The notes under the pieces were generated by a model that was not told the origin of the DNA, made no database searches, and worked only from the letters and a program-made list of their open reading frames with translations. Both the position numbers and the translations under genes were made by a program. Source: Cribrihabitans marinus (GTDB lineage Bacteria > Pseudomonadota > Alphaproteobacteria > Rhodobacterales > Rhodobacteraceae). From it: a DNA stretch of 64,000 nucleotides. Positions 1 to 64,000 of this stretch are shown here, piece by piece (position 1 is the stretch's first letter; each line of letters opens with the position of its first letter). Where the stretch lies: positions 434,001 to 498,000 of the forward strand of contig NZ_FNYD01000001.1 in the NCBI RefSeq assembly GCF_900109035.1, written 5' to 3'.

Positions 1-1092
1 GGAGACCGTCACACCGCCGGCATTGGCATACATGTCGGGAATGATCACCGTGCCCTTCTTGCGCAGGATCTCGTCGGCGCCCGCCGTGACCGGGCCGTTG
101 GCGGCCTCGATGATCAGCGGTGCCTTGATCCGCTCGGCGTTGGACAGGTTGATGACACCCTCCAGCGCCGCCGGGATGAGGATGTCACAGGCTTCCTCCA
201 GCACTTGCGCACCCTCGGCGTGATGGGTCGCGTCGGGAAAACCGGTGACGCCGCCATGTTTCGCGATCCACTGGTGCACCGCCTCGACGTCCAGGCCCTC
301 GGGGCTGAACAGCGCGCCGTCGCGCTCGATGATGCCGGTGACGATCGAGCCGTCCTCCTCGCTGAGGAACTTGGCGGCGTGATATCCCACGTTGCCCAGG
401 CCCTGCACGATCACCCGCTTGCCATCCAGTGTGCCGGTCAGCCCGGCCTTCTCCATGTCGCGCTTGTCGCGGAAGAACTCCTGCAGCGCGTATTGCACGC
501 CCCGCCCCGTCGCCTCGGTCCGGCCCTGGATGCCGCCGGCGTTGATCGGCTTGCCGGTGACGCAGGCGCGGCTGTTGATGTCGGTGGTGTTCATGCGCGC
601 ATACTGGTCGGCGATCCAGGCCATCTCGCGCTCGCCGGTACCCATGTCGGGGGCCGGCACGTTCTGGCTGGGATGGATCAGGTCGCGCTTGGCCAGCTCA
701 TAGGCCAACCGGCGGGTGATCTGTTCCAGCTCGTGTTCCTCGTATTGCCGCGGGTCGATGCACAGCCCCCCCTTGGAGCCGCCGAACGGCGCCTCGACCA
801 GCGCGCATTTGTAGGTCATCAGCGCCGCCAGCGCCTCGACCTCGTCCTGGTTGACCGACGGCGCATAGCGGATGCCGCCCTTGACCGGCTCCATGTGCTC
901 GGAATGCACCGAGCGGTAGCCCACGAAGGTGTGGATCTGACCGCGCAGGCGGACGCCGAACCGAACGGTGTAGGTCGCGTTGCAGACCCGGATCTTCTCT
1001 TCCAGACCGGGCGGCAGATCCATCAGGGCGACCGCCCTGTTGAACATCAGATCTACGCTCTCGCGGAAGCTGGGTTCTTTCACGTGGGACAT
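1..1092 (-). CDS. gdhA: Glutamate dehydrogenase (Glu/Leu/Phe/Val family), 3' end cut by the window
   Basis: It interconverts glutamate and 2-oxoglutarate plus ammonium with NAD(P)H in the cytoplasm. The 364 visible residues carry the substrate-site motif PVKGGIRYAP (about 69-78), the lysine motif APFGGSKGG with the expected catalytic Lys at about 107, and a nucleotide-binding GLGNVG in the C-terminal domain. The ATG at 1092 begins MSHVKEPSF, the expected N-terminus. Hexameric relatives are usually 420-480 residues, so roughly 60-110 residues lie beyond the window edge. It is transcribed away from the Tad-type genes. Identity to the family is clear; cofactor preference cannot be told. Confidence 0.93.
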   Translation of the reverse strand, partial: MSHVKEPSFRESVDLMFNRAVALMDLPPGLEEKIRVCNATYTVRFGVRLRGQIHTFVGYRSVHSEHMEPVKGGIRYAPSVNQDEVEALAALMTYKCALVEAPFGGSKGGLCIDPRQYEEHELEQITRRLAYELAKRDLIHPSQNVPAPDMGTGEREMAWIADQYARMNTTDINSRACVTGKPINAGGIQGRTEATGRGVQYALQEFFRDKRDMEKAGLTGTLDGKRVIVQGLGNVGYHAAKFLSEEDGSIVTGIIERDGALFSPEGLDVEAVHQWIAKHGGVTGFPDATHHAEGAQVLEEACDILIPAALEGVINLSNAERIKAPLIIEAANGPVTAGADEILRKKGTVIIPDMYANAGGVTVS

Positions 1093-1423
1093 TCGTTCCT
1101 CCATACCCGTTCGGCACGCGCCGCCGGTCCGTTTGTGCCATCGGCGCGTGACGCCATCCCTAACGGATGCGACATTTTTGACCAGCTTGGCAATCGCCGA
1201 TTCAGGGTTGCGGCGCGAATCGGTGCGGCAAGAGGCGATTTCAAGTCATTGTCCTTCGGCGGGAAACAGCCGACCGAAGGCTGCGCCCAGTGTCGCCAAA
1301 TAAGGCCCGATAACCTCGCTCCGGCGCCGGTTTTGCCCAAATCTCGCCATCATCCACTGGCATCAAATCAAGGCCGGAAACCGACTTCGGCCGGGACCTT
1401 CCGTCCCTTTTCAGAGGTGTATC
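1093..1423. promoter_or_regulatory. Divergent intergenic region between gdhA and the tadG-like gene
   Basis: There is no convincing gene in these 331 bases. They must hold the promoters for gdhA (leftward) and the pseudopilin genes (rightward). An inverted repeat CCGATTC (1197-1203) / GAATCGG (1217-1223), with a 13-base spacer, is the only clear symmetric element and could be an operator. I could not pick a convincing -35/-10 pair. Confidence 0.4.
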
Positions 1424-3151
1424 ATGTGCAAGACTCATTATTCTAAGTCCGTGCGGCCGCGGGTTCGGGGCGCCCAGCGCGTGCGCAGGATCATGGTCGA
1501 CTACATTCGAAACGACAGCGGTTCGATGTCGCTGTTCGTCAGTTTCCTTCTGCTGATCATGCTGGCCGTCGGCGGCTTGGGTGTCGATGTCATGCGGTTC
1601 GAACGTGACCGCGCCCGGCTGCAGAGCGCGCTGGACCGCGCCGTTCTGGCCGCCGCGGACCTCGACCAGACGCAGGATCCCAAGGCCGTGGTCGAGGACT
1701 ACCTGGCCAAGGAAGGGCTGCTGCAAAACCTCAAGGAGGTCAAGGTCACGCCGGAATCCGCCGGTCAGGAAAACACCGGACCGCTGGGCTTCCGTATCGT
1801 CGAGGCCCGGGCAGAGTCGCGGTTCCCGACCCATTTCATGCACCTCTCCGGCGTCGATTTTCTGACCGCCCAAGCCGGCAGCATCGCCGAGGAAAGCATC
1901 GGCGAGGTCGAGATCTCGCTGGTCCTGGACGTGTCGGGTTCGATGAACAACTACAACCGCCTGACCAACCTCAAGGTCGCGGCCAAGGATTTCATCGACC
2001 AGATGGTGCAGAACACCCGCGATGGTGATCTGTCGATCTCGATCGTGCCCTACGCCACCCAGGTCTCGGTGCCCGAAACGATCTTCGATCAGTACAAGAC
2101 CGAGGGCACGAACGACTACTCGCGCTGCATCAATTTCAATGGCAGCGATTTCAACAGTACCCAGATGCTGACCAAGGACGCGGACTCGGCGCCGACCTTC
2201 GAGCGGACGATGCATTTCGACCCGTGGTACACGACCGACCGCCGCGACAACGGCAAGATCCTCGGCGATGGCGGTGGCCTGCCCGTCTGCGAGGCGATGG
2301 CCAACCGCGAGATCATGGCGTTTCAGAAGGACGCCACCACGCTCAAGAACTACATCCAGGATTTCGTGGCCCGCGGCAACACTTCGCTGGACATCGGGAT
2401 GAAGTGGGGCGCGGCGATGCTCGATCCCAGCTTCGATCCGGTGGTCGACGCGATGGTGGCCGCCAACGAGGTTCCCAACGCCTTCTCCGACCGCCCGGCA
2501 GCCTATAACGCCGGCGACACGCTCAAGATCATCGTTCTGATGACCGACGGCAACAACACGTCGCAATACTACATCAAGAACGACTACCGCGAGGGCCAGT
2601 CGAACATCTGGTGGAACGAAGAGGAAGAAACCTATTCCGTCTACAATCCCGACAGCGGCTGGTACTACTGGGTCGATGCCGACGACTACAACGCCTATGA
2701 ATGGCAGGATCACCCGTACGGCAACGGCGACTCGCATTGGGATTGCGGCAGCTCGGGCTGCTGGGAGGACACCAACGAGCCCGAGGATGGCGAGGCCGTG
2801 CGTCTGGACTATCCCGAACTCTGGGCGCGCACTTCGCTGTGGTACAACGTCAAAGAGCACTACTACCCGTGGATGAACGACAGCTCCGCGCGCAGCGAGT
2901 GGGTCTATGGCGTGCGCGGCTACAAGAACGACAACACCAAGGACAGCCGCACCCAGGCAATCTGCGACGCGGCAAAGGACTCGAACATCATCGTCTACAC
3001 GATCGCGTTCGAGGCGCCGCCCGAGGGCAAGTCGATCCTGGAATACTGCGCCAGCTCGGACAGCCACTACTATGATGTCGACGGGCTCGAGATCAAGGAC
3101 GCCTTCGACTCGATCGGCTCGTCGATCCGCAAGCTGAGGCTGACCCAATGA
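1424..3151 (+). CDS. TadG-like pilus-associated protein with von Willebrand factor A domain
   Basis: A 575-residue envelope protein related to TadG proteins of Tad (Flp) pilus loci. A basic N-terminus is followed by one membrane segment (about 36-56). After a spacer comes a vWA domain with the MIDAS motif DVSGS (169-173) and a second vWA strand VLMTDGNN (about residue 370). Between these vWA halves lies an unusual insert (about 381-460) very rich in Tyr, Trp, Asp and Glu, with one CGSSGC cysteine pair. The ATG at 1424 has GAGGTG upstream; a later ATG at 1493 is possible. The next gene overlaps it (ATGA at 3148-3151), so the genes are probably cotranscribed. The ATPase and secretin genes of a Tad system are not here. 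Confidence 0.8.
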   Translation: MCKTHYSKSVRPRVRGAQRVRRIMVDYIRNDSGSMSLFVSFLLLIMLAVGGLGVDVMRFERDRARLQSALDRAVLAAADLDQTQDPKAVVEDYLAKEGLLQNLKEVKVTPESAGQENTGPLGFRIVEARAESRFPTHFMHLSGVDFLTAQAGSIAEESIGEVEISLVLDVSGSMNNYNRLTNLKVAAKDFIDQMVQNTRDGDLSISIVPYATQVSVPETIFDQYKTEGTNDYSRCINFNGSDFNSTQMLTKDADSAPTFERTMHFDPWYTTDRRDNGKILGDGGGLPVCEAMANREIMAFQKDATTLKNYIQDFVARGNTSLDIGMKWGAAMLDPSFDPVVDAMVAANEVPNAFSDRPAAYNAGDTLKIIVLMTDGNNTSQYYIKNDYREGQSNIWWNEEEETYSVYNPDSGWYYWVDADDYNAYEWQDHPYGNGDSHWDCGSSGCWEDTNEPEDGEAVRLDYPELWARTSLWYNVKEHYYPWMNDSSARSEWVYGVRGYKNDNTKDSRTQAICDAAKDSNIIVYTIAFEAPPEGKSILEYCASSDSHYYDVDGLEIKDAFDSIGSSIRKLRLTQ

Positions 3152-3684
3152 TGTGGCCGCTGAAGAAAGGTCTTCGTCGGTTCAAGTCCGACGAAGACGG
3201 GAACGCCACGGTCGAATTCGCCATCGTGTTCCCCGCCTTCATGTTCCTGGTCGTGGCCGGGGTCGAGATCGGGATGGTCACGCTCAACCACGTCATGCTG
3301 GAACGGGCCGTGGACCTGACGGTGCGCGACATCCGGCTGGGCACGGGCAACGCCTTCCAGCACGACCAGATCAAGACGACGATCTGCAACCGCGCCCAGT
3401 TCATCGACGATTGCGACGACAACCTCCGGCTGGAGATGATCCCGCAGGATCCGCGCGCCGGGCTGACCATTCCGGACGAGCCCGACTGCACCGACCGGAC
3501 CGAGGAGGCGCGACCGGTGCGCGAGTTCAAGAACGGTCAGAGCAACCAGCTGATGGTCTTGCGCGCCTGCGTCAAGATCACGCCGCTGATCCCGACCTCG
3601 GGACTCGGCAAGAAGCTCGCCAACAACCCCGAGGGCCAGTACGCGTTGACCGCGACCACGGCCTTCGTTCAGGAGCCTCAGTAA
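3148..3684 (+). CDS. TadE-like pseudopilin
   Basis: A 178-residue protein of the TadE type. A short charged leader is followed by a prepilin-like motif, with Gly18 and Glu23 exactly five residues apart, that opens a single hydrophobic helix (about 19-45). The rest is predicted to lie outside the inner membrane and has several Cys residues (e.g. in TICNRAQFIDDCDD and PDCTD) that could form disulfides. The start overlaps the stop of the vWA gene by four bases, and the next pseudopilin begins four bases after its stop. TadE-family minor pseudopilins act in Tad pilus assembly in the cell envelope; substrate and partner are inferred from family only. Confidence 0.8.
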   Translation: MMWPLKKGLRRFKSDEDGNATVEFAIVFPAFMFLVVAGVEIGMVTLNHVMLERAVDLTVRDIRLGTGNAFQHDQIKTTICNRAQFIDDCDDNLRLEMIPQDPRAGLTIPDEPDCTDRTEEARPVREFKNGQSNQLMVLRACVKITPLIPTSGLGKKLANNPEGQYALTATTAFVQEPQ

Positions 3685-3688
3685 TCCC

Positions 3689-4240
3689 ATGCTGCATCAC
3701 ATCGTGAAAAGACGGCTCAAGGCGTTCTCGCGGGACGAGGGCGGAATGATCTCGGTCGAGGCGCTGATCCTGGCCCCAATCCTGTGCTGGGCCTTCGTCG
3801 CCGTCTACACCTATTTCGACGCCTACCGGCAGAGCGCGCTGAACCTCAAGGCATCCTATACCATCAGCGATCTCGTCTCGCGCGAGACCCAGACGGTCAC
3901 GGCCGCCTACACCGCGTCCATGGTCGATCTGTTCCGCAAGATGACCGACTCGACCAACAACGCGGCGCTGCGCATCTCGGTGATCCGCTTCGACGACGAC
4001 ACCGACAAGTACCTGATCGACTGGTCGTCCAACCACGGCTTCGACAACCCGCTCAGCAACAGCGACATGGAGGGCATGCGCGCCAGGCTGCCGATCATGC
4101 CCGACGAGGAGCGGCTGATCCTGGTCGAGTCCCGGAGCACCTATGTGCCGCCCTTCTATGCCGGCATCGACATCATGGACATCGACAACTTCGTGTTCAC
4201 CCGGCCGCGCTTTGCGGGTCAGATCGCGTCCGACATCTGA
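3689..4240 (+). CDS. Second TadE-like pseudopilin (TadE/G-like)
   Basis: A 183-residue protein with the same plan as the preceding gene: basic leader, Gly19/Glu24 prepilin-like signature (GGMISVEALILAP), one transmembrane helix, then a mostly hydrophilic external domain. It follows the previous pseudopilin by four bases and probably forms one operator-controlled unit with it and the vWA protein. Its last 22 bases overlap the end of the convergent membrane-protein gene. The family assignment rests on the N-terminal signature and the operon; the external domain is not recognised. Confidence 0.75.
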   Translation: MLHHIVKRRLKAFSRDEGGMISVEALILAPILCWAFVAVYTYFDAYRQSALNLKASYTISDLVSRETQTVTAAYTASMVDLFRKMTDSTNNAALRISVIRFDDDTDKYLIDWSSNHGFDNPLSNSDMEGMRARLPIMPDEERLILVESRSTYVPPFYAGIDIMDIDNFVFTRPRFAGQIASDI

Positions 4241-4707
4241 TCGCGTTCGGCCAGCAGGGCCGCCAGGATGTCGGCCATCGCCTTGGTCTGAGAGGCGGGC
4301 GTGACCCCGCCGATCCCGACACGGCGGCCCAGCCGCCACCACAACCCCGGCTGCCACGCCCGGCTGCCGGGGTTTTTCAGTCGCACCAGGAACCCGTTGG
4401 ACGGCTTGAAGGCGAACATGCCGCGATCCATCGCCGCGATCTCCTCCAGCCGCGCGATCCATTCGCCGGTGCTGGAGCGCAGCCCGGCCCGCGTTAGTTC
4501 GATCCGGTGCGTCGTGGCCTGGGCCATGCGCCGCGCCACCCACAGTGCCGCAGCACCCATCACCACCAGGAACAGCTGCCAGCCCGGCTGCGGCGGCTCG
4601 GCGATCGCCACGTAGAGGACGATCAGCGCGACGCCGGCCAGCATCCCGATGCCGATCCACCGCCGTGGCGCCGAGGCGCTCACCACCGCCAGAACCTCGT
4701 CTTCCAT
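4219..4707 (-). CDS. Small two-helix membrane protein
   Basis: A 162-residue protein with two adjacent hydrophobic segments (about 18-36 and 44-60) and a cytoplasmic-looking C-terminal part resembling a PH-like/YcxB-type domain in its pattern (TRAGLRSSTGEWIARLEEI, then a conserved-looking FAFKPSNGFLVRLKNPG). I chose the ATG at 4707 (MEDEVLAVVSA), which has AGGGGG upstream; an upstream in-frame start would add ten basic residues. It converges on the pseudopilin gene with a 22-base overlap. No specific function is recognised. Confidence 0.7.
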   Translation of the reverse strand: MEDEVLAVVSASAPRRWIGIGMLAGVALIVLYVAIAEPPQPGWQLFLVVMGAAALWVARRMAQATTHRIELTRAGLRSSTGEWIARLEEIAAMDRGMFAFKPSNGFLVRLKNPGSRAWQPGLWWRLGRRVGIGGVTPASQTKAMADILAALLAERDQMSDAI

Positions 4708-4811
4708 CGCCACCCCCTGCCTGCGTTGCCGTCCCAAGCGCGCTTAACGCAATTCCACCGCCGGCAACAGGGTCATTGCGCGACCAGTCCGGCGCTGCCA
4801 CTCTGACCGGC

Positions 4812-5999
4812 ATGAGCTATCCCGCCAACCGGGCCGATCCGCGCCGACCGGGCGATGCCGAGGCCGGCATCGAGGTGACCGACGCGTTCAAGCGCTTCAG
4901 CCAGCGCAACGACATCTTCACCCGCGCGATGTGGGATGACGATGTGCGCTCGCCCGACACCGACGCCTTCTTCGCCTCCTACCGGATGGAGGCCGCACCG
5001 CGCCGGGGCGAGGGCTTCTCGCAGCGCGATTTCGCGCTGCGCAACGCGTCGTGGCTGATTTCGGACGTGATGACCAACCGCCATGCCGACCGGGGTCGGC
5101 GCGAGGGGTTCCAGGCCGCGATCAGCGACGACACGCCCGTCGCGCCCGACGCCCTGCCTGTCGACGATCCCGCCGCGATGAGTGCCGAGATCAAGCGCGT
5201 GTCGCGGTTCTTCGGCGCCGACCTGTGCGGTGTCACCGATCTGGACGAACGGTGGCTCTATACCGACCGCGTCGACACCCGCGACCTGAGCGCGGCATCG
5301 CCGGACCTGCCCGAGGGCCTGACGTCGGTGATCGTGCTGGGGCACGAGATGGACCGCGCGCTGGTCGCCACCTACCCTTCGGCGCTGGCCGGGGCCGCCA
5401 CGGGGCGCGAATACAGCCACGAGGCGGCCATCGTGATGCAGCTGGCCGCCTATATCCGCAACCTGGGCTATCGCGCCGTGGCCTCGATGAACGACACCGG
5501 CCTGGTGATCCCCTACGCGGTCAAGGCGGGCCTGGGCGAATATGCCCGCAACCAGCTGGTGATCACGCCGGAATTCGGGCCCCGCCTGCGGTTCTCGAAG
5601 ATCTTCACCGATCTGCAGCTGGCCCATGACAGGCCCGCGCCGCTGGGCGTGCGCGCCTTCTGTGACATCTGCACCAAATGCGCCGACGCCTGCCCGCCCA
5701 AGGCGCTGCCCTACGGGCCGCCCGGGACCGCCGGCGCGAATGTCTCGGCGATCGCAGGCGTGCGGAAATGGACATCGGATGCCGAGAAGTGCTTCTCGTT
5801 CTGGGCCCGCACCCGCACCGATTGCGCCATCTGCATGCGGGTCTGCCCGTTCAACCGGGACTTCTCCAAGCGCCGGCACAGGCTGTGGCTGAAACTGGCG
5901 CTGTCGCGGTTCCGCAAGCTGGCGCTCTGGCTCGACCGCAGGCGGGGCGGGCGGATGAAACCGTCCGAGTGGTGGCGCGGCGGCCGCGCGCCGCGATGA
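4812..5999 (+). CDS. Reductive-dehalogenase (RdhA)-family iron-sulfur protein
   Basis: A 395-residue protein whose core and C-terminus match the RdhA family, relatives of the epoxyqueuosine reductase QueG, which use cobalamin and two [4Fe-4S] clusters. Visible cluster ligands are Cys284, 287, 290, 294 (CDICTKCADACP) and Cys327, 338, 341, 345 (EKCF and CAICMRVCP). The stretch RAVASMNDTGLVIPYAVKAG also fits the family core. It has no twin-arginine signal and there is no rdhB anchor gene nearby. It therefore resembles the soluble, non-respiratory RdhA homologues of marine aerobes rather than organohalide-respiration enzymes. The substrate is unknown. The ATG at 4812 is followed by a charged leader. 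Confidence 0.75.
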   Translation: MSYPANRADPRRPGDAEAGIEVTDAFKRFSQRNDIFTRAMWDDDVRSPDTDAFFASYRMEAAPRRGEGFSQRDFALRNASWLISDVMTNRHADRGRREGFQAAISDDTPVAPDALPVDDPAAMSAEIKRVSRFFGADLCGVTDLDERWLYTDRVDTRDLSAASPDLPEGLTSVIVLGHEMDRALVATYPSALAGAATGREYSHEAAIVMQLAAYIRNLGYRAVASMNDTGLVIPYAVKAGLGEYARNQLVITPEFGPRLRFSKIFTDLQLAHDRPAPLGVRAFCDICTKCADACPPKALPYGPPGTAGANVSAIAGVRKWTSDAEKCFSFWARTRTDCAICMRVCPFNRDFSKRRHRLWLKLALSRFRKLALWLDRRRGGRMKPSEWWRGGRAPR

Positions 6000-6007
6000 T
6001 CTTTGGA

Positions 6008-6048
6008 TACTGTGCGCGGGCGCAGCTTACGTGCACCCACGCACAGTA
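6008..6048. repeat. Long-spaced inverted repeat upstream of pirin gene
   Basis: TACTGTGCG (6008-6016) is repeated as its exact reverse complement CGCACAGTA (6040-6048), 23 bases apart. It lies 79 bases before the pirin start and just after the rdhA stop. It could be a looping operator or a stem in the leader RNA. No poly-T follows, so it is not a typical terminator. Confidence 0.6.
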
Positions 6049-6126
6049 ACTTTGCCCTTAATCGGCTTTACCGCGATCACTGCACACCTATATCTGAGAA
6101 ACCGAAACACAGACACAGGTTGCCCC

Positions 6127-7038
6127 ATGTCCCTGCGCCCCACGCTCGAAACCCGCCGCGCCGTACCCACGATGGAAGGCGCCGGCGTCAAGCTGCACCG
6201 CGCCTTCGGCTTTCAGGATCCGTCCGAGCTGGACCCGTTCCTGCTGTTCGACGATTTCCGCAACGACCGGCCCGAGGATTACCTGCGCGGTTTCCCCTGG
6301 CATCCGCACCGCGGCATCGAGACCATCACCTATGTGCTGGCCGGCACCGTCGAACATGGCGACTCGCTGGGCAATACCGGCACGCTGGGCGCGGGCGACG
6401 TGCAATGGATGACCGCAGGATCGGGCATCCTGCACCAGGAGATGCCGCAGGGAAACGCCGCCGGGCAGATGCACGGGTTCCAGCTCTGGGGCAACCTGCC
6501 CGCCTCCCAGAAGATGACCGCGCCGCGCTATCAGGACGTGACGGGTGCCGACATCCCCGAGGTGGTCGACGATGACGGCACAGCCGTGAAGGTGATCGTG
6601 GGCGCGTTCTGGGGCCGCACAGGCCCAGTGGACGGCATCGCCGCCGACCCGCAATACCTGGACATCTCGGTTCCCGCCGGTGTTACCAAACGCTTCAAGA
6701 TCGACACCTATCGCCGCGCTTTCGCTTATGTTTTCGAGGGAAGCGCCAGCTTTGCGGATGCCTCGGATCCGACCGGGATCCTGCTGGAAAAGGAGGTCGC
6801 GGGCCAGGAGGTCAACATCCGCGACCTGTCGGGCGACCGCACGCTGGTGCGCTTCGGCACCGGCGACGAGATCACCGTCCGGGCCGGCCCCGGCGGCGTG
6901 CGCTTCCTGCTGATCTCGGGTGCGCCGATCGCCGAGCCGGTGGCCTGGCATGGCCCGATCGTGATGAACACCCAAGCCGAGTTGCAGCAGGCAATGCGCG
7001 ATCTGCGCAACGGCACGTTCATCCGCCCGGCGCATTGA
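6127..7038 (+). CDS. Pirin-family bicupin protein
   Basis: A 303-residue cytoplasmic protein with two cupin halves. The N-terminal metal site is recognisable from WHPHRGIETITYVLAG, and GMQHQEMP-type residues appear as SGILHQEMP. The C-terminal half contains the second, metal-free cupin ending in the family signature GPIVMN. Pirins bind iron and some show quercetin 2,3-dioxygenase activity, while others modulate enzymes; no choice can be made here. The ATG at 6127 (MSLRPTLETRR) is preferred because the sequence upstream is non-coding in character. The ABM-fold gene starts 37 bases downstream and may be in the same unit. Confidence 0.88.
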   Translation: MSLRPTLETRRAVPTMEGAGVKLHRAFGFQDPSELDPFLLFDDFRNDRPEDYLRGFPWHPHRGIETITYVLAGTVEHGDSLGNTGTLGAGDVQWMTAGSGILHQEMPQGNAAGQMHGFQLWGNLPASQKMTAPRYQDVTGADIPEVVDDDGTAVKVIVGAFWGRTGPVDGIAADPQYLDISVPAGVTKRFKIDTYRRAFAYVFEGSASFADASDPTGILLEKEVAGQEVNIRDLSGDRTLVRFGTGDEITVRAGPGGVRFLLISGAPIAEPVAWHGPIVMNTQAELQQAMRDLRNGTFIRPAH

Positions 7039-7075
7039 CGTGGTATGATGCGCCCACCTGAACCGGGAGGCCATC

Positions 7076-7369
7076 ATGATCGTCCGCATATTTCGCGCCG
7101 TCATCCACGACGACAAGATACCGTCGTTCCAGAACTTCATGCTCGAGACGGCCCTGCCCCTGATGCGCGCGCAGCCGGGGCTGGTGTCGATCCAGGCCTG
7201 CCTGCCACGCCCGGAAACCCCAAACGAATTCTGCCTCGTGATGGTGTGGGAGTCCGTCGAGTCGTTGGCGGCGTTTGCCGGGGAGGACTGGCGAAAACCG
7301 CATGTCCACCCTGACGAAGAGGGCATCGTCAAGGAACGCTATCTGCACCACTACGAACTGGCGGCCTGA
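7076..7369 (+). CDS. Antibiotic biosynthesis monooxygenase (ABM)-fold protein
   Basis: A 97-residue ferredoxin-like alpha/beta protein. The pattern MIVRIFRAVIHDDK at the start, the central PGLVSIQACLPRP, and the strand FCLVMVWESVESLAAF are typical of small dimeric ABM/quinol-monooxygenase-like proteins. GGGAGG-type spacing is seen before the ATG (CCGGGAGGCC). It stops one base before the stop of the convergent TetR gene. The family includes monooxygenases for quinols and heme as well as proteins without known activity; the substrate here is unknown. Confidence 0.75.
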   Translation: MIVRIFRAVIHDDKIPSFQNFMLETALPLMRAQPGLVSIQACLPRPETPNEFCLVMVWESVESLAAFAGEDWRKPHVHPDEEGIVKERYLHHYELAA

Positions 7370-7960
7370 TCAGGCGGCCACGGCCTTGCGCACCATGTCC
7401 CAATAGATCGTCTCGACCTCGGCCAGGGTCAGGCGGCCGCCGCTGCGATACCAGGTGTTCACGCCGTTCAGCATGGCGATCACTGCCAGCGTAGCGATCT
7501 TGGGATCCGGCACCGTGAACCGGCCCGCTGCCACCCCCTGCCGCAGGATCGCCTCCAGCCCGTCCTCGTAGCGGCGGCGCAGCGCCTCGATCGCGGCGAA
7601 GTTCTCTTCGCTGAGGTTGCGCAGCTCCATATAGGCGATGAACACCTCGTCCGGCCGCTCCAGGTGAAAGCGGATGTGAAAGCGCACGAAGTCGCGCAGA
7701 CGGTCCAGCGGATCGGCCTCCGGCGCGTCGCGCGCCGCCCGCGCGGCCAGCAACTCCTCCATATGGCCGCGCATCAGCCGGAACAGCAGCGTCTGCTTGT
7801 CCGGCGTGTAGTTGTAGAGCGCCCCGGCCTGCACGCCGACCTCGCCCGCGATCTGGCGCATGGACACCGCGGCAAAGCCGAATTGCGCGAACAGCCGCAG
7901 CGCCGCCGCGTCGATGCGGGGGCCGGTTATGTCGGAATGTGACCCTTGGGTACGCGCCAT
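7370..7960 (-). CDS. TetR/AcrR-family transcriptional repressor
   Basis: A 196-residue regulator. The N-terminal helix-turn-helix (about residues 30-60, VSMRQIAGEVGVQAGALYNY) is a standard TetR DNA-binding domain, and the remaining all-helical part would be the ligand-binding and dimerisation domain. A perfect palindrome lies at 7971-7992, only 10 bases before its start codon, which strongly suggests autorepression. The same site is upstream of the divergent small lipoprotein gene (8064), which may therefore be coregulated. The ligand is unknown. Confidence 0.9.
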   Translation of the reverse strand: MARTQGSHSDITGPRIDAAALRLFAQFGFAAVSMRQIAGEVGVQAGALYNYTPDKQTLLFRLMRGHMEELLAARAARDAPEADPLDRLRDFVRFHIRFHLERPDEVFIAYMELRNLSEENFAAIEALRRRYEDGLEAILRQGVAAGRFTVPDPKIATLAVIAMLNGVNTWYRSGGRLTLAEVETIYWDMVRKAVAA

Positions 7961-7970
7961 GCCCTCAGGC

Positions 7971-7992
7971 TATCTGAACACGTGTTCAGATA
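7971..7992. promoter_or_regulatory. Perfect palindromic operator, probable TetR binding site
   Basis: TATCTGAACAC is followed directly by its exact reverse complement GTGTTCAGATA, a 22-base perfect palindrome with no spacer. It sits between the TetR gene and the divergent lipoprotein gene, where a TetR dimer would block both promoters. Confidence 0.8.
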
Positions 7993-8063
7993 AAAGCCCC
8001 GCTTGCACCTTTCCGCGGGCCGGGGCATCACGGGATGGCGCGTCCCGCCACCGGAGAGCGAAG

Positions 8064-8357
8064 ATGCACAGATGGACCGGTCCCGCGATGATCGCCGCCC
8101 TTGCCCTCGGCGGCTGCGTCGAAGTGCCGGAACTGGAGGGGACCATCGCACCCGACCTGGAGCGGGCGCGATATCCCGACCTTGTGCCGCTCGACGCGGC
8201 CCTTGGCCGCCGCCCCCCGCCACGGGAGGAATCGCAGGAAATCGAGGACGAGCTTTCCGCGCGCGTCGAGGGTCTGCGCAGCCGCGCCGATGCCCTGCAG
8301 GCACCGCTCCTCGGGGATGCGGACCGTCAGCGCCTGCAGCCGGCCAACCGCCCCTGA
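8064..8357 (+). CDS. Small putative lipoprotein
   Basis: A 97-residue protein with a short signal sequence ending in a lipobox-like ALGGC, with Cys at about residue 18. A Pro- and Arg-rich middle and a short helical C-terminus (EIEDELSARVEGLRSRADAL) follow. GGAGAG lies six bases before the ATG at 8064. The upstream region carries the TetR palindrome, so it may belong to that regulon. The mature protein would be attached to the inner leaflet of the outer membrane or to the inner membrane. No domain is recognised. Confidence 0.6.
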   Translation: MHRWTGPAMIAALALGGCVEVPELEGTIAPDLERARYPDLVPLDAALGRRPPPREESQEIEDELSARVEGLRSRADALQAPLLGDADRQRLQPANRP

Positions 8358-8465
8358 CGCCGCACCGCTTCGAGCGTTGCACCCGTGGGGCGAAACCGCT
8401 AAGGCAAACCCGCGACGGGCGCCTTGGGCACAAGACCCGGAGATCAGGCAGAAAGGATCCACGGT

Positions 8466-9752
8466 ATGGCGCAGGCGCTGCGGCTTGGAATTGCAGGTTT
8501 GGGAACGGTCGGCGTGGGCGTCGTCAAGATCGTGCGCCGGCAGGCGGCGCTGCTGGCCGCGCGCACCGGCCGGCCGATCGAGATCGCCGCCGTCTCGGCC
8601 CGCTATGCCGGCAAGGACCGCGGTGTGAGCCTGTCGGGCTATGACTGGGAGGACGACGCGGTGGCGCTGGCGCGGCGCGACGACGTGGATGTCTTCGTCG
8701 AGCTGATGGGCGGCTCGGACGGGCCGGCCAAGGCCGCGACCGAGGCGGCGCTGGCCGCCGGCAAGGACGTGGTGACCGCCAACAAGGCGCTGCTGGCGAT
8801 CCACGGCCAATCCCTGGCCGAACAGGCCGAGGCGGCCGGGCGCGTGATCCGCTTTGAGGCCGCGGTCGCCGGCGGCATCCCGGTCATCAAGGCGCTGACC
8901 GAAAGCCTGGCGGGCAACGACATCACCCGGGTGATGGGCGTGATGAACGGCACCTGCAACTATATCCTGACGCGGATGGAGTCGGAGGGCCTTGGCTATA
9001 ACGCGCTGTTCGAGGAATGCGCCAAGCTGGGCTATCTCGAGGCCGATCCGAACCTGGACGTGGGCGGAATCGACGCCGCGCACAAACTGGCGCTGCTGGC
9101 GGCCATCGCTTTCGGCACGAAACCCGATTTCGACGCGGTCGAGATCGAGGGGATCCAGCGCATCAGCCTGGACGATATCCATCAGGCCGCCGACATGGGC
9201 TATCGGATCAAGCTGCTGGGCGTGGCCAAGCGCACGCCGCGCGGGCTGGAGCAGCGCATGCAGCCTTGCCTGGTGCCCGCCGAGTCGCCCCTGGGCCGGC
9301 TCGAGGGCGGCACCAACATGGTGGTGATCGAAGGCGACGCGGTGGACCGGATCGTGCTGCACGGCCCCGGCGCCGGCGAGGGCCCCACCGCCAGCGCGGT
9401 GCTGGGCGACATCTGCGACCTGGCGCGCGGGTTCCGCCTGCCGACCTTCGGGCAGCCCGCCGCCAGCCTGGAACAGGCGCAGCCGGCGCGCACCGGCCTG
9501 CCGGCGCCGTATTACCTGCGCATGGCGCTGCTCGACAAACCCGGCGCGCTGGCCAAGGTCGCGGCGGCCCTGGGCGATGCCGGCGTCTCGATCGACCGGA
9601 TGCGCCAATACGGCCATACCGACACCACCGCGCCGGTGCTGATCGTGACCCACAAGACCACCCGCGCCGAGATCGACACCGCGGTCGAGGCGCTGTCCCG
9701 CACCGACGTGCTGGCCATGGATCCGGTCGCGCTCAGGATCGAGGAAGTCTGA
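8466..9752 (+). CDS. hom: Homoserine dehydrogenase
   Basis: Reduces aspartate semialdehyde to homoserine with NAD(P)H, the branch point to threonine and methionine. The 428-residue protein has the nucleotide-binding motif GIAGLGTVGVG (about 8-18), the catalytic-domain sequences MNGTCNYILTRM and ADPNLDVGGIDAAHKLALLA, and a C-terminal ACT domain (about 350-425) that usually mediates feedback control by threonine. The ATG at 8466 is preferred over an in-frame start 42 bases upstream because MAQALRLGIAG is the normal N-terminus. glpX follows after 70 bases. Confidence 0.96.
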   Translation: MAQALRLGIAGLGTVGVGVVKIVRRQAALLAARTGRPIEIAAVSARYAGKDRGVSLSGYDWEDDAVALARRDDVDVFVELMGGSDGPAKAATEAALAAGKDVVTANKALLAIHGQSLAEQAEAAGRVIRFEAAVAGGIPVIKALTESLAGNDITRVMGVMNGTCNYILTRMESEGLGYNALFEECAKLGYLEADPNLDVGGIDAAHKLALLAAIAFGTKPDFDAVEIEGIQRISLDDIHQAADMGYRIKLLGVAKRTPRGLEQRMQPCLVPAESPLGRLEGGTNMVVIEGDAVDRIVLHGPGAGEGPTASAVLGDICDLARGFRLPTFGQPAASLEQAQPARTGLPAPYYLRMALLDKPGALAKVAAALGDAGVSIDRMRQYGHTDTTAPVLIVTHKTTRAEIDTAVEALSRTDVLAMDPVALRIEEV

Positions 9753-9822
9753 CCCCGCCCCTTGCGGCGGCAACGGCAAGCGGGCTATGCCGCCCTCAAC
9801 GCCCCTGACCGGAGAAAGCCAG

Positions 9823-10788
<966 letters not shown>

Positions 10789-10803
10789 GACCGCGCGCGG
10801 GGA

Positions 10804-10850
10804 TGCGGCTTGCGCCGCAGCCTCCGGCGGGAGTATTTGTGAAACGGTGA
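10804..10850 (+). repeat. Intergenic element with hairpin and GGCGGGAGTATTT motif (copy 1)
   Basis: TGCGGC-TTGC-GCCGCA (10804-10819) is a compact hairpin. It is followed by CCTCCGGCGGGAGTATTTGTG and GGTGAAAG. A second copy with the same core (GGCGNGAGTATTTTCG..AAGATGAAG) lies at about 31960-31993. Similar sequences are, to my knowledge, scattered downstream of genes in Rhodobacteraceae. Confidence 0.55.
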
Positions 10851-10852
10851 AA

Positions 10853-10877
10853 GGCCGGATCCGCACAGGGTCCGGCC
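10853..10877 (+). promoter_or_regulatory. Hairpin in the leader before recJ
   Basis: GGCCGGA (10853-10859) pairs with TCCGGCC (10871-10877) across an 11-base loop, 19 bases before the recJ start. No T run follows. It may be a leader stem or the tail of glpX termination. Confidence 0.45.
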
Positions 10878-10896
10878 GTTGCATGAGAGGTGAGCG

Positions 10897-12639
10897 GTGG
10901 CATTTCTGGGCGTTGAGCGATCCTTGAGCGGCCGGCGCTGGATCGGGCCTTCGGGCGAGGTCGACCGCGCCGCGGGCATGCTGGCGCAACGGACCGCCCT
11001 GCCCGACCCGGTGTGCCGGGTGCTGGCGAGGCGCGGCGTGCCCCCGGAGGAGGCCGCCGCCTTCCTGGCGCCGACGCTGAAGGAGTTGCTGCCCGACCCG
11101 CGCGACCTGAAGGACATGGAGGACGCGGCGGCACGGGTGCTGCGCGCGGTCGAGGCCCGCGAGCGGATCGCCGTCTTTGCGGATTACGATGTCGACGGGG
11201 GCAGCTCGGCCGCGCTCCTGCTGATCTGGCTGCGCGCGGCGGGGCGCGCGGCGACGCTCTATGTTCCCGACCGGATCGACGAGGGCTATGGCCCGAACGA
11301 GCCGGCGATGGCGGCGCTGGCGCGGGATCACGACCTGATCATCTGCGTCGATTGCGGCACGCTGAGCCACGCGCCGATCGCCGCCGCGCAGGGTGCCGAC
11401 GTGATCGTGCTGGACCACCACCTGGGGGGCGAGACCCTGCCCGACTGCCTGGCCGTGGTGAACCCCAACCGGCAGGACGAGAACGGCGATCTGGGCCATC
11501 TCTGCGCCGCCGGGGTGGTGTTCCTGCTGCTGGTCGAGATGCGCCGCCAGATCCGGGCGGCGGGCGGCGCCGGCGGGCCGGACCTGATGTCGCTTCTGGA
11601 CCTGGTGGCGCTGGCCACGGTGGCCGACGTGGCGCCACTGGTCGGGGTCAACCGGGCACTGGTGCGCCAGGGACTCAAGGTCATGGCCCGGCGGCAGCGG
11701 CCCGGGCTGGTGGCCCTCTCGGACGTGGCGCGCATGGACGCACCGCCCAACACCTATCACCTGGGGTTCCTGCTGGGTCCGCGGGTGAATGCCGGCGGGC
11801 GCATCGGCAAGGCCGACCTTGGCGCGCGGCTCCTGGCCACCGACTCGCTGGTCGAGGCCGAGGCCATCGCCAGCCAGCTGGATGCGCTGAACACCGAACG
11901 GCGCGAGGTCGAGGCCGCGGTGCGCGCCGCCGCCCTGGAACAGGCCGAGGCGCGTGGACTGGACGCGCCGCTGGTCTGGGCGGCCGCCGACGGCTGGCAT
12001 CCGGGCGTCGTGGGCATCGTCGCCTCGCGCCTCAAGGAGGCCGCCAACCGCCCGGCCATCGTCATCGGTTTCGACGGGGCCGAGGGCAAGGGCTCGGGCC
12101 GCTCGGTCGCCGGCGTCGACCTCGGCGCGGCGATCCAGAAGCTGGCCGCCGAGGGGCTGCTGATCAAGGGCGGCGGGCATCGCATGGCCGCGGGCCTGAC
12201 CGTGGACCGCGACCGGCTGGAGCCGGCGATGGAACGGCTGTCGGACCTGCTGGCCAAGCAGGGCGCCGGCCAGGGCGGCCCGGCGGACCTGGCATTGGAC
12301 GGCGTGCTGATGCCCGGGGCGGCGACGGTCGAGCTGATCGAACAGCTGGACCAGGCCGGCCCCTATGGCGCCGGGGCGCCGGCGCCGCGTTTCGCCCTGC
12401 CGGACATGCAGGTGCGCTATGCCAAGCGGGTCGGCGAGTCGCATCTCAAGCTGTCGCTGTCCGACGGCATGTCCGGCAGCCTGGACGCCATCGCTTTCGG
12501 CGCCTTCGAGGGAGATATGGGACCGCGCCTGGCCGATCACGGCGGTGCGCGCTTCCACCTGGCCGGCCGGCTGGAGGTGAACAGCTGGCGCGGCCGCCAG
12601 AGCGTGCAGCTGCGTCTCGAGGACGCCGCCGAGGCGTGA
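10897..12639 (+). CDS. recJ: Single-stranded-DNA-specific 5'-3' exonuclease RecJ
   Basis: Degrades single-stranded DNA 5' to 3' in recombination and mismatch/base-excision repair. The 580-residue protein has the DHH-family motifs FADYDVDGGSSAALL (about 88-102), IICVDCGT and VIVLDHHLGG (about 170), then the DHHA1-type RecJ core (VVGIVASRLKE, GSGRSV, GGGHRMAAGL) and the C-terminal OB domain. The start is GTG at 10897 with GAGAGGTGAG upstream. The length matches alphaproteobacterial RecJ. It lies upstream of tRNA-Glu. Confidence 0.95.
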   Translation: MAFLGVERSLSGRRWIGPSGEVDRAAGMLAQRTALPDPVCRVLARRGVPPEEAAAFLAPTLKELLPDPRDLKDMEDAAARVLRAVEARERIAVFADYDVDGGSSAALLLIWLRAAGRAATLYVPDRIDEGYGPNEPAMAALARDHDLIICVDCGTLSHAPIAAAQGADVIVLDHHLGGETLPDCLAVVNPNRQDENGDLGHLCAAGVVFLLLVEMRRQIRAAGGAGGPDLMSLLDLVALATVADVAPLVGVNRALVRQGLKVMARRQRPGLVALSDVARMDAPPNTYHLGFLLGPRVNAGGRIGKADLGARLLATDSLVEAEAIASQLDALNTERREVEAAVRAAALEQAEARGLDAPLVWAAADGWHPGVVGIVASRLKEAANRPAIVIGFDGAEGKGSGRSVAGVDLGAAIQKLAAEGLLIKGGGHRMAAGLTVDRDRLEPAMERLSDLLAKQGAGQGGPADLALDGVLMPGAATVELIEQLDQAGPYGAGAPAPRFALPDMQVRYAKRVGESHLKLSLSDGMSGSLDAIAFGAFEGDMGPRLADHGGARFHLAGRLEVNSWRGRQSVQLRLEDAAEA

Positions 12640-12715
12640 ATTTCCGGCAAATTCCCGGCGCCGCGACGAGGCCGGGCGATAGCCAAAAAAGTTTCCGCGG
12701 CCCGACTTTTTCCGC

Positions 12716-12744
12716 TTGCAGCACTGCCCGTGAAACCGTAAAAG
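12716..12744 (+). promoter_or_regulatory. Candidate promoter for tRNA-Glu
   Basis: TTGCAG (12716-12721) and TAAAAG (12739-12744) are separated by 17 bases and end 19 bases before the tRNA 5' end. The match to sigma-70 consensus is moderate. Confidence 0.45.
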
Positions 12745-12763
12745 CCGCCCCACAAGACAGCGT

Positions 12764-12838
12764 GGCCCGTTCGTCTATCGGTTAGGACGCCAGGTTTTCA
12801 ACCTGGAAAGAGGGGTTCGATTCCCCTACGGGCTGCCA
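12764..12838 (+). tRNA. tRNA-Glu (anticodon TTC)
   Basis: A 75-base cloverleaf with encoded CCA. The acceptor GGCCCGT pairs with ACGGGCT (G-U first pair), the D stem is GTCT/GGAC, the anticodon stem CCAGG/CCTGG frames the loop TTTTCAA with anticodon TTC, and the T arm is AGGGG-TTCGATT-CCCCT. The discriminator base is G, as usual for tRNA-Glu. Confidence 0.97.
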
Positions 12839-12895
12839 CTTCTTCCTCTCCCGAGATTGCCGCCAATCCCCACGCATGAATGGGGCGCCGTCTGG

Positions 12896-13900
12896 TCAGC
12901 GACGATATGGCTGGCCCGGGATGACATGTCCGTCCAGATCGACCTCCTGCCCGGTGACGACGCGGGTGAAGACCTCCATGTCGGGATTGCGCCCGGTGAT
13001 GACCGTGGCGGTCACGCCCTGCGGTTCGATCCGGCCCGACAGGACCGCCGCCAGCCCGACGACGCTGCCGCCCTCGGCGACCATCCGGTCCTCGTAATAG
13101 AGCGTCTGCATGGCGCGGTAGATCTCGGCCTCGCTGACCAGCACGGTCTCGTCGATCAGGCGGCGGCACAGGGCAAAGGTCAGGCGGTTGTCCCGGCCGA
13201 TGCCGCCGCCCAGCGAGTCGGCGAGGCTGGGCACCTCTTCCACCTCGACCGGGTGGCCGGCGTCGATGGCGGCCTTCATGGCCGCGCCGCGCTCCATCGT
13301 GATGCCGACGACCCGCAGATCCGGCTTGATCGTCTTGGCGGCCAGCGCGATCCCGGCGGCCAGCCCGCCGCCCGAGAGCGGCACCAGCAGCGTCTGCAGG
13401 TCGGGCCGCGCCTGCAGCATCTCCAGCCCGATTGTGCCCTGCCCGGCGATCACATGCGGGTCGTCGAAGGGCGGGATCTCGGCCAGTCCCTGTTCGGCGA
13501 CGAGACGCAGGCACTCGACATGCGCCTCGTCCTGGGAGCGGCCGCTGATCGCCACCTCGGCGCCCAGCGCGCGGATTCCCTCGACCTTGGCCCGGGGCAC
13601 CAGCTCGGACATGCAGATCACCGCGCGCAGACCGCGCCGGGCCGCGGCATATGCCACGCCGCGCCCGTGATTTCCGGTCGAGCAGCAGGTCACGCCGGTG
13701 GTCTCGGGCGGCAGCGCCGCGATGGCGTTGAGCGCCCCGCGCAGCTTGAACGCGCCGATGGGCTGCGTAGATTCCAGCTTCAGCAGGAACGCCGCGCCGG
13801 TGCGCTCACTCATGAACGGCGATGGCACGAGCGGCGTGTTGTCGGCCACGCCGGCGATCACCCGCCGCGCGGCCAGAATGTCGGACAAGTCAAGTTCCAC
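12896..13900 (-). CDS. PLP-dependent threonine/serine dehydratase, EutB-like
   Basis: A 334-residue fold-type II PLP enzyme. The PLP lysine is in QPIGAFKLRGA, the STGNHGRGVAYAA loop holds the substrate carboxylate, and LVPLSGGGLAAGIALA binds the phosphate. Sequences such as GRSQDEAHVECLRLV, PPFDDPHVIAGQGTIGLE and PSLADSLGGGIGRDN look most like EutB, the hydroxyectoine-utilisation dehydratase, as judged by memory of the family; generic threonine ammonia-lyase is the alternative. It lacks a regulatory ACT domain. The likely start is GTG at 13900 with GGAG six bases upstream. No other eut genes are adjacent, but ectoine synthesis genes lie 8 kb away. Confidence 0.75.
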   Translation of the reverse strand: MELDLSDILAARRVIAGVADNTPLVPSPFMSERTGAAFLLKLESTQPIGAFKLRGALNAIAALPPETTGVTCCSTGNHGRGVAYAAARRGLRAVICMSELVPRAKVEGIRALGAEVAISGRSQDEAHVECLRLVAEQGLAEIPPFDDPHVIAGQGTIGLEMLQARPDLQTLLVPLSGGGLAAGIALAAKTIKPDLRVVGITMERGAAMKAAIDAGHPVEVEEVPSLADSLGGGIGRDNRLTFALCRRLIDETVLVSEAEIYRAMQTLYYEDRMVAEGGSVVGLAAVLSGRIEPQGVTATVITGRNPDMEVFTRVVTGQEVDLDGHVIPGQPYRR

Positions 13901-14012
13901 GATGCACTCCGATACTGGCCTCGCGGGCACGCTAGTCGAAAGCGGCGCGGCGCGAAACCGGGCGGGCGTCAAGGCAGGTGCAAAGCGCGCGGCGCTGGGC
14001 TAACGTCGCGTC

Positions 14013-15608
14013 ATGGTCGGTGTCCAATCCCTGTCCGTGCCGGCGGCGCCCTTGCTCCGCCTTGTCTGCGTGGCGCTGCTTGCGGCGCTGCCGCTCCATG
14101 CCGGCGAGCGGGTCGCCCTGCTGATCGGCAACGCGGATTATTCGACCCCGGGCATGTCGCTGCGCAACCCCGTCAACGATGTCGACGCGCTGGGCGAGGC
14201 GCTGCGCGGACTGGGCTTTGCCGTGACCGAGGTCACCGACCGCGACGGGGCGGCGATGGCGCAGGCGGTCGAGACCTTCGGCCGGGATGCGACCGGGGCC
14301 GAGATGGCGGTGTTCTTCTATGCCGGGCACGGGGTGCAGATCAGCGGCGAGAACCACCTGATCGGCACCGATTTCTCGGGTGGCGACCTGGGCGCGCTGC
14401 GCCGATCCTCGATCACGATGGGCCGGGTGCGCGACGCCATCAGCCGCGCCGGGCCCGAGATCGGCATCCTGATCCTGGACGCCTGCCGCAACAACCCGTT
14501 TTCGGAGCGTGGCCTCGTCGAGCGTGGGCTGGTGCGGGCGCGGGGCGGCGCCGGTCTGCTGATCGCCTATGCCACCGATCCGGGCAACGTGGCCTATGAC
14601 GGGTTGGGCGAGAACAGCGTGTTCACCGCGGGCTTGCTGGACCATATCGGCACACCGGGGCTGGATGCGCGGCTGATGCTGGGACGGGTGCGCCAGCAGG
14701 TGGTGCTGGAGACCCAGGGGCGGCAAGTGCCCTGGGTCGAGGAATCGGTTCTCAGCGAGCACAGCTTCGCCGCCGCGCTGCCCGCCGAGGAGGCGCCGGA
14801 CGACGCCACCGCGGCCGAACTGGCGCGCTGGCGCGGGATCGCGTCCGAGACCGATCCGGAGGCGTTCCGCGCCTATCTGCGCGACTATCCCGAGGGCCTG
14901 TTCGCCGGGTTCGCCCGCGACCGCATCGCCCGCCTGCAGGCCGCAGGTCCCGCCGTGGCGGAGGCCGGCGCACCGGTCGAGACGGTTCTGGCCGCAGCCG
15001 AAACCGACAGGATGGCCGCGGCCCTGGCGGCGCTGGGCCTGCTGGATCCCGGCCCGGCCCGCGCCGTGCCCGGCGAGCTGCGCCCGGCGCTGGAGCGCTA
15101 CCGGCGGCAGCTGCCCGAGCGCACCGAGCTGAGCAGCGACCAGCTCTACAATGACGCGGCGCGGGTCTCGACCTTTCTCGCGGCCACGACGCTGCAACGG
15201 CTGCGCACCGACATCGTCGCCCTGCGCAGCGTCGAACGCACGCTGGACATCGCCGAGGATGCGATGCGCCAGATCGAACAGATCGCCGAGACCGATCCCG
15301 CCGCGCGCCCGATCCTGCGCCAGGCGGAAAGCGATCTCTACGACATCCGCCGCTCGCGCGGGATCATCCTGCGACGGCTGGACCAGAGCCGCAGTTATTA
15401 TGACGAGATCCTGGCCCGCGCCGTGCGCTTCTTTCCCGAACGCGCCACGCTGGAACTGGTCGGCGCGACGGATGCGGGGCGCGACCTGGGCGCGGGCGGC
15501 GAGACCCTGACTCGCGATGCGGCGCTGTTTCTGCGGCACGTGGCACAAACCAACGAAACAAACGAGGGGAGTTACAAATGGTTGGCGGATCTCATTCCAC
15601 AAGAGTGA
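14013..15608 (+). CDS. Exported caspase-fold (peptidase C14) protein
   Basis: A 531-residue protein with a signal peptide (about 1-30, ending PLHA) and a caspase-like domain beginning RVALLIGNADYSTPGMSLRNPVNDV. The catalytic dyad is visible: His106 in FFYAGHGVQ and Cys158 in ILDACRNNPF. The C-terminal half (about 260-531) is helical and not recognised. Bacterial members include metacaspase-like endopeptidases, but the substrate is unknown here. It is divergent from the EutB-like gene. Its last 31 bases overlap the following lipoprotein gene, so the three-gene set is probably one transcript acting in the periplasm. Confidence 0.85.
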   Translation: MVGVQSLSVPAAPLLRLVCVALLAALPLHAGERVALLIGNADYSTPGMSLRNPVNDVDALGEALRGLGFAVTEVTDRDGAAMAQAVETFGRDATGAEMAVFFYAGHGVQISGENHLIGTDFSGGDLGALRRSSITMGRVRDAISRAGPEIGILILDACRNNPFSERGLVERGLVRARGGAGLLIAYATDPGNVAYDGLGENSVFTAGLLDHIGTPGLDARLMLGRVRQQVVLETQGRQVPWVEESVLSEHSFAAALPAEEAPDDATAAELARWRGIASETDPEAFRAYLRDYPEGLFAGFARDRIARLQAAGPAVAEAGAPVETVLAAAETDRMAAALAALGLLDPGPARAVPGELRPALERYRRQLPERTELSSDQLYNDAARVSTFLAATTLQRLRTDIVALRSVERTLDIAEDAMRQIEQIAETDPAARPILRQAESDLYDIRRSRGIILRRLDQSRSYYDEILARAVRFFPERATLELVGATDAGRDLGAGGETLTRDAALFLRHVAQTNETNEGSYKWLADLIPQE

Positions 15609-16279
15609 TCGCGGCGATGCTGGCCGCGGCAACGGCGCTTTCGGCCTGCGGCGGCGGGGGCGATACGGCCGAGGTCACGACGGTTCAGCCGGGCAGCAGC
15701 CAGGCCGAGGCGGATCTGGCCAAACAGGCCGCGGCGATGCAGAAGACCATCCTGCAGGGCGCGCTGGCCGGCGGCGCCGCGGGTGGGGCCATCGGCTTCG
15801 GCCTGGGCGGCAGTGACGATGCCGGCAGCGGCTTTACCATCGGGCTGGGCGCGGGCGCGGCGGCGGGCACCTACGTCGCCTTCGTGCAGCGGAAATACGC
15901 CAACCGCGAACGCCGCCTGGGCCAGATCAAGAGCGACCTGGACCGCAACGCCGCCGAGATGCAGACCACGATCAACGTGATGAACCAGGTTCTTGCGGCG
16001 CAGAAGGCGGAGCTGGACGCGCTGCGCGCCCAGGCCGCCGCGGGGGCCGCGACCCCGGAGCAGGTGCAAGCCGAAGTGACCGAGGCCAATGGCAACCTGG
16101 CCCAGATGCAGATCGCCATCGACGGCGCCAGCAAGCGGCAGGCCGAGTTCACCGAGGCGCGCGGCTTGACCGTGGCCGGAAACCAGGCCGCCTCGCCGAT
16201 CGATGGCGACCTGGCCTCGCTGTCCAACCAGATCGCGCAGATGAAGGGCATCGCCAACGACCTGGCGACGTCGCTTTGA
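15578..16279 (+). CDS. Glycine-zipper lipoprotein with coiled coil
   Basis: A 233-residue lipoprotein with lipobox LSAC (Cys24). Residues about 61-100 are a glycine zipper (GALAGGAAGGAIGFGLGG, then GLGAGAAAG), which would insert in or pack against a membrane. Residues about 105-215 are helical with heptad-like Ala/Gln/Leu spacing, suggesting a coiled coil. It starts within the end of the caspase-like gene (31-base overlap) with GAGGGGAG before the ATG. The next lipoprotein begins immediately after its stop. No known function; the context suggests an envelope complex with the caspase-like protein. Confidence 0.75.
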   Translation: MVGGSHSTRVIAAMLAAATALSACGGGGDTAEVTTVQPGSSQAEADLAKQAAAMQKTILQGALAGGAAGGAIGFGLGGSDDAGSGFTIGLGAGAAAGTYVAFVQRKYANRERRLGQIKSDLDRNAAEMQTTINVMNQVLAAQKAELDALRAQAAAGAATPEQVQAEVTEANGNLAQMQIAIDGASKRQAEFTEARGLTVAGNQAASPIDGDLASLSNQIAQMKGIANDLATSL

Positions 16280-16708
16280 ATGGGGACCGTGATGATGCGC
16301 CCCGCCCTGCTCCGCCTTGTCGCGCCCGCGCTCTTGCTGGCGGGCTGCCAGACCACCAGCGACCCGGCCGAGGGCGGGTTCTTCGACGGGGTGTCGGGGA
16401 TCGCCAGCGGCAGCTATGACGCCCGGATCGACACCGCCGAGGCCGATGTCGCCGGGGCCCAGGCGCGCAACGAAGCGCTGGCGGCGCAGATCCGCGGCTC
16501 GGAATCCGAGCTGGCCCAGCTCAAGCTGCAGATCCTTCAGCAGCGCAACACGCTGGGCACACCGGACGCGGCCACAGCGTCGCGCATCGACCGGGTGCTG
16601 AACGACACGCCCGGCGGGGCCACGCCGGATGCGCGGCTGGCCGCGCTGCAACGCTCGATCTCGGAGGCGCGCGCGCTCAGCGCCGACCTGGCCCGGCTGT
16701 CGGGTTAA
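16280..16708 (+). CDS. Small lipoprotein with helical repeat-like region
   Basis: A 142-residue lipoprotein with lipobox LLAGC (Cys23 from the first ATG; a second ATG at 16295 is equally possible). The mature part is largely alpha-helical with a coiled-coil pattern (AEADVAGAQARNEALAAQIRG, SELAQLKLQILQQRNT). It directly abuts the glycine-zipper lipoprotein and completes the caspase-like operon. Its last four bases overlap the convergent DUF6522-type gene. Function unknown. Confidence 0.7.
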   Translation: MGTVMMRPALLRLVAPALLLAGCQTTSDPAEGGFFDGVSGIASGSYDARIDTAEADVAGAQARNEALAAQIRGSESELAQLKLQILQQRNTLGTPDAATASRIDRVLNDTPGGATPDARLAALQRSISEARALSADLARLSG

Positions 16709-16986
16709 TCCCCTGCAGCGGGGCGCCGCGCGGCGGGAAAGCGCGACCGCTTGACGATCTCGCCGGCGGCATCGACCGTCATCCGCAGGGCCTGGCCGTC
16801 ATGGTAGAAGGTGAAGCGCCAGTTGCCTTCATCGGCCTCGACGCCCTTCTCGCAGACCGAGGTGATGGCCCCGGCGCGCATCAGTTCGGGCACCTCGGTC
16901 GCGGTGACGCCGAAGGCCTCGGCCAGAACCTGCGCGTCGACGACGAACTCGCCGCCGTTGCGTTCCACCTGCGTCATCCGCGTCAC
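16705..16986 (-). CDS. DUF6522-like small protein
   Basis: A 93-residue protein that resembles the DUF6522 family: FVVDAQVLAEAFGVTATEVPELMRAG, then EKGVEADEGNWRFTFYHDGQALRMTVD. It is soluble and has one Cys. It starts within the stop of the 74-residue gene (ATGA overlap, 16983-16986), so the two are translationally coupled behind nsrR. Function unknown; the NsrR context suggests a link to nitric-oxide or nitrogen-oxide metabolism (inference only). Confidence 0.65.
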   Translation of the reverse strand: MTRMTQVERNGGEFVVDAQVLAEAFGVTATEVPELMRAGAITSVCEKGVEADEGNWRFTFYHDGQALRMTVDAAGEIVKRSRFPAARRPAAGD

Positions 16987-17207
16987 CGCCAGTAATTGTT
17001 GGCCGCGGCGACGGTGGCGAAATGCGTGGCGACCACCTGGCTGGCCTCGATCAGCCGTTCGGCGTCTTCGGCATATTCCGCGCGCAACCGCTCGCGGATC
17101 TCGGCCTCGGGCTGGGTCATCTTGACCGCGACCCGCGCCAGCTTGACCGCGAGGTCATAGCCCTCGGCAGGGGTTTCGGTGATCAGGCTGGGCAACCAGT
17201 CGGACAT
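16983..17207 (-). CDS. Small conserved-looking protein of unknown function
   Basis: A 74-residue soluble helical protein (MSDWLPSLITETPAEGYDLAVKL...). AAGGAG stands seven bases before the ATG. It sits 42 bases after nsrR and overlaps the following DUF6522-like gene by four bases, so it belongs to the same transcript. Not recognised. Confidence 0.65.
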   Translation of the reverse strand: MSDWLPSLITETPAEGYDLAVKLARVAVKMTQPEAEIRERLRAEYAEDAERLIEASQVVATHFATVAAANNYWR

Positions 17208-17249
17208 GTCTCGCTCCTTCTTGTGCGGTTTCGCGGCCGGTATCCGCAG

Positions 17250-17666
17250 CTAGACGGAGACCGGCGCAGGCAGCGCGATATCGGCCAGGGTCGAGCGGTC
17301 GAGATCGGCCAGAAAGGCGCGCTCGGCCGACCGCAGCCGGACCTTGAGCCGGCAGCACCCGTCGATAGTGCAATCGGCGCCGCCGGGCCCGAAGCACTCG
17401 ACCAGCGCCTGCCCGGCCTCCAGCACGCGCACAACCTCGCCCAGGCGGATATCACCGGGCGGCCGCGTCAGAACCGCGCCGCCGCCCGCGCCGCGCCGGG
17501 TCTCGACGATGCCGGCCTGCGCCAGGCGCTGCATGATCTTGCTCAGGTGATTGCGCGACAGATCGAACTCGGCCGCCAGCTCGGCGGTGCTGAATCCCCG
17601 GTCCGGCGCGCTGGCCATGCGCATCAGCATGCGCAGCCCGTAATCGGTAAAGGATGTCAGGCGCAT
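17250..17666 (-). CDS. nsrR: Rrf2-family nitric-oxide-sensing repressor NsrR
   Basis: A 138-residue Rrf2 regulator. The winged helix (about 1-60, MRLTSFTDYGLRMLMRMA, then LSRNHLSKIMQRLAQ) is followed by the cluster-binding cysteines Cys91, Cys99 and Cys104/105 (ECFGPGGADC, DGCC), the NsrR pattern for a NO-sensitive iron-sulfur cluster. The ATG at 17666 gives the typical N-terminus. Two small genes follow in the same direction. NsrR represses NO-detoxification genes in other bacteria; no such genes (hmp, norCB) are visible here. An AT-rich upstream stretch, AATGGATATTGTAGATACC (17683-17701), could be an operator. Confidence 0.85.
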   Translation of the reverse strand: MRLTSFTDYGLRMLMRMASAPDRGFSTAELAAEFDLSRNHLSKIMQRLAQAGIVETRRGAGGGAVLTRPPGDIRLGEVVRVLEAGQALVECFGPGGADCTIDGCCRLKVRLRSAERAFLADLDRSTLADIALPAPVSV

Positions 17667-17736
17667 CCGGCGATCTCCGCTTAAATGGATATTGTAGATA
17701 CCTATTTCACATTCGGCGTATCCCGGCAAGGGGGCG

Positions 17737-19338
17737 TCAGAAGGACGCGGCGAACCCGGTCGCGTCAATCTCGATCATGCGCGGTCCATCGGGCGGCGCA
17801 TCCGCGCGCAGGGCGGCGGCAAAGGCTTCCGGGTCGGCCTCGATCCGGGTGAACAACATCCGGCAAGCCTTTGCAATGGCTTGAAAATCCGGCGGCTCCG
17901 GATCGCAGCCCACTACCGCCACACCGGCATCGCGCATCGACGTCTCGATCTCGCCATAGCCACGGTTGTTCCAGATCACGAAGGTGATCGGCAGCCGCTC
18001 CTGCACCGCGACCATCAGTTCGGGCAAGGTGAATTGCGCGCCGCCATCGCCGGCGAGGCACAGCACCGGCGTCTCCGGTGCGCCCAGCGCTGCACCGATG
18101 GCCGCGGGAATGGCATAGCCCAGGGCACCAAAGCCGGTGGCGGAATTGAACCAGCCGCCGGGCCGGTCGTGATCGTGGTAGAGGTTGCCCGCATAGGTCA
18201 GCTGCGTCGAGTCGCCCACCATCACCGCGCCGGGCATGGCCTCTCGCGCGGCCGCAAGGTGCCGGCACAGAGCGCGCATCGCGGGTCCGATCTCCTGCCA
18301 GGCGCCGGCGCGGGCCGCTTCGGCCCGGCCCGGCCCGTCGTCCGTGTCGGCCGTCCCGTCGCCCAGGTCAGCACGCAGCGCCGTCAGGACGGAACCCGCA
18401 TCGGCGCGTATCGCAAGTTCCGCCGGGTGGCGCGCCAGCTGCGCGGCGCTCAGGTCGACGCGCAGCAGTGCCGGCAGGTCCGGCAACCCGCCGAGGCCAT
18501 ACATGTCATAATCGGTCGGGCCCAGCTCGGTGCCCAGCGCCAGAACCAAATCCGCGCCTTCGATCAGGTCGCGCACCGCACGCAGGCTTGGGCTGGCCGG
18601 CACGCCGAGCGGATGGGCATGCATCAGGCCGCGCGCGTTGACCGTCTGCACCACCGGCGCATCGCAGCGCTCGGCCACGGCTCGCAGCGCATCGCCGGCG
18701 CGCCGCACGCCGCCCCCGGCCAGGATCACCGGGCGCCGGGCGCGCTTGAGCCGCGCCGCGATATCCGCCACATCCGACGGATCGGGCCCAGACGCGCCGG
18801 CGGCCGGTGCGGGATCGGTTGGCGTTGCAAGCGGCAGCGGCGCGACATCCAGAGGGATCTCGACATGCACCGGGCCGGGCCGCTCGGATGCAAAGAGATC
18901 AAACGCTGCATCCAGCGCCGGCGCCAACGCCTCGGCCCGGTCGACCTGCAGGGCCCGCAGCGCGACACCGGCGGACAGGCCCAGCTGGTCGGGCAACTCG
19001 TGCAGATGCCCCAACCCCTTGCCCAGGCTCGCGCGCGCATTGACGCCCGATAGCACCAGCATCGGCACGCTGTCGGCGCGGGCCTGGGCCATCGGCGTCA
19101 GAGTATTGGTCAGCCCCGGCCCGGTGATGACCAGCGCCACGCCCGGCCGACCGGTGACGCGGGCATAGCCGTCGGCCATGAACCCGGCCCCTTGCTCGTG
19201 GCGCGGCGTGACATGGCGGATGCCCGAGGCCGCCAGCCCGCGATAGAGCTCGATCGTGTGCACCCCGGGGATGCCAAAGACCAGATCGACGCCGCGCGCG
19301 CGCAACGCCTGAACCAGCCCCTCGCCGATACGGGTCAT
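17737..19338 (-). CDS. aruI: Thiamine-diphosphate-dependent 2-oxoacid decarboxylase, AruI-like
   Basis: A 533-residue member of the acetolactate-synthase superfamily. The N-terminal FGIPGVHTIELYRGL, RHEQGAGFMADGYAR (catalytic Glu48) and a C-terminal ThDP motif GDGGAQ...WNNRGYG are visible. The HTIELYRG pattern and pairing with an AruH-like transaminase point to 5-guanidino-2-oxopentanoate decarboxylase (AruI), which makes 4-guanidinobutyraldehyde in the arginine transaminase pathway. It starts within the transaminase stop (ATGA, 19335-19338). A different branched 2-oxoacid substrate is possible. Confidence 0.75.
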   Translation of the reverse strand: MTRIGEGLVQALRARGVDLVFGIPGVHTIELYRGLAASGIRHVTPRHEQGAGFMADGYARVTGRPGVALVITGPGLTNTLTPMAQARADSVPMLVLSGVNARASLGKGLGHLHELPDQLGLSAGVALRALQVDRAEALAPALDAAFDLFASERPGPVHVEIPLDVAPLPLATPTDPAPAAGASGPDPSDVADIAARLKRARRPVILAGGGVRRAGDALRAVAERCDAPVVQTVNARGLMHAHPLGVPASPSLRAVRDLIEGADLVLALGTELGPTDYDMYGLGGLPDLPALLRVDLSAAQLARHPAELAIRADAGSVLTALRADLGDGTADTDDGPGRAEAARAGAWQEIGPAMRALCRHLAAAREAMPGAVMVGDSTQLTYAGNLYHDHDRPGGWFNSATGFGALGYAIPAAIGAALGAPETPVLCLAGDGGAQFTLPELMVAVQERLPITFVIWNNRGYGEIETSMRDAGVAVVGCDPEPPDFQAIAKACRMLFTRIEADPEAFAAALRADAPPDGPRMIEIDATGFAASF

Positions 19339-20521
19339 GCCGCGTCCTCCTTCAACTGGTTGAGATGGGTTGTGATGCGGTTGCAGGCCTCGTCCAGCCG
19401 GGCGTCCTCCACGGTCAGCGCCACGCGCACCCAGTCCCGCATGGTCTGGCCGAACGAAGAGCCGGGCATCACCGCAACGCCGCCACGGGCCAGCAGGTCG
19501 CGCGCATAGGCCGCGCCGGTCAACCCGGTCGCGGCGACATTGACCATGGCGAACATCCCCGCCTCGGGCATCTTCACGACCAGGTCGGTCTCAGTGTCAA
19601 GCCGCCGTTGCAAAAGGGCGGCCCGGGCGGCGAAGCGTGTGCGCATGCCCGCGGCCACGGGCGAGCCGTCGCGCACCGCCCGCTCGGTCATGTCGGCGAT
19701 GAAGGGCTGGTTTCCGAACAGCATCGTCTCGGACAGCGGCAGCGCGGCCGCAGCAAACGCCTCAGGGCCGATGCACCAGCCGCTGCGGAACCCAGGCGCG
19801 GCATGGCTCTTGGAGATCGACGAGGCCACCACGACCCGCTCGGCCAAGTCCTCAAAGGCCAGGGGCGAGACGAAGGTGGCGCCATCGAACACAAGGTCCT
19901 CATAAACCTCGTCCGAGACGATCCACAGGTCATGTTCCCGGGCCAATGCGCCGATGGCGGCGATGTCCTCTGCGGTCAGGATCGCGCCGGTCGGGTTGTG
20001 CGGCGTGTTGAGCAGGATCGCCCGGCTGCGCGGCGTGATCCGCGCGGCGATATCCTCGGCCTGCAGGCGGAACCCGTCCTCGGGGCGCAGGGGCACTGGC
20101 ACCATCGCGGCGCCGCTGGCCCGGATCACGCCCTCATAGGTGGCATAGAGCGGATCGCCCACCAGCACCTCGCATCCCGGCTCGGCGATGGCCATGAACG
20201 TGGCATAGAGCGCGGTCTGCGTGCCGGGAAGCAGATCACCTGGTCGGCCCCGATGGCGCGGCCGGTACTGCGGGCGTAGCGGTCGGCCAGCGCCGCGCGC
20301 AGGCCCGGCTCGCCGCGCCCGTCGGAATAGCCGGTGCGCCCGGCGCGCATCGCGGCGGCGGCCGCGTCGGTCAGGGAGTGCGGCGTCGGCACGTCGGGCT
20401 CACCGATGGTCAGCTCGATGATGTCCTCGCCCCGGGCCGCGCGAGCGCGCGCCTCGGCATGGACCTCCCATTTCTCGCCGCCCAGACCGGCCAGGCGTTC
20501 GGTGATCGATGCGTATCTCAT
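19335..20521 (-). pseudogene. aruH: AruH-like arginine:pyruvate transaminase, frameshifted
   Basis: A class I/II PLP aminotransferase in two frames. The first part runs MRYASITERLAGLGGEKWEV to VICFP (about residue 98), and the second resumes at TALYATFMAIAEPGCEVLV and continues to the end. The lysine motif is SSISKSHAAPGFRSGW. The N-terminus and order match Pseudomonas AruH. Length with one added base would be 1188 bases (395 residues), a normal size. The break is at 20226-20228, where the coding strand reads TTCCCGGCACG and TTCCCCGGCACG would restore the frame. Either a real lesion or a missing base in the assembly. The aruI gene is translationally coupled. Confidence 0.8.
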
Positions 20522-20575
20522 GACATCTCCATCGCCTTGTTCCCGACCGGCCGTGCCGACCACGGCAGCAGGTTG

Positions 20576-21241
20576 TCAGACCGACGCCGGTGCGACCAGC
20601 CCGGCCAGATCCCCGAAGTGGTCGAACACCGCGTGATGCGGCAGGTCTGTCACCGGTCCCTTGCGGTAGCCGCCCGAGAACAGCAGGAACGGCACCCCCG
20701 CGCGTTGCGCACATTCGGCATCCACCTCGCTGTCGCCAACGAAAAGCCCGGTTTCGTGGCCCAGCAACGCAAAGGTGTGCCGCAGCGGCGCTGGGTCGGG
20801 CTTGCGCCGGGACAGGCTGTCGCCGCCCACAACCGCGGCGATATGCGTGCCCAGGCCCAGGAGCGACAGCACCCTTCGCGCCGGCGCCTCGGGCTTGTTG
20901 GTGCAGACCGCCAAGGGATGACCCCGCGCCGCAAGCGTCTCCAGCATCTCGGGTACGCCGGGATAGGGCCGCGTCAGGTCCGCCGGGGCGCGATTGTAAT
21001 GCTCCAGCATTGCCGCAACCATGTCGTCATGTCGCCCGGGATCCAGGTCCAGGTGCTCGATGACACGATCGACCAGCGACGGCACGCCCCTGCCGACGAA
21101 TGAGCCGACGGTCGCAAGCGTCAGCGGCGCCTGCCCGATCCCGTCCAGCATCCGGTTGACCGCGGCGTGGATATCCGGCGCGCTGTGGACCAGCGTGCCG
21201 TCCAGGTCGAATACGACCGGCGTCACGAGGCGGGTTTCCAC
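20576..21241 (-). CDS. gph: HAD-family phosphoglycolate phosphatase-like protein
   Basis: A 221-residue HAD hydrolase with motif I VVFDLDGTLVHS (catalytic Asp12 and Asp14), motif II VCTNKP, motif III Lys in RRKPDPAPL and motif IV VGDSEVDAECA. The cap domain and length fit phosphoglycolate phosphatase, which removes phosphate from 2-phosphoglycolate; other phosphate esters are possible. It starts 19 bases inside the end of the thioredoxin-like gene and lies 54 bases before aruH. Confidence 0.85.
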   Translation of the reverse strand: METRLVTPVVFDLDGTLVHSAPDIHAAVNRMLDGIGQAPLTLATVGSFVGRGVPSLVDRVIEHLDLDPGRHDDMVAAMLEHYNRAPADLTRPYPGVPEMLETLAARGHPLAVCTNKPEAPARRVLSLLGLGTHIAAVVGGDSLSRRKPDPAPLRHTFALLGHETGLFVGDSEVDAECAQRAGVPFLLFSGGYRKGPVTDLPHHAVFDHFGDLAGLVAPASV

Positions 21242-21780
21242 TTGATCGAACAGCCCATCGACGGGATCTGGTCGCGCGGGCCCTGTCCGGTCTCGGCCAC
21301 CTGTTTCATCGCCTCATAGAGGTCGCGGCGCGCGTCCCCCGGCCCGGCCGCGCGGCCCGAGGCATCCAGGCGGCCGCGATACTGCAACTCCAGATCCGCG
21401 TTGAATCCGAAGAAGTCCGGCGTGCAGTCCGCGTCATAGGCCCGTGCCACCGATTGCTCGGCATCGTGCAGATAGGGAAAGGGGAAGTCCCGCACCCGCG
21501 CCATCTCGGCCATCGCCCCGAACCCGTCCTCGGGATAGGCCTGCGCGTCGTTGGAACAGATAGCGGCAACGCCCACCCCCAACGCCTGCAGGTCGCGCGC
21601 GTCGCGCAGGATCCGGTCGAGCACCGCCAGCACATAGGGGCAGTGGTTGCAGATGAACATGATCAGCGTGCCCTTCGGCCCGGCGACCTGGCCCAGCCGA
21701 TAAGTCTGGCCATCAGTGGCCGGAAGGATGAAATCAGGCGCCTTCCAGCCGAATGCGCAAACAGGTGTCGATACCGCCAT
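21223..21780 (-). CDS. Thioredoxin-like peroxiredoxin/redoxin-family protein
   Basis: A 185-residue thioredoxin-fold protein. APDFILPATDGQTYRLGQVAG is the AhpC/TSA-type opening, and the active-site pair is Cys44-Asn-His-Cys47 (MFICNHCPYV). CTPDFFGFNADLELQYRGRLD is the cis-proline region. There is no signal peptide. The ATG at 21780 gives MAVSTPVCAFG. It overlaps the phosphatase start by 19 bases and is the first gene of the leftward set. It may act as a cytosolic thiol oxidoreductase; partner unknown. Confidence 0.8.
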   Translation of the reverse strand: MAVSTPVCAFGWKAPDFILPATDGQTYRLGQVAGPKGTLIMFICNHCPYVLAVLDRILRDARDLQALGVGVAAICSNDAQAYPEDGFGAMAEMARVRDFPFPYLHDAEQSVARAYDADCTPDFFGFNADLELQYRGRLDASGRAAGPGDARRDLYEAMKQVAETGQGPRDQIPSMGCSIKWKPAS

Positions 21781-21871
21781 GTCGCCTCCATTCTTCCTGC
21801 CGCCCGGATCGGCCATGGCGATCTGCGGCCTTCCCGCACATGCAACCACCCCGCCCCGCCGGGCGCAAACG

Positions 21872-21901
21872 AAAAAAAACGGAGGCCCGGGTGGGCCTCC
21901 G
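21872..21901 (-). terminator. Rho-independent terminator after the ectoine operon
   Basis: On the minus strand CGGAGGCCC and GGGCCTCCG form a stem around ACCC, followed by eight T. It stands 30 bases after the ask stop and ends the ectABC-ask transcript. Confidence 0.88.
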
Positions 21902-21931
21902 TCCGATGTCGCGACTTGTCCGATGTCCGGT

Positions 21932-23365
21932 TCAGGCAGCCTCGGCCTGCTGCAGAGCCTCGGGCTCAAAAAAAACGTCGTGCAGCGCCTTGACGCCCGT
22001 GTCCAGATCGTCGCGGGCGATCACGAATTGCACGTCCACGTTTCGCGGTGTCTGGTGCGCCGCGATGACCTTGACCTTCTGGTCCTGCAGCGCCTGCAGA
22101 CCGGTGCACAGGACATCAATGCCCGACAGGTCGCGGCCGATGGCCGACACGATGCCCAGCGACTGCATGGTCACGGTGGCCGAGGGATAGAGCTGGTGCA
22201 GATCCCGCTCGACCCGGCGCACCGATTTCAGCGAGGCCTCGACATAATGCGTGATCGTGTTGGCGTTCGAGGTCTTGGACACGATGCGCACGTTGTGGCG
22301 GCGCAGCGCCTCCAGGATGGCGGTGTCGTACCCCTTGACCCCGACCATGTCCTGTTCGAACAGCTCCAGTGCCACGACACCCAGCCCGGTCAGGATCTCG
22401 ACCGACGGCCCGCTGGCCGGTCCGTCGTCGATCAGCGTGCCGGGATCGTCGGGCTCGAACGCGTTGGTCACGCGCAGCGGGATGTCCGACTGGCGCAGGG
22501 TCTTGGCCGCCTTGGGGTGGATCGCCTCCATCCCCATGTTCGACAGCTGGTCTGCCACGTCATAGTTGGTGTGCCCCAGCTTGCGCACATTCTCGGCGCC
22601 GACCAGCTTGGGATCGGCCGAGGAGAGGTGGAACTCCTTGTGGATGATCGCCTCGGACGCGCCGGTATGGGCGGCGATGTTCGAGAACGTGACCTCGGAG
22701 TAGCCGCGGTCGAACTCGCGCATCAGCCCGTCGCGGCACTGCGCATAGCCGGTGACGATGGGCATCTCGACGCTCAGGTCGATGCCCTTGAGACCGGCTG
22801 TGATGCGGTCCTGCAGGGTATAGTCCCCCTCGTCGCGCCAACCGCTGAGGTCGACGAACCGGGCGTCGATCCCGGCACGCTGCAGCATCAGCGCGGTCAC
22901 GAAGGCGGAATGCGCCTCGCCCAGGCCGGACAGCAGCTCGCGGATCACCATCATCTGGCTGGACAACCGGAAATGGCCATAGGAACACAGGCGCCGCAGG
23001 TCGAACAGGCAGCTGCGCGCCCCCTCGGTCCGCTCGCGCACGAATTCGTCGGCCATCGCCAGGTCGCCATCATGGTCGAGCACCTCGCCATGGGCCTTGC
23101 GCATGGCTTCGGCCACGCCGGTCAAGGCGTCCAGCCAGCCGTGGTCGTCGTCGCTGTTGGAGAACAGGCCGAAGACGCCGGGCGTGCCGGATTTCTTGTG
23201 CTCGAGCAGCAGGTCGGTGATGCCGCCGAAGGCCGAGACCACGAAGATCCGGCCATAGACATCCGCGCCTTCACGACCGCCGAGGAACAGCGTGTCGCGC
23301 AGGTCGCGGATCCGGCTCATCGATGTTCCGCCGATCTTCTCGACGGTGTGTTTTGGAAACGTCAC
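21932..23365 (-). CDS. ask: Ectoine-operon aspartokinase
   Basis: Phosphorylates aspartate to feed aspartate semialdehyde into ectoine synthesis. The 477-residue protein begins with the kinase motif HTVEKIGGTSMSR. It has core sequences VTGYAQCRDGLMREFDRGYSEVTFS (split here as the family's substrate site) and two C-terminal ACT domains. It lacks the standard KFGGTSV of housekeeping aspartokinase, and its KIGGTSM is typical of Ask_Ect. The best start is GTG at 23365. It is the last gene of the operon, 46 bases after ectC. A specialised kinase of this type avoids threonine/lysine feedback in other bacteria. Confidence 0.9.
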   Translation of the reverse strand: MTFPKHTVEKIGGTSMSRIRDLRDTLFLGGREGADVYGRIFVVSAFGGITDLLLEHKKSGTPGVFGLFSNSDDDHGWLDALTGVAEAMRKAHGEVLDHDGDLAMADEFVRERTEGARSCLFDLRRLCSYGHFRLSSQMMVIRELLSGLGEAHSAFVTALMLQRAGIDARFVDLSGWRDEGDYTLQDRITAGLKGIDLSVEMPIVTGYAQCRDGLMREFDRGYSEVTFSNIAAHTGASEAIIHKEFHLSSADPKLVGAENVRKLGHTNYDVADQLSNMGMEAIHPKAAKTLRQSDIPLRVTNAFEPDDPGTLIDDGPASGPSVEILTGLGVVALELFEQDMVGVKGYDTAILEALRRHNVRIVSKTSNANTITHYVEASLKSVRRVERDLHQLYPSATVTMQSLGIVSAIGRDLSGIDVLCTGLQALQDQKVKVIAAHQTPRNVDVQFVIARDDLDTGVKALHDVFFEPEALQQAEAA

Positions 23366-23411
23366 GGTTTCACTTACCCGGCCATTGTCGCCGGGCCCTT
23401 CTATTTCGGTT

Positions 23412-23804
23412 TCAGCTGTCGGCAAGCGCGTAGGACCCGTCTTCCTGGTGGACCTCGTTGCCGGTCACCGGGGGGTTGAACACGCAGGCCATGACAAGCT
23501 CTTCGTCGGCGCGCAGGGTGTGGCGGTCGTGCTTGTCCAGCGCGTACATCACACCGGGTTCGATCGCATGGGTCTCGCCGGTGGCCAGATCGGTGATCGA
23601 GCCCTTGCCCTGCATGCAATAGACGCTTTCGAAGTGGTTCTTGTATTCGAACGTGTGCTCGGACCCTTCCTCGAGGAAGGTGATGTGGAACGAAAATCCC
23701 ATCTTGTCCTGCTCCAGCAGCATCCGCACCGATGTCCAGTTGGCGTCGGACACCACGCGGTCACGCTCGGTTTTGACGATCTTGTTGAAGTCTCTGACAA
23801 TCAT
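23412..23804 (-). CDS. ectC: L-ectoine synthase
   Basis: Cyclises N-gamma-acetyl-diaminobutyrate to ectoine. The 130-residue cupin has the expected start [10 protein letters not shown]. It also has metal ligands corresponding to the studied enzyme with a constant two-residue offset: Glu59 (FESVYC), Tyr87 (GVMYALD) and His95 (DRHTL). Length is typical (about 130). It lies three bases after the ectB stop. The cupin is cytoplasmic. Confidence 0.97.
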
Positions 23805-23807
23805 GGT

Positions 23808-25103
23808 TCACTCCGCCGCCTGTTTGAGGCCGTGCGCCGCGTCGCGGGCGGCTTCGGTCAGGATCGAGAGGCCCTTGGCAAAGGTGTCCTGCGGGGTGGT
23901 GAGCGGCGCCAGGATCTTGACCACCTGGTCCTCGGAGCCCGAGGTCTCGACGATCAGCCCGTTCTGGAAGGCGCGCGCACAGATGTCCGAGGCCAGTTCG
24001 CCGGTGCCGACATCCACGCCCTGCATCAGGCCGCGGCCCTTGACATAGGCACCCGGCAGCATCGCGGCGATATCCGCGAGCGCGGTGGTCAGCATCAGCG
24101 CCTTGTCGGCCAGCTCGCGCTGGAAGGCGTCGTCGGACCAGAACTTCTCGATCGCCACGCGGGCGGTGACGAAGGCATGGGTGTTGCCACGGAACGTGCC
24201 GTTGTGCTCGGCCGGGCCGAACACGTCATGCTCGGGCTTGACCAGCACCAGCGCCATCGGCAGGCCGAAGCCGGACACCGATTTCGCCATCGTCACGATA
24301 TCGGGTTCCACGTCCATCTCCTCGAACGAGAAGAAGGTGCCGCAGCGGCCGCACCCGGCCTGGATGTCGTCGATGATCAGCAGCGCGCCATGCGCCCTGG
24401 CCATATCGGCGATGCGGCGCACCCATTCGGGGCTCGCGGCGTTCAGGCCGCCTTCGCCCTGCACGGTTTCGAGCAGGATCGCGGCGGGCGCATCGATACC
24501 GCCCGAGCTGTCTTCGAGCATCTGCTGCAGGAAGTCGGCGCTGTCGAAGCCGTTGTCGAAGAAGCCGTCATAGGGCATCCGCGTCACGTCGGGCAGGCTG
24601 GAGCCGCCGGCGGCGCGGTGATAGCCGTTGCCGGTGGCCGCAAGCGCGCCCAGCGTCATGCCGTGGAAGCCGTTGGTGAACGAGATGACATTGCTGCGCC
24701 CGGTGATCTTGCGCGCCAGCTTCAGCGCCGCTTCGACGGCATTGGCGCCGGTCGGGCCGGTGAACATGATCTTGTGATCCATGCCGCGCGGCTTGAGGAT
24801 GTGCTGCTCGAAGGCCGTCAGGAACGATGCCTTGGCATCCGAGTGGAAATCCAGGCCATGCGACAGACCGTCGGCGGCGATATGGGCGATCAGCGCCTCT
24901 TTCATGTCCGGGTCGTTATGGCCGTAATTCACCGACGAGCAGCCGGCGAGGAAGTCGATATAAGTGCGGCCCGCCTCGTCGGTCAGCTCGGAGCCCTGGG
25001 CGCGGGTGAAGACGGTGTCGAAGTTGCGGCAATAGCTGCGCACCTTCGACTCGCGTCGCTTGAAGATCGATTGCTTTTCAGTGCCAGTCTCGGCAAGGGT
25101 CAT
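23808..25103 (-). CDS. ectB: Diaminobutyrate--2-oxoglutarate transaminase
   Basis: Transfers an amino group from glutamate to aspartate semialdehyde, giving L-2,4-diaminobutyrate. The 431-residue class III aminotransferase has MFTGPTGANAVEAALKLA, LIIDDIQAGCGRCGTFFSFE and the PLP lysine in VTMAKSVSGFGLPMA. The ATG at 25103 (MTLAETGTEK) has AAGGATG upstream and is preferred to an in-frame start 48 bases upstream. Gene order ectA-ectB-ectC-ask is standard. Confidence 0.97.
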   Translation of the reverse strand: MTLAETGTEKQSIFKRRESKVRSYCRNFDTVFTRAQGSELTDEAGRTYIDFLAGCSSVNYGHNDPDMKEALIAHIAADGLSHGLDFHSDAKASFLTAFEQHILKPRGMDHKIMFTGPTGANAVEAALKLARKITGRSNVISFTNGFHGMTLGALAATGNGYHRAAGGSSLPDVTRMPYDGFFDNGFDSADFLQQMLEDSSGGIDAPAAILLETVQGEGGLNAASPEWVRRIADMARAHGALLIIDDIQAGCGRCGTFFSFEEMDVEPDIVTMAKSVSGFGLPMALVLVKPEHDVFGPAEHNGTFRGNTHAFVTARVAIEKFWSDDAFQRELADKALMLTTALADIAAMLPGAYVKGRGLMQGVDVGTGELASDICARAFQNGLIVETSGSEDQVVKILAPLTTPQDTFAKGLSILTEAARDAAHGLKQAAE

Positions 25104-25154
25104 GGGACATCCTTCGGGGTTGAATGGGTTCAGAACGGGCGGTCGCAGCATCGC

Positions 25155-25685
25155 TCAGGCGGCGCGGCGCGCCTCGGCGGCCAACTTGATCGTGACCATG
25201 TTCTCGGTTTCGTGACGGTCGCGGAAATGCAGCGCCTGCGTATAGTAGGGCTGGACATCCAGCTTCGTGCGCTGGGAGCGCGCGAAGCGGCGGAACAGCG
25301 ACCAGGACGCGTCGTTGTTGCTGGTGATCGTGGTCTGCATGCGGGTCACATCCGCACATTCGTCGCGCGACACCAGTTCGCGCAGCATGAGCGACCCCAG
25401 ACCGGTGCCGCGCGCGTCCTCGGACACCGCCACCTGCCAGACGAACACCGTCTCGGGATCGTCGGGAATGACATAGGCGGACACCCAGCCGGCGGTCTTG
25501 CCGTTCAGCTCGGCCAGAACGCAGGTGTCGCGGAAATGGTCGCACTGGACCAGGTTGCAATACATCGAGTTCTCGTCGAGCGGCTTGCATTCGCGCACCA
25601 GCTCCCAGATATCCGCACCATCCTTCGCGTCGGGTTTGCGAAGAACGGGAAAGGGTTTCCTGAACAGTTCAAGTGCGTGCTGCAT
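25155..25685 (-). CDS. ectA: L-2,4-diaminobutyrate N-gamma-acetyltransferase
   Basis: Acetylates diaminobutyrate with acetyl-CoA, the second committed step to ectoine. The 176-residue GNAT enzyme shows the acetyl-CoA loop VAVSEDARGTGLGSLML and the EctA core NSMYCNLVQCDHFRDTCVLAE. GAGGAGG precedes the ATG (25685). It is the first gene of the operon, facing ectR across 240 bases. Confidence 0.96.
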   Translation of the reverse strand: MQHALELFRKPFPVLRKPDAKDGADIWELVRECKPLDENSMYCNLVQCDHFRDTCVLAELNGKTAGWVSAYVIPDDPETVFVWQVAVSEDARGTGLGSLMLRELVSRDECADVTRMQTTITSNNDASWSLFRRFARSQRTKLDVQPYYTQALHFRDRHETENMVTIKLAAEARRAA

Positions 25686-25761
25686 GGCTGGTTTCGCCTC
25701 CTCATTTACTTCGGCAACCTAAATAACATTCACCCCAAGTTACTTCAACCTTCAAAGCATT

Positions 25762-25787
25762 TATTTGTGGCGCTTCGGCCGCAAATA
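25762..25787. promoter_or_regulatory. Imperfect palindrome in the ectA/ectR promoter region
   Basis: TATTTGTGGC (25762-25771) and GCCGCAAATA (25778-25787) are inverted with one mismatch around GCTTCG. The region 25686-25925 is markedly AT-richer than its surroundings and must hold both divergent promoters. MarR-type EctR dimers bind such symmetric sites, so this is a candidate operator (inference). Confidence 0.55.
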
Positions 25788-25925
25788 GCGCGTCTTGGCG
25801 CATTTATGGTGTATTCCAGCCAAGCAGACAAAGGGTTTTCTCAAAGCAAAGTCGTTCATCTTGACTTATTGAATTTTCGGCGATCTTCTGCCAACATCGG
25901 TCGATTTCAAAGGACAGGAGGCGAT

Positions 25926-26411
25926 ATGGACCGAGTCGACAGCAGCCTTGTCGCCCTGCGCCGAATCCTGCGCGCGACCGAGCTGTTCGGGCGCGAACTG
26001 GCGGAATCGGCCGGGTTGACCGCGGCCCAGTTCCGGGTGCTGCAGGTGGTGGCCGAGAAGGGCCAGACCACGGCCAAGGAGATCTCGCAACAGATGCGCG
26101 TGTCGCAGGCGACCGTCACGGCGCTGGTGGACAAGCTGGTGGGCCACGGGCTGGTTCAGCGCATCAAGTCGCTGACCGACCGCCGCCAGATCAACATCGT
26201 CATCACCGAGACCGGCCGCCGCACCATCGAATCCGCCCCCGACGCGCTGCAACAACGCTATGTGCGCGAATTCACCGCCCTGTCCGACTGGGAACAGTCC
26301 ATGATCGTGGCAGTGCTCGAGCGGGTGTCGGCGATGCTGGATGCCGAGGATCTGGATGTCGCGCCGGTGCTCGATGCCGGCGACCTCAGGCAACCGGGCG
26401 AGGCGGGCTGA
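25926..26411 (+). CDS. ectR: MarR-family regulator of ectoine synthesis
   Basis: A 161-residue MarR protein. The winged helix includes LTAAQFRVLQVVAEKGQTTAKE, ISQQMRVSQATVTALVDKL and the wing RIKSLTDRRQINIVITETG. It is divergent from ectABC-ask, the classic place of EctR, which represses ect transcription in methylotrophs and others. The ATG at 25926 has GGAGGCG upstream. The ligand or osmotic signal is not known. It ends 12 bases before the convergent dnaE stop. Confidence 0.85.
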   Translation: MDRVDSSLVALRRILRATELFGRELAESAGLTAAQFRVLQVVAEKGQTTAKEISQQMRVSQATVTALVDKLVGHGLVQRIKSLTDRRQINIVITETGRRTIESAPDALQQRYVREFTALSDWEQSMIVAVLERVSAMLDAEDLDVAPVLDAGDLRQPGEAG

Positions 26412-26423
26412 ACCGCACCGGCG

Positions 26424-29400
26424 TCACAACTCCTCGACCGACATCACCCCTTCCAGCGATTTGATCGCGCCCTTGATCTGCGGATTGATCGGAAAATCCT
26501 GGCCCAGGTCCATCTCGACATCGCCCGGCAGGCCCGGCGCGATCAGGCAGAACTGAACCGGGCCTTTCGAGGCGCCGCGCGCTGCATTGGCGGCATCCTG
26601 AAGAACGCGGGCCACGGTGCCCACCGCATCCGCCTCGTCCACGAACACCCGCAGGCCGGTGGCCCCTGCCCCGGCCACAGCCGCGTCGATCGGCGCGATG
26701 GACCGGCCCAGCAGCTTGAGCTGATCCGATTCCTGCGTCGCCTCGGCGGTCACAACAACCTTGGCGCCGGTTTCCAGGAAATCGCGGCTCTTCTCCAGCG
26801 CCTCGGAAAACAGCGTGACCTCGAATGCGCCGGTCGGGTCGCTCATCTGGACAAAGGCGAAGCGGTTGCCGCGCGCGGATTTGCGCTCCTGCCGGCCGGC
26901 CACGACACCGGCGATCTTGGCGATCAGCGGGCCGGCGCGCACCTTCTCGGTGACGCCGTCCAGGGTCAGCACGTCCTGGCGCCTGAGGCTGGGCATGTAG
27001 TCGTCCAGCGGATGCCCCGACAGGTAGAAGCCGATCGCCTTGAACTCCTCGGCCAGGCGTTCGGCGGGCAGCCAGTCGGGGGTCTGCACCAGGCGCGGCT
27101 CGGGCAGATCCTCGCCCGCCTCGCCGAACAGCGACACCTGGTTCGAATTCTTCTGATCGTGCACAGCCGCAGAATAGGCCACCAGCGCGTCCAGGCTGTC
27201 GAACACGCGGCGCCGGTTCGGATCCAGTTGATCAAAGGCACCGGCACGGGCCAGCATCTCGAGCGGGCGCTTGCCGACGCGTTTCAGATCCACGCGGCGG
27301 GCGAAGTCATAGAGGGTGACGAACGCGCCGTCGCCGCGCGCCTCGGTCACCAGCCGCATCGCCTCGACACCCACATTCTTGAGCGCGCCGAGCGCATAGA
27401 CCAGTTCGCCGCCCTCCACATCGAATGTGGCCTGGCTGCGGTTCACGCAGGGCGGTACCCAGGGCAGGCCCAGCCCCTTGCGCACCTCTTCGAAATAGAC
27501 GCCCAGCTTGTCGGTCAGGTGCAGGTCGCAATTCATCACCCCGGCCATGAACTCGACCGGGTGGTTCGCCTTGAGCCAAGCGGTCTGGTAGCTGACCACC
27601 GCATAGGCGGCGGCGTGGGACTTGTTGAAGCCGTAATTGGCGAATTTCTCCAGCAGGTCGAACACCTCGCTGGCCTTGGGCTTGTCCACGCCGTTCTTCT
27701 TCGCGCCCTCGATGAACTTCGGGCGCTCGGCGTCCATCGCCTCCTTGATCTTCTTGCCCATGGCGCGGCGCAGCAGGTCGGCGCCGCCCAGACTGTAGCC
27801 GGCCATGACCTGCGCGATCTGCATCACCTGTTCCTGGTAGACGATGATGCCCTGCGTCTCTTCCAGGATGTCGTCGATCAGCGGGTGGATCGAGGTGATC
27901 TCGCGCTGGCCGTTCTTGACCTCGCAATAGGTGGGGATGTTCTCCATCGGGCCGGGACGGTAGAGCGCCACCAGCGCCACGATATCCTCGATGCAGTTGG
28001 GCTTCATGCGCTTGAGCGCATCCATCATGCCCGAGCTTTCCACCTGGAACACCGCGACAGTCTTGGCCCGCGAATAGAGCTCATAGGTCTTGGCGTCGTC
28101 CAGCGGGATCTGGCCGATGTCGTTCTCGGCCCCCTCGAAGGGCTGGTAGATCGTGCTGCCGTCCTGCGCCACATGCAGGTCGCGGCCGGACTTGTGGATG
28201 AGGTCGATGGCGTTCTGGATCACCGTGAGGGTCTTGAGCCCCAGGAAATCGAACTTGACCAGCCCGGCCTGCTCCACCCATTTCATGTTGAACTGCGTGG
28301 CCGGCATGTCCGAGCGCGGATCCTGGTAGAGCGGCACCAGAGCATCGAGCGGCCGGTCGCCGATCACCACGCCGGCGGCATGGGTCGAGGCGTTGCGCAG
28401 CAGGCCCTCGACCTGCTGGCCATAGGTCAGGAGGCGGTCCACCACCTCTTCCTCGCGCGCGGCCTCGCGCAGGCGCGGCTCGTCGCTCAGCGCCTTCTCG
28501 ATGCTGACCGGCTTGACCCCCTCCACCGGGATCATCTTGCTCAGGCGGTCCACCTGGCCATAGGGCATCTGCAACACCCGGCCGATATCGCGCACCGCCG
28601 CCTTGGACAGAAGCGCGCCGAAAGTGATGATCTGGCCCACCTTGTCGCGGCCGTATTTCTCCTGCACGTAGCGGATCACCTCTTCGCGGCGGTCCATGCA
28701 GAAGTCGATGTCGAAATCCGGCATGCTGACCCGCTCGGGGTTCAGGAACCGTTCGAACAGCAGGCTGTAGCGCAGCGGGTCCAGATCGGTGATGGTCAGC
28801 GCATAGGCCACCAGGCTGCCCGCGCCCGAGCCGCGCCCCGGCCCCACCGGAATGTCGTGATCCTTGGCCCATTTGATGAAATCGGCAACGATCAGGAAAT
28901 AGCCGGGAAAGCCCATCCCCTCGATGATGCCCAGTTCGAAATCCAGACGCTTCTGATACGCCTCGAGGCTGACCGCGTGCGGGATCACCGCCAGCCGCTT
29001 CTGCAGCCCCTCGTTGGCCTGGCGGCGCAGTTCCTCGACTTCGTCATCGGCGAACCTGGGCAGGATCGGGTCTCGCCTGCAGGCCATGAAGGCGCAACGG
29101 CGGGCAATCTCGACGGTGTTCTCCAGCGCCTCGGGCAGATCGGCGAACAGCGTCGCCATTTCCTGCGGGCTCTTGAAATAGTGCTGCGCGGTCAGGCGGC
29201 GGCGCGGATCCTGCTGGTCGACATAGGCGCCATCGGAGATGCAGATCAGCGCGTCATGTGCCTCGTACATGCCGGCCTCGGGGAAATAGACATCGTTTGT
29301 GGCGACCAGCGGCAGCGACTTGGCATAGGCCATCTCGATATGGCCGCGCTCGGTCAGCCGCTCGGCCTCGGGTGCGCCATCCTCGCCGGGATGACGCTGC

Positions 29401-29924
29401 AATTCGACATAGAGCCGGTCGGGAAAGGCCGCCGCCAGCCGATCCAGAAGCGCCTCGGCCGCCGGGCGTTGCCCCGCCTGCAACTGGCGCCCTATCGGCC
29501 CGTCCGGCCCGCCCGTCAGGCAGATGAGGCCGCCGGACAAGGCCTCGAGCTCGGCCAGCGTGACCTGCGGCAGCTGTCCGCGCTTGTCCACGTAGAGGCA
29601 GGTATTGAGGCGCATCAGGTTCTCATACCCCGCCTCGGACTGCGCCAGCAGGACAAGGGGCGCGGGCCGGTGGGGCTGTTCGCCGGGCGTTCGCTCGACA
29701 TAGGCCAGATCGACCTGGCAGCCGATGATCGGCTGGATGCCCGCGCCGCTGGCCGCGACCGAAAACTCCAGCGCGGCGAAGAGGTTGTTGGTGTCGGTGA
29801 CGGCCACCGCCGGCATCTCCATGCGCTTGCAGAGATCCGGCAGTTTCTTGAGCCGAACCGCCCCTTCCAGAAGCGAATACTCGGTGTGAACGCGCAGGTG
29901 GATGAATCGGGGATCGCTGCTCAT
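26424..29924 (-). CDS. dnaE: DNA polymerase III alpha subunit
   Basis: The replicative polymerase catalytic subunit. The 1166-residue protein opens with the PHP domain (FIHLRVHTEYSLLEGAV, ligand His9 and His13). The polymerase core has MPDFDIDFCMDRREEV (metal aspartates) and LVKFDFLGLKTLTVI (third Asp). A tandem HhH domain, the beta-clamp region and a C-terminal OB fold follow (KIAGVVAGRQERKSARGNRFAFVQMSDPTGAFE). The length fits DnaE1. The ATG at 29924 begins MSSDPRFIHLR. Confidence 0.97.
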   Translation of the reverse strand: MSSDPRFIHLRVHTEYSLLEGAVRLKKLPDLCKRMEMPAVAVTDTNNLFAALEFSVAASGAGIQPIIGCQVDLAYVERTPGEQPHRPAPLVLLAQSEAGYENLMRLNTCLYVDKRGQLPQVTLAELEALSGGLICLTGGPDGPIGRQLQAGQRPAAEALLDRLAAAFPDRLYVELQRHPGEDGAPEAERLTERGHIEMAYAKSLPLVATNDVYFPEAGMYEAHDALICISDGAYVDQQDPRRRLTAQHYFKSPQEMATLFADLPEALENTVEIARRCAFMACRRDPILPRFADDEVEELRRQANEGLQKRLAVIPHAVSLEAYQKRLDFELGIIEGMGFPGYFLIVADFIKWAKDHDIPVGPGRGSGAGSLVAYALTITDLDPLRYSLLFERFLNPERVSMPDFDIDFCMDRREEVIRYVQEKYGRDKVGQIITFGALLSKAAVRDIGRVLQMPYGQVDRLSKMIPVEGVKPVSIEKALSDEPRLREAAREEEVVDRLLTYGQQVEGLLRNASTHAAGVVIGDRPLDALVPLYQDPRSDMPATQFNMKWVEQAGLVKFDFLGLKTLTVIQNAIDLIHKSGRDLHVAQDGSTIYQPFEGAENDIGQIPLDDAKTYELYSRAKTVAVFQVESSGMMDALKRMKPNCIEDIVALVALYRPGPMENIPTYCEVKNGQREITSIHPLIDDILEETQGIIVYQEQVMQIAQVMAGYSLGGADLLRRAMGKKIKEAMDAERPKFIEGAKKNGVDKPKASEVFDLLEKFANYGFNKSHAAAYAVVSYQTAWLKANHPVEFMAGVMNCDLHLTDKLGVYFEEVRKGLGLPWVPPCVNRSQATFDVEGGELVYALGALKNVGVEAMRLVTEARGDGAFVTLYDFARRVDLKRVGKRPLEMLARAGAFDQLDPNRRRVFDSLDALVAYSAAVHDQKNSNQVSLFGEAGEDLPEPRLVQTPDWLPAERLAEEFKAIGFYLSGHPLDDYMPSLRRQDVLTLDGVTEKVRAGPLIAKIAGVVAGRQERKSARGNRFAFVQMSDPTGAFEVTLFSEALEKSRDFLETGAKVVVTAEATQESDQLKLLGRSIAPIDAAVAGAGATGLRVFVDEADAVGTVARVLQDAANAARGASKGPVQFCLIAPGLPGDVEMDLGQDFPINPQIKGAIKSLEGVMSVEEL

Positions 29925-30434
29925 GGCCCGACATTAGGGGCCGGTTCCGGCAGCGGAAAGCCGAAAGTGCCGGGCCCCGCAGCACCGGGTTCCGCCGCCG
30001 AAGCGAAAGGGCCGCTATCGGTTCTCTTGGAATTTTTGAAGCACCTTCGCGCCAACCGGAAGGAAACCCACCGGAATCGCGATGAAATTCCCGGCATTCC
30101 CTGCAAGTGGGCCGGCAAAAACGAAAAAATTCTGCGGCGCAGCATCGGTTTTTCTTGCCAGAGCGGCACGCGGCTTTCTAACGTGGCGGCACAACAATAG
30201 CCCGCTCGGCCTTCTCCGTCGCATCGGAGGCCGGGGCATATCGGGCCAACAGGGTACCGCGACCGGTTTCAAGTATGAACTTCACGTTTCTTCTGATCGG
30301 AGAGCGCGTTGCGCTGCGGGATGTGTCCGCGGGCGCGTCAGCATCCGACCGGCCGTGCGCCGAACGGCCTCAGGGCGCCGGGCCATGAGCGGCGTGGGAA
30401 GCGGCCGGGGCGACCAGCGGAAGGAGCCGCGCGC
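29925..30434. promoter_or_regulatory. 510-base divergent intergenic region, dnaE / ABC importer
   Basis: No gene is supported here. The stretch 30080-30160 is relatively AT-rich and holds the most promoter-like DNA for dnaE. The last 130 bases are GC-rich and lead into the GTG of the ABC ATPase with AAGGAG at 30421-30426. I saw no purine riboswitch core, although the importer family would suit one. Confidence 0.4.
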
Positions 30435-31952
30435 GTGAACACACCACTTCTGAGCCTACAAGGGCTGACCAAGGCCTATCCCGGCGTCGTGGCGAACGAC
30501 TCGGTATCCTTCGACATCGGCGAGGGCGAGGTCCATGCCCTGCTGGGCGAGAACGGCGCGGGGAAATCCACGCTGGTCAAGATGATCTATGGCCTGGTCA
30601 AGCCGGACAGCGGCAAGATGCTGTTGCGCGGCGCGGCTTTTGCGCCCAGCGAGCCGCGCGCGGCGCGGGCCGACGGCATCGCGATGGTGTTCCAGCATTT
30701 CTCGCTGTTCGATGCGCTGAACGTGGCCGAGAACATCGCGCTGGGGATGGAGAAGCCGCCCGCCCTGCGCGACCTGGCCGCGCGCATTCGCGAGGTCAGC
30801 GAGACCTATGGCCTGCCGCTCGATCCGTTCCGCACCGTGGGCGACCTCTCGGCGGGCGAGCGGCAGCGGGTCGAGATCATCCGCTGCCTGCTGCAGGATC
30901 CCAAGCTGCTGATCATGGACGAGCCGACCAGCGTCCTGACCCCGCAGGAGGTCGAGATCCTGTTCGAAACGCTCAAGAAACTGCGGTCCGAAGGCACCTC
31001 GATCCTCTATATCTCGCACAAGCTGGAGGAAATCCGCGCGCTCTGCGATGCGGCGACGATCCTGCGGCTGGGCAAGAATGTGGGCGAATGCGTGCCGTCC
31101 GAGACCTCGGCGCGGGACATGGCCGAATTGATGGTGGGCACCGTGCTGCAGACCCCGGAACGGGCCGGGCGCGCCTTCGGCGAGATGGCGCTGGACATCT
31201 CGGGCCTGTCGGTGCCCAGCCCCTCGGCCTTCGGCACGGCGCTCAAGAACGTGCACCTGGCGGTGCGCAAGGGCGAGGTGCTGGGCATCGGCGGAGTGGC
31301 CGGGAACGGGCAGGACGAGCTGCTGGGCGTGTTGTCGGGCGAGATCTTGACCGCGGCGGACGCGGTGAAGCTGATGGACCGGCCGATCGGGCGCCTGGGG
31401 CCGACCGCGCGGCGGCGGCTGGGCCTTCTGACCGCGCCCGAGGAGCGGCTGGGCCATGCGGCGGCGCCGAACATGAGCCTGACCGAGAACGCTCTGCTGA
31501 CCGGGTCGGTGCGCGAGGGGCTGGAGCGCAACGGCTTCCTGCGCTGGTCCGAGACACAGAGTTTCGCCGAGCGCATCATCGCGGAGTTCGACGTGCGCAC
31601 CCCGGGGCCGGAGAACGCGGCACGGTCGCTGTCGGGTGGCAACCTGCAGAAATTCGTGATCGGGCGCGAGGTGCTGCAGCGGCCCGAAGTGCTGGTCGTG
31701 AACCAGCCGACCTGGGGCGTGGATGCCTCGGCGGCGGCGGCGATCCGGCAGGCGCTGCTGGACCTGGCGGCCAAGGGAACGGCAGTGGTCTGCATCAGCC
31801 AGGACCTGGACGAGCTGATGGAGATCGCCGACAGCTTTGCCGCGCTGAACGAGGGCCGGCTGAGCGCGCCGCGCGAGACCGCGGACCTGTCGGTTGAGGA
31901 GATCGGCCTGATGATGGGCGGCGCGCATGGCATGGAGGTGGCGCATGTGTGA
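30435..31952 (+). CDS. ABC importer ATPase with two nucleotide-binding domains, purine/nucleoside type
   Basis: A 505-residue fused ATPase of the sugar/nucleoside (RbsA-YufO) type. The N-domain has Walker A GENGAGKST, signature LSAGERQRVEI and Walker B LLIMDEPTS. The C-domain is degenerate in Walker A (GVAGNGQDELL) but keeps LSGGNLQKFVIGRE. With the two permeases and the BMP-type binding protein downstream it forms a complete importer for nucleosides or purines (family inference). The start is GTG at 30435, eight bases after AAGGAG. Confidence 0.9.
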   Translation: MNTPLLSLQGLTKAYPGVVANDSVSFDIGEGEVHALLGENGAGKSTLVKMIYGLVKPDSGKMLLRGAAFAPSEPRAARADGIAMVFQHFSLFDALNVAENIALGMEKPPALRDLAARIREVSETYGLPLDPFRTVGDLSAGERQRVEIIRCLLQDPKLLIMDEPTSVLTPQEVEILFETLKKLRSEGTSILYISHKLEEIRALCDAATILRLGKNVGECVPSETSARDMAELMVGTVLQTPERAGRAFGEMALDISGLSVPSPSAFGTALKNVHLAVRKGEVLGIGGVAGNGQDELLGVLSGEILTAADAVKLMDRPIGRLGPTARRRLGLLTAPEERLGHAAAPNMSLTENALLTGSVREGLERNGFLRWSETQSFAERIIAEFDVRTPGPENAARSLSGGNLQKFVIGREVLQRPEVLVVNQPTWGVDASAAAAIRQALLDLAAKGTAVVCISQDLDELMEIADSFAALNEGRLSAPRETADLSVEEIGLMMGGAHGMEVAHV

Positions 31953-31959
31953 TATGTGC

Positions 31960-31993
31960 GGGCGCCTTCGGCGAGAGTATTTTCGAAAAGATG
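31960..31993 (+). repeat. Intergenic element with GGCGNGAGTATTTT motif (copy 2)
   Basis: GCGCC-TTCG-GGCG-type hairpin (CGCCTTCGGCG, 31965-31975) is followed by AGAGTATTTTCGAAAAGATGAAG. It lies between the ATPase and the first permease and matches the core of the element at 10804-10850. Confidence 0.55.
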
Positions 31994-32009
31994 AAGCCTG
32001 TGGGGGAAT

Positions 32010-33098
32010 GTGCCGATGATCGTGCTGGACAAACGGCCGCAGCCGTCGCGGGCCTGGTCGATGGCGACCCCGGTGGTGGCGGTGCTGGCGACGATGCTGT
32101 TCGGCGGGCTGCTGTTCGCGGCGCTTGGCAAGAACCCGGTCGAGGCGATCCGGACGATCTTCTGGGATCCGCTCTTTGGCGAGTTCGCTTTCTACTACCG
32201 CCCGCAGCTTCTGGTGAAGGGGGCGCCGCTGGTGCTGATCGCGATCGGCCTGTCGCTGGGGTTCCGCGCCGGGATCTGGAATATCGGCGCCGAGGGGCAA
32301 TACATCATCGGCGCGCTGATGGGCGCCGGCGTCGGGCTGGCCCTCTACCCGCTGGAAGCGTGGTACGTGTTTCCGCTGATGGTGATCGGCGGTGCGCTGG
32401 GCGGCTGGGTCTGGGCGATGATCCCGGCGGTGCTCAAGGTGCGGTTCGGCACCAACGAGATCCTGGTGTCGCTGATGCTGGTCTATGTGGCCGAGCAGCT
32501 GCTGGCCTCGATGTCTCTGGGGCTCATGAAGAACCCCGAGGGGTTCGGTTTTCCCGGCTCGCGCAACCTGCAGCAATATGAGAGCGCATATAATGCCGAA
32601 CTGATCGCCGGATCGGGGATGCATTGGGGCGTGGTGGCGGCGCTGATCGCGGTGATCTTTGCCTATGTGCTGCTGAACCGGCACATGCTGGGCTTTCACA
32701 TCCGGCTGACCGGCGAGGCACCGCGGGCGGCGAAATTCGCCGGCGTGCGGCCCGCGCGGCTGATCCTGTTCTGCCTCGGCGCCTCGGGCGCGCTGGCGGG
32801 GCTGGCGGGGCTGTTCGAGGTGTCGGGACCGGCGGGCGTGGTCAGCATCGACTTCAACGTGGGCTATGGCTTTACCGCGATCATCGTGGCGTTCCTGGGC
32901 CGGCTGCACCCGGTGGGCATTCTGTTGGCGGGCGGGCTGATGGCGCTGACCTATATCGGCGGCGAGATCGCGCAGTCGAACCTGGGCCTGCCCGCCGCCG
33001 CGATCCAGGTGTTCCAGGGGATGCTTCTGTTCTTCCTGCTGGCGCTGGACCTGTTGACCAACTACCGCGTCCGCGCGGCCTGGAGCGAGGTGGCCTGA
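32010..33098 (+). CDS. ABC importer permease 1 (BPD_transp_2 / nucleoside)
   Basis: A 362-residue inner-membrane protein with eight to ten hydrophobic helices. LGFRAGIWNIGAEGQ and GLNPRAA-like APRAAKFAGV are the family signatures for contact with the ATPase. It follows the ATPase after a 57-base gap containing the repeat element, and is two bases from the second permease. The two permeases would form the membrane channel for a nucleoside or purine. An ATG at 32016 is an alternative start. Confidence 0.9.
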   Translation: MPMIVLDKRPQPSRAWSMATPVVAVLATMLFGGLLFAALGKNPVEAIRTIFWDPLFGEFAFYYRPQLLVKGAPLVLIAIGLSLGFRAGIWNIGAEGQYIIGALMGAGVGLALYPLEAWYVFPLMVIGGALGGWVWAMIPAVLKVRFGTNEILVSLMLVYVAEQLLASMSLGLMKNPEGFGFPGSRNLQQYESAYNAELIAGSGMHWGVVAALIAVIFAYVLLNRHMLGFHIRLTGEAPRAAKFAGVRPARLILFCLGASGALAGLAGLFEVSGPAGVVSIDFNVGYGFTAIIVAFLGRLHPVGILLAGGLMALTYIGGEIAQSNLGLPAAAIQVFQGMLLFFLLALDLLTNYRVRAAWSEVA

Positions 33099-33099
33099 G

Positions 33100-34020
33100 A
33101 TGGACCTGTCCGCAATCAATCCCGTCCTGCTGGTGGCTTCGCTGATGGTCGCCGCCACACCGATCCTGCTGGCCGGGATCGGCGAGCTGGTGGTCGAGAA
33201 ATCCGGCGTGCTGAACCTCGGTGTCGAGGGGATGATGATCACCGGCGCGATCTGCGGCTTTGCCGTGACGGTCGAGACCGGCTCGCCCGCCTTGGGCTTC
33301 GTGGCCGCGGCGGTGGGCGGAGCGCTTCTGTCACTGCTCTTCGCGGTGCTGACCCAGGTGGCGCTGGCCAACCAGGTGGCGAGCGGGCTGGCGCTGACGC
33401 TGTTCGGGCTGGGGCTGAGCGCGCTGATGGGCCAGGGCTATGTGGGCATCAAGCCGCCCTCGACGCCGAAGCTGGACATCCCGGTGCTGAGCGACCTGCC
33501 GGTGGTGGGCCGGATCCTGTTCGGGCATGACCTGGTGCTGTACCTGGGCATCGCCCTGGTCGCGGCGGTCTGGGCGACGCTGAAATACACCCGCGCCGGT
33601 CTGATCCTGCGCGCGGTGGGCGAGAACCACGACGCCGCCCACGCGCTGGGCTACAAGGTGATCCGCATCCGCACGCTGGCCATCCTGTTCGGCGGCGCCT
33701 GCGCGGGGCTGGGCGGGGCCTATATCAGCCTGGTGCGCGTGCCGCAGTGGACGGAAGGGATGACCGCCGGCGTCGGCTGGATCGCGCTGGCGCTGGTGGT
33801 CTTCGCCAGCTGGAAGCCGTGGCGCGTGCTGCTGGGCGCCTATCTGTTCGGCGGCGTGACCGTGGTGCAGCTGAACCTGCAGGCGGCGGGCGTTGCCATT
33901 CCGGTCGAGTATCTGGCAATGTCGCCCTATCTGGTGACGATCCTGGTGCTCGTGATCCTGTCCGCCGACAAGAGCCGTGCACCGGCATCGCTCGGCCGGT
34001 CATTCCACGCCGCGCATTGA
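33100..34020 (+). CDS. ABC importer permease 2 (BPD_transp_2 / nucleoside)
   Basis: A 306-residue inner-membrane protein with about eight helices. The N-terminal segment VVEKSGVLNLGVEGMMI and the cytoplasmic GENHDAAHALGYKVIR are the usual signatures of the second nucleoside-type permease. It starts just after the first permease and is followed 34 bases later by the binding protein. Confidence 0.9.
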   Translation: MDLSAINPVLLVASLMVAATPILLAGIGELVVEKSGVLNLGVEGMMITGAICGFAVTVETGSPALGFVAAAVGGALLSLLFAVLTQVALANQVASGLALTLFGLGLSALMGQGYVGIKPPSTPKLDIPVLSDLPVVGRILFGHDLVLYLGIALVAAVWATLKYTRAGLILRAVGENHDAAHALGYKVIRIRTLAILFGGACAGLGGAYISLVRVPQWTEGMTAGVGWIALALVVFASWKPWRVLLGAYLFGGVTVVQLNLQAAGVAIPVEYLAMSPYLVTILVLVILSADKSRAPASLGRSFHAAH

Positions 34021-34054
34021 CACTGAATTCAACACACCAACTGGGGAGAAACTC

Positions 34055-35128
34055 ATGAAACTGACCAAACTACTCGCAACCGGCGCCGTGGCGCTGGGTC
34101 TTGCGACCGGCGCATGGGCGCAGGACAAGACAAAGGTGGGCTTCGTCTATGTCGGCCCCGTCGGCGACGGCGGCTGGACCTATGAACACGACAAGGGCCG
34201 CCAGGCGGTCGAAAAGGAATTCGGAGACAAGGTCGAGACCGTGTTCGTCGAAAGCGTGCCCGAGGGCCCCGATGCCGAGCGGGTGATGACGCAGATGGCG
34301 CTGGACGGCGCCGACCTGATCTTCACCACTTCCTTCGGTTACATGGACCCGACCATCAACGTCGCCAAGAAGTTCCCGGACGTGAAATTCGAGCACGCCA
34401 CCGGCTACAAGACCGCGCCCAACGTGTCGGTCTATTCCGCCCGCTTCTACGAGGGGCGCGCGGTGCAGGGCCACATCGCCGGCAAGATGACGGAATCCAA
34501 CATCGTGGGCTATATCGGCTCCTACCCGATCCCCGAAGTGGTCCGCGGCATCAACTCGGCCTTCATCCACGCCAGGAAGGCCAACCCGGACGTGCAGTTC
34601 AAGATCGTCTGGGCCTATACCTGGTTCGACCCCGCGAAAGAGGCCGACGCGGCCAAGGTGCTGATCGAACAGGGCGCCGACGTGATCCTGCAGCACACTG
34701 ATTCCACTGCCCCGCAGGCCGCCGCGCAGGATGCGGGCAACGTGATCACCTTCGGCCAGGCCTCGGATATGTCCGAATACAAGCCCAAGCCGCGCGTGAG
34801 CTCGATCATCGACAACTGGGCGCCCTATTACATCGCGCGCACCCAGGCGGTAATGGACGGCACCTGGGAGAGCACCAGCACCTGGGACGGCATCCGCGAG
34901 GGCATGGTCGAGATCGGCGAGATCACCGACGCGGTTCCGGCGGATGTCAAGGAAGAGGCGGTCGCGCTGATGAACAGCATCGCCAATGGCGAATACCACC
35001 CGTTCACCGGGCCGCTGAAAAAGCAGGACGGCAGCGACTGGCTGGCCGAGGGCGAGACCGCCGATGACGGTACGCTGGCCGGCATGAACTTCTATGTCGA
35101 AGGACTGGAAGGCGAGATCCCGCAATAA
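34055..35128 (+). CDS. BMP-family (basic membrane lipoprotein) ABC substrate-binding protein
   Basis: A 357-residue periplasmic protein. A clear signal peptide ends GAWA-QDKTK (about 22), without a lipobox Cys. The mature part begins KVGFVYVGPVGDGGWTYEHD, the BMP/PnrA hallmark, and continues with GADLIFTTSFGYMDP and HIAGKMTESNIVGYIGSYP. Relatives bind purine nucleosides. The ATG at 34055 has GGGGAG. It is the last gene of the importer and is followed by a terminator. Confidence 0.9.
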   Translation: MKLTKLLATGAVALGLATGAWAQDKTKVGFVYVGPVGDGGWTYEHDKGRQAVEKEFGDKVETVFVESVPEGPDAERVMTQMALDGADLIFTTSFGYMDPTINVAKKFPDVKFEHATGYKTAPNVSVYSARFYEGRAVQGHIAGKMTESNIVGYIGSYPIPEVVRGINSAFIHARKANPDVQFKIVWAYTWFDPAKEADAAKVLIEQGADVILQHTDSTAPQAAAQDAGNVITFGQASDMSEYKPKPRVSSIIDNWAPYYIARTQAVMDGTWESTSTWDGIREGMVEIGEITDAVPADVKEEAVALMNSIANGEYHPFTGPLKKQDGSDWLAEGETADDGTLAGMNFYVEGLEGEIPQ

Positions 35129-35155
35129 GCGGGCGCCTCAGGCAAGCAGACTGAG

Positions 35156-35179
35156 CCCCGCCCTCGTGGCGGGGTTTTT
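35156..35179 (+). terminator. Rho-independent terminator of the ABC importer
   Basis: CCCCGCC (35156-35162) pairs with GGCGGGG (35168-35174) around CTCGT, followed by TTTTT. It stands just before the end of the convergent cyclase gene. Confidence 0.9.
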
Positions 35180-36522
35180 CATGACTGCAGGCGAAACAAC
35201 GGCCATTCTCCCGGAACGCCCTTGAGCGTCTGCGGGGCGAGCGTTTCGAATTCGAGCCCTGATCCGACCACAAGATCGCGGACGGTTCCCGAGACGCGTA
35301 TCTCTTCCGCGCCTGCCCCGTCGGCGATGCGCTGTGATATTGTCACGGCAAGTCCGGTCACGTCGTCCTGCCGACGCAGGCATTCGCCGGTGTGAACACC
35401 AGAGCGGATTTGCAGGCCCAGGGCGGCGGCATCCTCGCGGATCGCCCGGGCGGCGGCAACCGCGCGACTGGGGCCGGCAAAGGTCGCCATCAACCCGTCG
35501 CCCAGCCATTTCACCAGATCGCCGTCATGCCGGGACACCGCCCGCCGTGCCGCGGAGTCATGGGACTCGATCAACTGCTTCCACCCTGCATCGCCCAGTT
35601 TTGCGGCCCGTTCCGTGGAACCGACGATATCCGTCACCAGGATCGTCGCGAGCACCCTTTCGTCGCGCACCGGAACCTCGGCCTGGGCCACGAAATTCAG
35701 GATCTGGTCGCTGACCTGGTACGGATCGCCCACCCACGGCAGATGGTCGTCCCGCTCGAGGATCCGCAATTCGCTGTTCGGCATGGCCTCGGCAAGATAA
35801 CGGGCATCCCTCAAATCGACCGCCCGGTCGCCGCTCATGTGCAGAACCAGCGCCGGCGCCTGCACCGAAGGCAGAAGGGCGCGAATGTCGATCTCGTAGT
35901 TGAGGCGGGTGATCGCAACGGCCGAGGACGGGCTGCCAGACTGCACCAGCAGACGGTTCATGAAGGCCTGCTCCTGCGGATCATCGGCCACCGTCGGGGC
36001 CACTTCGCGGAAGAAATCCGAAAAGTCGCCCCAGGAGTTGCGCAGGTTGCTCATATCGGCCTCGTGCGCGTCACGCTTGCGGCCATCCGGCCAGTCGGGT
36101 TTCCAGGCCCTGCAGGGGAAGCATCCGATCAGGACAACGCCCGAGACCCTTTCGGGATAGGTCGCGGCGAACATCGTCGTCATGTTGCCGCCTTCGCTGA
36201 CACCGAACAGCGCCGCACGTTCCGATCCGGCGGCGTCCATCACCGCCCGGATGTCCTCGGCGCGTTCTTCCAGCGTGGGGGCACCGACATTGCGGTCGGA
36301 CATTCCCGTGCCGCGCTTGTCGAACAGGATCAGCCGACACCGCTCGGCCAGTCGGTTCAGAAAGGCCGCATAGCCGGGATGCTCCCAGGCAACATCGATA
36401 TTGTGGAGCCAGCCCGAGGCATAGACAAGGTCCACCGGACCGTCACCGAAGACCTGATAGGCAATCGAAACATCGCCCGCGAGCGTGAACCGGGTCTCGG
36501 GTCTGTCGGCTGCCATATTCAC
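35179..36522 (-). CDS. Alpha/beta-hydrolase fused to a class III nucleotide cyclase
   Basis: A 447-residue two-domain protein. Residues about 10-275 are an alpha/beta hydrolase with LILFDKRGTGMSD and nucleophile elbow GVSEGG (Ser109), then DDHLPWVG as the His region. Residues about 283-447 are a class III adenylate/guanylate cyclase domain with ILVTDIVGST and a second metal/base motif KWLGDGLMATFAG, ending with GVPGEWPLFRL. The two domains suggest that hydrolysis or binding of a small molecule controls cyclic-nucleotide synthesis. It is monocistronic. An ATG at 36516 is an alternative start. Confidence 0.85.
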   Translation of the reverse strand: MNMAADRPETRFTLAGDVSIAYQVFGDGPVDLVYASGWLHNIDVAWEHPGYAAFLNRLAERCRLILFDKRGTGMSDRNVGAPTLEERAEDIRAVMDAAGSERAALFGVSEGGNMTTMFAATYPERVSGVVLIGCFPCRAWKPDWPDGRKRDAHEADMSNLRNSWGDFSDFFREVAPTVADDPQEQAFMNRLLVQSGSPSSAVAITRLNYEIDIRALLPSVQAPALVLHMSGDRAVDLRDARYLAEAMPNSELRILERDDHLPWVGDPYQVSDQILNFVAQAEVPVRDERVLATILVTDIVGSTERAAKLGDAGWKQLIESHDSAARRAVSRHDGDLVKWLGDGLMATFAGPSRAVAAARAIREDAAALGLQIRSGVHTGECLRRQDDVTGLAVTISQRIADGAGAEEIRVSGTVRDLVVGSGLEFETLAPQTLKGVPGEWPLFRLQS

Positions 36523-36572
36523 CCCAAAGCATCACCTGCACCGGCACCATAGTACACGGCGCCGCGCCAAGG

Positions 36573-37187
36573 TCACGCCGAACCGGAAAACACCCGCGCC
36601 GCCAGCAGCACCCTGGATCCGGCGGTGACGAAGCACAGCGCTCCGAAGACCCAGGCCATCGGCGCGAACCAGGCGGGCCAGAGGCAGAGCGCGACAAAGA
36701 AGGCGATGGTTTCGGTCCCCTCAAGCAGGCCGCCGGTGAAATAGAGCGTCTTGACCCCGCGCGCGGAGGACGACATCCGGTGCTTCTCGGCCAGCACGGC
36801 ATAGGCGAGGAAACTGGCGCCGTTCACGTAGAAGGCCATCAGCAGGAACGAACCCGCCACCCCGTTGCCGGACGGATCGGCCAGCACGAAGGCCAGCGGG
36901 ATCGCGCCGTAGAAGGCGAAATCGCAGGTGATGTCGAGAAATCCGCCGAAATCGCTGGGCTGGCCGGCGCGCGCCACCGCCCCGTCCAGCCCGTCGGCCA
37001 GGCGGGACAGCAGGAGCGGCGCCAACGCCAGCAGGGGGTGGCCGAAGGCGATCAGAACCGCCGCCGCCAGGCCCAGCACGAGGCCAGCAAGCGTCACCTG
37101 GTTGGCGGTGATGCGCCGACGCGCCAGCCGACGCCCCTGGGCGTTCAGGATCGGGTCGATCAGGGGGCGGATCTTGGCATCGAGCAT
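36573..37187 (-). CDS. CDP-alcohol phosphatidyltransferase-family membrane protein
   Basis: A 204-residue membrane enzyme with six hydrophobic stretches. The family signature is complete: DGLDGAVAR, eight residues, GFLDITCD. Such enzymes join a CDP-linked donor to an alcohol (PgsA, PssA or related); the acceptor here cannot be told. The C-terminal end has more helices than the shortest PgsA. It lies between the cyclase and the HlyD gene, with no overlap. Confidence 0.85.
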   Translation of the reverse strand: MLDAKIRPLIDPILNAQGRRLARRRITANQVTLAGLVLGLAAAVLIAFGHPLLALAPLLLSRLADGLDGAVARAGQPSDFGGFLDITCDFAFYGAIPLAFVLADPSGNGVAGSFLLMAFYVNGASFLAYAVLAEKHRMSSSARGVKTLYFTGGLLEGTETIAFFVALCLWPAWFAPMAWVFGALCFVTAGSRVLLAARVFSGSA

Positions 37188-37234
37188 GGGTTCGACTTAA
37201 CGCCAGTGGTCTTCAAGCGCCAATCACGTTCCGA

Positions 37235-38470
37235 TCAATGCTCGCCCAGCACCAGGGTCGTGACCGGCATCAGGAGCATCTGGATGCGCAGAAGGATCGC
37301 ATGGACCAGCCCGACAGTATCGACAACGTGCAGATAGATCCAGCGCGCGGTGCTGAGCCCTTCGTCGTCCAACGCATCGTGGTTGTTGGTATAGGCGTTC
37401 GCGATACAGGTGGCGCCGGCCGGGATACCTATGGTCTGGCCGGCGTAGAGCGGTTCGAGGAATGCGGTGATCGTTCCGGGCCGGGCGTTGTCCTGCGGGT
37501 CGCGCAGCCGGTCGGTGGGGCGGATCTGGCCGGCCGGAATCACGTCCTGAACCGCGACGATGACCATGGGGATCACTTCGAACGGTTTGGCCAGGCAACC
37601 CATCTCGGCAAACATGCCAGGTTTGATCACGCTGGCGCTGATCTGCGGAAAGCCCGCGACATAACGTTCCTGTTCCGTGAAGGTTTCGGGCACAAGGATG
37701 CCCGCCGGGCGCAGGATCGGGTTCACGTAGTCTCCCACCTGCAGGCCGAATTGCTCGACCCGGCCCGACGTGCCGGCGACCACGGTTGTCTTGGCCAGTT
37801 CCGCTTCGGCCTGTTCCAGCGCGGCCTGGGCGCTGGCGCGCTGGGCCGGGATCAGCACGTCGATGTTCTCTTTCACGGCATCGCGCGCGGCCGCCGCCGC
37901 CGCCACCTCGCCCTCGCGCCGGGCTACGAGGTTCTCCAACCGCTCGATTTCCGTCAGACGCACGGCGGATGACCCGCGGTCGCGCAGCTCCTCGTTTCGG
38001 GCCAGGTCGTCCCGCGCCTGTTCCAGGGCCGCCGAAGCCTGTTCGATCCCGGCCTCTGCGGCCGCAAGGTCGGCTCCGGCCACCTGTTGCGATGCTTCGA
38101 CCTCGGCGATCTTGCGGCGGGCGGTCTCGACCGCGGCCTGCTGGCTGGTGGCGTCGAGGCGGAACAGCACGTCGCCGGCCTCGACCGTCTGGTTGTTCTC
38201 GACACGCACCTCGGCCACGCGCCCGCCGGTTTCGGGCAGGATCGTGACCGTGCGAAAATACGAGGTCACGGTCGTGGCCGACGGATGGTAGAAGAACACC
38301 AGCGTGATCAGCGATATGGTCAGCACCGTGCAAAGCGTGATCCCGTAGCGCAACTCGTACCACATCGAGAAGAACGTGATCTCGCGCCCCCAGCGTTTGC
38401 CCTGGACGTACCGGCGATAGAGATAGTCGGGCAGGATCGTCACCAGCGAACTGAGGAGAAGTTCAAACAT
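37235..38470 (-). CDS. HlyD-family membrane fusion protein
   Basis: A 411-residue inner-membrane protein. An N-terminal region with about two hydrophobic segments (MFELLLSSLVTILPDYLY; YGITLCTVLTISLITLVFFY) precedes the biotinyl-lipoyl-like motif TGGRVAEVRVENNQTVEAGDVLFRLD. A long coiled coil (about 110-240) and the second half-motif GTSGRVEQFGLQVGDYV follow, then a beta-barrel and C-terminal membrane segment (LHVVDTVGLVHAILLRI). The start is inside the end of the next-upstream gene, at 38470 or 38479. The outer partners are not nearby. Confidence 0.8.
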   Translation of the reverse strand: MFELLLSSLVTILPDYLYRRYVQGKRWGREITFFSMWYELRYGITLCTVLTISLITLVFFYHPSATTVTSYFRTVTILPETGGRVAEVRVENNQTVEAGDVLFRLDATSQQAAVETARRKIAEVEASQQVAGADLAAAEAGIEQASAALEQARDDLARNEELRDRGSSAVRLTEIERLENLVARREGEVAAAAAARDAVKENIDVLIPAQRASAQAALEQAEAELAKTTVVAGTSGRVEQFGLQVGDYVNPILRPAGILVPETFTEQERYVAGFPQISASVIKPGMFAEMGCLAKPFEVIPMVIVAVQDVIPAGQIRPTDRLRDPQDNARPGTITAFLEPLYAGQTIGIPAGATCIANAYTNNHDALDDEGLSTARWIYLHVVDTVGLVHAILLRIQMLLMPVTTLVLGEH

Positions 38471-38960
38471 CGCGGCCATCCCCCGGTGCGGGATCCGGGG
38501 TTTGCGCCGTCGGCGGCGCGGCGTCAGGGGTGGCCTGCGCCGTCGACCGGGCCGGTTCCGGAGCGGCGGCCGGGGCCGCGGCTTCCGCATGCGGCGTCTG
38601 TTGCGCCACCGGCAGTCGGCTGTAGATCGCCATGAGCGAATCCGAGATGGATTGCAGCGGCGTCAGGAAATCCGGCATCCGGAACGCAGCCAGCAGCAGC
38701 GCCGCGACCCAGAACACGTTGTTATGCGTGAACAGCGCCAGCAGGGCGAGAATGCCGATCACCTGGAACTGCGTGTGATTTCCGTGATGCGCCATCCGCT
38801 CGGGCAGTGAATGCAACGTGAAATAGAAGCCGCCGATCAGAATGATCAAACCGATGGTGAAGACGGCGACCGCGGTGAACAGGGGGTCGCTGCCGTCCGC
38901 GCCGGGAAGGTAGCTCGGAACATGCGCCGAAGCCATCGGGTGTAGGTCGGGGCTTTCCAC
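38463..38960 (-). CDS. Small inner-membrane partner of the HlyD protein
   Basis: A membrane protein of about 165 residues with three hydrophobic segments (LFTAVAVFTIGLIILIGGFY, VIGILALLALF, VFWVAALLLAAF) and a Pro/Ala-rich cytoplasmic or periplasmic tail. I prefer GTG at 38960, which has GGAG six bases upstream; ATG at 38936 or a longer upstream frame are alternatives. Its stop overlaps the HlyD start by 8-17 bases, showing coupled translation. The pairing recalls YiaW/YiaV-type couples (DUF3302 plus HlyD) but I cannot confirm the family. Confidence 0.65.
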   Translation of the reverse strand: MESPDLHPMASAHVPSYLPGADGSDPLFTAVAVFTIGLIILIGGFYFTLHSLPERMAHHGNHTQFQVIGILALLALFTHNNVFWVAALLLAAFRMPDFLTPLQSISDSLMAIYSRLPVAQQTPHAEAAAPAAAPEPARSTAQATPDAAPPTAQTPDPAPGDGRDV

Positions 38961-39139
38961 AGCGTGCTCCAGGTTTGCGGCAAGGCCAGTCTCCGCTTCT
39001 TTATGGGCGGGTTTCAAGCATTTATGCAAGAAGTGACTTCCGCACTGGGCGGGGGCTTTTTCTTCGCGAAGCGCCATGCGAGTGTGCGCGCGACCGGGGT
39101 CGGAGGCGCCCTCCCCGCGCCCAGAAGGAACAGGATGGC

Positions 39140-40216
39140 ATGGACGATTTTCTGGTGATCGGCGGCGGCATCGCGGGGCTGAGCGCGGGCGCGCGCCTGT
39201 CGCGTCACGGCAAGGTGACGGTTCTCGAGGCGGAATCCGCGCTCGGTTATCACGCTTCGGGCCGCTCGGCGGCGCTGTTCGAGGAGAATTACGGCCTGGC
39301 GCCCGTGGTGGCGCTGAACCGGGCCAGCGCGGAGTATCACCGGACGGCCAATGGCGGTTATCTCAGCCCGCGGGGATTCCTTCTGGTCGGGCGCGCCGAA
39401 GACGGGGAGGCTTTTGCCGGGGACATGGCTGCGCTCGGGCTCGAGCGGATCTCCTGCGGCGAGGCGATGGACCGGGTGCCGATCCTCGATCCGGGCATGC
39501 TGGCCGAGGCGGCCTATCACGCGGGCGCCGAGGATATCGACACCGACAGGATGCTGCAGGATTTCGCGCGCGAGATCCGGCGCAATGGCGGGCGGGTTCT
39601 GACCGGTCACCTGGTCGAGGCCATCGCGCACTCTCCGGGCTGGCGGGTCGATGCGGCCGGCGAGACCTTCGAGGCGCGGATCCTCGTCAATGCCGCCGGG
39701 GCCTGGGCCGATCAGGTGGCGGCGCTGTCCGGAGTCGAACCGGTCGGCCTGACACCGTGCCGGCGGTCGATGGCCCGCCTGCCCGCACCGGGCGGCCACG
39801 ATGTCACCGGCTGGCCCCTGATCATGGGCGTGGGCGAGCGCTGGTATGCCAAACCGGATGCCGGCAAGCTTCTGGTCTCGCCCGCCGATGCCGACCCGGT
39901 CGCCCCCCAGGATGCCTGGGCCGACGACATGGTTCTGGCCGAGGGGTTGGCGCGCTACGAGGAGATGGTGACCGAGCCGGTCACCCGGGTCGAGACGAAC
40001 TGGGCCGGCCTGCGCAGCTTTGCCCCCGACAAGGCGCTGGTGCTGGGCCCGGACCCGGAGGTGCCGGACTTTGTCTGGTGCGCGGGCCAGGGCGGCTATG
40101 GCTTCCAGAGCGCGCCGGCGGCCTCGCAACTGGTGGCGGATCTGGTCACCGGGGCCGCGCCTGCGATCGACGCGGACATGGTTGCGGCGCTGCGCCCCGA
40201 CAGGTTGCGGCGATGA
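39140..40216 (+). CDS. FAD-dependent amino-acid oxidoreductase (DadA/D-arginine dehydrogenase-like)
   Basis: A 358-residue flavoprotein of the DAO superfamily. The FAD motif is VIGGGIAGLSAGARLSRHG at the start, followed by VLEAESALGYHASGRSAALF. The C-terminus has FVWCAGQGGYGFQSAPAAS, the family's FAD-contact end. Members oxidise amino acids such as D-arginine, glycine or sarcosine; the GYHASGRSAA stretch resembles D-arginine dehydrogenase. The ATG at 40213 of the methyltransferase overlaps its stop. Confidence 0.8.
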   Translation: MDDFLVIGGGIAGLSAGARLSRHGKVTVLEAESALGYHASGRSAALFEENYGLAPVVALNRASAEYHRTANGGYLSPRGFLLVGRAEDGEAFAGDMAALGLERISCGEAMDRVPILDPGMLAEAAYHAGAEDIDTDRMLQDFAREIRRNGGRVLTGHLVEAIAHSPGWRVDAAGETFEARILVNAAGAWADQVAALSGVEPVGLTPCRRSMARLPAPGGHDVTGWPLIMGVGERWYAKPDAGKLLVSPADADPVAPQDAWADDMVLAEGLARYEEMVTEPVTRVETNWAGLRSFAPDKALVLGPDPEVPDFVWCAGQGGYGFQSAPAASQLVADLVTGAAPAIDADMVAALRPDRLRR

Positions 40217-40857
40217 ACCGGCGCCCCCTGCCCCCGCAGGCCAGCGTCGCCACGCCGGGTGAAGGCGGCCGCCTGGTCGCGCCGGCGGCCAGCCGCAATG
40301 CCGAGGCGCTGGGCGATCTGCTGGCGCGCGTCGCACCGGCGCAGGGTCGCGCCCTGGAGTTGGCCAGCGGCACCGGCCAGCATGTCGCGGCCTTTGCCGA
40401 GCGGTTTCCGGCGCTGCAATGGCAACCCACCGAGATCGCCCCCGCGCGCCGCGCCAGCATCGACGCCTATTGCAAGGCGCTGCCCAATGTCGCGCCGGCG
40501 CTGGAACTGGACGCGACCCGACCGGGCTGGTCGGCCGAGCATCCCGGTCAGGACCTGATCCTCCTCGTCAACCTGTTGCACCTGATCAGCGCCCCCGAGG
40601 CGGAAACCCTGATCGCCGAAGCCGCCCGCGCGCTGTCGCCGGGCGGAACGCTGGCGATCTACGGCCCCTTCATGCGCTCGGGCGCACTGACCAGCGATGG
40701 CGACCGCCGGTTTCACGCCGCACTGAGCGCGCAGGACCCCGCCATCGGCTACAAGGACGACCAGGACATTCTGGACCTGGGCGCGGCTGCGGGGCTCGAG
40801 GTTGCGGAGCGGGTCGAGATGCCCGCCAACAACCTGGCCCTGGTCTGGCGGCGCTAA
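40213..40857 (+). CDS. DUF938-type SAM-dependent methyltransferase
   Basis: A 214-residue protein similar to DUF938 methyltransferases. The SAM-binding motif is ALELASGTGQHVAAFAERFP, the second motif is QPTEIAPAR, and LILLVNLLHLISAPEAETL is the conserved middle. It starts in the stop of the oxidoreductase gene (ATGA), so the two are coupled. The substrate is unknown. Confidence 0.85.
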   Translation: MNRRPLPPQASVATPGEGGRLVAPAASRNAEALGDLLARVAPAQGRALELASGTGQHVAAFAERFPALQWQPTEIAPARRASIDAYCKALPNVAPALELDATRPGWSAEHPGQDLILLVNLLHLISAPEAETLIAEAARALSPGGTLAIYGPFMRSGALTSDGDRRFHAALSAQDPAIGYKDDQDILDLGAAAGLEVAERVEMPANNLALVWRR

Positions 40858-40871
40858 AAACCGGTGCCCAC

Positions 40872-40885
40872 CTGATCAAGATCAA
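40872..40885 (+). promoter_or_regulatory. FNR/CRP-family box (9 of 10 consensus positions)
   Basis: CTGAT-CAAG-ATCAA matches the TTGAT-N4-ATCAA consensus except for the first base. It stands 61 bases before the AhpD-like gene, a position suited to activation by FnrL-like regulators. Confidence 0.6.
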
Positions 40886-40907
40886 GGACCGGCGCGGTAT
40901 CAGCGCA

Positions 40908-40933
40908 CACATATGCAAAAAATTTCATATGTG
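40908..40933. repeat. Inverted repeat in the AhpD-like gene leader
   Basis: CACATATG (40908-40915) and CATATGTG (40926-40933) are exact inverted copies 10 bases apart and lie 12 bases before the start codon at 40946. They could be an operator or a leader hairpin near the ribosome binding site. Confidence 0.65.
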
Positions 40934-40945
40934 AAGGAGATTTCG

Positions 40946-41284
40946 ATGAGCTGGAACCAGAAGCTGGCCGCGACCCGCTCCGGGCTGCGCAACCTCAACG
41001 GCGCCATACCGGACACGTCCCGCGCCTTTGGCGCGCTGGGCAAGACCGTCAAGGAAGGCGGCATGCGGGACTACAAGACCAAGGAGTTCATTGCGTTGGG
41101 AATCTCGATCGCCTCGCGGTGCGAACCCTGCATCTCGCTTCACGTCGAAGCGCTGGTCAAAGCCGGTGCAACCCGCGCGGAACTCGCCGACGTCCTGGGC
41201 ATGTCCATCCAGATGGGCGGAGGACCGTCCATGATGTACGCCGCCAAGGCGCTGGAATGCTTCGATGAACTGACCGCAACCTGA
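40946..41284 (+). CDS. AhpD-like carboxymuconolactone decarboxylase-family protein
   Basis: A 112-residue helical protein. Glu47, Cys59, Cys62 and His66 (KEF...CEPCISLH) are spaced 12, 3 and 4 apart, exactly as the catalytic Glu118, Cys130, Cys133 and His137 of AhpD. A thiol peroxidase/disulfide-reductase role is therefore more likely than decarboxylation. GAAGGAG precedes the ATG. It is a single gene preceded by an FNR-like box and an inverted repeat. Confidence 0.85.
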   Translation: MSWNQKLAATRSGLRNLNGAIPDTSRAFGALGKTVKEGGMRDYKTKEFIALGISIASRCEPCISLHVEALVKAGATRAELADVLGMSIQMGGGPSMMYAAKALECFDELTAT

Positions 41285-41360
41285 CCGCGGCATCCTGTCG
41301 CCGACGGAACGCCTCTGCCAGGCCGGTTCATCCGCGACACGCAACACAGAGGAGAGCGCC

Positions 41361-41806
41361 ATGTTCTGTCTCAAGACTTCCCCGTTCTTGTTGCCCTGAC
41401 CCTCGCCACGTCGGCAAATGCCCAGCCGGTGCCGGGCGCCCACTTTATCGAGAATTGGGATCTCGACGGAGATGGCCAGGTGACGCCTGCCGAGTTGACC
41501 GAAAAGCGCGGCGAATTGTTCTACATGTTCGATCAGGACGGGAATGGCACGCTGGACCCGGCAGAATACGACCTGTTCGACGAGACGCGGCGGGCCGATA
41601 TCGAAACCAACGCAGGCGGCCGCAAGGGGCCGATGAGGGTGGTCGATCACGCCATGGCGCGCGGATTCAACGACGGCGATGGCGACGGGATGGTGTAGGC
41701 GGTTGAGTTCGAAGCCAAGTCCGCAGATGTCTTCGGGATGCTCGACCTGGATGGCGATGGCGCAATTGCGGCTGCGGATTTCGCGGCCATGCGCAAGGGC
41801 GGCTAG
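41361..41806 (+). pseudogene. EF-hand domain protein, frameshifted and with a premature stop
   Basis: A secreted EF-hand protein with at least three calcium loops: DLDGDGQVTPAE, DQDGNGTLDPAE and DGDGDGMV, then DLDGDGAIAAAD near the end. The start ATG at 41361 has GAGGAGAG, but its frame stops after 12 residues. Adding one C to the C run at 41380-41383 joins it to a normal signal peptide (VLVALTLATSANA-QPVPG). A second lesion is an in-frame TAG (41696-41698) before the last EF-hand; reading continues EFEAKSADVFGMLDLDGDG. It ends at 41806, overlapping the convergent gene by four bases. Confidence 0.8.
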
Positions 41807-42609
41807 GCCGCGCCCTCCGACCGGGACAGGAACCGGGCAAGCACAAAGAACGCGCCGATCAGCAGGGCTGGCAGCACGAGGATCTTGAAGATGAACACCG
41901 CGAGGATGGCGATGTAGCTGCGCAGCAGGTCATCGGCGCGGTCAGACACGTTCGCCACGATTTCCTGGTAGCGCCCGGCCTCGTCCATCGCGCTGCCAAG
42001 GTTCTGCCACCAGCCGGCGGGAGCATCGGTGTCGGGGATAGCGCTTTCGGCGTCGGCGCTGATCTCGGCGATGACGGCCGCATGTTCGGCCCAGACATCC
42101 TCGGTCAACCGGTCGGCGACCAGCCCCGACAGCAGGAAGGCGACCGGCAGCGCCAGCGCAAGGAACAGCCCGTACCACACCAGCCGCCGCGACAGGGCGA
42201 CGACGACCGCGTGCCGCCCGATGCCGCGGTCGGCCATCCAGATGCCCAGCGCCAGCGCCATCATGCCCGCCCCCACGGCGCTGACCGGCCCCATCGCCAC
42301 CGAGAGGACGCCGGTGACGATCATCACGTTGAACACCACCCCGGCGATGCGCTCGATCGTGTCGTCGATGGGTTCGAGGAAGCGGAAGGGCTGCGCCGAG
42401 GCCGAGGCGACCAGCGAGCCGCCGACCTCGACCTCCTGCGCTGATGACAGCACCGCGTTGAGCGTACGCAGCGAGACATAGATCCCGGCGCTGGCGGTGG
42501 CCACGTCACCGGCATAGGCGCGGGCCGCCTCGGTCACGGGGTTCGAGCGGTAGAACACCGTCGCCAGAAGCGCGATCCCCGCACAGAGCGCGAGGACCGC
42601 CAGCCGCAC
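41803..42609 (-). CDS. Membrane protein with N-terminal and internal helices
   Basis: A protein of about 268 residues. Hydrophobic segments lie near VRLAVLALCAGIALLATVFY, VVFNVMIVTGVLSVAMGP, SAVGAGMMALALGIW, WYGLFLALALPVAFLL and AILAVFIFKILVLPALLIGAFFVL. The acidic stretch between the last two helices (EDVWAEHAAVIAEISADAESAIPDTD) would be outside the membrane. The start could be GTG at 42609 or ATG at 42657, the latter overlapping the upstream gene's end. No family recognised; the gene follows the FAD/GcvT gene closely. Confidence 0.6.
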   Translation of the reverse strand: MRLAVLALCAGIALLATVFYRSNPVTEAARAYAGDVATASAGIYVSLRTLNAVLSSAQEVEVGGSLVASASAQPFRFLEPIDDTIERIAGVVFNVMIVTGVLSVAMGPVSAVGAGMMALALGIWMADRGIGRHAVVVALSRRLVWYGLFLALALPVAFLLSGLVADRLTEDVWAEHAAVIAEISADAESAIPDTDAPAGWWQNLGSAMDEAGRYQEIVANVSDRADDLLRSYIAILAVFIFKILVLPALLIGAFFVLARFLSRSEGAA

Positions 42610-42619
42610 CGGGCGGCGC

Positions 42620-45127
42620 TCAGCCGTCCTTGCGGATGGTCTCGTTCTTCGGATCATAGGGGCTGTCGCATGTGACGGTCGCGTCCCACAGCTTGTCGAG
42701 CATCCTGACCTTAAGCTTCGTGCCCTCGACCGCAAGATCCGGCGTGACGTAACCCATTCCGATGGACTGGCCGAAGGCGACCGAATAGCCGCCCGAGGTC
42801 AGGCGGCCCACCCGGGTGCCATCGGGCGTATAAAGTGCCTCGCGCCCCCAGGGGTCGGCATCGTCGGGTCCATCGATCAGCAGGGTGCAGCATTTGACCC
42901 GAACGCCGGTCCGCTCCAGCGCGTCCTTGCCGTGGAACTCCTTGGACAGGTCCACGAAACGCGGCAGGTCTGCTTCGAGCGGGGTGGCATCCCGGCCCAG
43001 CTCGTTGCCGAAGGCGCGATAGCTCTTCTCCTGCCGCAGCCAGTTCTGCGCCCGCGCACCGACCAGCTTCATGCCGTGCTCGGCGCCCGCCTGCTCCAGC
43101 AGATCAAAGAGGTAGTTCTGCATCTCGATCGGGTGATGCAACTCCCACCCAAGCTCGCCGGTATAGGCCACGCGGATGGCGTTGACCGGGCACATGCCCA
43201 ACTCGATCCGGCGGGCGGACAGCCACGGGAAGCGCTTGTTGGATAGCGCGGTGGCCGGGTCGGCATCCTTGATGACCGCACTCAGCACGTCGCGCGATTT
43301 CGGCCCGGCAATGGCAAAGACGCCCCATTGGGTGGTCACGTCCTGAATCTCGATATAGCCGAATTCGCCCATCTTGTCCTCGGCGGCCTTGCGCAGGAAA
43401 TCGGCGTCGTATTCCGTCCAGGCGCCGGCGGAGACCAGGTAATACTCGTGCTCCTTCAGGCGCACGATGGTGTATTCGGTGCGCGTGGTGCCGTGATCGG
43501 TCAGCGCATAGGTCAGGTTGATGCGTCCAACCTTGGGCAGCTTGTTGCAGGTGAACCAGTCGAGGAACCGGGTCGCGCCGGGCCCCTTGACGATATGCTT
43601 GGTGAAGGCAGTGGCGTCGATCAGGCCGACGCCCTCGCGGATCGCCTTGGCCTCGTCCACCGCATATTGCCACCAGCCGCCGCGGCGGAAGCTGCGCGCG
43701 TCATGGTCGAAGTTGTCCGGCGCACCCAGCGGGCCGTAGTAGTTCGGACGTTCCCAGCCGTTGACCCAGCCGAACTGAGCGCCGCGCGCCTTTTGCCGGT
43801 CATAGGCAGGTGCGGTGCGCAGCGGGCGGCAGGCCGGGCGCTCCTCGTCCGGATGGTGCAGGATGTAGACGTGGTCGTAACATTCCTCGTTCTTGCGCGC
43901 GGCGAACTCGGTGGTCATCCAGTTCTGGCTGTAGCGCTTGGGATCGAGGCTGGCCATGTCGATCTCGGCCTCGCCCTCGACCATCAGCTGCGCCAGGTAA
44001 TAGCCGGTGCCGCCAGCGGCGGTGATGCCGAAGCTGAATCCCTCGGCCAGCCACATGTTGCGCAGCCCCGGTGCGGGGCCGACCAGCGGGTTGCCGTCGG
44101 GCGTGTAGCAGATCGGCCCGTTGAAATCGTCCTTGAGCCCGCTCTCCTCGCAGGAGGGGATGCGATGGATCATCGCCATGTACTGGCTTTCGATCCGCTC
44201 CAGATCCAGCGGGAAGAGGTCGGCGCGGAAGCTGTCGGGCACGCCATGTTCGAACCTTGCCGGTGCGTTCTTTTCATAGACGCCCAGGATCCAGCCGCCA
44301 CGCTCTTCGCGGACATAGCTCTGCGCGTCGGCGTCGCGGATCACCGGATGCTCGGCCCCGCCGGTCTTGCGGTACTCGACCAGCGCGGGATCCTTGTCCA
44401 TCACGATGAACTGGTGCTCGACCGGGATGGCGGGGATCTTGATGCCCAGCATCCCGGCGGTGCGCTGCGCGTGGTTGCCGGATGCGGTGACGACATGTTC
44501 GGCGCTGACCACGACCTGCTCGTCCGAGGGCACCAGGTTGCCGCCCTGCTCGACCATTCGGCTCAGGGTGACGTCCCAGTGATCGCCCTTCCACTCGAAC
44601 CCGTCGGCCTGCCACTTCCGCTCGATCGTCACGCCGCGCTGGCGGGCGCCCTTGGCCATGGCCTGGGTGACATCGGCAGGGTTAATGTAGCCGTCGGTGT
44701 TGTGATAGAGCGCGCCCTTGAGGTCCGAGGTCTCGATCAGCGGCCAGCGCGCCTTGATCTCATCCGGGGTCAGCCATTCGTAGGGCACCCCGCAGGTCTC
44801 GGCGGTCGCGGCATAGAGCATGTATTCGTCCATGCGTTCGTCGGTCTGCGCCATGCGCAGGTTGCCGACCACCGCGAACCCGGCATTGAGGCCGGTCTCC
44901 TCTTCCAGCGTCTTGTAGAAATCGACGGAATACTTGTGGATATGCGTCGTGGCGTAGGACATGTTGAACAGCGGCAACAATCCGGCGGCGTGCCAGGTCG
45001 AGCCGCTGGTCAGCTCGTCGCGCTCCACCAGCATCACGTCGTCCCAGCCGGCCCGTGCCAGGTGATAGGCGATCGAGGTTCCGACGGCTCCGCCGCCGAC
45101 GACCAGGGCTTTGACTTGGGTTTTCAT
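42620..45127 (-). CDS. Dimethylglycine/sarcosine dehydrogenase-type FAD-GcvT protein
   Basis: An 835-residue fusion. An N-terminal FAD domain (about 8-430) has VVGGGAVGTSIAYHLARAGW, then SGSTWHAAGL, whose His is the covalent-FAD position in dimethylglycine dehydrogenase. A GcvT-type folate-binding half follows (about 440-835) with the C-terminal barrel signature GRLTSGGYSVAFGQSIGMGYV. Such enzymes demethylate N-methyl compounds with tetrahydrofolate as acceptor. The ATG at 45127 gives MKTQVKALVVGG. Whether dimethylglycine, sarcosine or a related methylamine is the substrate is not clear. Confidence 0.88.
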   Translation of the reverse strand: MKTQVKALVVGGGAVGTSIAYHLARAGWDDVMLVERDELTSGSTWHAAGLLPLFNMSYATTHIHKYSVDFYKTLEEETGLNAGFAVVGNLRMAQTDERMDEYMLYAATAETCGVPYEWLTPDEIKARWPLIETSDLKGALYHNTDGYINPADVTQAMAKGARQRGVTIERKWQADGFEWKGDHWDVTLSRMVEQGGNLVPSDEQVVVSAEHVVTASGNHAQRTAGMLGIKIPAIPVEHQFIVMDKDPALVEYRKTGGAEHPVIRDADAQSYVREERGGWILGVYEKNAPARFEHGVPDSFRADLFPLDLERIESQYMAMIHRIPSCEESGLKDDFNGPICYTPDGNPLVGPAPGLRNMWLAEGFSFGITAAGGTGYYLAQLMVEGEAEIDMASLDPKRYSQNWMTTEFAARKNEECYDHVYILHHPDEERPACRPLRTAPAYDRQKARGAQFGWVNGWERPNYYGPLGAPDNFDHDARSFRRGGWWQYAVDEAKAIREGVGLIDATAFTKHIVKGPGATRFLDWFTCNKLPKVGRINLTYALTDHGTTRTEYTIVRLKEHEYYLVSAGAWTEYDADFLRKAAEDKMGEFGYIEIQDVTTQWGVFAIAGPKSRDVLSAVIKDADPATALSNKRFPWLSARRIELGMCPVNAIRVAYTGELGWELHHPIEMQNYLFDLLEQAGAEHGMKLVGARAQNWLRQEKSYRAFGNELGRDATPLEADLPRFVDLSKEFHGKDALERTGVRVKCCTLLIDGPDDADPWGREALYTPDGTRVGRLTSGGYSVAFGQSIGMGYVTPDLAVEGTKLKVRMLDKLWDATVTCDSPYDPKNETIRKDG

Positions 45128-45212
45128 GACCAGGCGACTCCGCTTGAATTTGCTTGCCCCCATATGGCGCAAACCCCAAGCCCAGCGCGACAGCAACCCG
45201 ACCTGTGAAGGG

Positions 45213-45241
45213 AAAAAAACGACCCGCGCGGGCGGCGCGGG
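45213..45241 (-). terminator. Rho-independent terminator after the unknown anchored-protein gene
   Basis: On the minus strand CCCGCGC and GCGCGGG pair around CGCCC, followed by TCG and seven T. It lies 28 bases after the stop at 45269. Confidence 0.85.
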
Positions 45242-45268
45242 CCGGAAATGCGCGGCCGGAGGGCCGGC

Positions 45269-46510
45269 TCAGCCGCCCGACAGCGTGCAGCGCTTGACCG
45301 CGCCGTTCAGCGAGCAGTTCTGCTTGACGCCCGCCGGGGTGCCACCCTTGCGCACCTTGACCTCGACCGGCTCGCGCGGTTCTGCGGCGGCGATGTCGTC
45401 GCCCTTGCCGAACGCCGAGCCGATCGTGGCCAGGAACCCCTTGGCCGCGCCCAGCCCCGGAATGCCCGCCTTGCGCCGGTCGCCATCGACCAGCGTTTTC
45501 AAACCCTTGCGGTAGTCGCGCTGGATCCTGTCGCCCAGGTCCGCGACCTTGCCGCCGGTCAGGTCCATCACCCCGTCCCGGCCGCCATTGCCCGAGGTGA
45601 TGGTGTTCACCACCAGAGCCTTCTCGTCGATGTTGCTTATCTGCTGCTGCGCCGCGGCGGCCTGCAACTGCCGGAACTCCGAGTGCAGCGCGCCCATCGC
45701 CAGCGCCAAATCGGGCTGCGCTTCCTCGGGTACCACGACGTCGTTGCCGACCACCGGCACCGGCCAGCGCAGGAGCGCGTTCAGCCCCTCGAAATCGACA
45801 CCGGCCAGGATGTCACGGATCGCGGCATCGTCGGCCTGCGCATGGATGCGGATCACGACTTCCTCGTCCAGGCCGATCCGGCCGATGATCTCGCGATAGG
45901 GGCGCTTATCGGCATCGGATGCCAGCGCATGACCCAGATCCTCGATGAATCCCACACCGCCGATCACCGCAAAGCCCGCCTGATCCCTGCCGCCGAAATT
46001 CTCGGCGGCAATGGTCTGCGACACCAGGCCCATCAGCGAGTTCCTGGCCGCGCGCGGCTTGAGATGCACGTCGATCCAGACAATCTGTTCGCCGTTTTCA
46101 TAGACCCAGCCGCGCTTGTCGGCCTTGCGCGCCATGTCCTCGGCCTTGGCCCGGCTCAGCCCCATCGCCACCGGCGAGGCCGCCGCGCTGGGGCTGTTCA
46201 TCGCCTCGAAGCGCGACCGCACGGTCAGGACCGCCGCGTTCTCGCCATCCAGAAGGCTGCGGCGCGACCAGCCGGCGGGGGCTTCGGGCAGGTAAGGCTT
46301 GCCGCCTTCACGCCACCGCTGCTGCCGCTCTTTCTCAAGCTGGGCCGAGTGTTTCTCGGCCTGGTAGAGGTCGAACCTCGTGTTGACGTTCTGGATATAT
46401 CCGGACAGGCCCAGCGACCCGCCCGCCTTCTTGTTCTGGAGGTAGTAATCGACGCCCGCGCCGGTAATCGCGCATACCGCCGCGAAACCCAAAAGATGCA
46501 ACTTGCTCAA
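45269..46510 (-). CDS. Anchored periplasmic protein of unknown function
   Basis: A 413-residue protein starting with TTG (46510), with one N-terminal hydrophobic segment (about 4-24) and a long soluble part. Repeated positions such as QNKKAGGSLGLSGYIQNVNTRFDLYQAEKHSAQLEKERQQRWREGG suggest a coiled coil near the membrane. The C-terminus carries two Cys (KQNCSLNGAVKRCTLSGG) that may form a disulfide. A terminator follows. The N-terminus and length look real, but no domain is recognised. Confidence 0.65.
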   Translation of the reverse strand: MSKLHLLGFAAVCAITGAGVDYYLQNKKAGGSLGLSGYIQNVNTRFDLYQAEKHSAQLEKERQQRWREGGKPYLPEAPAGWSRRSLLDGENAAVLTVRSRFEAMNSPSAAASPVAMGLSRAKAEDMARKADKRGWVYENGEQIVWIDVHLKPRAARNSLMGLVSQTIAAENFGGRDQAGFAVIGGVGFIEDLGHALASDADKRPYREIIGRIGLDEEVVIRIHAQADDAAIRDILAGVDFEGLNALLRWPVPVVGNDVVVPEEAQPDLALAMGALHSEFRQLQAAAAQQQISNIDEKALVVNTITSGNGGRDGVMDLTGGKVADLGDRIQRDYRKGLKTLVDGDRRKAGIPGLGAAKGFLATIGSAFGKGDDIAAAEPREPVEVKVRKGGTPAGVKQNCSLNGAVKRCTLSGG

Positions 46511-46605
46511 GATACCTGTCCCCTGAATTCATTCAGGTCCGTTGCAACAGGGAATTCAGGCGCTTCCGGGGCAGAATGTCGGAAAAAGCTTGATCGGCGT
46601 GCAGC

Positions 46606-48009
46606 TCAGCCGGGCAGGATCTTGCCGGGGTTCATGATGTTGTCGGGATCCAGCGCCGCCTTGATCGCCGCCATATAGCGGGTCGCGGCGCCAAGCTCTT
46701 GTTCCAGATAGGGTTTCTTGCCCTGCCCGATGCCGTGTTCGCCGGTGCAGGTGCCCTCCATCGAGATTGCCAGATCGTTGAGCCAGCCGACGAATTCGCC
46801 GGCCCGCGCCACCTCGTCCGCGTCGCTCATGTCGATCAGCGGCAGGCTGTGGAAATTGCCGTCGCCCACATGGCCGACAATGGGCGCGATCAGCCCCAGC
46901 TCGCGCGCCTTGTCCTGCGCCGCGGTCACGCATTCGGCCAGCCGCGAGATCGGCACGCAGACATCGGTTGAGATGCCGCTGGCGCCCGGACGCAGTTGCA
47001 GCGAGGCCCAGTACATGTCGTGCCGCGCCTTCCACAGCTTGTTGCGCTCTTCGGTGGTGGTGGTGGCGGCAAAGCCGGTTCCGCCGAAATCCGCGGCGAT
47101 CTCGCCGAAGCTGTCGGCCTGCTCCACGACGCCGTTCTCCGAGCCGTGGAATTCCAGCAGCAGGAGCGGCGTCTCGGGCAGCTCCAGCCCGGAATAGTCG
47201 TTTGCGGCCTTGACGCTCATCTCGTCCAGCAGCTCGATCCGGGCCATCGGGATGCCGAACTGGATCGTGGCGATCACCGCCTGGCAGGCCGCGTCCACGG
47301 ACGGAAAGGAGCAGCGCGCCGAACTGATCGCCTCGGGGATGCCCTGCAATCGCAGGGTGATCTCGGTGATGATGCCCAGCGTGCCCTCGGCCCCGATCAT
47401 CAGGCGGGTCAGGTCATACCCGGCCGAGGTCTTGCGGGCGCGTTGCGCGGTGCGGATCACCTGCCCATCGGCCATCACCACTTCGAGGCCGAGGATGTTG
47501 TCCTTCATCGTGCCGTAGCGCACCGCGTTGGTGCCCGAGGCGCGGGTCGCCGCCATGCCGCCCAGCGAGGCATTGGCGCCGGGGTCGATGGGAAAGAACA
47601 GGCCCTGGTCGCGCAGATGGGTGTTGAGATCCTCGCGGGTGACGCCGGGCTGGACCACGCAATCGAGATCCTCGGCATGCACCGCGAGGATCCGGTTCAT
47701 CCGCATCAGGTCGACCGAAATACCGCCCGCCGGCGCGTTCACATGCCCCTCGAGCGAGGTGCCGGTGCCGAAGGGGATCACCGGCACCTTGTATTCGGCG
47801 CAGATGCGCACGATCTCGGCCACCTCGTCGGTGCTTTCGGGAAAGACCACCGCATCGGGCGACTGGTTGTCGATCCAGGTGGTCGTGTGGCCGTGCTGTT
47901 CACGCACTGACGCACCGGTCTGCACCCGGTCGCCGAAGCGCTGTTTCAGGATACCGGTGACGGTCTCGATCCCGGTCTCGTTGCGCGGCAGCATGATGGG
48001 CTGGGCCAT
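46606..48009 (-). CDS. FAD-linked 2-hydroxyacid oxidase (D-lactate dehydrogenase/GlcD type)
   Basis: A 467-residue flavoprotein. The PCMH-type FAD domain has VIPFGTGTSLEGHVN and LDCVVQPGVTREDLN, DPGANASLGGMAATRASGTNAVRYG, then the C-terminal FAD-oxidase domain with HVGDGNFH and EGTCTGEHGIGQGK, which are the substrate and metal contacts. Members oxidise D-lactate, glycolate or similar 2-hydroxyacids and pass electrons to the respiratory chain. A stem at 48038-48062 separates it from ggt. Confidence 0.9.
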   Translation of the reverse strand: MAQPIMLPRNETGIETVTGILKQRFGDRVQTGASVREQHGHTTTWIDNQSPDAVVFPESTDEVAEIVRICAEYKVPVIPFGTGTSLEGHVNAPAGGISVDLMRMNRILAVHAEDLDCVVQPGVTREDLNTHLRDQGLFFPIDPGANASLGGMAATRASGTNAVRYGTMKDNILGLEVVMADGQVIRTAQRARKTSAGYDLTRLMIGAEGTLGIITEITLRLQGIPEAISSARCSFPSVDAACQAVIATIQFGIPMARIELLDEMSVKAANDYSGLELPETPLLLLEFHGSENGVVEQADSFGEIAADFGGTGFAATTTTEERNKLWKARHDMYWASLQLRPGASGISTDVCVPISRLAECVTAAQDKARELGLIAPIVGHVGDGNFHSLPLIDMSDADEVARAGEFVGWLNDLAISMEGTCTGEHGIGQGKKPYLEQELGAATRYMAAIKAALDPDNIMNPGKILPG

Positions 48010-48037
48010 GCCCGTCCCTCCCCTTGGTTGGTCCTGC

Positions 48038-48062
48038 GCGCGCCCCCGCCGGAGGGGCGCGC
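48038..48062 (-). other. Intercistronic GC hairpin between ggt and the oxidase gene
   Basis: GCGCGCCCC (48038-48046) pairs perfectly with GGGGCGCGC (48054-48062) around a seven-base loop. No T run follows in the direction of transcription, so it may attenuate or stabilise the transcript instead of ending it. Confidence 0.6.
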
Positions 48063-48069
48063 CCTTGTG

Positions 48070-49851
48070 TCACTCGCCCAGCGCGATGCCTTCGCGCCGG
48101 GGATCGGCCCCGCCCCTGAGCGTGTCGCCGATCTCGATGGCGTGCAGGCCCGAGGTCAGGTCGCGCTGGTTGACCTCGAAGCCGAGGCCGGTCAGCGCCT
48201 CTTCCAGATCGGCGGCGCTGGTGCCTTCCTCCACATCGTAAGTGCCGAAGCGATTGACAAGATGCGGCAGCGCCAGCGCCTGCTGCACATCCATGCCCCA
48301 ATCGGCCCAGGCGATGATCGACTTGGCGACATAGCCGATGATCCGGCTGCCGCCGGGCGAGCCGATGGCCAGCACCGGTTTGCCGTCCTGCATCACGATG
48401 GTGGGCGACATGGAGGAACGCGGGCGCTTGCCCGGCTCCAGCCGGTTGGCGATGGGCACGCCGTCGGAATGGGTCTTGAACGAGAAATCCGTGAGCTCGT
48501 TGTTGAGCAGGAAGCCGTTCGTCATCAGCCGCGATCCGAACCCGTTCTCGATGGTCGTGGTCATCGACAGCACGTTGCCCTGCCCGTCCACGATCGATAT
48601 ATGCGAGGTCGAGGGCAGTTCGATGGACACGTCGTCGGCCCAATTCGACGCATGATCGAACTCCGGGTTGCCCGGCGCCACTTCGGCCAGCGCGGCGTCG
48701 GTGCCCAACAGTTCGGCGCGCGAGGCGAGGTAGCCGGGATCGACCAGCCCGGCCGTCGGCATCGGCACGAAATCGCTGTCGGCCATGTAGCGGCCGCGGT
48801 CGGCGAAGGCCAGCCGCGAGGCGTCGCCGATCAGCCGCCAGGCCTCGGGGTTCTCGGCCCCCAGCGCGGCCAGGTCATGATTGTTCAGCATGCCCAGGAT
48901 CTGCCCCACGTTCAGCGCGCCCGACGATGGCGGGCCCATGCCGCAGACATCATAGGCGCGGTATTCCGCGCAGACCGGCGCGCGCTCCTTGACCTGATAG
49001 AGCGCCAGGTCGACGCCGGACAGCACGCCGGGATTGCCCTCGGCATTGCGCACGGTGCGCACGATGTCGGCCGCGATCGGCCCGCCATAGAAGCCCGCCG
49101 CGCCCTCCTCGGCCAGGGTCCGCAGCGTGGCGGCATACTCGGGGTTCTTCAGCAGATCGCCCTCGGCCAGAGCGGTGCCGCCGGGCAGGAAATACGCGGC
49201 CGTGGCCGGGAAGCGCGACAGCCGGTCGGCGTCGCCCTCGATCAGCCCGGCCAGGCGCGGCGAGACCGCGAACCCGTCCTCGGCCAGCGCAATGCCCTTG
49301 TCGAACAGGTCCGGCCAGGGCGTGCGGCCCCAGCGCCGATGCGCCTCTTCCAGCAGCGCCGGCGTGCCGGGTGTGCCGACCGAGCGTCCGCCCACCACCG
49401 CATCGAAGAATTGCCGCGGCTCGCCGTTCTCGTCCTGGAACAGCCTCGGAGTGGCCGCCAGCGGCGCGGTCTCGCGCCCGTCCAGCGTGGTCAGCTCGCC
49501 GCTCTCGGCATCGTACCAGACCAGGAACGCGCCGCCGCCCAGCCCCGAGCTCTGCGGCTCGACCAGACCCAGCACCACCTGCACGGCCACCATGGCGTCA
49601 GCGGCGCTGCCGCCCGCGCGCAGGATCTCGGCCCCGGCCTCCACCGCCAGCGGGTTGGCGGCGGCGACCATCCAGTTCTCGGCCACCACCGGCTGGCCCG
49701 CGGCCTTGGCGGTGACCGCGGCGACCGCCTCGGCCGACAGGGGCGTCGCCTCGCCGCCGGTCGCTGCCTCGGGCGCAACCGTGTCGGCGGCCTCCTGCGC
49801 CAGCGCCACCTGCGCCGCGAAGATCATGCAGAATGTCAGAACCGGTCTCAT
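48070..49851 (-). CDS. ggt: Gamma-glutamyltransferase precursor
   Basis: Cleaves and transfers the gamma-glutamyl group of glutathione in the periplasm. The 593-residue precursor has a signal peptide (about 1-18, ending VALA). Its large-subunit motif is AGGSAADAMVAVQVVLGLVEPQSSGLGGGAFLVWY. The autoprocessing Thr is in PSTSHISIVD, and the small subunit has SPTIVMQDGKPVLAIGSPGGSRI. The ATG at 49851 has GGGAGG. The oxidase gene follows it in the same direction. Confidence 0.93.
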   Translation of the reverse strand: MRPVLTFCMIFAAQVALAQEAADTVAPEAATGGEATPLSAEAVAAVTAKAAGQPVVAENWMVAAANPLAVEAGAEILRAGGSAADAMVAVQVVLGLVEPQSSGLGGGAFLVWYDAESGELTTLDGRETAPLAATPRLFQDENGEPRQFFDAVVGGRSVGTPGTPALLEEAHRRWGRTPWPDLFDKGIALAEDGFAVSPRLAGLIEGDADRLSRFPATAAYFLPGGTALAEGDLLKNPEYAATLRTLAEEGAAGFYGGPIAADIVRTVRNAEGNPGVLSGVDLALYQVKERAPVCAEYRAYDVCGMGPPSSGALNVGQILGMLNNHDLAALGAENPEAWRLIGDASRLAFADRGRYMADSDFVPMPTAGLVDPGYLASRAELLGTDAALAEVAPGNPEFDHASNWADDVSIELPSTSHISIVDGQGNVLSMTTTIENGFGSRLMTNGFLLNNELTDFSFKTHSDGVPIANRLEPGKRPRSSMSPTIVMQDGKPVLAIGSPGGSRIIGYVAKSIIAWADWGMDVQQALALPHLVNRFGTYDVEEGTSAADLEEALTGLGFEVNQRDLTSGLHAIEIGDTLRGGADPRREGIALGE

Positions 49852-49904
49852 GGTCACCTCCCTGTGGTCGTGGAAAACCCCAACGCCGCGAAGGCGGCGC
49901 CGGC

Positions 49905-50891
49905 TCAGAGCATGGCCGGCACCACCTGGTCCGGTGGCCGGTGGCCATCCTCGAAGGTCTTGATGTTGATGATCACCTTCTCGCCCATCTCGATCCGCCC
50001 TTCGACGGTGGCCGATCCCATATGCGGCAGCAGGACCACGTTGGACAACTCACGCAGGCGCGGGTTCACGTTGACCCCGTCCTCGTAGACATCGAGGCCG
50101 GCGCCTGCGATCTCGCCCGCGCGGATCATCCGGGTCAGCGCGTTCTCGTCGATCACCTCGCCGCGCGAGGTGTTGACCACCACGGCACTGGGTTTCATCA
50201 GCTTGAGCCGGCGGGCGTTCAGCAAATGGAAGGTCGAGGGAGTCGAGGGGCAGTTGACCGACACCACGTCCATCCGGGCGAGCATCTGGTCCAGGCTCTC
50301 CCACCAGGTCGCCTCGTGCTCGTCCTCGATCTCGGGGCGCAGGCGGCGGCGATTGTGGTAATGCACCTGCATCCCGAAGGCCCGCGCGCGGCGGGCCACG
50401 GCCTGGCCGATGCGGCCCATGCCAAGGATGCCCAGGCGGCGCCCGCCGACACGGCCGCCCAGCATCGCGTTGGGAGACCAGCCCTGCCAGCCCCCCTTCT
50501 GCATCATCGCCAGCCCCTCGGGGATACGCCGCGTGACGGCGAGGATCAGCGCCATCGTCATGTCGGCGGTGTCGTCGGTCAGAACGCCCGGCGTGTTCGA
50601 CACCAGGATGCCGCGCTGACGTGCCGTGGCCACATCGATATGGTCGACCCCGGCACCATAGTTGGCGATCAGGCGCAGCTGTTCGCCGGCCTGCCCCAGA
50701 AGACCCGCATCGATCTGGTCATTCAGGGTCGGCACAAGTATGTCGGCGGTCTTGACGGCGTCGACCAGCTCGGGCCGCGTCATCGGGTCGTCCGTGTCCC
50801 GCAGGCGCACATCGAACAGCTCGCTCAGCCGGGTCTCCACCGCTTCGGGCAACCGTCGCGTAACGACAACACTCAGACGTTCTCTTGGCAC
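49905..50891 (-). CDS. NAD-dependent D-2-hydroxyacid dehydrogenase (glyoxylate/hydroxypyruvate reductase type)
   Basis: A 328-residue dehydrogenase of the D-isomer-specific family. The N-terminal domain has IANYGAGVDHIDVATARQRGI, the Rossmann motif is LGILGMGRIGQAVARRARAFG, and the catalytic His is in VVLLPHMGSATVEGR, with Arg in VVNTSRGEVIDE. The start is GTG at 50891 with GGGAG upstream. It is divergent from the SH3 gene. The pattern suits glyoxylate reductase but other 2-oxoacids are possible. Confidence 0.88.
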   Translation of the reverse strand: MPRERLSVVVTRRLPEAVETRLSELFDVRLRDTDDPMTRPELVDAVKTADILVPTLNDQIDAGLLGQAGEQLRLIANYGAGVDHIDVATARQRGILVSNTPGVLTDDTADMTMALILAVTRRIPEGLAMMQKGGWQGWSPNAMLGGRVGGRRLGILGMGRIGQAVARRARAFGMQVHYHNRRRLRPEIEDEHEATWWESLDQMLARMDVVSVNCPSTPSTFHLLNARRLKLMKPSAVVVNTSRGEVIDENALTRMIRAGEIAGAGLDVYEDGVNVNPRLRELSNVVLLPHMGSATVEGRIEMGEKVIINIKTFEDGHRPPDQVVPAML

Positions 50892-51029
50892 CAAGTATCT
50901 CCCACAGGTTTTCAAACCGGTCCGCGCCGTGGCATCGTGGCTCAGGATCCGACGAGGCACAAGAACCCCGGGACCAAATCTCGCAGGCTTTTTTCCGGAC
51001 CGCAGAACAGACAGTCGAACAGGCAGACC

Positions 51030-51551
51030 GTGACCGACAGAATACCGAGTTTCCGCCGGTTGGCCGTTGCCCTGGCCACCGCCGTTTTGATTTCGGCAGG
51101 CACACCGCCACAGGCCGATTCCGACCGCGGTCCGGTGACCAACCTGCCCTTGCCGCGCTATGTCTCGATGAAGGCGCACGAGGGCAACGTGCGGCGCGGC
51201 CCGTCTCTCACGCATCGCATCGACTGGGTGTTCAAGCGGCGCGACATGCCGCTGCAGATCACCGCCGAACACGGCCATTGGCGGCGCGTGCAGGACCGCG
51301 ACGGCGCCGGCGGCTGGGTGCATTACGCGCTGCTGTCGGGCGTGCGCACCGTGCTGGTCGAAAAGGAGATGCTGGCCGTGCGTGCCAGCCCCGCCCCCGA
51401 CGCGCCGATCACGGCGCATTTCGAGCTGGGCGTCGTGGCCCGGCTGAGCAGCTGCACCCTGCGCTGGTGCCGGATCTCGGCCAACGGCTATCGCGGCTGG
51501 GCGCAGAAGCAGTTCCTCTGGGGCGTGGATCCCGGTGAGGTGCTGGAGTAA
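51030..51551 (+). CDS. Secreted SH3-domain protein
   Basis: A protein of about 173 residues with an N-terminal signal-like segment (RRLAVALATAVLISAGTPPQA) and two bacterial SH3-type repeats: KAHEGNVRRGPSLTHRIDWVF...WRRVQDRDGAGGWVH and MLAVRASPAPDAPITAHFELG...WCRISANGYRGWAQ. Such domains bind peptidoglycan or proteins in the envelope. GTG at 51030 is the nearest credible start. The gene ends eight bases before the end of the convergent dehalogenase-like gene. Confidence 0.75.
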   Translation: MTDRIPSFRRLAVALATAVLISAGTPPQADSDRGPVTNLPLPRYVSMKAHEGNVRRGPSLTHRIDWVFKRRDMPLQITAEHGHWRRVQDRDGAGGWVHYALLSGVRTVLVEKEMLAVRASPAPDAPITAHFELGVVARLSSCTLRWCRISANGYRGWAQKQFLWGVDPGEVLE

Positions 51552-51559
51552 CCGCCGCC

Positions 51560-52468
51560 TCAGCGGGTCCGAACGATGAAGTCGATCACCAGGTCGGCCA
51601 GCGCATCGCCGGCGTCCTCCTGCAGGAAATGCCCGGCCGCCGGAATGAGCCGGTGTGGCTGTCCCGCCGCGCCCGGGCACTGCTCCTGAAACACCGCGTC
51701 GATCCCCGCCATCACCTGATCGGCCTCGCCGAAAGCGGTCAGCACCGGCGTGTCCAGCGTGCGGATCACCCGCCACGCCGCGCGGTTCTCCTCCGCGCCC
51801 GGATCGCCCGGCGACATGGGCACCAAGAGCGGCATCTGCCGCGGGCCGGCCTTGTAGCTTTCGTCGGGAAACGGTGCGTCATAGGCCGCCACCTCGTCCT
51901 CGGTCAGCTTGCTGACCGTGCCGCCATGGACGATCCGCCCGGCGCGGAACTCGGGCACCGTCTGGCTGTAGTCGCGCCATTTCCCGAAAGCCTCGCCCAG
52001 CGGCTGCTCGCCGGTCGGCAGAGCAGTGTTGGCCACGACGATTCGGGCGAACCGTTCGGGCATGTCCGCCCAGAGCCGCAGCCCGATCAGCCCGCCCCAG
52101 TCCTGGCAGAACAGGGTGATGCCGGTCAGGTCGAGCTGCCGGATGACCGCGCCCGTCCAGGCCACGTGCCGGGCATAGGTGTGATCCTCGCGGCGCGCGG
52201 GCTTGTCCGAGCGGCCGAACCCGACCAGGTCGGGCGCGATCACGCGGTGGCCCGCGGTCGCCAGGCGCGGGATCATGTGCCGGTAGAGGTAGCACCAGGT
52301 CGGCTCGCCATGCAGGGCCAGCACCGGCGCGGCCTGCGCAGGTCCCTCGTCCAGGTAATGGATCCGCAGGCTGCCGGATTCGCTGTCGTCGACCTGCAGG
52401 TAGTTGGGCGCGAAGGGGAAATCGGCGAGGTCCCTGAACCGGTCCTCGGGGGTGCGCAATGTCTTCAT
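51560..52468 (-). CDS. Haloalkane dehalogenase-like alpha/beta hydrolase
   Basis: A 302-residue hydrolase of the HLD-I type. HGEPTW (His-Gly, Glu56), the nucleophile Asp123 in FCQDWGGLIGLR with halide-binding Trp124 and a C-terminal catalytic His in IPAAGHFLQED are all present and spaced like those of the Xanthobacter dehalogenase (Glu56, Asp124, Trp125, His289). It would hydrolyse a carbon-halogen bond, but fluoroacetate- or epoxide-type activity is possible. The ATG at 52468 has GGAGGCAGG. It is divergent from the quinone-reductase gene. Confidence 0.82.
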   Translation of the reverse strand: MKTLRTPEDRFRDLADFPFAPNYLQVDDSESGSLRIHYLDEGPAQAAPVLALHGEPTWCYLYRHMIPRLATAGHRVIAPDLVGFGRSDKPARREDHTYARHVAWTGAVIRQLDLTGITLFCQDWGGLIGLRLWADMPERFARIVVANTALPTGEQPLGEAFGKWRDYSQTVPEFRAGRIVHGGTVSKLTEDEVAAYDAPFPDESYKAGPRQMPLLVPMSPGDPGAEENRAAWRVIRTLDTPVLTAFGEADQVMAGIDAVFQEQCPGAAGQPHRLIPAAGHFLQEDAGDALADLVIDFIVRTR

Positions 52469-52563
52469 CGTCCTGCCTCCGTTCGCTGATGCAACCCTAG
52501 CATTTTGCGCCCCGCTGGCTAGGGTGCCCCGGAACACGCCACGCAACCGACCGGAGGCAGATC

Positions 52564-53556
52564 GTGAAAGCCGTGACCTATGACCGCTTCGGCCCCGCCG
52601 CCGAGGTCCTGACCCTGGATACTCTGGACGACCCACAGCCGGCGCCCGGCGAGGTGCTGGTCGCGCTGGCCTATTCCGGGGTGAACCCGTCGGACGTCAA
52701 GGCCCGCGCCGGCGCGCGGCCGGGCGTGACCCGCCCGCCCTTTCCGCGGATCGTGCCGCATAGCGACGGCGCGGGCGAGATCGTGGCGGTCGGTGACGGC
52801 GTGGACGCCGGCCGGGTCGGTGAGCGCGTCTGGATCTGGAACGGCCAGTGGAAGCGCGCCTTCGGCACCGCCGCCGGGCTGATCGCCCTGCCCGCGGCGC
52901 AGGCGGTCGCGCTGCCGCCCGGAACTTCGCTTCAAACCGGTGCGGTTCTGGGCATCCCGGGCCAGACCGCCTGTCACACGGTGTTTTCCGGCGGGCCGGT
53001 GGAGGATGCCACGGTGCTGATCCACGGCGGCGCCGGAACGGTCGGCTATCTGGCGGTGCAGCTGGCGCGCTGGGGTGGCGCGCGGGTTATCGCGACCGCC
53101 CGCCCGACCGCCTTCGACCGGGTGCGCGAAGCGGGCGCGGACGCGGTGCTGGACTATGCCGCGCCGGACCTGGCCGAGCGTGTCCTGGCCGCCAATGACG
53201 GCCGCCCGGTGGACCGGATCGTCGATGTCGAGTTCGGCCGCAACGCGGCGGTGAATGCCGCCGTCATCGCCGAATGCGGCCGCATCAACGCCTATGGCTC
53301 GGCCGCAGTGATGGAACCGGTGCTGCCCTTCTACCCGCTCATGTTCAAGGCGGTGACGCTGGAAATGGCGCTGATCTACCTGCTGACGCCAGAGCAGCGC
53401 GAATACACTTGCAACCGGCTGCGCGCGGCGCTGGAGCAAGGCGCGCTCGACTGTCCGGTGCAGCAGGTTCTGCCGCTTGCCGACTGCGCCCGGGCGCATG
53501 ACATCGTGGCCCAGGGCGGGCGTCGCGGGGCGGTTCTGCTGGACACGCAAAGCTGA
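52564..53556 (+). CDS. NADPH:quinone reductase-type medium-chain oxidoreductase
   Basis: A 330-residue MDR protein. The N-terminus MKAVTYDRFGPAAEVLTLD and SGVNPSDVKARAG fit quinone reductases. The cofactor motif is VLIHGGAGTVGYLAVQLARW, giving NADPH preference by the downstream Arg. No zinc ligands are visible. The start is GTG at 52564 with GGAGGCAG. It faces the haloalkane-dehalogenase-like gene across 95 bases. It lies just before the tRNA-Gln. Confidence 0.88.
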   Translation: MKAVTYDRFGPAAEVLTLDTLDDPQPAPGEVLVALAYSGVNPSDVKARAGARPGVTRPPFPRIVPHSDGAGEIVAVGDGVDAGRVGERVWIWNGQWKRAFGTAAGLIALPAAQAVALPPGTSLQTGAVLGIPGQTACHTVFSGGPVEDATVLIHGGAGTVGYLAVQLARWGGARVIATARPTAFDRVREAGADAVLDYAAPDLAERVLAANDGRPVDRIVDVEFGRNAAVNAAVIAECGRINAYGSAAVMEPVLPFYPLMFKAVTLEMALIYLLTPEQREYTCNRLRAALEQGALDCPVQQVLPLADCARAHDIVAQGGRRGAVLLDTQS

Positions 53557-53590
53557 CCCGCAGGGCGGTTCGGCAGCGGGCCATTTTTTT
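53557..53590 (+). terminator. Possible terminator after the quinone reductase gene
   Basis: CCCGC (53557-53561) and GCGGG (53576-53580) are inverted, followed by CCA and seven T. The stem is short, so confidence is limited. Confidence 0.5.
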
Positions 53591-53599
53591 GAAACTGCC

Positions 53600-53629
53600 C
53601 TCTTGAACCCGTTTTGCAACCGGCGTAAG
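53600..53629 (+). promoter_or_regulatory. Weak candidate promoter for tRNA-Gln
   Basis: A TTGAAC box and a TAAGTA box, 17 bases apart, lie upstream of the tRNA; the second box ends 14 bases before the tRNA 5' end. The match to consensus is poor, but a promoter must be here. Confidence 0.3.
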
Positions 53630-53643
53630 TAGCCGCTCACCGT

Positions 53644-53718
53644 TGGGGTGTAGCCAAGTGGTAAGGCAGCGGTTTTTGGTACCGTGTACCGTAGGTTCGA
53701 ATCCTACCACCCCAGCCA
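53644..53718 (+). tRNA. tRNA-Gln (anticodon TTG)
   Basis: A 75-base cloverleaf with encoded CCA. TGGGGTG pairs with CACCCCA, the anticodon stem GCGGT/ACCGT frames TTTTGGT with anticodon TTG, and the T arm is GTAGG-TTCGAAT-CCTAC. Discriminator G. A tyrosine recombinase gene lies downstream, so its 3' end is a likely attachment site. Confidence 0.97.
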
Positions 53719-53990
53719 TGATCCAGAAAAAACACAGAAATACCAAAGGCTTGATCTTTGGTATCACGCGCGCATCGCAGCGCGTTTCTCGCCGTTTCCA
53801 GGACCCCCAAATTCGCCTCCTTTCTGCGTCCGAGCCAACGTCGACTCGGTTGGACAGGGCGCGTTGCATGGAGACAACACTCACTCGCCTGGTATTTCCG
53901 CGCGCGTCCGGTCGAACGGATTTCCTGCTCGCTGCGGGGACGTTCGGCATCGGGCCGATCCCTCCGTCCGCGGCAACGGAGTAGTGATCC

Positions 53991-55362
53991 ATGCCCTTCG
54001 ACTTTTCCGCGGTCCTCGACGAGACCGCTATCCCGCATGTGCTCAAGGAAATCCTGCGCGCCGAACTTGGGCGGATCGTATCCGAGAGCCAAGATCCCCT
54101 GCTCGACGCCGAGGCGCGTTTGTCGGAGCTTGACAAGGAATCCGACGCACTTCTCAAGGATGCCCAAGGTAGGACGTTCGCCGCCTGCGAATACGCGATC
54201 CTCGCTGCCTGCGATCGCCTGGATTTCGCGCGTCCCGCTGTCGTCCCGTTCGCGCTCGGCCGTGGCGTCACGGTGCTCCTGAAATCGCTCAAGGCGCTTG
54301 AACGCGATGTCATTGAGACCTTTGCCGATCCGCTGATCCTGGCAGAGCCGCTTCTCACCCGCCACGGTCTCGCCGTCATCGACGGCAGGGTTCCGGACCC
54401 GCTCCGCATCTCCGATGCGCTCGAGGCTGCGCTTCACGGGAAGAGTTCGCAGATGGTGCGGAAACTGAAGACCACGGCACGTATCGTCATGGAGTTCGAG
54501 GGAGATCTCCCTCTCGAACGCTTGCCGGACCATATCGACCGCATCATGACGCAGATTTCGCGCCTTCCCAAGCATCACGGAAGGTCGCATGGAAAGAATC
54601 GCTTCAACAAGGAAGGTGATGTCAGAACAAAACTTGACGATATCGCGGCCGCAGACGCGCATGACAAAGAACAGTATGCGTCCATCGCGGCGCGAAAGGA
54701 TCTCAGCATGGGCCAGAAGCGTGCGGAACTGGCCGATCTTCTGGCACCTCGGGTCACGCTCACGAACCTCGAGCGCCACCTCGATCGACTTCACGACATT
54801 CTCAGGTCGGCAGCTTACAGGAAGAACTATCAGGGACCGACAAAACTGAGGTCCTACCCGCAGCTCGCCCTTCTCATGAGGGACGATTGGCAAAACCGAC
54901 GCCGGGAGAACCCGCTCTACCTCCGTGTGACTCTTCCGAAGCTGCGCTTGCGCTGGTCCAACGAGCGACTCGTTCGAATGCTCACATCGCCAGTCTATCG
55001 CGGCTGCTGGAGCGACAAGCGCCGCTCCAAGTCCGGTCGCATGATCTTCCGTGACGCGCTCTACTGGGTACCGCTCATCCTGCTGACAATGGGCACCCGG
55101 GTGAAGGAAGTGCTGCAGCTAACCCGGCGCGACCTTCTTCTCCGCGACGGTGTGCATTGTCTGCGCCTTTGCTGGAACGCAGAGCAGGAGGGCAAAACCC
55201 CGTCTGCACAACGTATTGTGCCAATTCCGCAGGTTCTGTTGGACCTCGGCTTCGTCGACTGGGTTCGGTCGATCTAAGGCGGGCCGGGCGCGCTGCTCTT
55301 CCCCGAGATCGTCTCCGCGAATGCGGATGGCCCGGAGGACATCTTCACCAAGAGGTTCCACA
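53991..55362 (+). pseudogene. Tyrosine-recombinase (integrase) A, broken by an in-frame stop and lacking its C-terminus
   Basis: A 428-residue open frame starting at 53991 with helical N-terminal domain, then DNA-binding and catalytic parts. The catalytic Arg is in MGTRVKEVLQLTRRDL, and the following beta-strand region is KTPSAQRIVPIPQVLLDLGF. The frame meets TAA at 55275-55277 (VRSI-stop), but its sequence continues as GALLFPEIVSANADGPEDIFTKRF, as expected for a phage-type integrase, up to about 55360. The HxxR and Tyr motifs never appear in this frame. It lies 272 bases after tRNA-Gln in the same direction. Confidence 0.8.
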
Positions 55363-56013
55363 CTGTTCGTCGCCGCAATCGACATCACGACCATCCATCC
55401 GCGCGCCGAAGCAGTCCTCGCAGATGTCGTGAAGCAAACCAACCCTGCAAGGCGAGTCATCAAGCGCAATAGAGCCATGGCGATCGCGGTGCCCCCGCTG
55501 ACACCCCTTCGCCGTGAATGGCATGATCTCAGGTTCGGCCGCGACCTGGTCTGGACCGAGGGCCGCTATCGCCTCCGGGACTACAAGCTGCGTAAGACCC
55601 GGCATCGTCCCGGACGCGAGGAATACCCGGGATCCGTTCATCCGAACGCGCAGCATTTCGTCGACGCCCGCCTGCTTCAGGATGATGACCCGAAATATCT
55701 CGACGCCCTACGCGAGAATGCCGAGCAGCAGGAATGGCCGCTATTCGTCCATCCCAACGGCACGCTCGTTGCCGAGAACTACGTGTCGCAAGTCTGGTCA
55801 TCGGAGTTCGGAACCGGCGCGCATATCTGCCGATCTATCGTCTACGACGTGGTCTTTGCACTCAGCGAGGATGCGACGCTGGCTGGCATGGTCATGAACG
55901 ATCACACGTCGCAGCAAGCGCGCACAAGATACACTGGTGACAGAGCAAAGCAAGCCGCGCTCGCAGCGGCAAGTAAAGAAATCGACGGCATCTTTGATGC
56001 GTTCGATGCGTGA
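55363..56013 (+). pseudogene. Tyrosine-recombinase (integrase) B, C-terminal remnant
   Basis: A coding stretch in another frame. From VAAIDITTIHPRAEAVLADVV it runs to the recombinase end. The catalytic motifs His-x-x-Arg (HICRS), His (DHTS) and Tyr (RTRYTGD) are spaced as in the C-terminal part of tyrosine recombinases. There is no upstream start or Arg box of its own. It seems to belong to a second, partly deleted recombinase that now abuts the first. Confidence 0.7.
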
Positions 56014-56524
56014 TGTGGACAGCAGTGATAACTCTTGGTCGTATTCAGTCACTGGTGAGTGCCGCAACAAACCGACGCTGGCCTCTCGTGGGCGGTGATT
56101 GCGCGATGGGTCCGCCCGGAGCTACGCCAAATATCGGGCCCGGGGCGGGAAATGAGCATGGCGGCGCCCCCTTAAGGGGCGCGCGCCGGGGTTCTTCACA
56201 GCGTCCGTAGGACGTCGTCGGCATTGATGCCTTCGTTCAGGATGATTTGGAGATGCTCGCGCATGTCATCAGCATCCATTGCGCGAACAGTATAGGCGTC
56301 CGTATGGTTGGGACTTTCGTCCCGAGGACGGTGAGCCGGTTCGTTTCGGCGAAATGGTATCAGTCCGGTTCCGTTAGGGAGAACCGCAGGCAATCGCTTA
56401 CTGCTTCGCCCCAACACTCTCACAAACGGCCCATTCCTGCCATTGCCCACCCCGAGGTGATGCTGCGGTGCGGCCCGTCGAACCTGCCGTTCGCTGCACG
56501 CGCAAAACCAGGGCCCAATTAGAA
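56014..56524. other. 511-base stretch without a supported gene
   Basis: No reading frame here is convincing. A short hairpin, GCGCCCC-CTTAA-GGGGCGC (56164-56182), is visible but no T run follows. A C-terminal peptide of 27 residues (MDADDMREHLQIILNEGINADDV...) on the minus strand may be a remnant of a small protein. The stretch is consistent with degraded island DNA. Confidence 0.5.
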
Positions 56525-56959
56525 TCACAGATCGCGGACAGAACCGACATCCGCTCTCCGAACGCACCGCACGATCTGGAACATGAGATATCCGGCCGGT
56601 CCGAACAGGAAGGTCGCGGGCAGGCAGGGTGCAACCAACCAGAAGGCCATATCATCGCGCCGTCCCTGCCGACAGATCCACGCCCCGACCAAGAGGTCGA
56701 AGGCGAGGTAGTGAATCCACCCAGCGATCAGCGCATTTGCGTGCGAGAACAGCTCCGTCACCTCGGCGAAACTTCCGAAACCACCAGTTGGCGGCGGGAA
56801 GGCGAATGTCATGATCACATACCCCGCGGACAAGATCACAGGAATGGTCCAACCTGCGATCCGCTCGGACAAGATCGGCATAAGGGGTGACAGGAGGAGC
56901 GAGGCCCAACCGGCCATCGCCAGAATACCCGCAAGAGAGAAGATCAGTTCGTGGTTCAT
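56525..56959 (-). CDS. ABA4-like family (DUF4281) membrane protein
   Basis: A 144-residue protein with four hydrophobic segments (LIFSLAGILAMAGWASLLLSP, IPVILSAGYVIMTF, LIAGWIHYLAFDLLVGAW, LVAPCLPATFLFGPAGYLM). The stretch AGWIHYLAFDLLVGAWICR fits the ABA4-like family. Some homologues act in carotenoid/neoxanthin formation in plants; the bacterial role is unknown. It is alone among the island cargo. Confidence 0.8.
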   Translation of the reverse strand: MNHELIFSLAGILAMAGWASLLLSPLMPILSERIAGWTIPVILSAGYVIMTFAFPPPTGGFGSFAEVTELFSHANALIAGWIHYLAFDLLVGAWICRQGRRDDMAFWLVAPCLPATFLFGPAGYLMFQIVRCVRRADVGSVRDL

Positions 56960-57072
56960 TGAGTTTCCTGAAAGGCTGCGGCGCGTGGCGTCTCACCGTG
57001 TGTCGCGCACCCTCAATTGCAGTGACCGCCCTGCCTCGCCTGGGGTGCGATGCGGGGTGGCCAATTCAGTCT

Positions 57073-57501
57073 TCAGAGATCGAGTTCGACATGCGGCGTC
57101 CCGTCCGACGTTCGCTCCTTAGAGTGGCCATCGGGGCCGACCTCGACCCGGATCTGCTTGCGCAGGTTCGAGAAGCTCTCGAAGCGGACCACGTCCACCG
57201 CCTCGTCGAGATCGAGGACCAGCCGAAACCAACCGGGTCGCAACTGGTCAGCCGCCAGTACTGTCGCGGCGAAGGGTTGCGACATGTAGCGCCCGGTCAC
57301 CCGCCCACCGGCGGTCCAACCTCGGGGCGGGCGGTCGCGCATCTCGGCATGAAACGCGTTCCAGTCGCGGAAGCCGTGCCGCTGTGCGACCTTCTCCAGC
57401 GCCTGCGCGTGGCTGATCGGTTCACCCTGTTCGGTGAGGGTCGCGCGTATCCGTTTAGCTTCCCGCTTCGCTTTTGCGATCGTCGGCAACTCGCGTGTCA
57501 T
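57073..57501 (-). CDS. Glyoxalase-superfamily (Glyoxalase_8-like) protein
   Basis: A 142-residue protein beginning MTRELPTIAKAKREAKRIRATL, then ISHAQALEKVAQRHGFRDWNAFHAEM, which recalls the N-terminal domain of the glyoxalase-related family. The second half (FAATVLAADQLRPGWFRLVLDLDEAVDVVRFESFSNLR) is less clear. ATG at 57501 overlaps the stop of the MATE fragment (ATGA). The function is unknown. Confidence 0.7.
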   Translation of the reverse strand: MTRELPTIAKAKREAKRIRATLTEQGEPISHAQALEKVAQRHGFRDWNAFHAEMRDRPPRGWTAGGRVTGRYMSQPFAATVLAADQLRPGWFRLVLDLDEAVDVVRFESFSNLRKQIRVEVGPDGHSKERTSDGTPHVELDL

Positions 57502-57686
57502 ACCCACCCTTCCCCGATTGGCGTAACGGCGGCCAGCGCGTTCGCCCCCGAGAAATGCCCCAGGACAAGCGAATCGGCCACGGCGAGAGCGCCGTTCATG
57601 CCCATGACGAAGATGATGGGAAGCGCTGTGCGCGCGCAGATCGGGCCGAGCGGCCCTGTGAGAAACGAATTGATGTGGGACGACAT
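57498..57686 (-). pseudogene. N-terminal fragment of a MATE-family efflux transporter
   Basis: Only 62 codons remain. MSSHINSFLTGPLGPICARTALPIIFVMGMNGALAVADSLVLGHFSGANALAAV is the start of a multidrug-and-toxic-compound-extrusion protein, whose full length is about 440 residues. It then ends abruptly at TPIGEGWV and a stop that overlaps the next gene. The rest is absent, pointing to deletion or recombination at this junction. Confidence 0.8.
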
Positions 57687-57868
57687 GACCCCGTTTTCCT
57701 TCCGGCTCAGGTCGCGCAAGGATTGGACGGGGCCCGCATTACCATCCGCGCGACAGGTGCCGAGGATGACGAAGATCGTATCGGCTACAGAACTTCACCT
57801 TGACGGAATGTCGGCGGGCGGCAGGCGTCTGTTGCCTGCGGCGCTGTTAGACGGCCCGGGGTGTGCTG

Positions 57869-58783
57869 TCAAGCGGCGCGGGTTCCACGCCCCACGCGCT
57901 CTGCGAGGCCGCGGGCCAAGGTGTCGAAGACGATGCGGATGCGGCGGCTGGTCTGTAACTCGCGGTGCGTGACCAGCCAGATGGGGAACTCCAGCGACGG
58001 AAAATCGGGCAGAACCTTTTCGATGCCCGGCTCGGCGTCACCGAGGGTTTCGGGCTGCATGGAGACGCCATAGCCCGCCTTCACCAGCTCCCAGGCGACG
58101 ACGCCGCTCGCGCTCGACATCACGAAGCTTTCCGCCCGGATCGGCACGCCCATGTTGTACAGCGGGGCCATCAGGCGTTCGGGATCGGCATTGCCCACGA
58201 AGTCGTGGTCGGCGATGTCGCGCGCGGTGCGCGGACGGCCGGCGCGGTCGAGATAATCGGTCGCGGCATAGAGATTCGCGCGAAAGTCGCCGAGGTGCCG
58301 CGCGATAAGGTCGTGCTGGTCCGGCCGGACATGCCGGATCGCGATATCGGCGTCGCGCTGCGTCAGGTTTTCCATCTCGCTCGAGGCGAGGATGCGGACG
58401 CGGACGCCCGGCGCGGCGTCCCTGAGAGGCTTGAGGACGCGGGGCAGGATCGCAGCGGACAGCAGGTCGGTCCCTGTGACCGTGACCTCGCCCGTCACGT
58501 CCTGCGACTTTCCGTCGGCCACCATGGAGATCAGCGTCGCCGCCTCGCCCATCGCACGGACATGGAGGAGCAGGTCTCGACCGGACTCTGTCAGGGTCAG
58601 CCCCCGGACGCTGCGTTCGACGAGCGTCACCTCCAGCGCTTCCTCCAACGCGCCGATCTGCCGCCCGATGGTCGGCTGGGTCGACTTCAGCACGCGCGCA
58701 GCACCACTGAACGAGCCTTCCTCGGCTGTCGCGAGGAAGGCGCGCACCTGGTTCCAGTCGAAGGAGATGGCCTGCCAGTTCAT
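57869..58783 (-). CDS. LysR-family transcriptional regulator
   Basis: A 304-residue regulator. The N-terminal winged helix has FDWNQVRAFLATAEEGSFSGAARVL and TQPTIGRQIGALEEALEVTLVER. The effector-binding domain includes DVTGEVTVTGTDLLSAAILPRVLKPL and ADIAIRHVRPDQHDL. It is divergent from the methyltransferase at 58925, the most likely target, with 141 bases between. Confidence 0.9.
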   Translation of the reverse strand: MNWQAISFDWNQVRAFLATAEEGSFSGAARVLKSTQPTIGRQIGALEEALEVTLVERSVRGLTLTESGRDLLLHVRAMGEAATLISMVADGKSQDVTGEVTVTGTDLLSAAILPRVLKPLRDAAPGVRVRILASSEMENLTQRDADIAIRHVRPDQHDLIARHLGDFRANLYAATDYLDRAGRPRTARDIADHDFVGNADPERLMAPLYNMGVPIRAESFVMSSASGVVAWELVKAGYGVSMQPETLGDAEPGIEKVLPDFPSLEFPIWLVTHRELQTSRRIRIVFDTLARGLAERVGRGTRAA

Positions 58784-58924
58784 GTACCAGCGTATAGCAG
58801 ATGGACGGATTTAGGCAATCGACCAGTCGTGTACGCATGGGCAATACCGCTCTCCACAGGGAGCGGCCCGATGGCCGCCCCGTTTCACCGCGCCGCGCGC
58901 CCACTTGTTTCGATGGATAGACCG

Positions 58925-59545
58925 ATGACCGCTCAACCCTTCTGGGACCGCATGGCCCCAAAATACGCCCGCAAGCCCGTGGGTGATCCCGACGCCTACC
59001 ACGAGAAACTCGCGCTCGCCGCTTCGCTGCTGAAGCCCGGTGACCGGGTCCTCGAGATCGGCTGCGGGACGGGTACCACCGCGCTGCGGCTCGCGCGCCA
59101 CGTCGCCAAATACACCGCGACAGACGGCTCCCGCGCCATGATCGGGATCGCCGGTACGAAGCTCGGCCCGGGCGCACCGGAGAACGTCACGTTTCATCAT
59201 GCCGACGCGGCCGAGCAGGTCGCCGGGGCGCCCTTCGACGCAATCTGCGCCTTCAGCCTGCTGCACCTGGTCGAGGACGTCCCGGGGGTTCTGGCGACCG
59301 TGCACGCGCAGCTGAGGCCGCGCGGTCTGTTCCTGTCCAAGACGGTGTGCACGAAGGCGGCCGCCTGGCCGATCCGTGTGCTGATCCCCACGCTCACCAC
59401 GCTCCGCATCGCGCCGAGGGTCACGCCGCTGAGCCGGGCGGAGCTCGTCCGGCATATCGCGGACGCGGGCTTCGAGGTCGAGCGCACTATGCATTTCGGC
59501 AAGAACCGCATGAGTCCGATCATCGTCGCGCGCAAGGCCGCGTGA
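58925..59545 (+). CDS. SAM-dependent methyltransferase (island, first)
   Basis: A 206-residue class I methyltransferase. The SAM motif is GDRVLEIGCGTGTTALRLARHV, with YTATDGSRAMI as motif II and CAFSLLHLVEDVPGVLATVHAQLRPRGLFLSKT as motif III-IV. The C-terminus PLSRAELVRHIADAGFEVERT fits small-molecule methyltransferases. ATG at 58925, with another in-frame ATG at 58913. It is divergent from a LysR regulator and precedes the membrane genes. Confidence 0.85.
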   Translation: MTAQPFWDRMAPKYARKPVGDPDAYHEKLALAASLLKPGDRVLEIGCGTGTTALRLARHVAKYTATDGSRAMIGIAGTKLGPGAPENVTFHHADAAEQVAGAPFDAICAFSLLHLVEDVPGVLATVHAQLRPRGLFLSKTVCTKAAAWPIRVLIPTLTTLRIAPRVTPLSRAELVRHIADAGFEVERTMHFGKNRMSPIIVARKAA

Positions 59546-59579
59546 AGCCAACCGCCCCGTTATTCCGAGAGACCGCAGC

Positions 59580-60249
59580 ATGCATTTCGTAAGCCGTCGC
59601 GAATGGGCGTTCCTCGCCCTGGTATTCCTCTACTCCTTCATCCCAGCCGTGGGCGGACTATTCCGGATTCCGGAGCTTCTTGGCATGCCGGCGATCGTTC
59701 CGCCGAACCCGCGCGCGGTGATCGATCCCGTGCCGATCACGCTGCACATCCTCGGCAGTTCGGTTTTCTGCCTGGCCGGGGCCGTTCAGTTCCTGCCGAG
59801 CCTGCGGCGCCATCGCCCAGCCCTGCACCGGACCCTCGGGCGGGTCGTGGCGGCAGCGGGATGCCGTCAGCGCGCTCACCGGGCTCTGGATGACCGTGTC
59901 CTACACGTTCCCAGCGGCGCTGCAAGGACCACTGCTCTACGGGGCGCGGGTCACGCTCAGCCTCGCGATGGTCGCCTTGATTGCGTGGGCCGTCGTTGCA
60001 ATCCGGTCGCGAGACATCGCCTCGCACCGGGCCGCGATGCTGCGTGCCTATGCCATCGCCCAAGGGGCCTCAACGCAGACCGCGCTCTTTCTGATCGCCA
60101 TGATCTTCTTCGGAACCGAGCCGCTCGGCGTCTCGCGGGACCTGATGATGGTGGCCGCGTGGGCGATCAACATCGGGGTCGCGGAGGTCCTGATCCATCG
60201 TGCCTTCGGGACGCGCAGATCGCGCGCGACGGTCTCCAGCACGCCTTGA
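59580..60249 (+). pseudogene. DUF2306-like membrane protein, frameshifted
   Basis: Two joined frames give one protein with six or so hydrophobic segments: MHFVSRREWAFLALVFLYSFIPAV, VPITLHILGSSVFCLAGAVQFLPSLRRHRPALHRTLGRVV, then after the break ALTGLWMTVSYTFP, LSLAMVALIAWAVVAI, YAIAQGASTQTALFLIAM and a last helix. The HILGSSVFCLAGAVQFLPSLRRHRPALHR pattern resembles DUF2306. The break lies near 59858-59864, where one extra base (or two missing) is needed. It may be a real lesion or an assembly error. Confidence 0.75.
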
Positions 60250-60298
60250 CCCTTGGCCACATGCCGACCGGCCTTACCACCTCCAAAAGGAAACCCGA

Positions 60299-60718
60299 AT
60301 GCGAAAGCTCGATCCCCATACCCTTCTCTCAGCCCTCTGGCTCTTCATCCTGCTCAACATCATCTTTCGCGACATTCACCAGTTTGTCCTCGCGTCCCAC
60401 CTCAAGATGCTGCTCACCGGCCATTACAACGGCATGGAGATCACGGAAGAACTGATGCTTCTGGGCGGTGTCCACGTCCAGGTCCCGATCGCGATGGTGC
60501 TCTTTTCGCTGCTGCTGACCCGCAGGATCGGCCGTCCTGTCACCATCCTTGCAGCAATCATTACGACGGGGACGCTCCTCTCCTCCGCGCCGCCTGACCT
60601 GGACGACACCTTTCACCTCGTCATCGAGCTCGCGGCCCTCGCCGCAATTCTATGGACCGCTTGGACGTGGACCGATCAGGAACGTGCCGCGGCTCAGGCC
60701 GGCAACCAACACTTGTAA
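60299..60718 (+). CDS. DUF6326-like four-helix membrane protein
   Basis: A 139-residue membrane protein with four hydrophobic segments (LLSALWLFILLNIIFRDI, LLGGVHVQVPIAMVLFSLLL, TILAAIITTGTLLSSA, IELAALAAILWTAWTW). The start HTLLSALWLFILLNIIFRDIHQF fits the DUF6326 family. AAAAGGAAA precedes the ATG. It follows the broken DUF2306 gene by 49 bases and precedes the second methyltransferase. Function unknown. Confidence 0.75.
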   Translation: MRKLDPHTLLSALWLFILLNIIFRDIHQFVLASHLKMLLTGHYNGMEITEELMLLGGVHVQVPIAMVLFSLLLTRRIGRPVTILAAIITTGTLLSSAPPDLDDTFHLVIELAALAAILWTAWTWTDQERAAAQAGNQHL

Positions 60719-60764
60719 GCGTCCGTGTCCGTATCACGACGTTTCCGAAAGCCAGGAAAATCAG

Positions 60765-61463
60765 ATGTTTGCACAGACGCCCATACGCGATGGAGTCGAT
60801 CAATACGAGAGACTGGCGCCGCGCTATGACAGGCTGCATCATCGCTGGCTGCGGCATGCAGGAGGCGAGGCTCAGGCCGCCTTAGAGGCTTTGGTGCGCG
60901 CGCTCGCAACGCCGAACTCGAAGTTGCTGGATGCGGGCTGCGGCACCGGCAAACTGGCCCGTACATTGATTGCCGAGGGCATGTCGCCGCAACTGATGAC
61001 CCTGCTCGACCCGTCTGCAGCCATGCTTGCGCGCTGCGCGGACATTCCTGTGCCGAAGATGCAAGAACGACTGGAGGCGCTGCCGTTTGAAGACGGCGCG
61101 TTCGATCTTGTGACCTGTGTCTGGGCGCTGGAAACCGTACCGGATCCCTTTCTGGCATTGACTGAGCTTTGCAGGGTCGTTCGACGAGGCGGCGCGCTGT
61201 GCCTCGCGTTCTGCGCCGATGAGCCTGCCCGTGGGCTGGCGGACGGTCTGATGCGCCAGGCGCTTTTGTATCGCGGCACCGGTCGGTTCTTGTCCCGCTC
61301 TCGCTTGATGCGGGCCATCGAGAGTATCGATGGATTTGAAGTGCGCGCAATTCCGAGCCAGGGTCCGGCCTCGACCGTGCTTGCAAGGCGGACAGGCGCT
61401 GTGGTCCAAGCGGTCACGAAACCGAAAGTTGAGCCATATCCACCACAACATGGAGATCAATAA
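60765..61463 (+). CDS. SAM-dependent methyltransferase (island, second)
   Basis: A 232-residue class I methyltransferase. SAM motif SKLLDAGCGTGKLARTLIAEG, LLDPSAAMLARCADIPVPKMQERLEALPFEDGAFDLVTCVWALETVPDP, and RVVRRGGALCLAFCADEP are all present. It is not close to the first one of the island in sequence. The ATG at 60765 has AGGAAAATC. Its 3' end overlaps the convergent coding fragment by about 50 bases. Confidence 0.85.
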   Translation: MFAQTPIRDGVDQYERLAPRYDRLHHRWLRHAGGEAQAALEALVRALATPNSKLLDAGCGTGKLARTLIAEGMSPQLMTLLDPSAAMLARCADIPVPKMQERLEALPFEDGAFDLVTCVWALETVPDPFLALTELCRVVRRGGALCLAFCADEPARGLADGLMRQALLYRGTGRFLSRSRLMRAIESIDGFEVRAIPSQGPASTVLARRTGAVVQAVTKPKVEPYPPQHGDQ

Positions 61464-61803
61464 TGATCGGATAGGCCTGAAGGATCTCATGGTTTGAATG
61501 CCTCCCGTCGCAGCATTGGTGGCCGTAAGAGTCCGCGCCGGAATGTTTTATCTCGTAGCCGAGCGCGAGGAACGCTTCGCGTGCCGCCGGGCTTGGGGGA
61601 TCAGGATGTCTCGGGGACGTCATCACCGTGATGCCTGCGATCTCACGGCCGCATTGGACGTAGTGCCGGTCGATCCAGACGAGGGCCGACGGTAAGCGGT
61701 ACTTCTGGACGAGCCAGAGCGTGACATCGCAGATGTCTTGCTCGAGACCGAATTCCTCCGGATAGACACTCAGACGGCGCTGTCTCGCGATCTGCAGGGC
61801 ACA
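61414..61803 (-). pseudogene. Unrecognised coding fragment without a start codon
   Basis: A protein-like frame of about 129 codons: CALQIARQRRLSVYPEEFGLEQDICDVTLWLVQKYRLPSALVWIDRHY..., ending DMAQLSVS. It has normal composition and plausible secondary structure, but no start codon in frame between the preceding stop and about 61620. It lies 13 bases after the stop of the next small gene, so it may be the second gene of the same unit with a lost start. No family recognised. Confidence 0.4.
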
Positions 61804-61816
61804 TCGCGGCGCGGCC

Positions 61817-62167
61817 CTACCCGGCATGGCGGAACCTCGCAAGCAGCTCGCTGACGCGCGCGCCATGCCATCGTGCCATGTCGGACGCCGGCAGGCTGCG
61901 CTCATGGCTGATCCGGTCGAGCGCGGAGGGTGCTTGCTCCGACAGAATGCGGCGAATGTCGCGGAGCGCCTGCTCGACGGCATCGGCATCCGGGAACCGT
62001 TCGGGGACCGCACCGTGCAGATCGCAGAGGGCGTCGAACCCGCTCTTGTCGTCGAGCGCATCCAGGAGGTCGCAGAGCCCCGCACCGTGCCGGCGCAGGT
62101 GTTTCTCTGTCCCGGCCACTGCGTCGAAGCGGGCCTGGCTGGTGTTGACGGTGGTGGAGTTGTGCAT
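61817..62167 (-). CDS. Small soluble protein of unknown function (island)
   Basis: A 116-residue helical protein (MHNSTTVNTSQARFDAVAGT...). GGGAG seven bases before the ATG at 62167 supports it. Charged helices predominate (DADAVEQALRDIRRILSEQAP) and there is no membrane segment. It is in the island and not recognised. Confidence 0.55.
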   Translation of the reverse strand: MHNSTTVNTSQARFDAVAGTEKHLRRHGAGLCDLLDALDDKSGFDALCDLHGAVPERFPDADAVEQALRDIRRILSEQAPSALDRISHERSLPASDMARWHGARVSELLARFRHAG

Positions 62168-62433
62168 GATTTTCTCCCTTTCATGCATGAACGAACGGTG
62201 CTGGTGGTGCCTGAGTCATCGGCGTCATGGTCCGTGCATCGCGGGGAGAGGGGGCGGGTCGGGCTGGCTCCTTTCGGCTGAAAACGGGGGCGGCTGTCGT
62301 GTGTTGGTGACGGGGACATTGGTCATTCTGCGGGAACACGAAGGAAAAAGTGGTAGGCTGGCGGGTTTTCCTGGGAGAGCGGCTGCTTCACCTCGGCCGC
62401 CTCGCTGGACGCGCGACGGCCGGCGTAGGGACA

Positions 62434-62829
62434 TCAGATGATCCGCTTTTCTTCGGTTGGAGCGATCCCCGCGCCGCGCAGCACATCATCGAGGCCGTCA
62501 GCGAACAGGCAGAGCTCGGGGACGATCGGGTCCTCGGGCTCGAGCAGGGCGACACATCCCTCGGCCTCCCACTCCTCTTCATGGGCCTGCTCGAGGAGCA
62601 GAATCGCCCGCAGCTGGAGAAGCAATCGTCGGAGGCCGTGCGTGATCGACCCGGGCTGTTCCAGGCCGTCGCGGATCCCGTTGAGGAGCCGAGCGCCGCG
62701 CCGGTCTGCGAGCAGGACCGCTGTATGGCCGAGCGCCTCGTCGTGATGGGAGAGAAACTCCCTCAGCGCCAGCTCGCCGGCCGACATGGAGCGGGCTTCC
62801 GTGCTGGCGGTTACTCTCGAATGAAACAT
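62434..62829 (-). CDS. Small soluble protein of unknown function, strong ribosome binding site
   Basis: A 131-residue helical protein (MFHSRVTASTEARSMSAGELALREFLSHHDEALG...). AAGGAGGT stands five bases before its ATG, one of the best ribosome-binding sites in the window. The Leu/Arg/Glu-rich helices (LRRLLLQLRAILLLEQAHEEEWEAEG) suggest a compact helical bundle. It lies on the same strand as the previous small gene, 266 bases upstream of it. Not recognised. Confidence 0.6.
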   Translation of the reverse strand: MFHSRVTASTEARSMSAGELALREFLSHHDEALGHTAVLLADRRGARLLNGIRDGLEQPGSITHGLRRLLLQLRAILLLEQAHEEEWEAEGCVALLEPEDPIVPELCLFADGLDDVLRGAGIAPTEEKRII

Positions 62830-63444
62830 GGGGACCTCCTTGTGATGGTTTCGTCCGGGCTTCGTCCCGGGTCAGGAAGGATCGGAGGTCCGTTGCGCCG
62901 CCGGTCGCTGTGTCTCGCGCATCACTTGGAAATCGCCGAGGTCAGCGAAAGGCCGCATGTCGCATGGGCACTACTGGGGAGACACCTCGTTCGTTTCGTC
63001 AGTCACAAGCGAGATTGGCCGGATGGGCTGGAGGCGAAGCATTTTTCCGGTTAGTTAGGGAAAAAATGTGCCTCCTTCTCGCGACGTCTTCTCGGGCGCG
63101 CGCAACAATGAGAAGGCCGAAATCCGGGTGTCAAATGTCGCCCCGATTAACACGGAGATAACATCAACGTGCACGAGGTGTTCAGAAGCTACATTTTACA
63201 AGCCGCAGTGTAAAAAACCAATCTGCGTGCATCAGAACCCGCGACCCCAATGGGAATGCCGTTTTATCGGTGATACTATCGATCGGTGAATCATTAGAGG
63301 TGTCATTCACTTATCGCGGTGACAAGTGCGACGGAATTGCCATCCGGGACTTGGGTGAACGGCCCTTGCAATCCCACTCAGGAGAATTCCCGGAATTTCG
63401 CCTGATGGAGCGAGGAGCACCGCCGTGCGGTAACGGCGGCGCCT
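62830..63444. other. 615-base AT-richer stretch without a supported gene
   Basis: No reading frame is convincing. The first part holds the promoter of the leftward small gene. The stretch 63100-63260 is clearly more AT-rich than the rest of the window, and contains the inverted repeat TTTTACA (63194-63200) / TGTAAAA (63209-63215). This may be a regulatory or replication-type site of the mobile DNA, but nothing else supports it. Confidence 0.45.
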
Positions 63445-63903
63445 CTAAGCCGTCGACCCTTTCCAACTCGGATCCTTGGCAACGAGCTCGACTGTGTTGC
63501 CGTCGGGATCAAAGGTGAAGACTCCGCGCCAGCCGACCCAGTCGAAGGTCTCGACTTGATAGTCCCGCCCGAGTTCCTCGTACCACGCGATGACAGCATC
63601 CTGTTCCTTCCAAGGTAAGCTGAGCGCGATGTGGTGGAGCGAGGATCCCGGCCCTGTAGCTGGTGGCTGGTCATTGGCACCGGCTCGGCCGGCGCCCTCG
63701 ATGTCGTGGCGAAACAGGGCCAGAACGGCGGTATGGCCTTCAAAGCCGTCGGCGATCCGGAAAAAGGCGATGGGCGCGTCCTGTGGGTCCCGCATCGGTG
63801 CAAGCCCGATCACATCGCGGTAGAACGCCACCATGGCGCTGTGATCAATGCAGCGGATGGCGATTTCACCAAGCGCGCGGACGGTGAAGCCTCGTTCGGT
63901 CAT
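63445..63903 (-). CDS. VOC-family (glyoxalase/bleomycin resistance) protein
   Basis: A 152-residue protein with two beta-alpha-beta-beta-beta units. VRALGEIAIRCIDHSAMVAFYRDVIGLAPM opens it, SSLHHIALSLPWKEQDAVIAWYEELG is the second unit, and VFTFDPDGNTVELVAKDP is the closing signature with the metal-binding Glu. GGAGA lies before the ATG. The VOC family includes dioxygenases, lyases and drug-binding proteins; none can be chosen. Confidence 0.85.
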   Translation of the reverse strand: MTERGFTVRALGEIAIRCIDHSAMVAFYRDVIGLAPMRDPQDAPIAFFRIADGFEGHTAVLALFRHDIEGAGRAGANDQPPATGPGSSLHHIALSLPWKEQDAVIAWYEELGRDYQVETFDWVGWRGVFTFDPDGNTVELVAKDPSWKGSTA

Positions 63904-63950
63904 TGGTTTTTCTCCGGGTTGCTGTGATTTGGATGGAAAGGGGGCGCCTC

Positions 63951-64000
63951 ATGTCACTTCGGCCCCTTCTGCGAGAGCAGGCGCAGACAAAACGCCGTCT
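63951..64000 (+). CDS. Possible start of a gene running out of the window
   Basis: An ATG at 63951 with GGGGGC seven to ten bases upstream opens a frame (MSLRPLLREQAQTKRR) with no stop up to the window end. It is divergent from the VOC gene. Only 16 codons are visible, so this is a weak call. Confidence 0.3.
   Translation, partial: MSLRPLLREQAQTKRR

Follow-up and report, generated by a model that had tools for sequence, protein, structure and literature searches.

The window (the whole 64,000-nt stretch of Cribrihabitans marinus DNA that was analysed) carries on its forward strand three consecutive genes, all recovered by the ORF call at the positions originally predicted: a gene for an exported caspase-like protein of 531 amino acids (14013..15608), a gene for a TagQ-like glycine-zipper/coiled-coil lipoprotein (15578..16279), hereafter LP1, and a gene for a small helical lipoprotein (16280..16708), hereafter LP2. 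Judging by its domain score and His/Cys dyad, the first protein is a member of the peptidase C14 family and a predicted protease. Its caspase domain (PF00656, residues 33-245, 14109..14747, forward strand) is the only Pfam domain above the cut-off (E 1.1e-34, 120.6 bits vs. 21.4), and no FGE-sulfatase domain is present. The catalytic residues His106 (CAC, 14328-14330) and Cys158 (TGC, 14484-14486), expected to be intact, are indeed present and invariant in all 18 aligned orthologs. A signal peptide was read from the sequence at approximately residues 1-30, and the C-terminus carries a helical tail (residues 354-515, 15072..15557, forward strand) similar, by hhalign comparison, to the tails of alphaproteobacterial FGE-sulfatase (TagR-like) proteins. 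The AlphaFold model of the protein, built from 8 sequences, is of low confidence (pLDDT 58.7); a Foldseek search with this model returned MALT1 and caspases.

LP1 has the lipobox LSAC with Cys24, and the lipobox pattern was found in 17 of 17 aligned LP1 sequences. The residue following the lipobox cysteine, which under the lipoprotein sorting rule bears on outer-membrane location, is other than aspartate in 16 of these 17. The glycine zipper and coiled coil proposed for LP1 agree with a Gly-rich stretch and with the long helices predicted by AlphaFold (8 sequences, pLDDT 52.5, low confidence). The caspase gene overlaps the LP1 gene in all 17 trio loci and thus lies directly upstream of the TagQ-like gene; the predicted 31-nt overlap (15578-15608) is confirmed and recurs in the other loci, measuring 31 nt in 15 of the 17 and 28 nt in two (the LP1 starts in L089, L090 and L091, each an in-frame ATG, were set by analogy with the other loci). 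A G/A-rich stretch within the end of the caspase gene (15565..15571, forward strand), with a comparable stretch in the 17 loci, is the probable ribosome-binding site of LP1. The NCBIfam TagQ model (NF041250) matches LP1 of the window with E 9.1e-7 and 28.5 bits, under the curated cut-off of 300; 16 of the 17 family members are matched at E up to 0.001 (best 9.2e-11), all far under 300 bits, as are two LP1 relatives from other families with E 1e-15 and 1.8e-20. Common composition may contribute to these matches, because three of the 17 LP1 proteins are also matched by a YiaD-type glycine-zipper model. LP1 resembles TagQ in sequence at a level below the cut-off.

The lipobox of LP2 is LAGC, and the pattern was found in 18 of 19 aligned sequences, the exception (L083) being a truncated start call with the cysteine still aligned; both proteins are predicted lipoproteins. 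The zero gap proposed between LP1 and LP2 stands if translation begins at ATG 16280, so that it probably depends on the choice of the start codon, and the ATGs at 16292 and 16295 are the more likely starts. These are preceded in the window by GGGGA at 16283-16287, and among eight LP2 orthologs compared an ATG lies 9-15 nt past the LP1 stop in all eight; five of them additionally offer an open start that overlaps LP1, either GTG at -4 or ATG at -1.

The three genes are adjacent in all 12 Rhodobacteraceae genomes with a clear LP1, among 295 searched, and in seven of seven loci from a GTDB scan, and they diverge at similar rates. Rare co-occurrence, the outcome held to speak against a functional set, was thus not observed, and a probable periplasmic protease encoded together with two lipoproteins, as originally predicted, is supported by sequence. 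Several weaker matches were excluded from the families: LP1 matches in G090, G138, G194 and G214 (E 9.2e-5 to 2.5e-4) and in G004 and G030 (E 7.7e-4 and 8.0e-4), and LP2 matches in G218 and G287 (E 1.7e-5 and 6.0e-4). A model of the caspase tail matches 145 of the 295 genomes at E 1e-3 (8 candidates scored per genome); among the matches listed, those outside 13 genomes are short and cover the first ~50-120 positions of the model. These positions form a repeat that also occurs in other proteins. G118 encodes a tail-bearing caspase and a degenerate LP2, without an LP1 match. Finally, LP1-like and LP2-like genes in G195 adjoin FHA, PP2C, kinase, ABC ATPase, permease and FGE genes; none of the genes in the stretch read clusters with the caspases, TssB was not found in the genome, and this locus was kept separate from the trio counts.

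The trio is associated with type VI secretion (T6SS) by co-occurrence with TssB, which was found in 11 of 12 trio genomes vs. 72 of 295 overall, with one genome per genus (Fisher P 9.5e-7, or 3.6e-6 minus the window's genome, in a test that ignores phylogeny). In G266, the sole TssB-negative trio genome, the caspase frame is interrupted and the LP2 gene contains a stop; if G118 is counted too, TssB is present in 12 of 13 tail-bearing genomes. Among the GTDB loci, L049 belongs to the marine strain Ruegeria sp. ANG-S4, which is reported to have a T6SS (PMC9515649). T6SS does not require the trio, since 61 of the 72 TssB genomes are without it (no clear LP1). In four genomes the trio lies inside or adjoining a T6SS cluster: it directly follows an FHA-TssK-TssL-TssM-TagF-PP2C-kinase-OmpA-M15 peptidase series in G113 and is separated from such a series by two genes in G013, while the distance from the caspase gene to TssB is 6.5 kb in G117 and 11 kb in G217. 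Linkage of trio and TssB was not seen in the other seven of the 11 T6SS-positive trio genomes, including that of the window, which has T6SS genes of the same Pfam families as the G113 series, with the trio on contig C20 and TssB on contig C26 of an unordered set of contigs. In G255 a weak VipA match (E 2.0e-5, C1:1324) lies ~28 kb from the trio; this row was dropped from the distance count given below, and trio and T6SS may be linked in that genome.

C14 genes at large cluster near TssB. In TssB-positive Rhodobacteraceae, 20 of 177 such genes lie within 10 kb of TssB, vs. at most 1.1 expected under even placement (the count used 99 strong TssB places and all 177 caspase places, without the weaker TssB rows, i.e., E 2.7e-10 and above and second VipA domains). 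Moreover, C14 genes were found in 56 of 72 TssB-positive genomes vs. 20 of 72 TssB-negative ones (P 2.4e-9), the latter being a non-random set of 72 out of 223 such genomes, taken by handle order and from the list of tail-model matches.

LP1 matches were found in 25 genomes, the window's included, and 20 alphaproteobacterial loci from outside the Rhodobacteraceae, in 17 of them, were read, the gene before LP1 being assessed on all ORFs. In 14 of the 20 loci an FGE-sulfatase (TagR-like) gene directly precedes LP1, at the position taken by the caspase in Rhodobacteraceae; 13 of these loci also contain an FtsX-type permease and 12 an ABC ATPase (Pfam on representatives). Among the other six loci, a caspase gene follows LP1 in two and neither gene was assigned in four (L150, L154, L165, L168). 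LP2 was found in only eight of the 20 loci; by sequence, it often accompanies LP1 in Alphaproteobacteria.

The caspase and FGE proteins likely have the same C-terminal helical tail. The FGE-tail alignment (A15) covered 13 of the 14 FGE loci, L164 being left out. Comparison of the two tails by hhalign gave a probability of 61.5% (E 7.8e-5, 139 columns) and, in a second comparison, 83.1% (E 8.9e-6, score 41.6). The control values were 14.9 for LP1, 12.5 for LP2, at most 24.0 for 60 shuffles, 16.4 for the reversed sequence and at most 20.3 for 32 other tails; six random half-sets scored 26.3-37.5, and subsets of the alignments gave probabilities of 12-69%. Searches with the HMM of either tail did not retrieve the other family at E 1e-3, the match appearing only in profile-profile comparison.

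TagR is an FGE-type protein. The operon and its T6SS context resemble the TagQRST-PpkA-PppA-Fha system of the Pseudomonas aeruginosa H1-T6SS in a TagQ-like lipoprotein, a predicted periplasmic protein encoded just upstream, and a T6SS with kinase, PP2C, TagF and FHA genes; unlike that system, the operon has a caspase where the TagR-type protein stands and an extra lipoprotein, LP2. The trio stretches that were read gave no match to a TagS-like permease and in this respect do not form a TagQRST-type module. The alphaproteobacterial Virul_Fac - vWA - ABC ATPase - FtsX permease - FGE-sulfatase - LP1 (- LP2) operons have in common with the trio the terminal LP1, sometimes LP2, and likely the same tail, but are headed by FGE rather than caspase and have their own ABC ATPase and permease genes. 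Metacaspases and orthocaspases, including metacaspase-FGE-sulfatase fusions, share with the trio caspase the C14 domain and the His/Cys dyad. In a study of prokaryotic metacaspases, which calls the roles of caspase homologs in prokaryotes largely unknown, 33 sequences combine caspase and FGE domains in one protein (PMC3501461); here, in contrast, either one domain or the other heads a likely common tail in the protein encoded before a TagQ-like lipoprotein. The T6SS setting of the trio is new.

On balance, we consider the operon probably to be the TagR-TagQ half of a TagQRST-type T6SS envelope sensor, with a caspase replacing the FGE domain, because LP1 is TagQ-like, LP2 accompanies it, FGE and caspase genes occupy the same place, their tail is likely common, and the trio co-occurs with T6SS. 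According to PMC11881912, TagQ is an outer-membrane lipoprotein, TagR is periplasmic, and TagS and TagT are located in the inner membrane; TagQ is required for the P. aeruginosa T6SS response to outer-membrane damage, and damage sensing on the TagQ/TagR side is unresolved for local activation of H1-T6SS. An envelope-stress role of the trio, as originally suggested, is compatible with this requirement for TagQ.

Other readings are less likely. A free-standing stress or cell-death protease of the periplasm with two lipoproteins, independent of T6SS and associated with it through ancestry or mobile islands, is unlikely: it would fit the seven T6SS-positive trio genomes without visible linkage, the window's among them, and the C14 genes of TssB-negative genomes, but not the presence of TssB in all but one of the trio genomes, drawn from different genera, the interrupted trio in that one, or the four trios in or beside T6SS clusters. 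The free-standing cell-death module without precedent that had originally been considered is likewise not supported, in view of the TssB co-occurrence, the TagQ-like LP1 and the TagR-like place of the caspase. TssJ is a beta-sandwich, whereas LP1 and LP2 look helical in low-confidence predictions, which argues against a structural accessory in which the two lipoproteins would be the outer-membrane anchor of a TssJ-less T6SS and the caspase would trim the cell-wall side or mature a component. Nor can LP1 be a general substitute for TssJ, as most TssB genomes have no clear LP1. This reading seems improbable, even though the trio in G113 adjoins genes for an OmpA protein and a predicted M15 peptidase, families assigned on the homologs in the window's genome, and Roseobacter T6SS1 clusters without tssJ are reported in PMC9515649. 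Still more improbable is a T6SS effector with the lipoproteins as immunity proteins; location in or beside T6SS clusters would suit it, but the caspase has an apparent Sec signal, the similar divergence rates of the three genes are not toxin-like, and in most of the other loci LP1 stands with FGE proteins, not with the caspase. An anti-phage defence system was set aside as unlikely: for the caspase, PADLOC gave only a match to its generic model (25.7 bits, E 1.5e-6), with matches of only 10.6 and 9.6 bits for LP1 and none for LP2.

If the operon is a TagR-TagQ-type sensor with a caspase head, LP1 and LP2 would be outer-membrane lipoproteins on the periplasmic side, tethering the caspase by its tail. 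Envelope damage or attack would release or activate the caspase, which may then cut a periplasmic target: LP1 or LP2, the periplasmic part of a PpkA-type kinase, or a T6SS protein on the cell-wall side. Cleavage would switch on the kinase/FHA phosphorylation pathway and lead to T6SS assembly. Tentatively, and with clearly less confidence than in the sensor assignment itself, the system can be pictured as a bacterial envelope 'inflammasome', in which TagQ-like lipoproteins keep a caspase at the outer membrane and this caspase converts damage into a cut triggering T6SS retaliation. Were this so, the caspase would govern a weapon against neighbours rather than cell suicide. If a caspase can replace the TagR head, the signal at the TagQ/TagR step may be proteolytic or peptide-binding. 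Many orphan caspases also gain an address from this analysis, as their genes in TssB-positive Rhodobacteraceae are found close to T6SS genes far above the level of even placement.

The C14 caspase gene of the window (14013-15608, plus strand) encodes a protein with an apparent signal peptide and a PF00656 match at residues 33-245 (E = 1.1e-34). On the same strand it is followed by open reading frames, both with a lipobox, for a glycine-zipper/coiled-coil lipoprotein (LP1, 15578-16279) and a small helical lipoprotein (LP2, 16280-16708), in agreement with the original prediction of a caspase with two lipoproteins. Neither lipoprotein matched any Pfam or NCBIfam family above cut-off. The top solved-structure matches of the caspase, in a sequence search and also with a low-confidence structure model, were MALT1 paracaspase chains, and the catalytic His/Cys pair is present in all 18 aligned orthologs. 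The overlap of 31 bases between the caspase and LP1 genes, also predicted originally, recurs in 15 of 17 loci, the other two having 28 nt. A probable ribosome-binding site of LP1 sits inside the 3' end of the caspase gene, and the arrangement points to translational coupling of the two genes. The whole genome (4.18 Mb, 33 contigs) contains six C14 genes. Next to the trio, a minus-strand row (16705-17768) encodes a DUF6522 protein, HTHP (hexameric tyrosine-coordinated heme protein) and a regulator of the Rrf2 family most similar to NsrR, possibly a nitric-oxide-related set.

The trio is a conserved unit. In a set of 61 relatives, the full-length caspase, LP1 and LP2 genes are all present, and adjoin, only in the window's genome and in G013, and two further genomes gave weak LP1 matches. 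A survey of 295 Rhodobacteraceae genomes, one per genus, revealed the C-terminal helical part of the caspase (tail) over its length in 13 genomes (in two pieces in G266), clear LP1 in 12 (E at most 1e-34) and, in these 12, also clear LP2 (E at most 9e-10). The thirteenth tail genome, G118, lacks LP1, and a short lipoprotein there resembles the end of LP2. Searching GTDB contigs with the tail gave seven loci, from Ruegeria (L043, L044, L045, L047, L049), Rhodobacteraceae bacterium Alg231_04 (L046) and a MAG (L048). Judged by length, the contig of L046 is that of G217, which means that the two sets share at least one member. Conservation across Rhodobacteraceae, part of a check proposed with the original prediction, is supported: the three genes adjoin in 12/12 Rhodobacteraceae genomes with clear LP1, and LP1 and LP2 lie directly downstream in 7/7 GTDB loci. 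Immediately before the trio, G107 and G186 have a gene whose product is, judging from its sequence, probably an outer-membrane beta-barrel protein (L083:10594-11826; L086:10672-11883; minus strand).

The type VI secretion system (T6SS) marker TssB (PF05591) was found in 72 of the 295 genomes and in 11 of the 12 with the trio (Fisher P = 9.5e-7, or 3.6e-6 without the window's genome, the test ignoring phylogeny). In G266, the sole trio genome without TssB, the reading frame of the caspase is interrupted and LP2 contains a stop; unless the assembly is in error, this trio is a decayed copy. In G113 the trio directly follows genes for FHA, TssK, TssL, TssM, TagF, PP2C, kinase, OmpA and M15-peptidase proteins; two other genes separate it from the same series in G013, and TssB is 6.5 kb from the trio caspase in G117 and 11 kb in G217. 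T6SS genes of these four genomes were named by BLAST clusters with those of the window's genome, for nine of which the name comes from Pfam. The latter genome carries its T6SS on contig C26 but the trio on contig C20; it is one of 7 of the 11 TssB-positive trio genomes in which no linkage of the trio to a strong TssB match was seen, another of them, G255, having a weak VipA match about 28 kb away. The T6SS cluster on C26 (about 79-96 kb; L124 and L125) encodes a 1373-aa protein that falls in a BLAST cluster with TssB/TssC and fits the roseobacter sheath fusion TssCL. Excerpts of PMC9515649 describe roseobacter T6SS1 clusters as group 3, closest to H1-T6SS, lacking tssJ and encoding this giant fusion.

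Caspase genes in general cluster near TssB. The 72 TssB-positive genomes contain 177 C14 genes (at least one in 56 genomes), of which 20 are within 10 kb of TssB (at most 1.1 expected) and 45, in 29 genomes, within 40 kb (3.7 expected), both expectations assuming that caspase genes are evenly placed. A C14 gene was present in 20 of 72 TssB-negative genomes, a sample chosen non-randomly. A second caspase gene occurs at the TssA end of the T6SS cluster in G013, G217, G113, G005 and G007 (loci G013:C1:1000-1006 kb, G217:C6:84-91 kb, L110, L109 and L114), adjoining an OmpA-cluster gene and ExbB/ExbD-like genes, the latter named from sequence. In the main texts of open-licence literature, neither type VI secretion, caspase-like and Rhodobacteraceae nor TagQ and caspase were found together; titles and abstract starts (metacaspase, caspase domain, Peptidase C14) and excerpts of PMC9612521 contained no caspase-T6SS link, and the word 'caspase' is absent from the main text of PMC9515649. 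As far as this search reached, a link of this kind is not in print.

The NCBIfam TagQ model matches 16 of 17 LP1 members (E = 9.2e-11 at best and 9.1e-7 for the window copy), no score being near the 300-bit cut-off. The known gene order is tagQRST, and TagR is an FGE-type (FGE-sulfatase) protein. The LP1 profile matches 25 of 385 alphaproteobacterial genomes, and 20 loci from 17 of these were read. An FGE-type gene directly precedes LP1 in 14, accompanied by genes for an FtsX-type permease (13 loci) and an ABC ATPase (12); LP2 was detected by profile in 8/20 loci (6/14 with FGE). Pfam families in representatives of the FGE loci were Virul_Fac, VWA, ABC_tran, FtsX (below cut-off) and FGE-sulfatase, and in two such loci the match of LP1 to TagQ reaches E = 1.0e-15 and 1.8e-20. 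A caspase gene directly follows LP1 in two of the 20 loci, from two genomes of one genus (L158:5833-8997; L163:6072-9176; minus strand). There the LP1-like gene overlaps by 4 nt a gene for a 1034-1054-aa protein that, from its sequence, has WD40-like repeats and a C-terminal caspase domain. LP1 is thus paired with a caspase in a second way. In G195, which lacks TssB, LP1-like and LP2-like genes begin a row (L094:8728-16898) with vWA/FHA, FHA, PP2C, kinase, trypsin/FHA and ABC ATPase genes, permease and FGE genes coming next; this is apparently a phosphorylation module separate from T6SS.

Tails of 18 caspases of the trio type (including that of G118) were compared with those of 13 FGE proteins, the C-terminal 200 residues being used in both groups. 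Two hhalign runs aligned the tails with 61.5% (E = 7.8e-5, 139 columns) and 83.1% probability (E = 8.9e-6, score 41.6, 136 columns), both E-values being for a single comparison. Control scores were 14.9 for LP1, 12.5 for LP2, 16.4 for the reversed tail, at most 24.0 for 60 column shuffles and at most 20.3 for 32 other tails; six random half-sets of the tail alignments scored 26.3-37.5 (probabilities 12 to 69%). At E 1e-3 neither tail HMM detects the other family. A tail common to trio caspases and FGE proteins is likely, and together with gene position it suggests that caspase and FGE heads alternate on one tail before a TagQ-like lipoprotein. Caspase-FGE fusions (33 sequences) are known, according to excerpts of PMC3501461.

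Excerpts of PMC10482370 and PMC11881912 describe P. aeruginosa TagQ as an outer-membrane lipoprotein, TagR as periplasmic and TagS/TagT as inner-membrane proteins, all acting upstream of PpkA and Fha, with TagQ and PpkA required for the response to outer-membrane damage. The composition of the trio, its conservation, T6SS co-occurrence, TagQ resemblance and likely common tail are supported. LP1 and LP2 would be placed at the outer membrane, where the trio may sense damage and feed its output into the kinase pathway, cleavage by the caspase possibly being the signal. In the stretches read around the trio, no gene of TagS type turned up; if it is absent genome-wide too, the signal has to take a different path to the kinase, and a soluble protease would be an economical candidate for this step.
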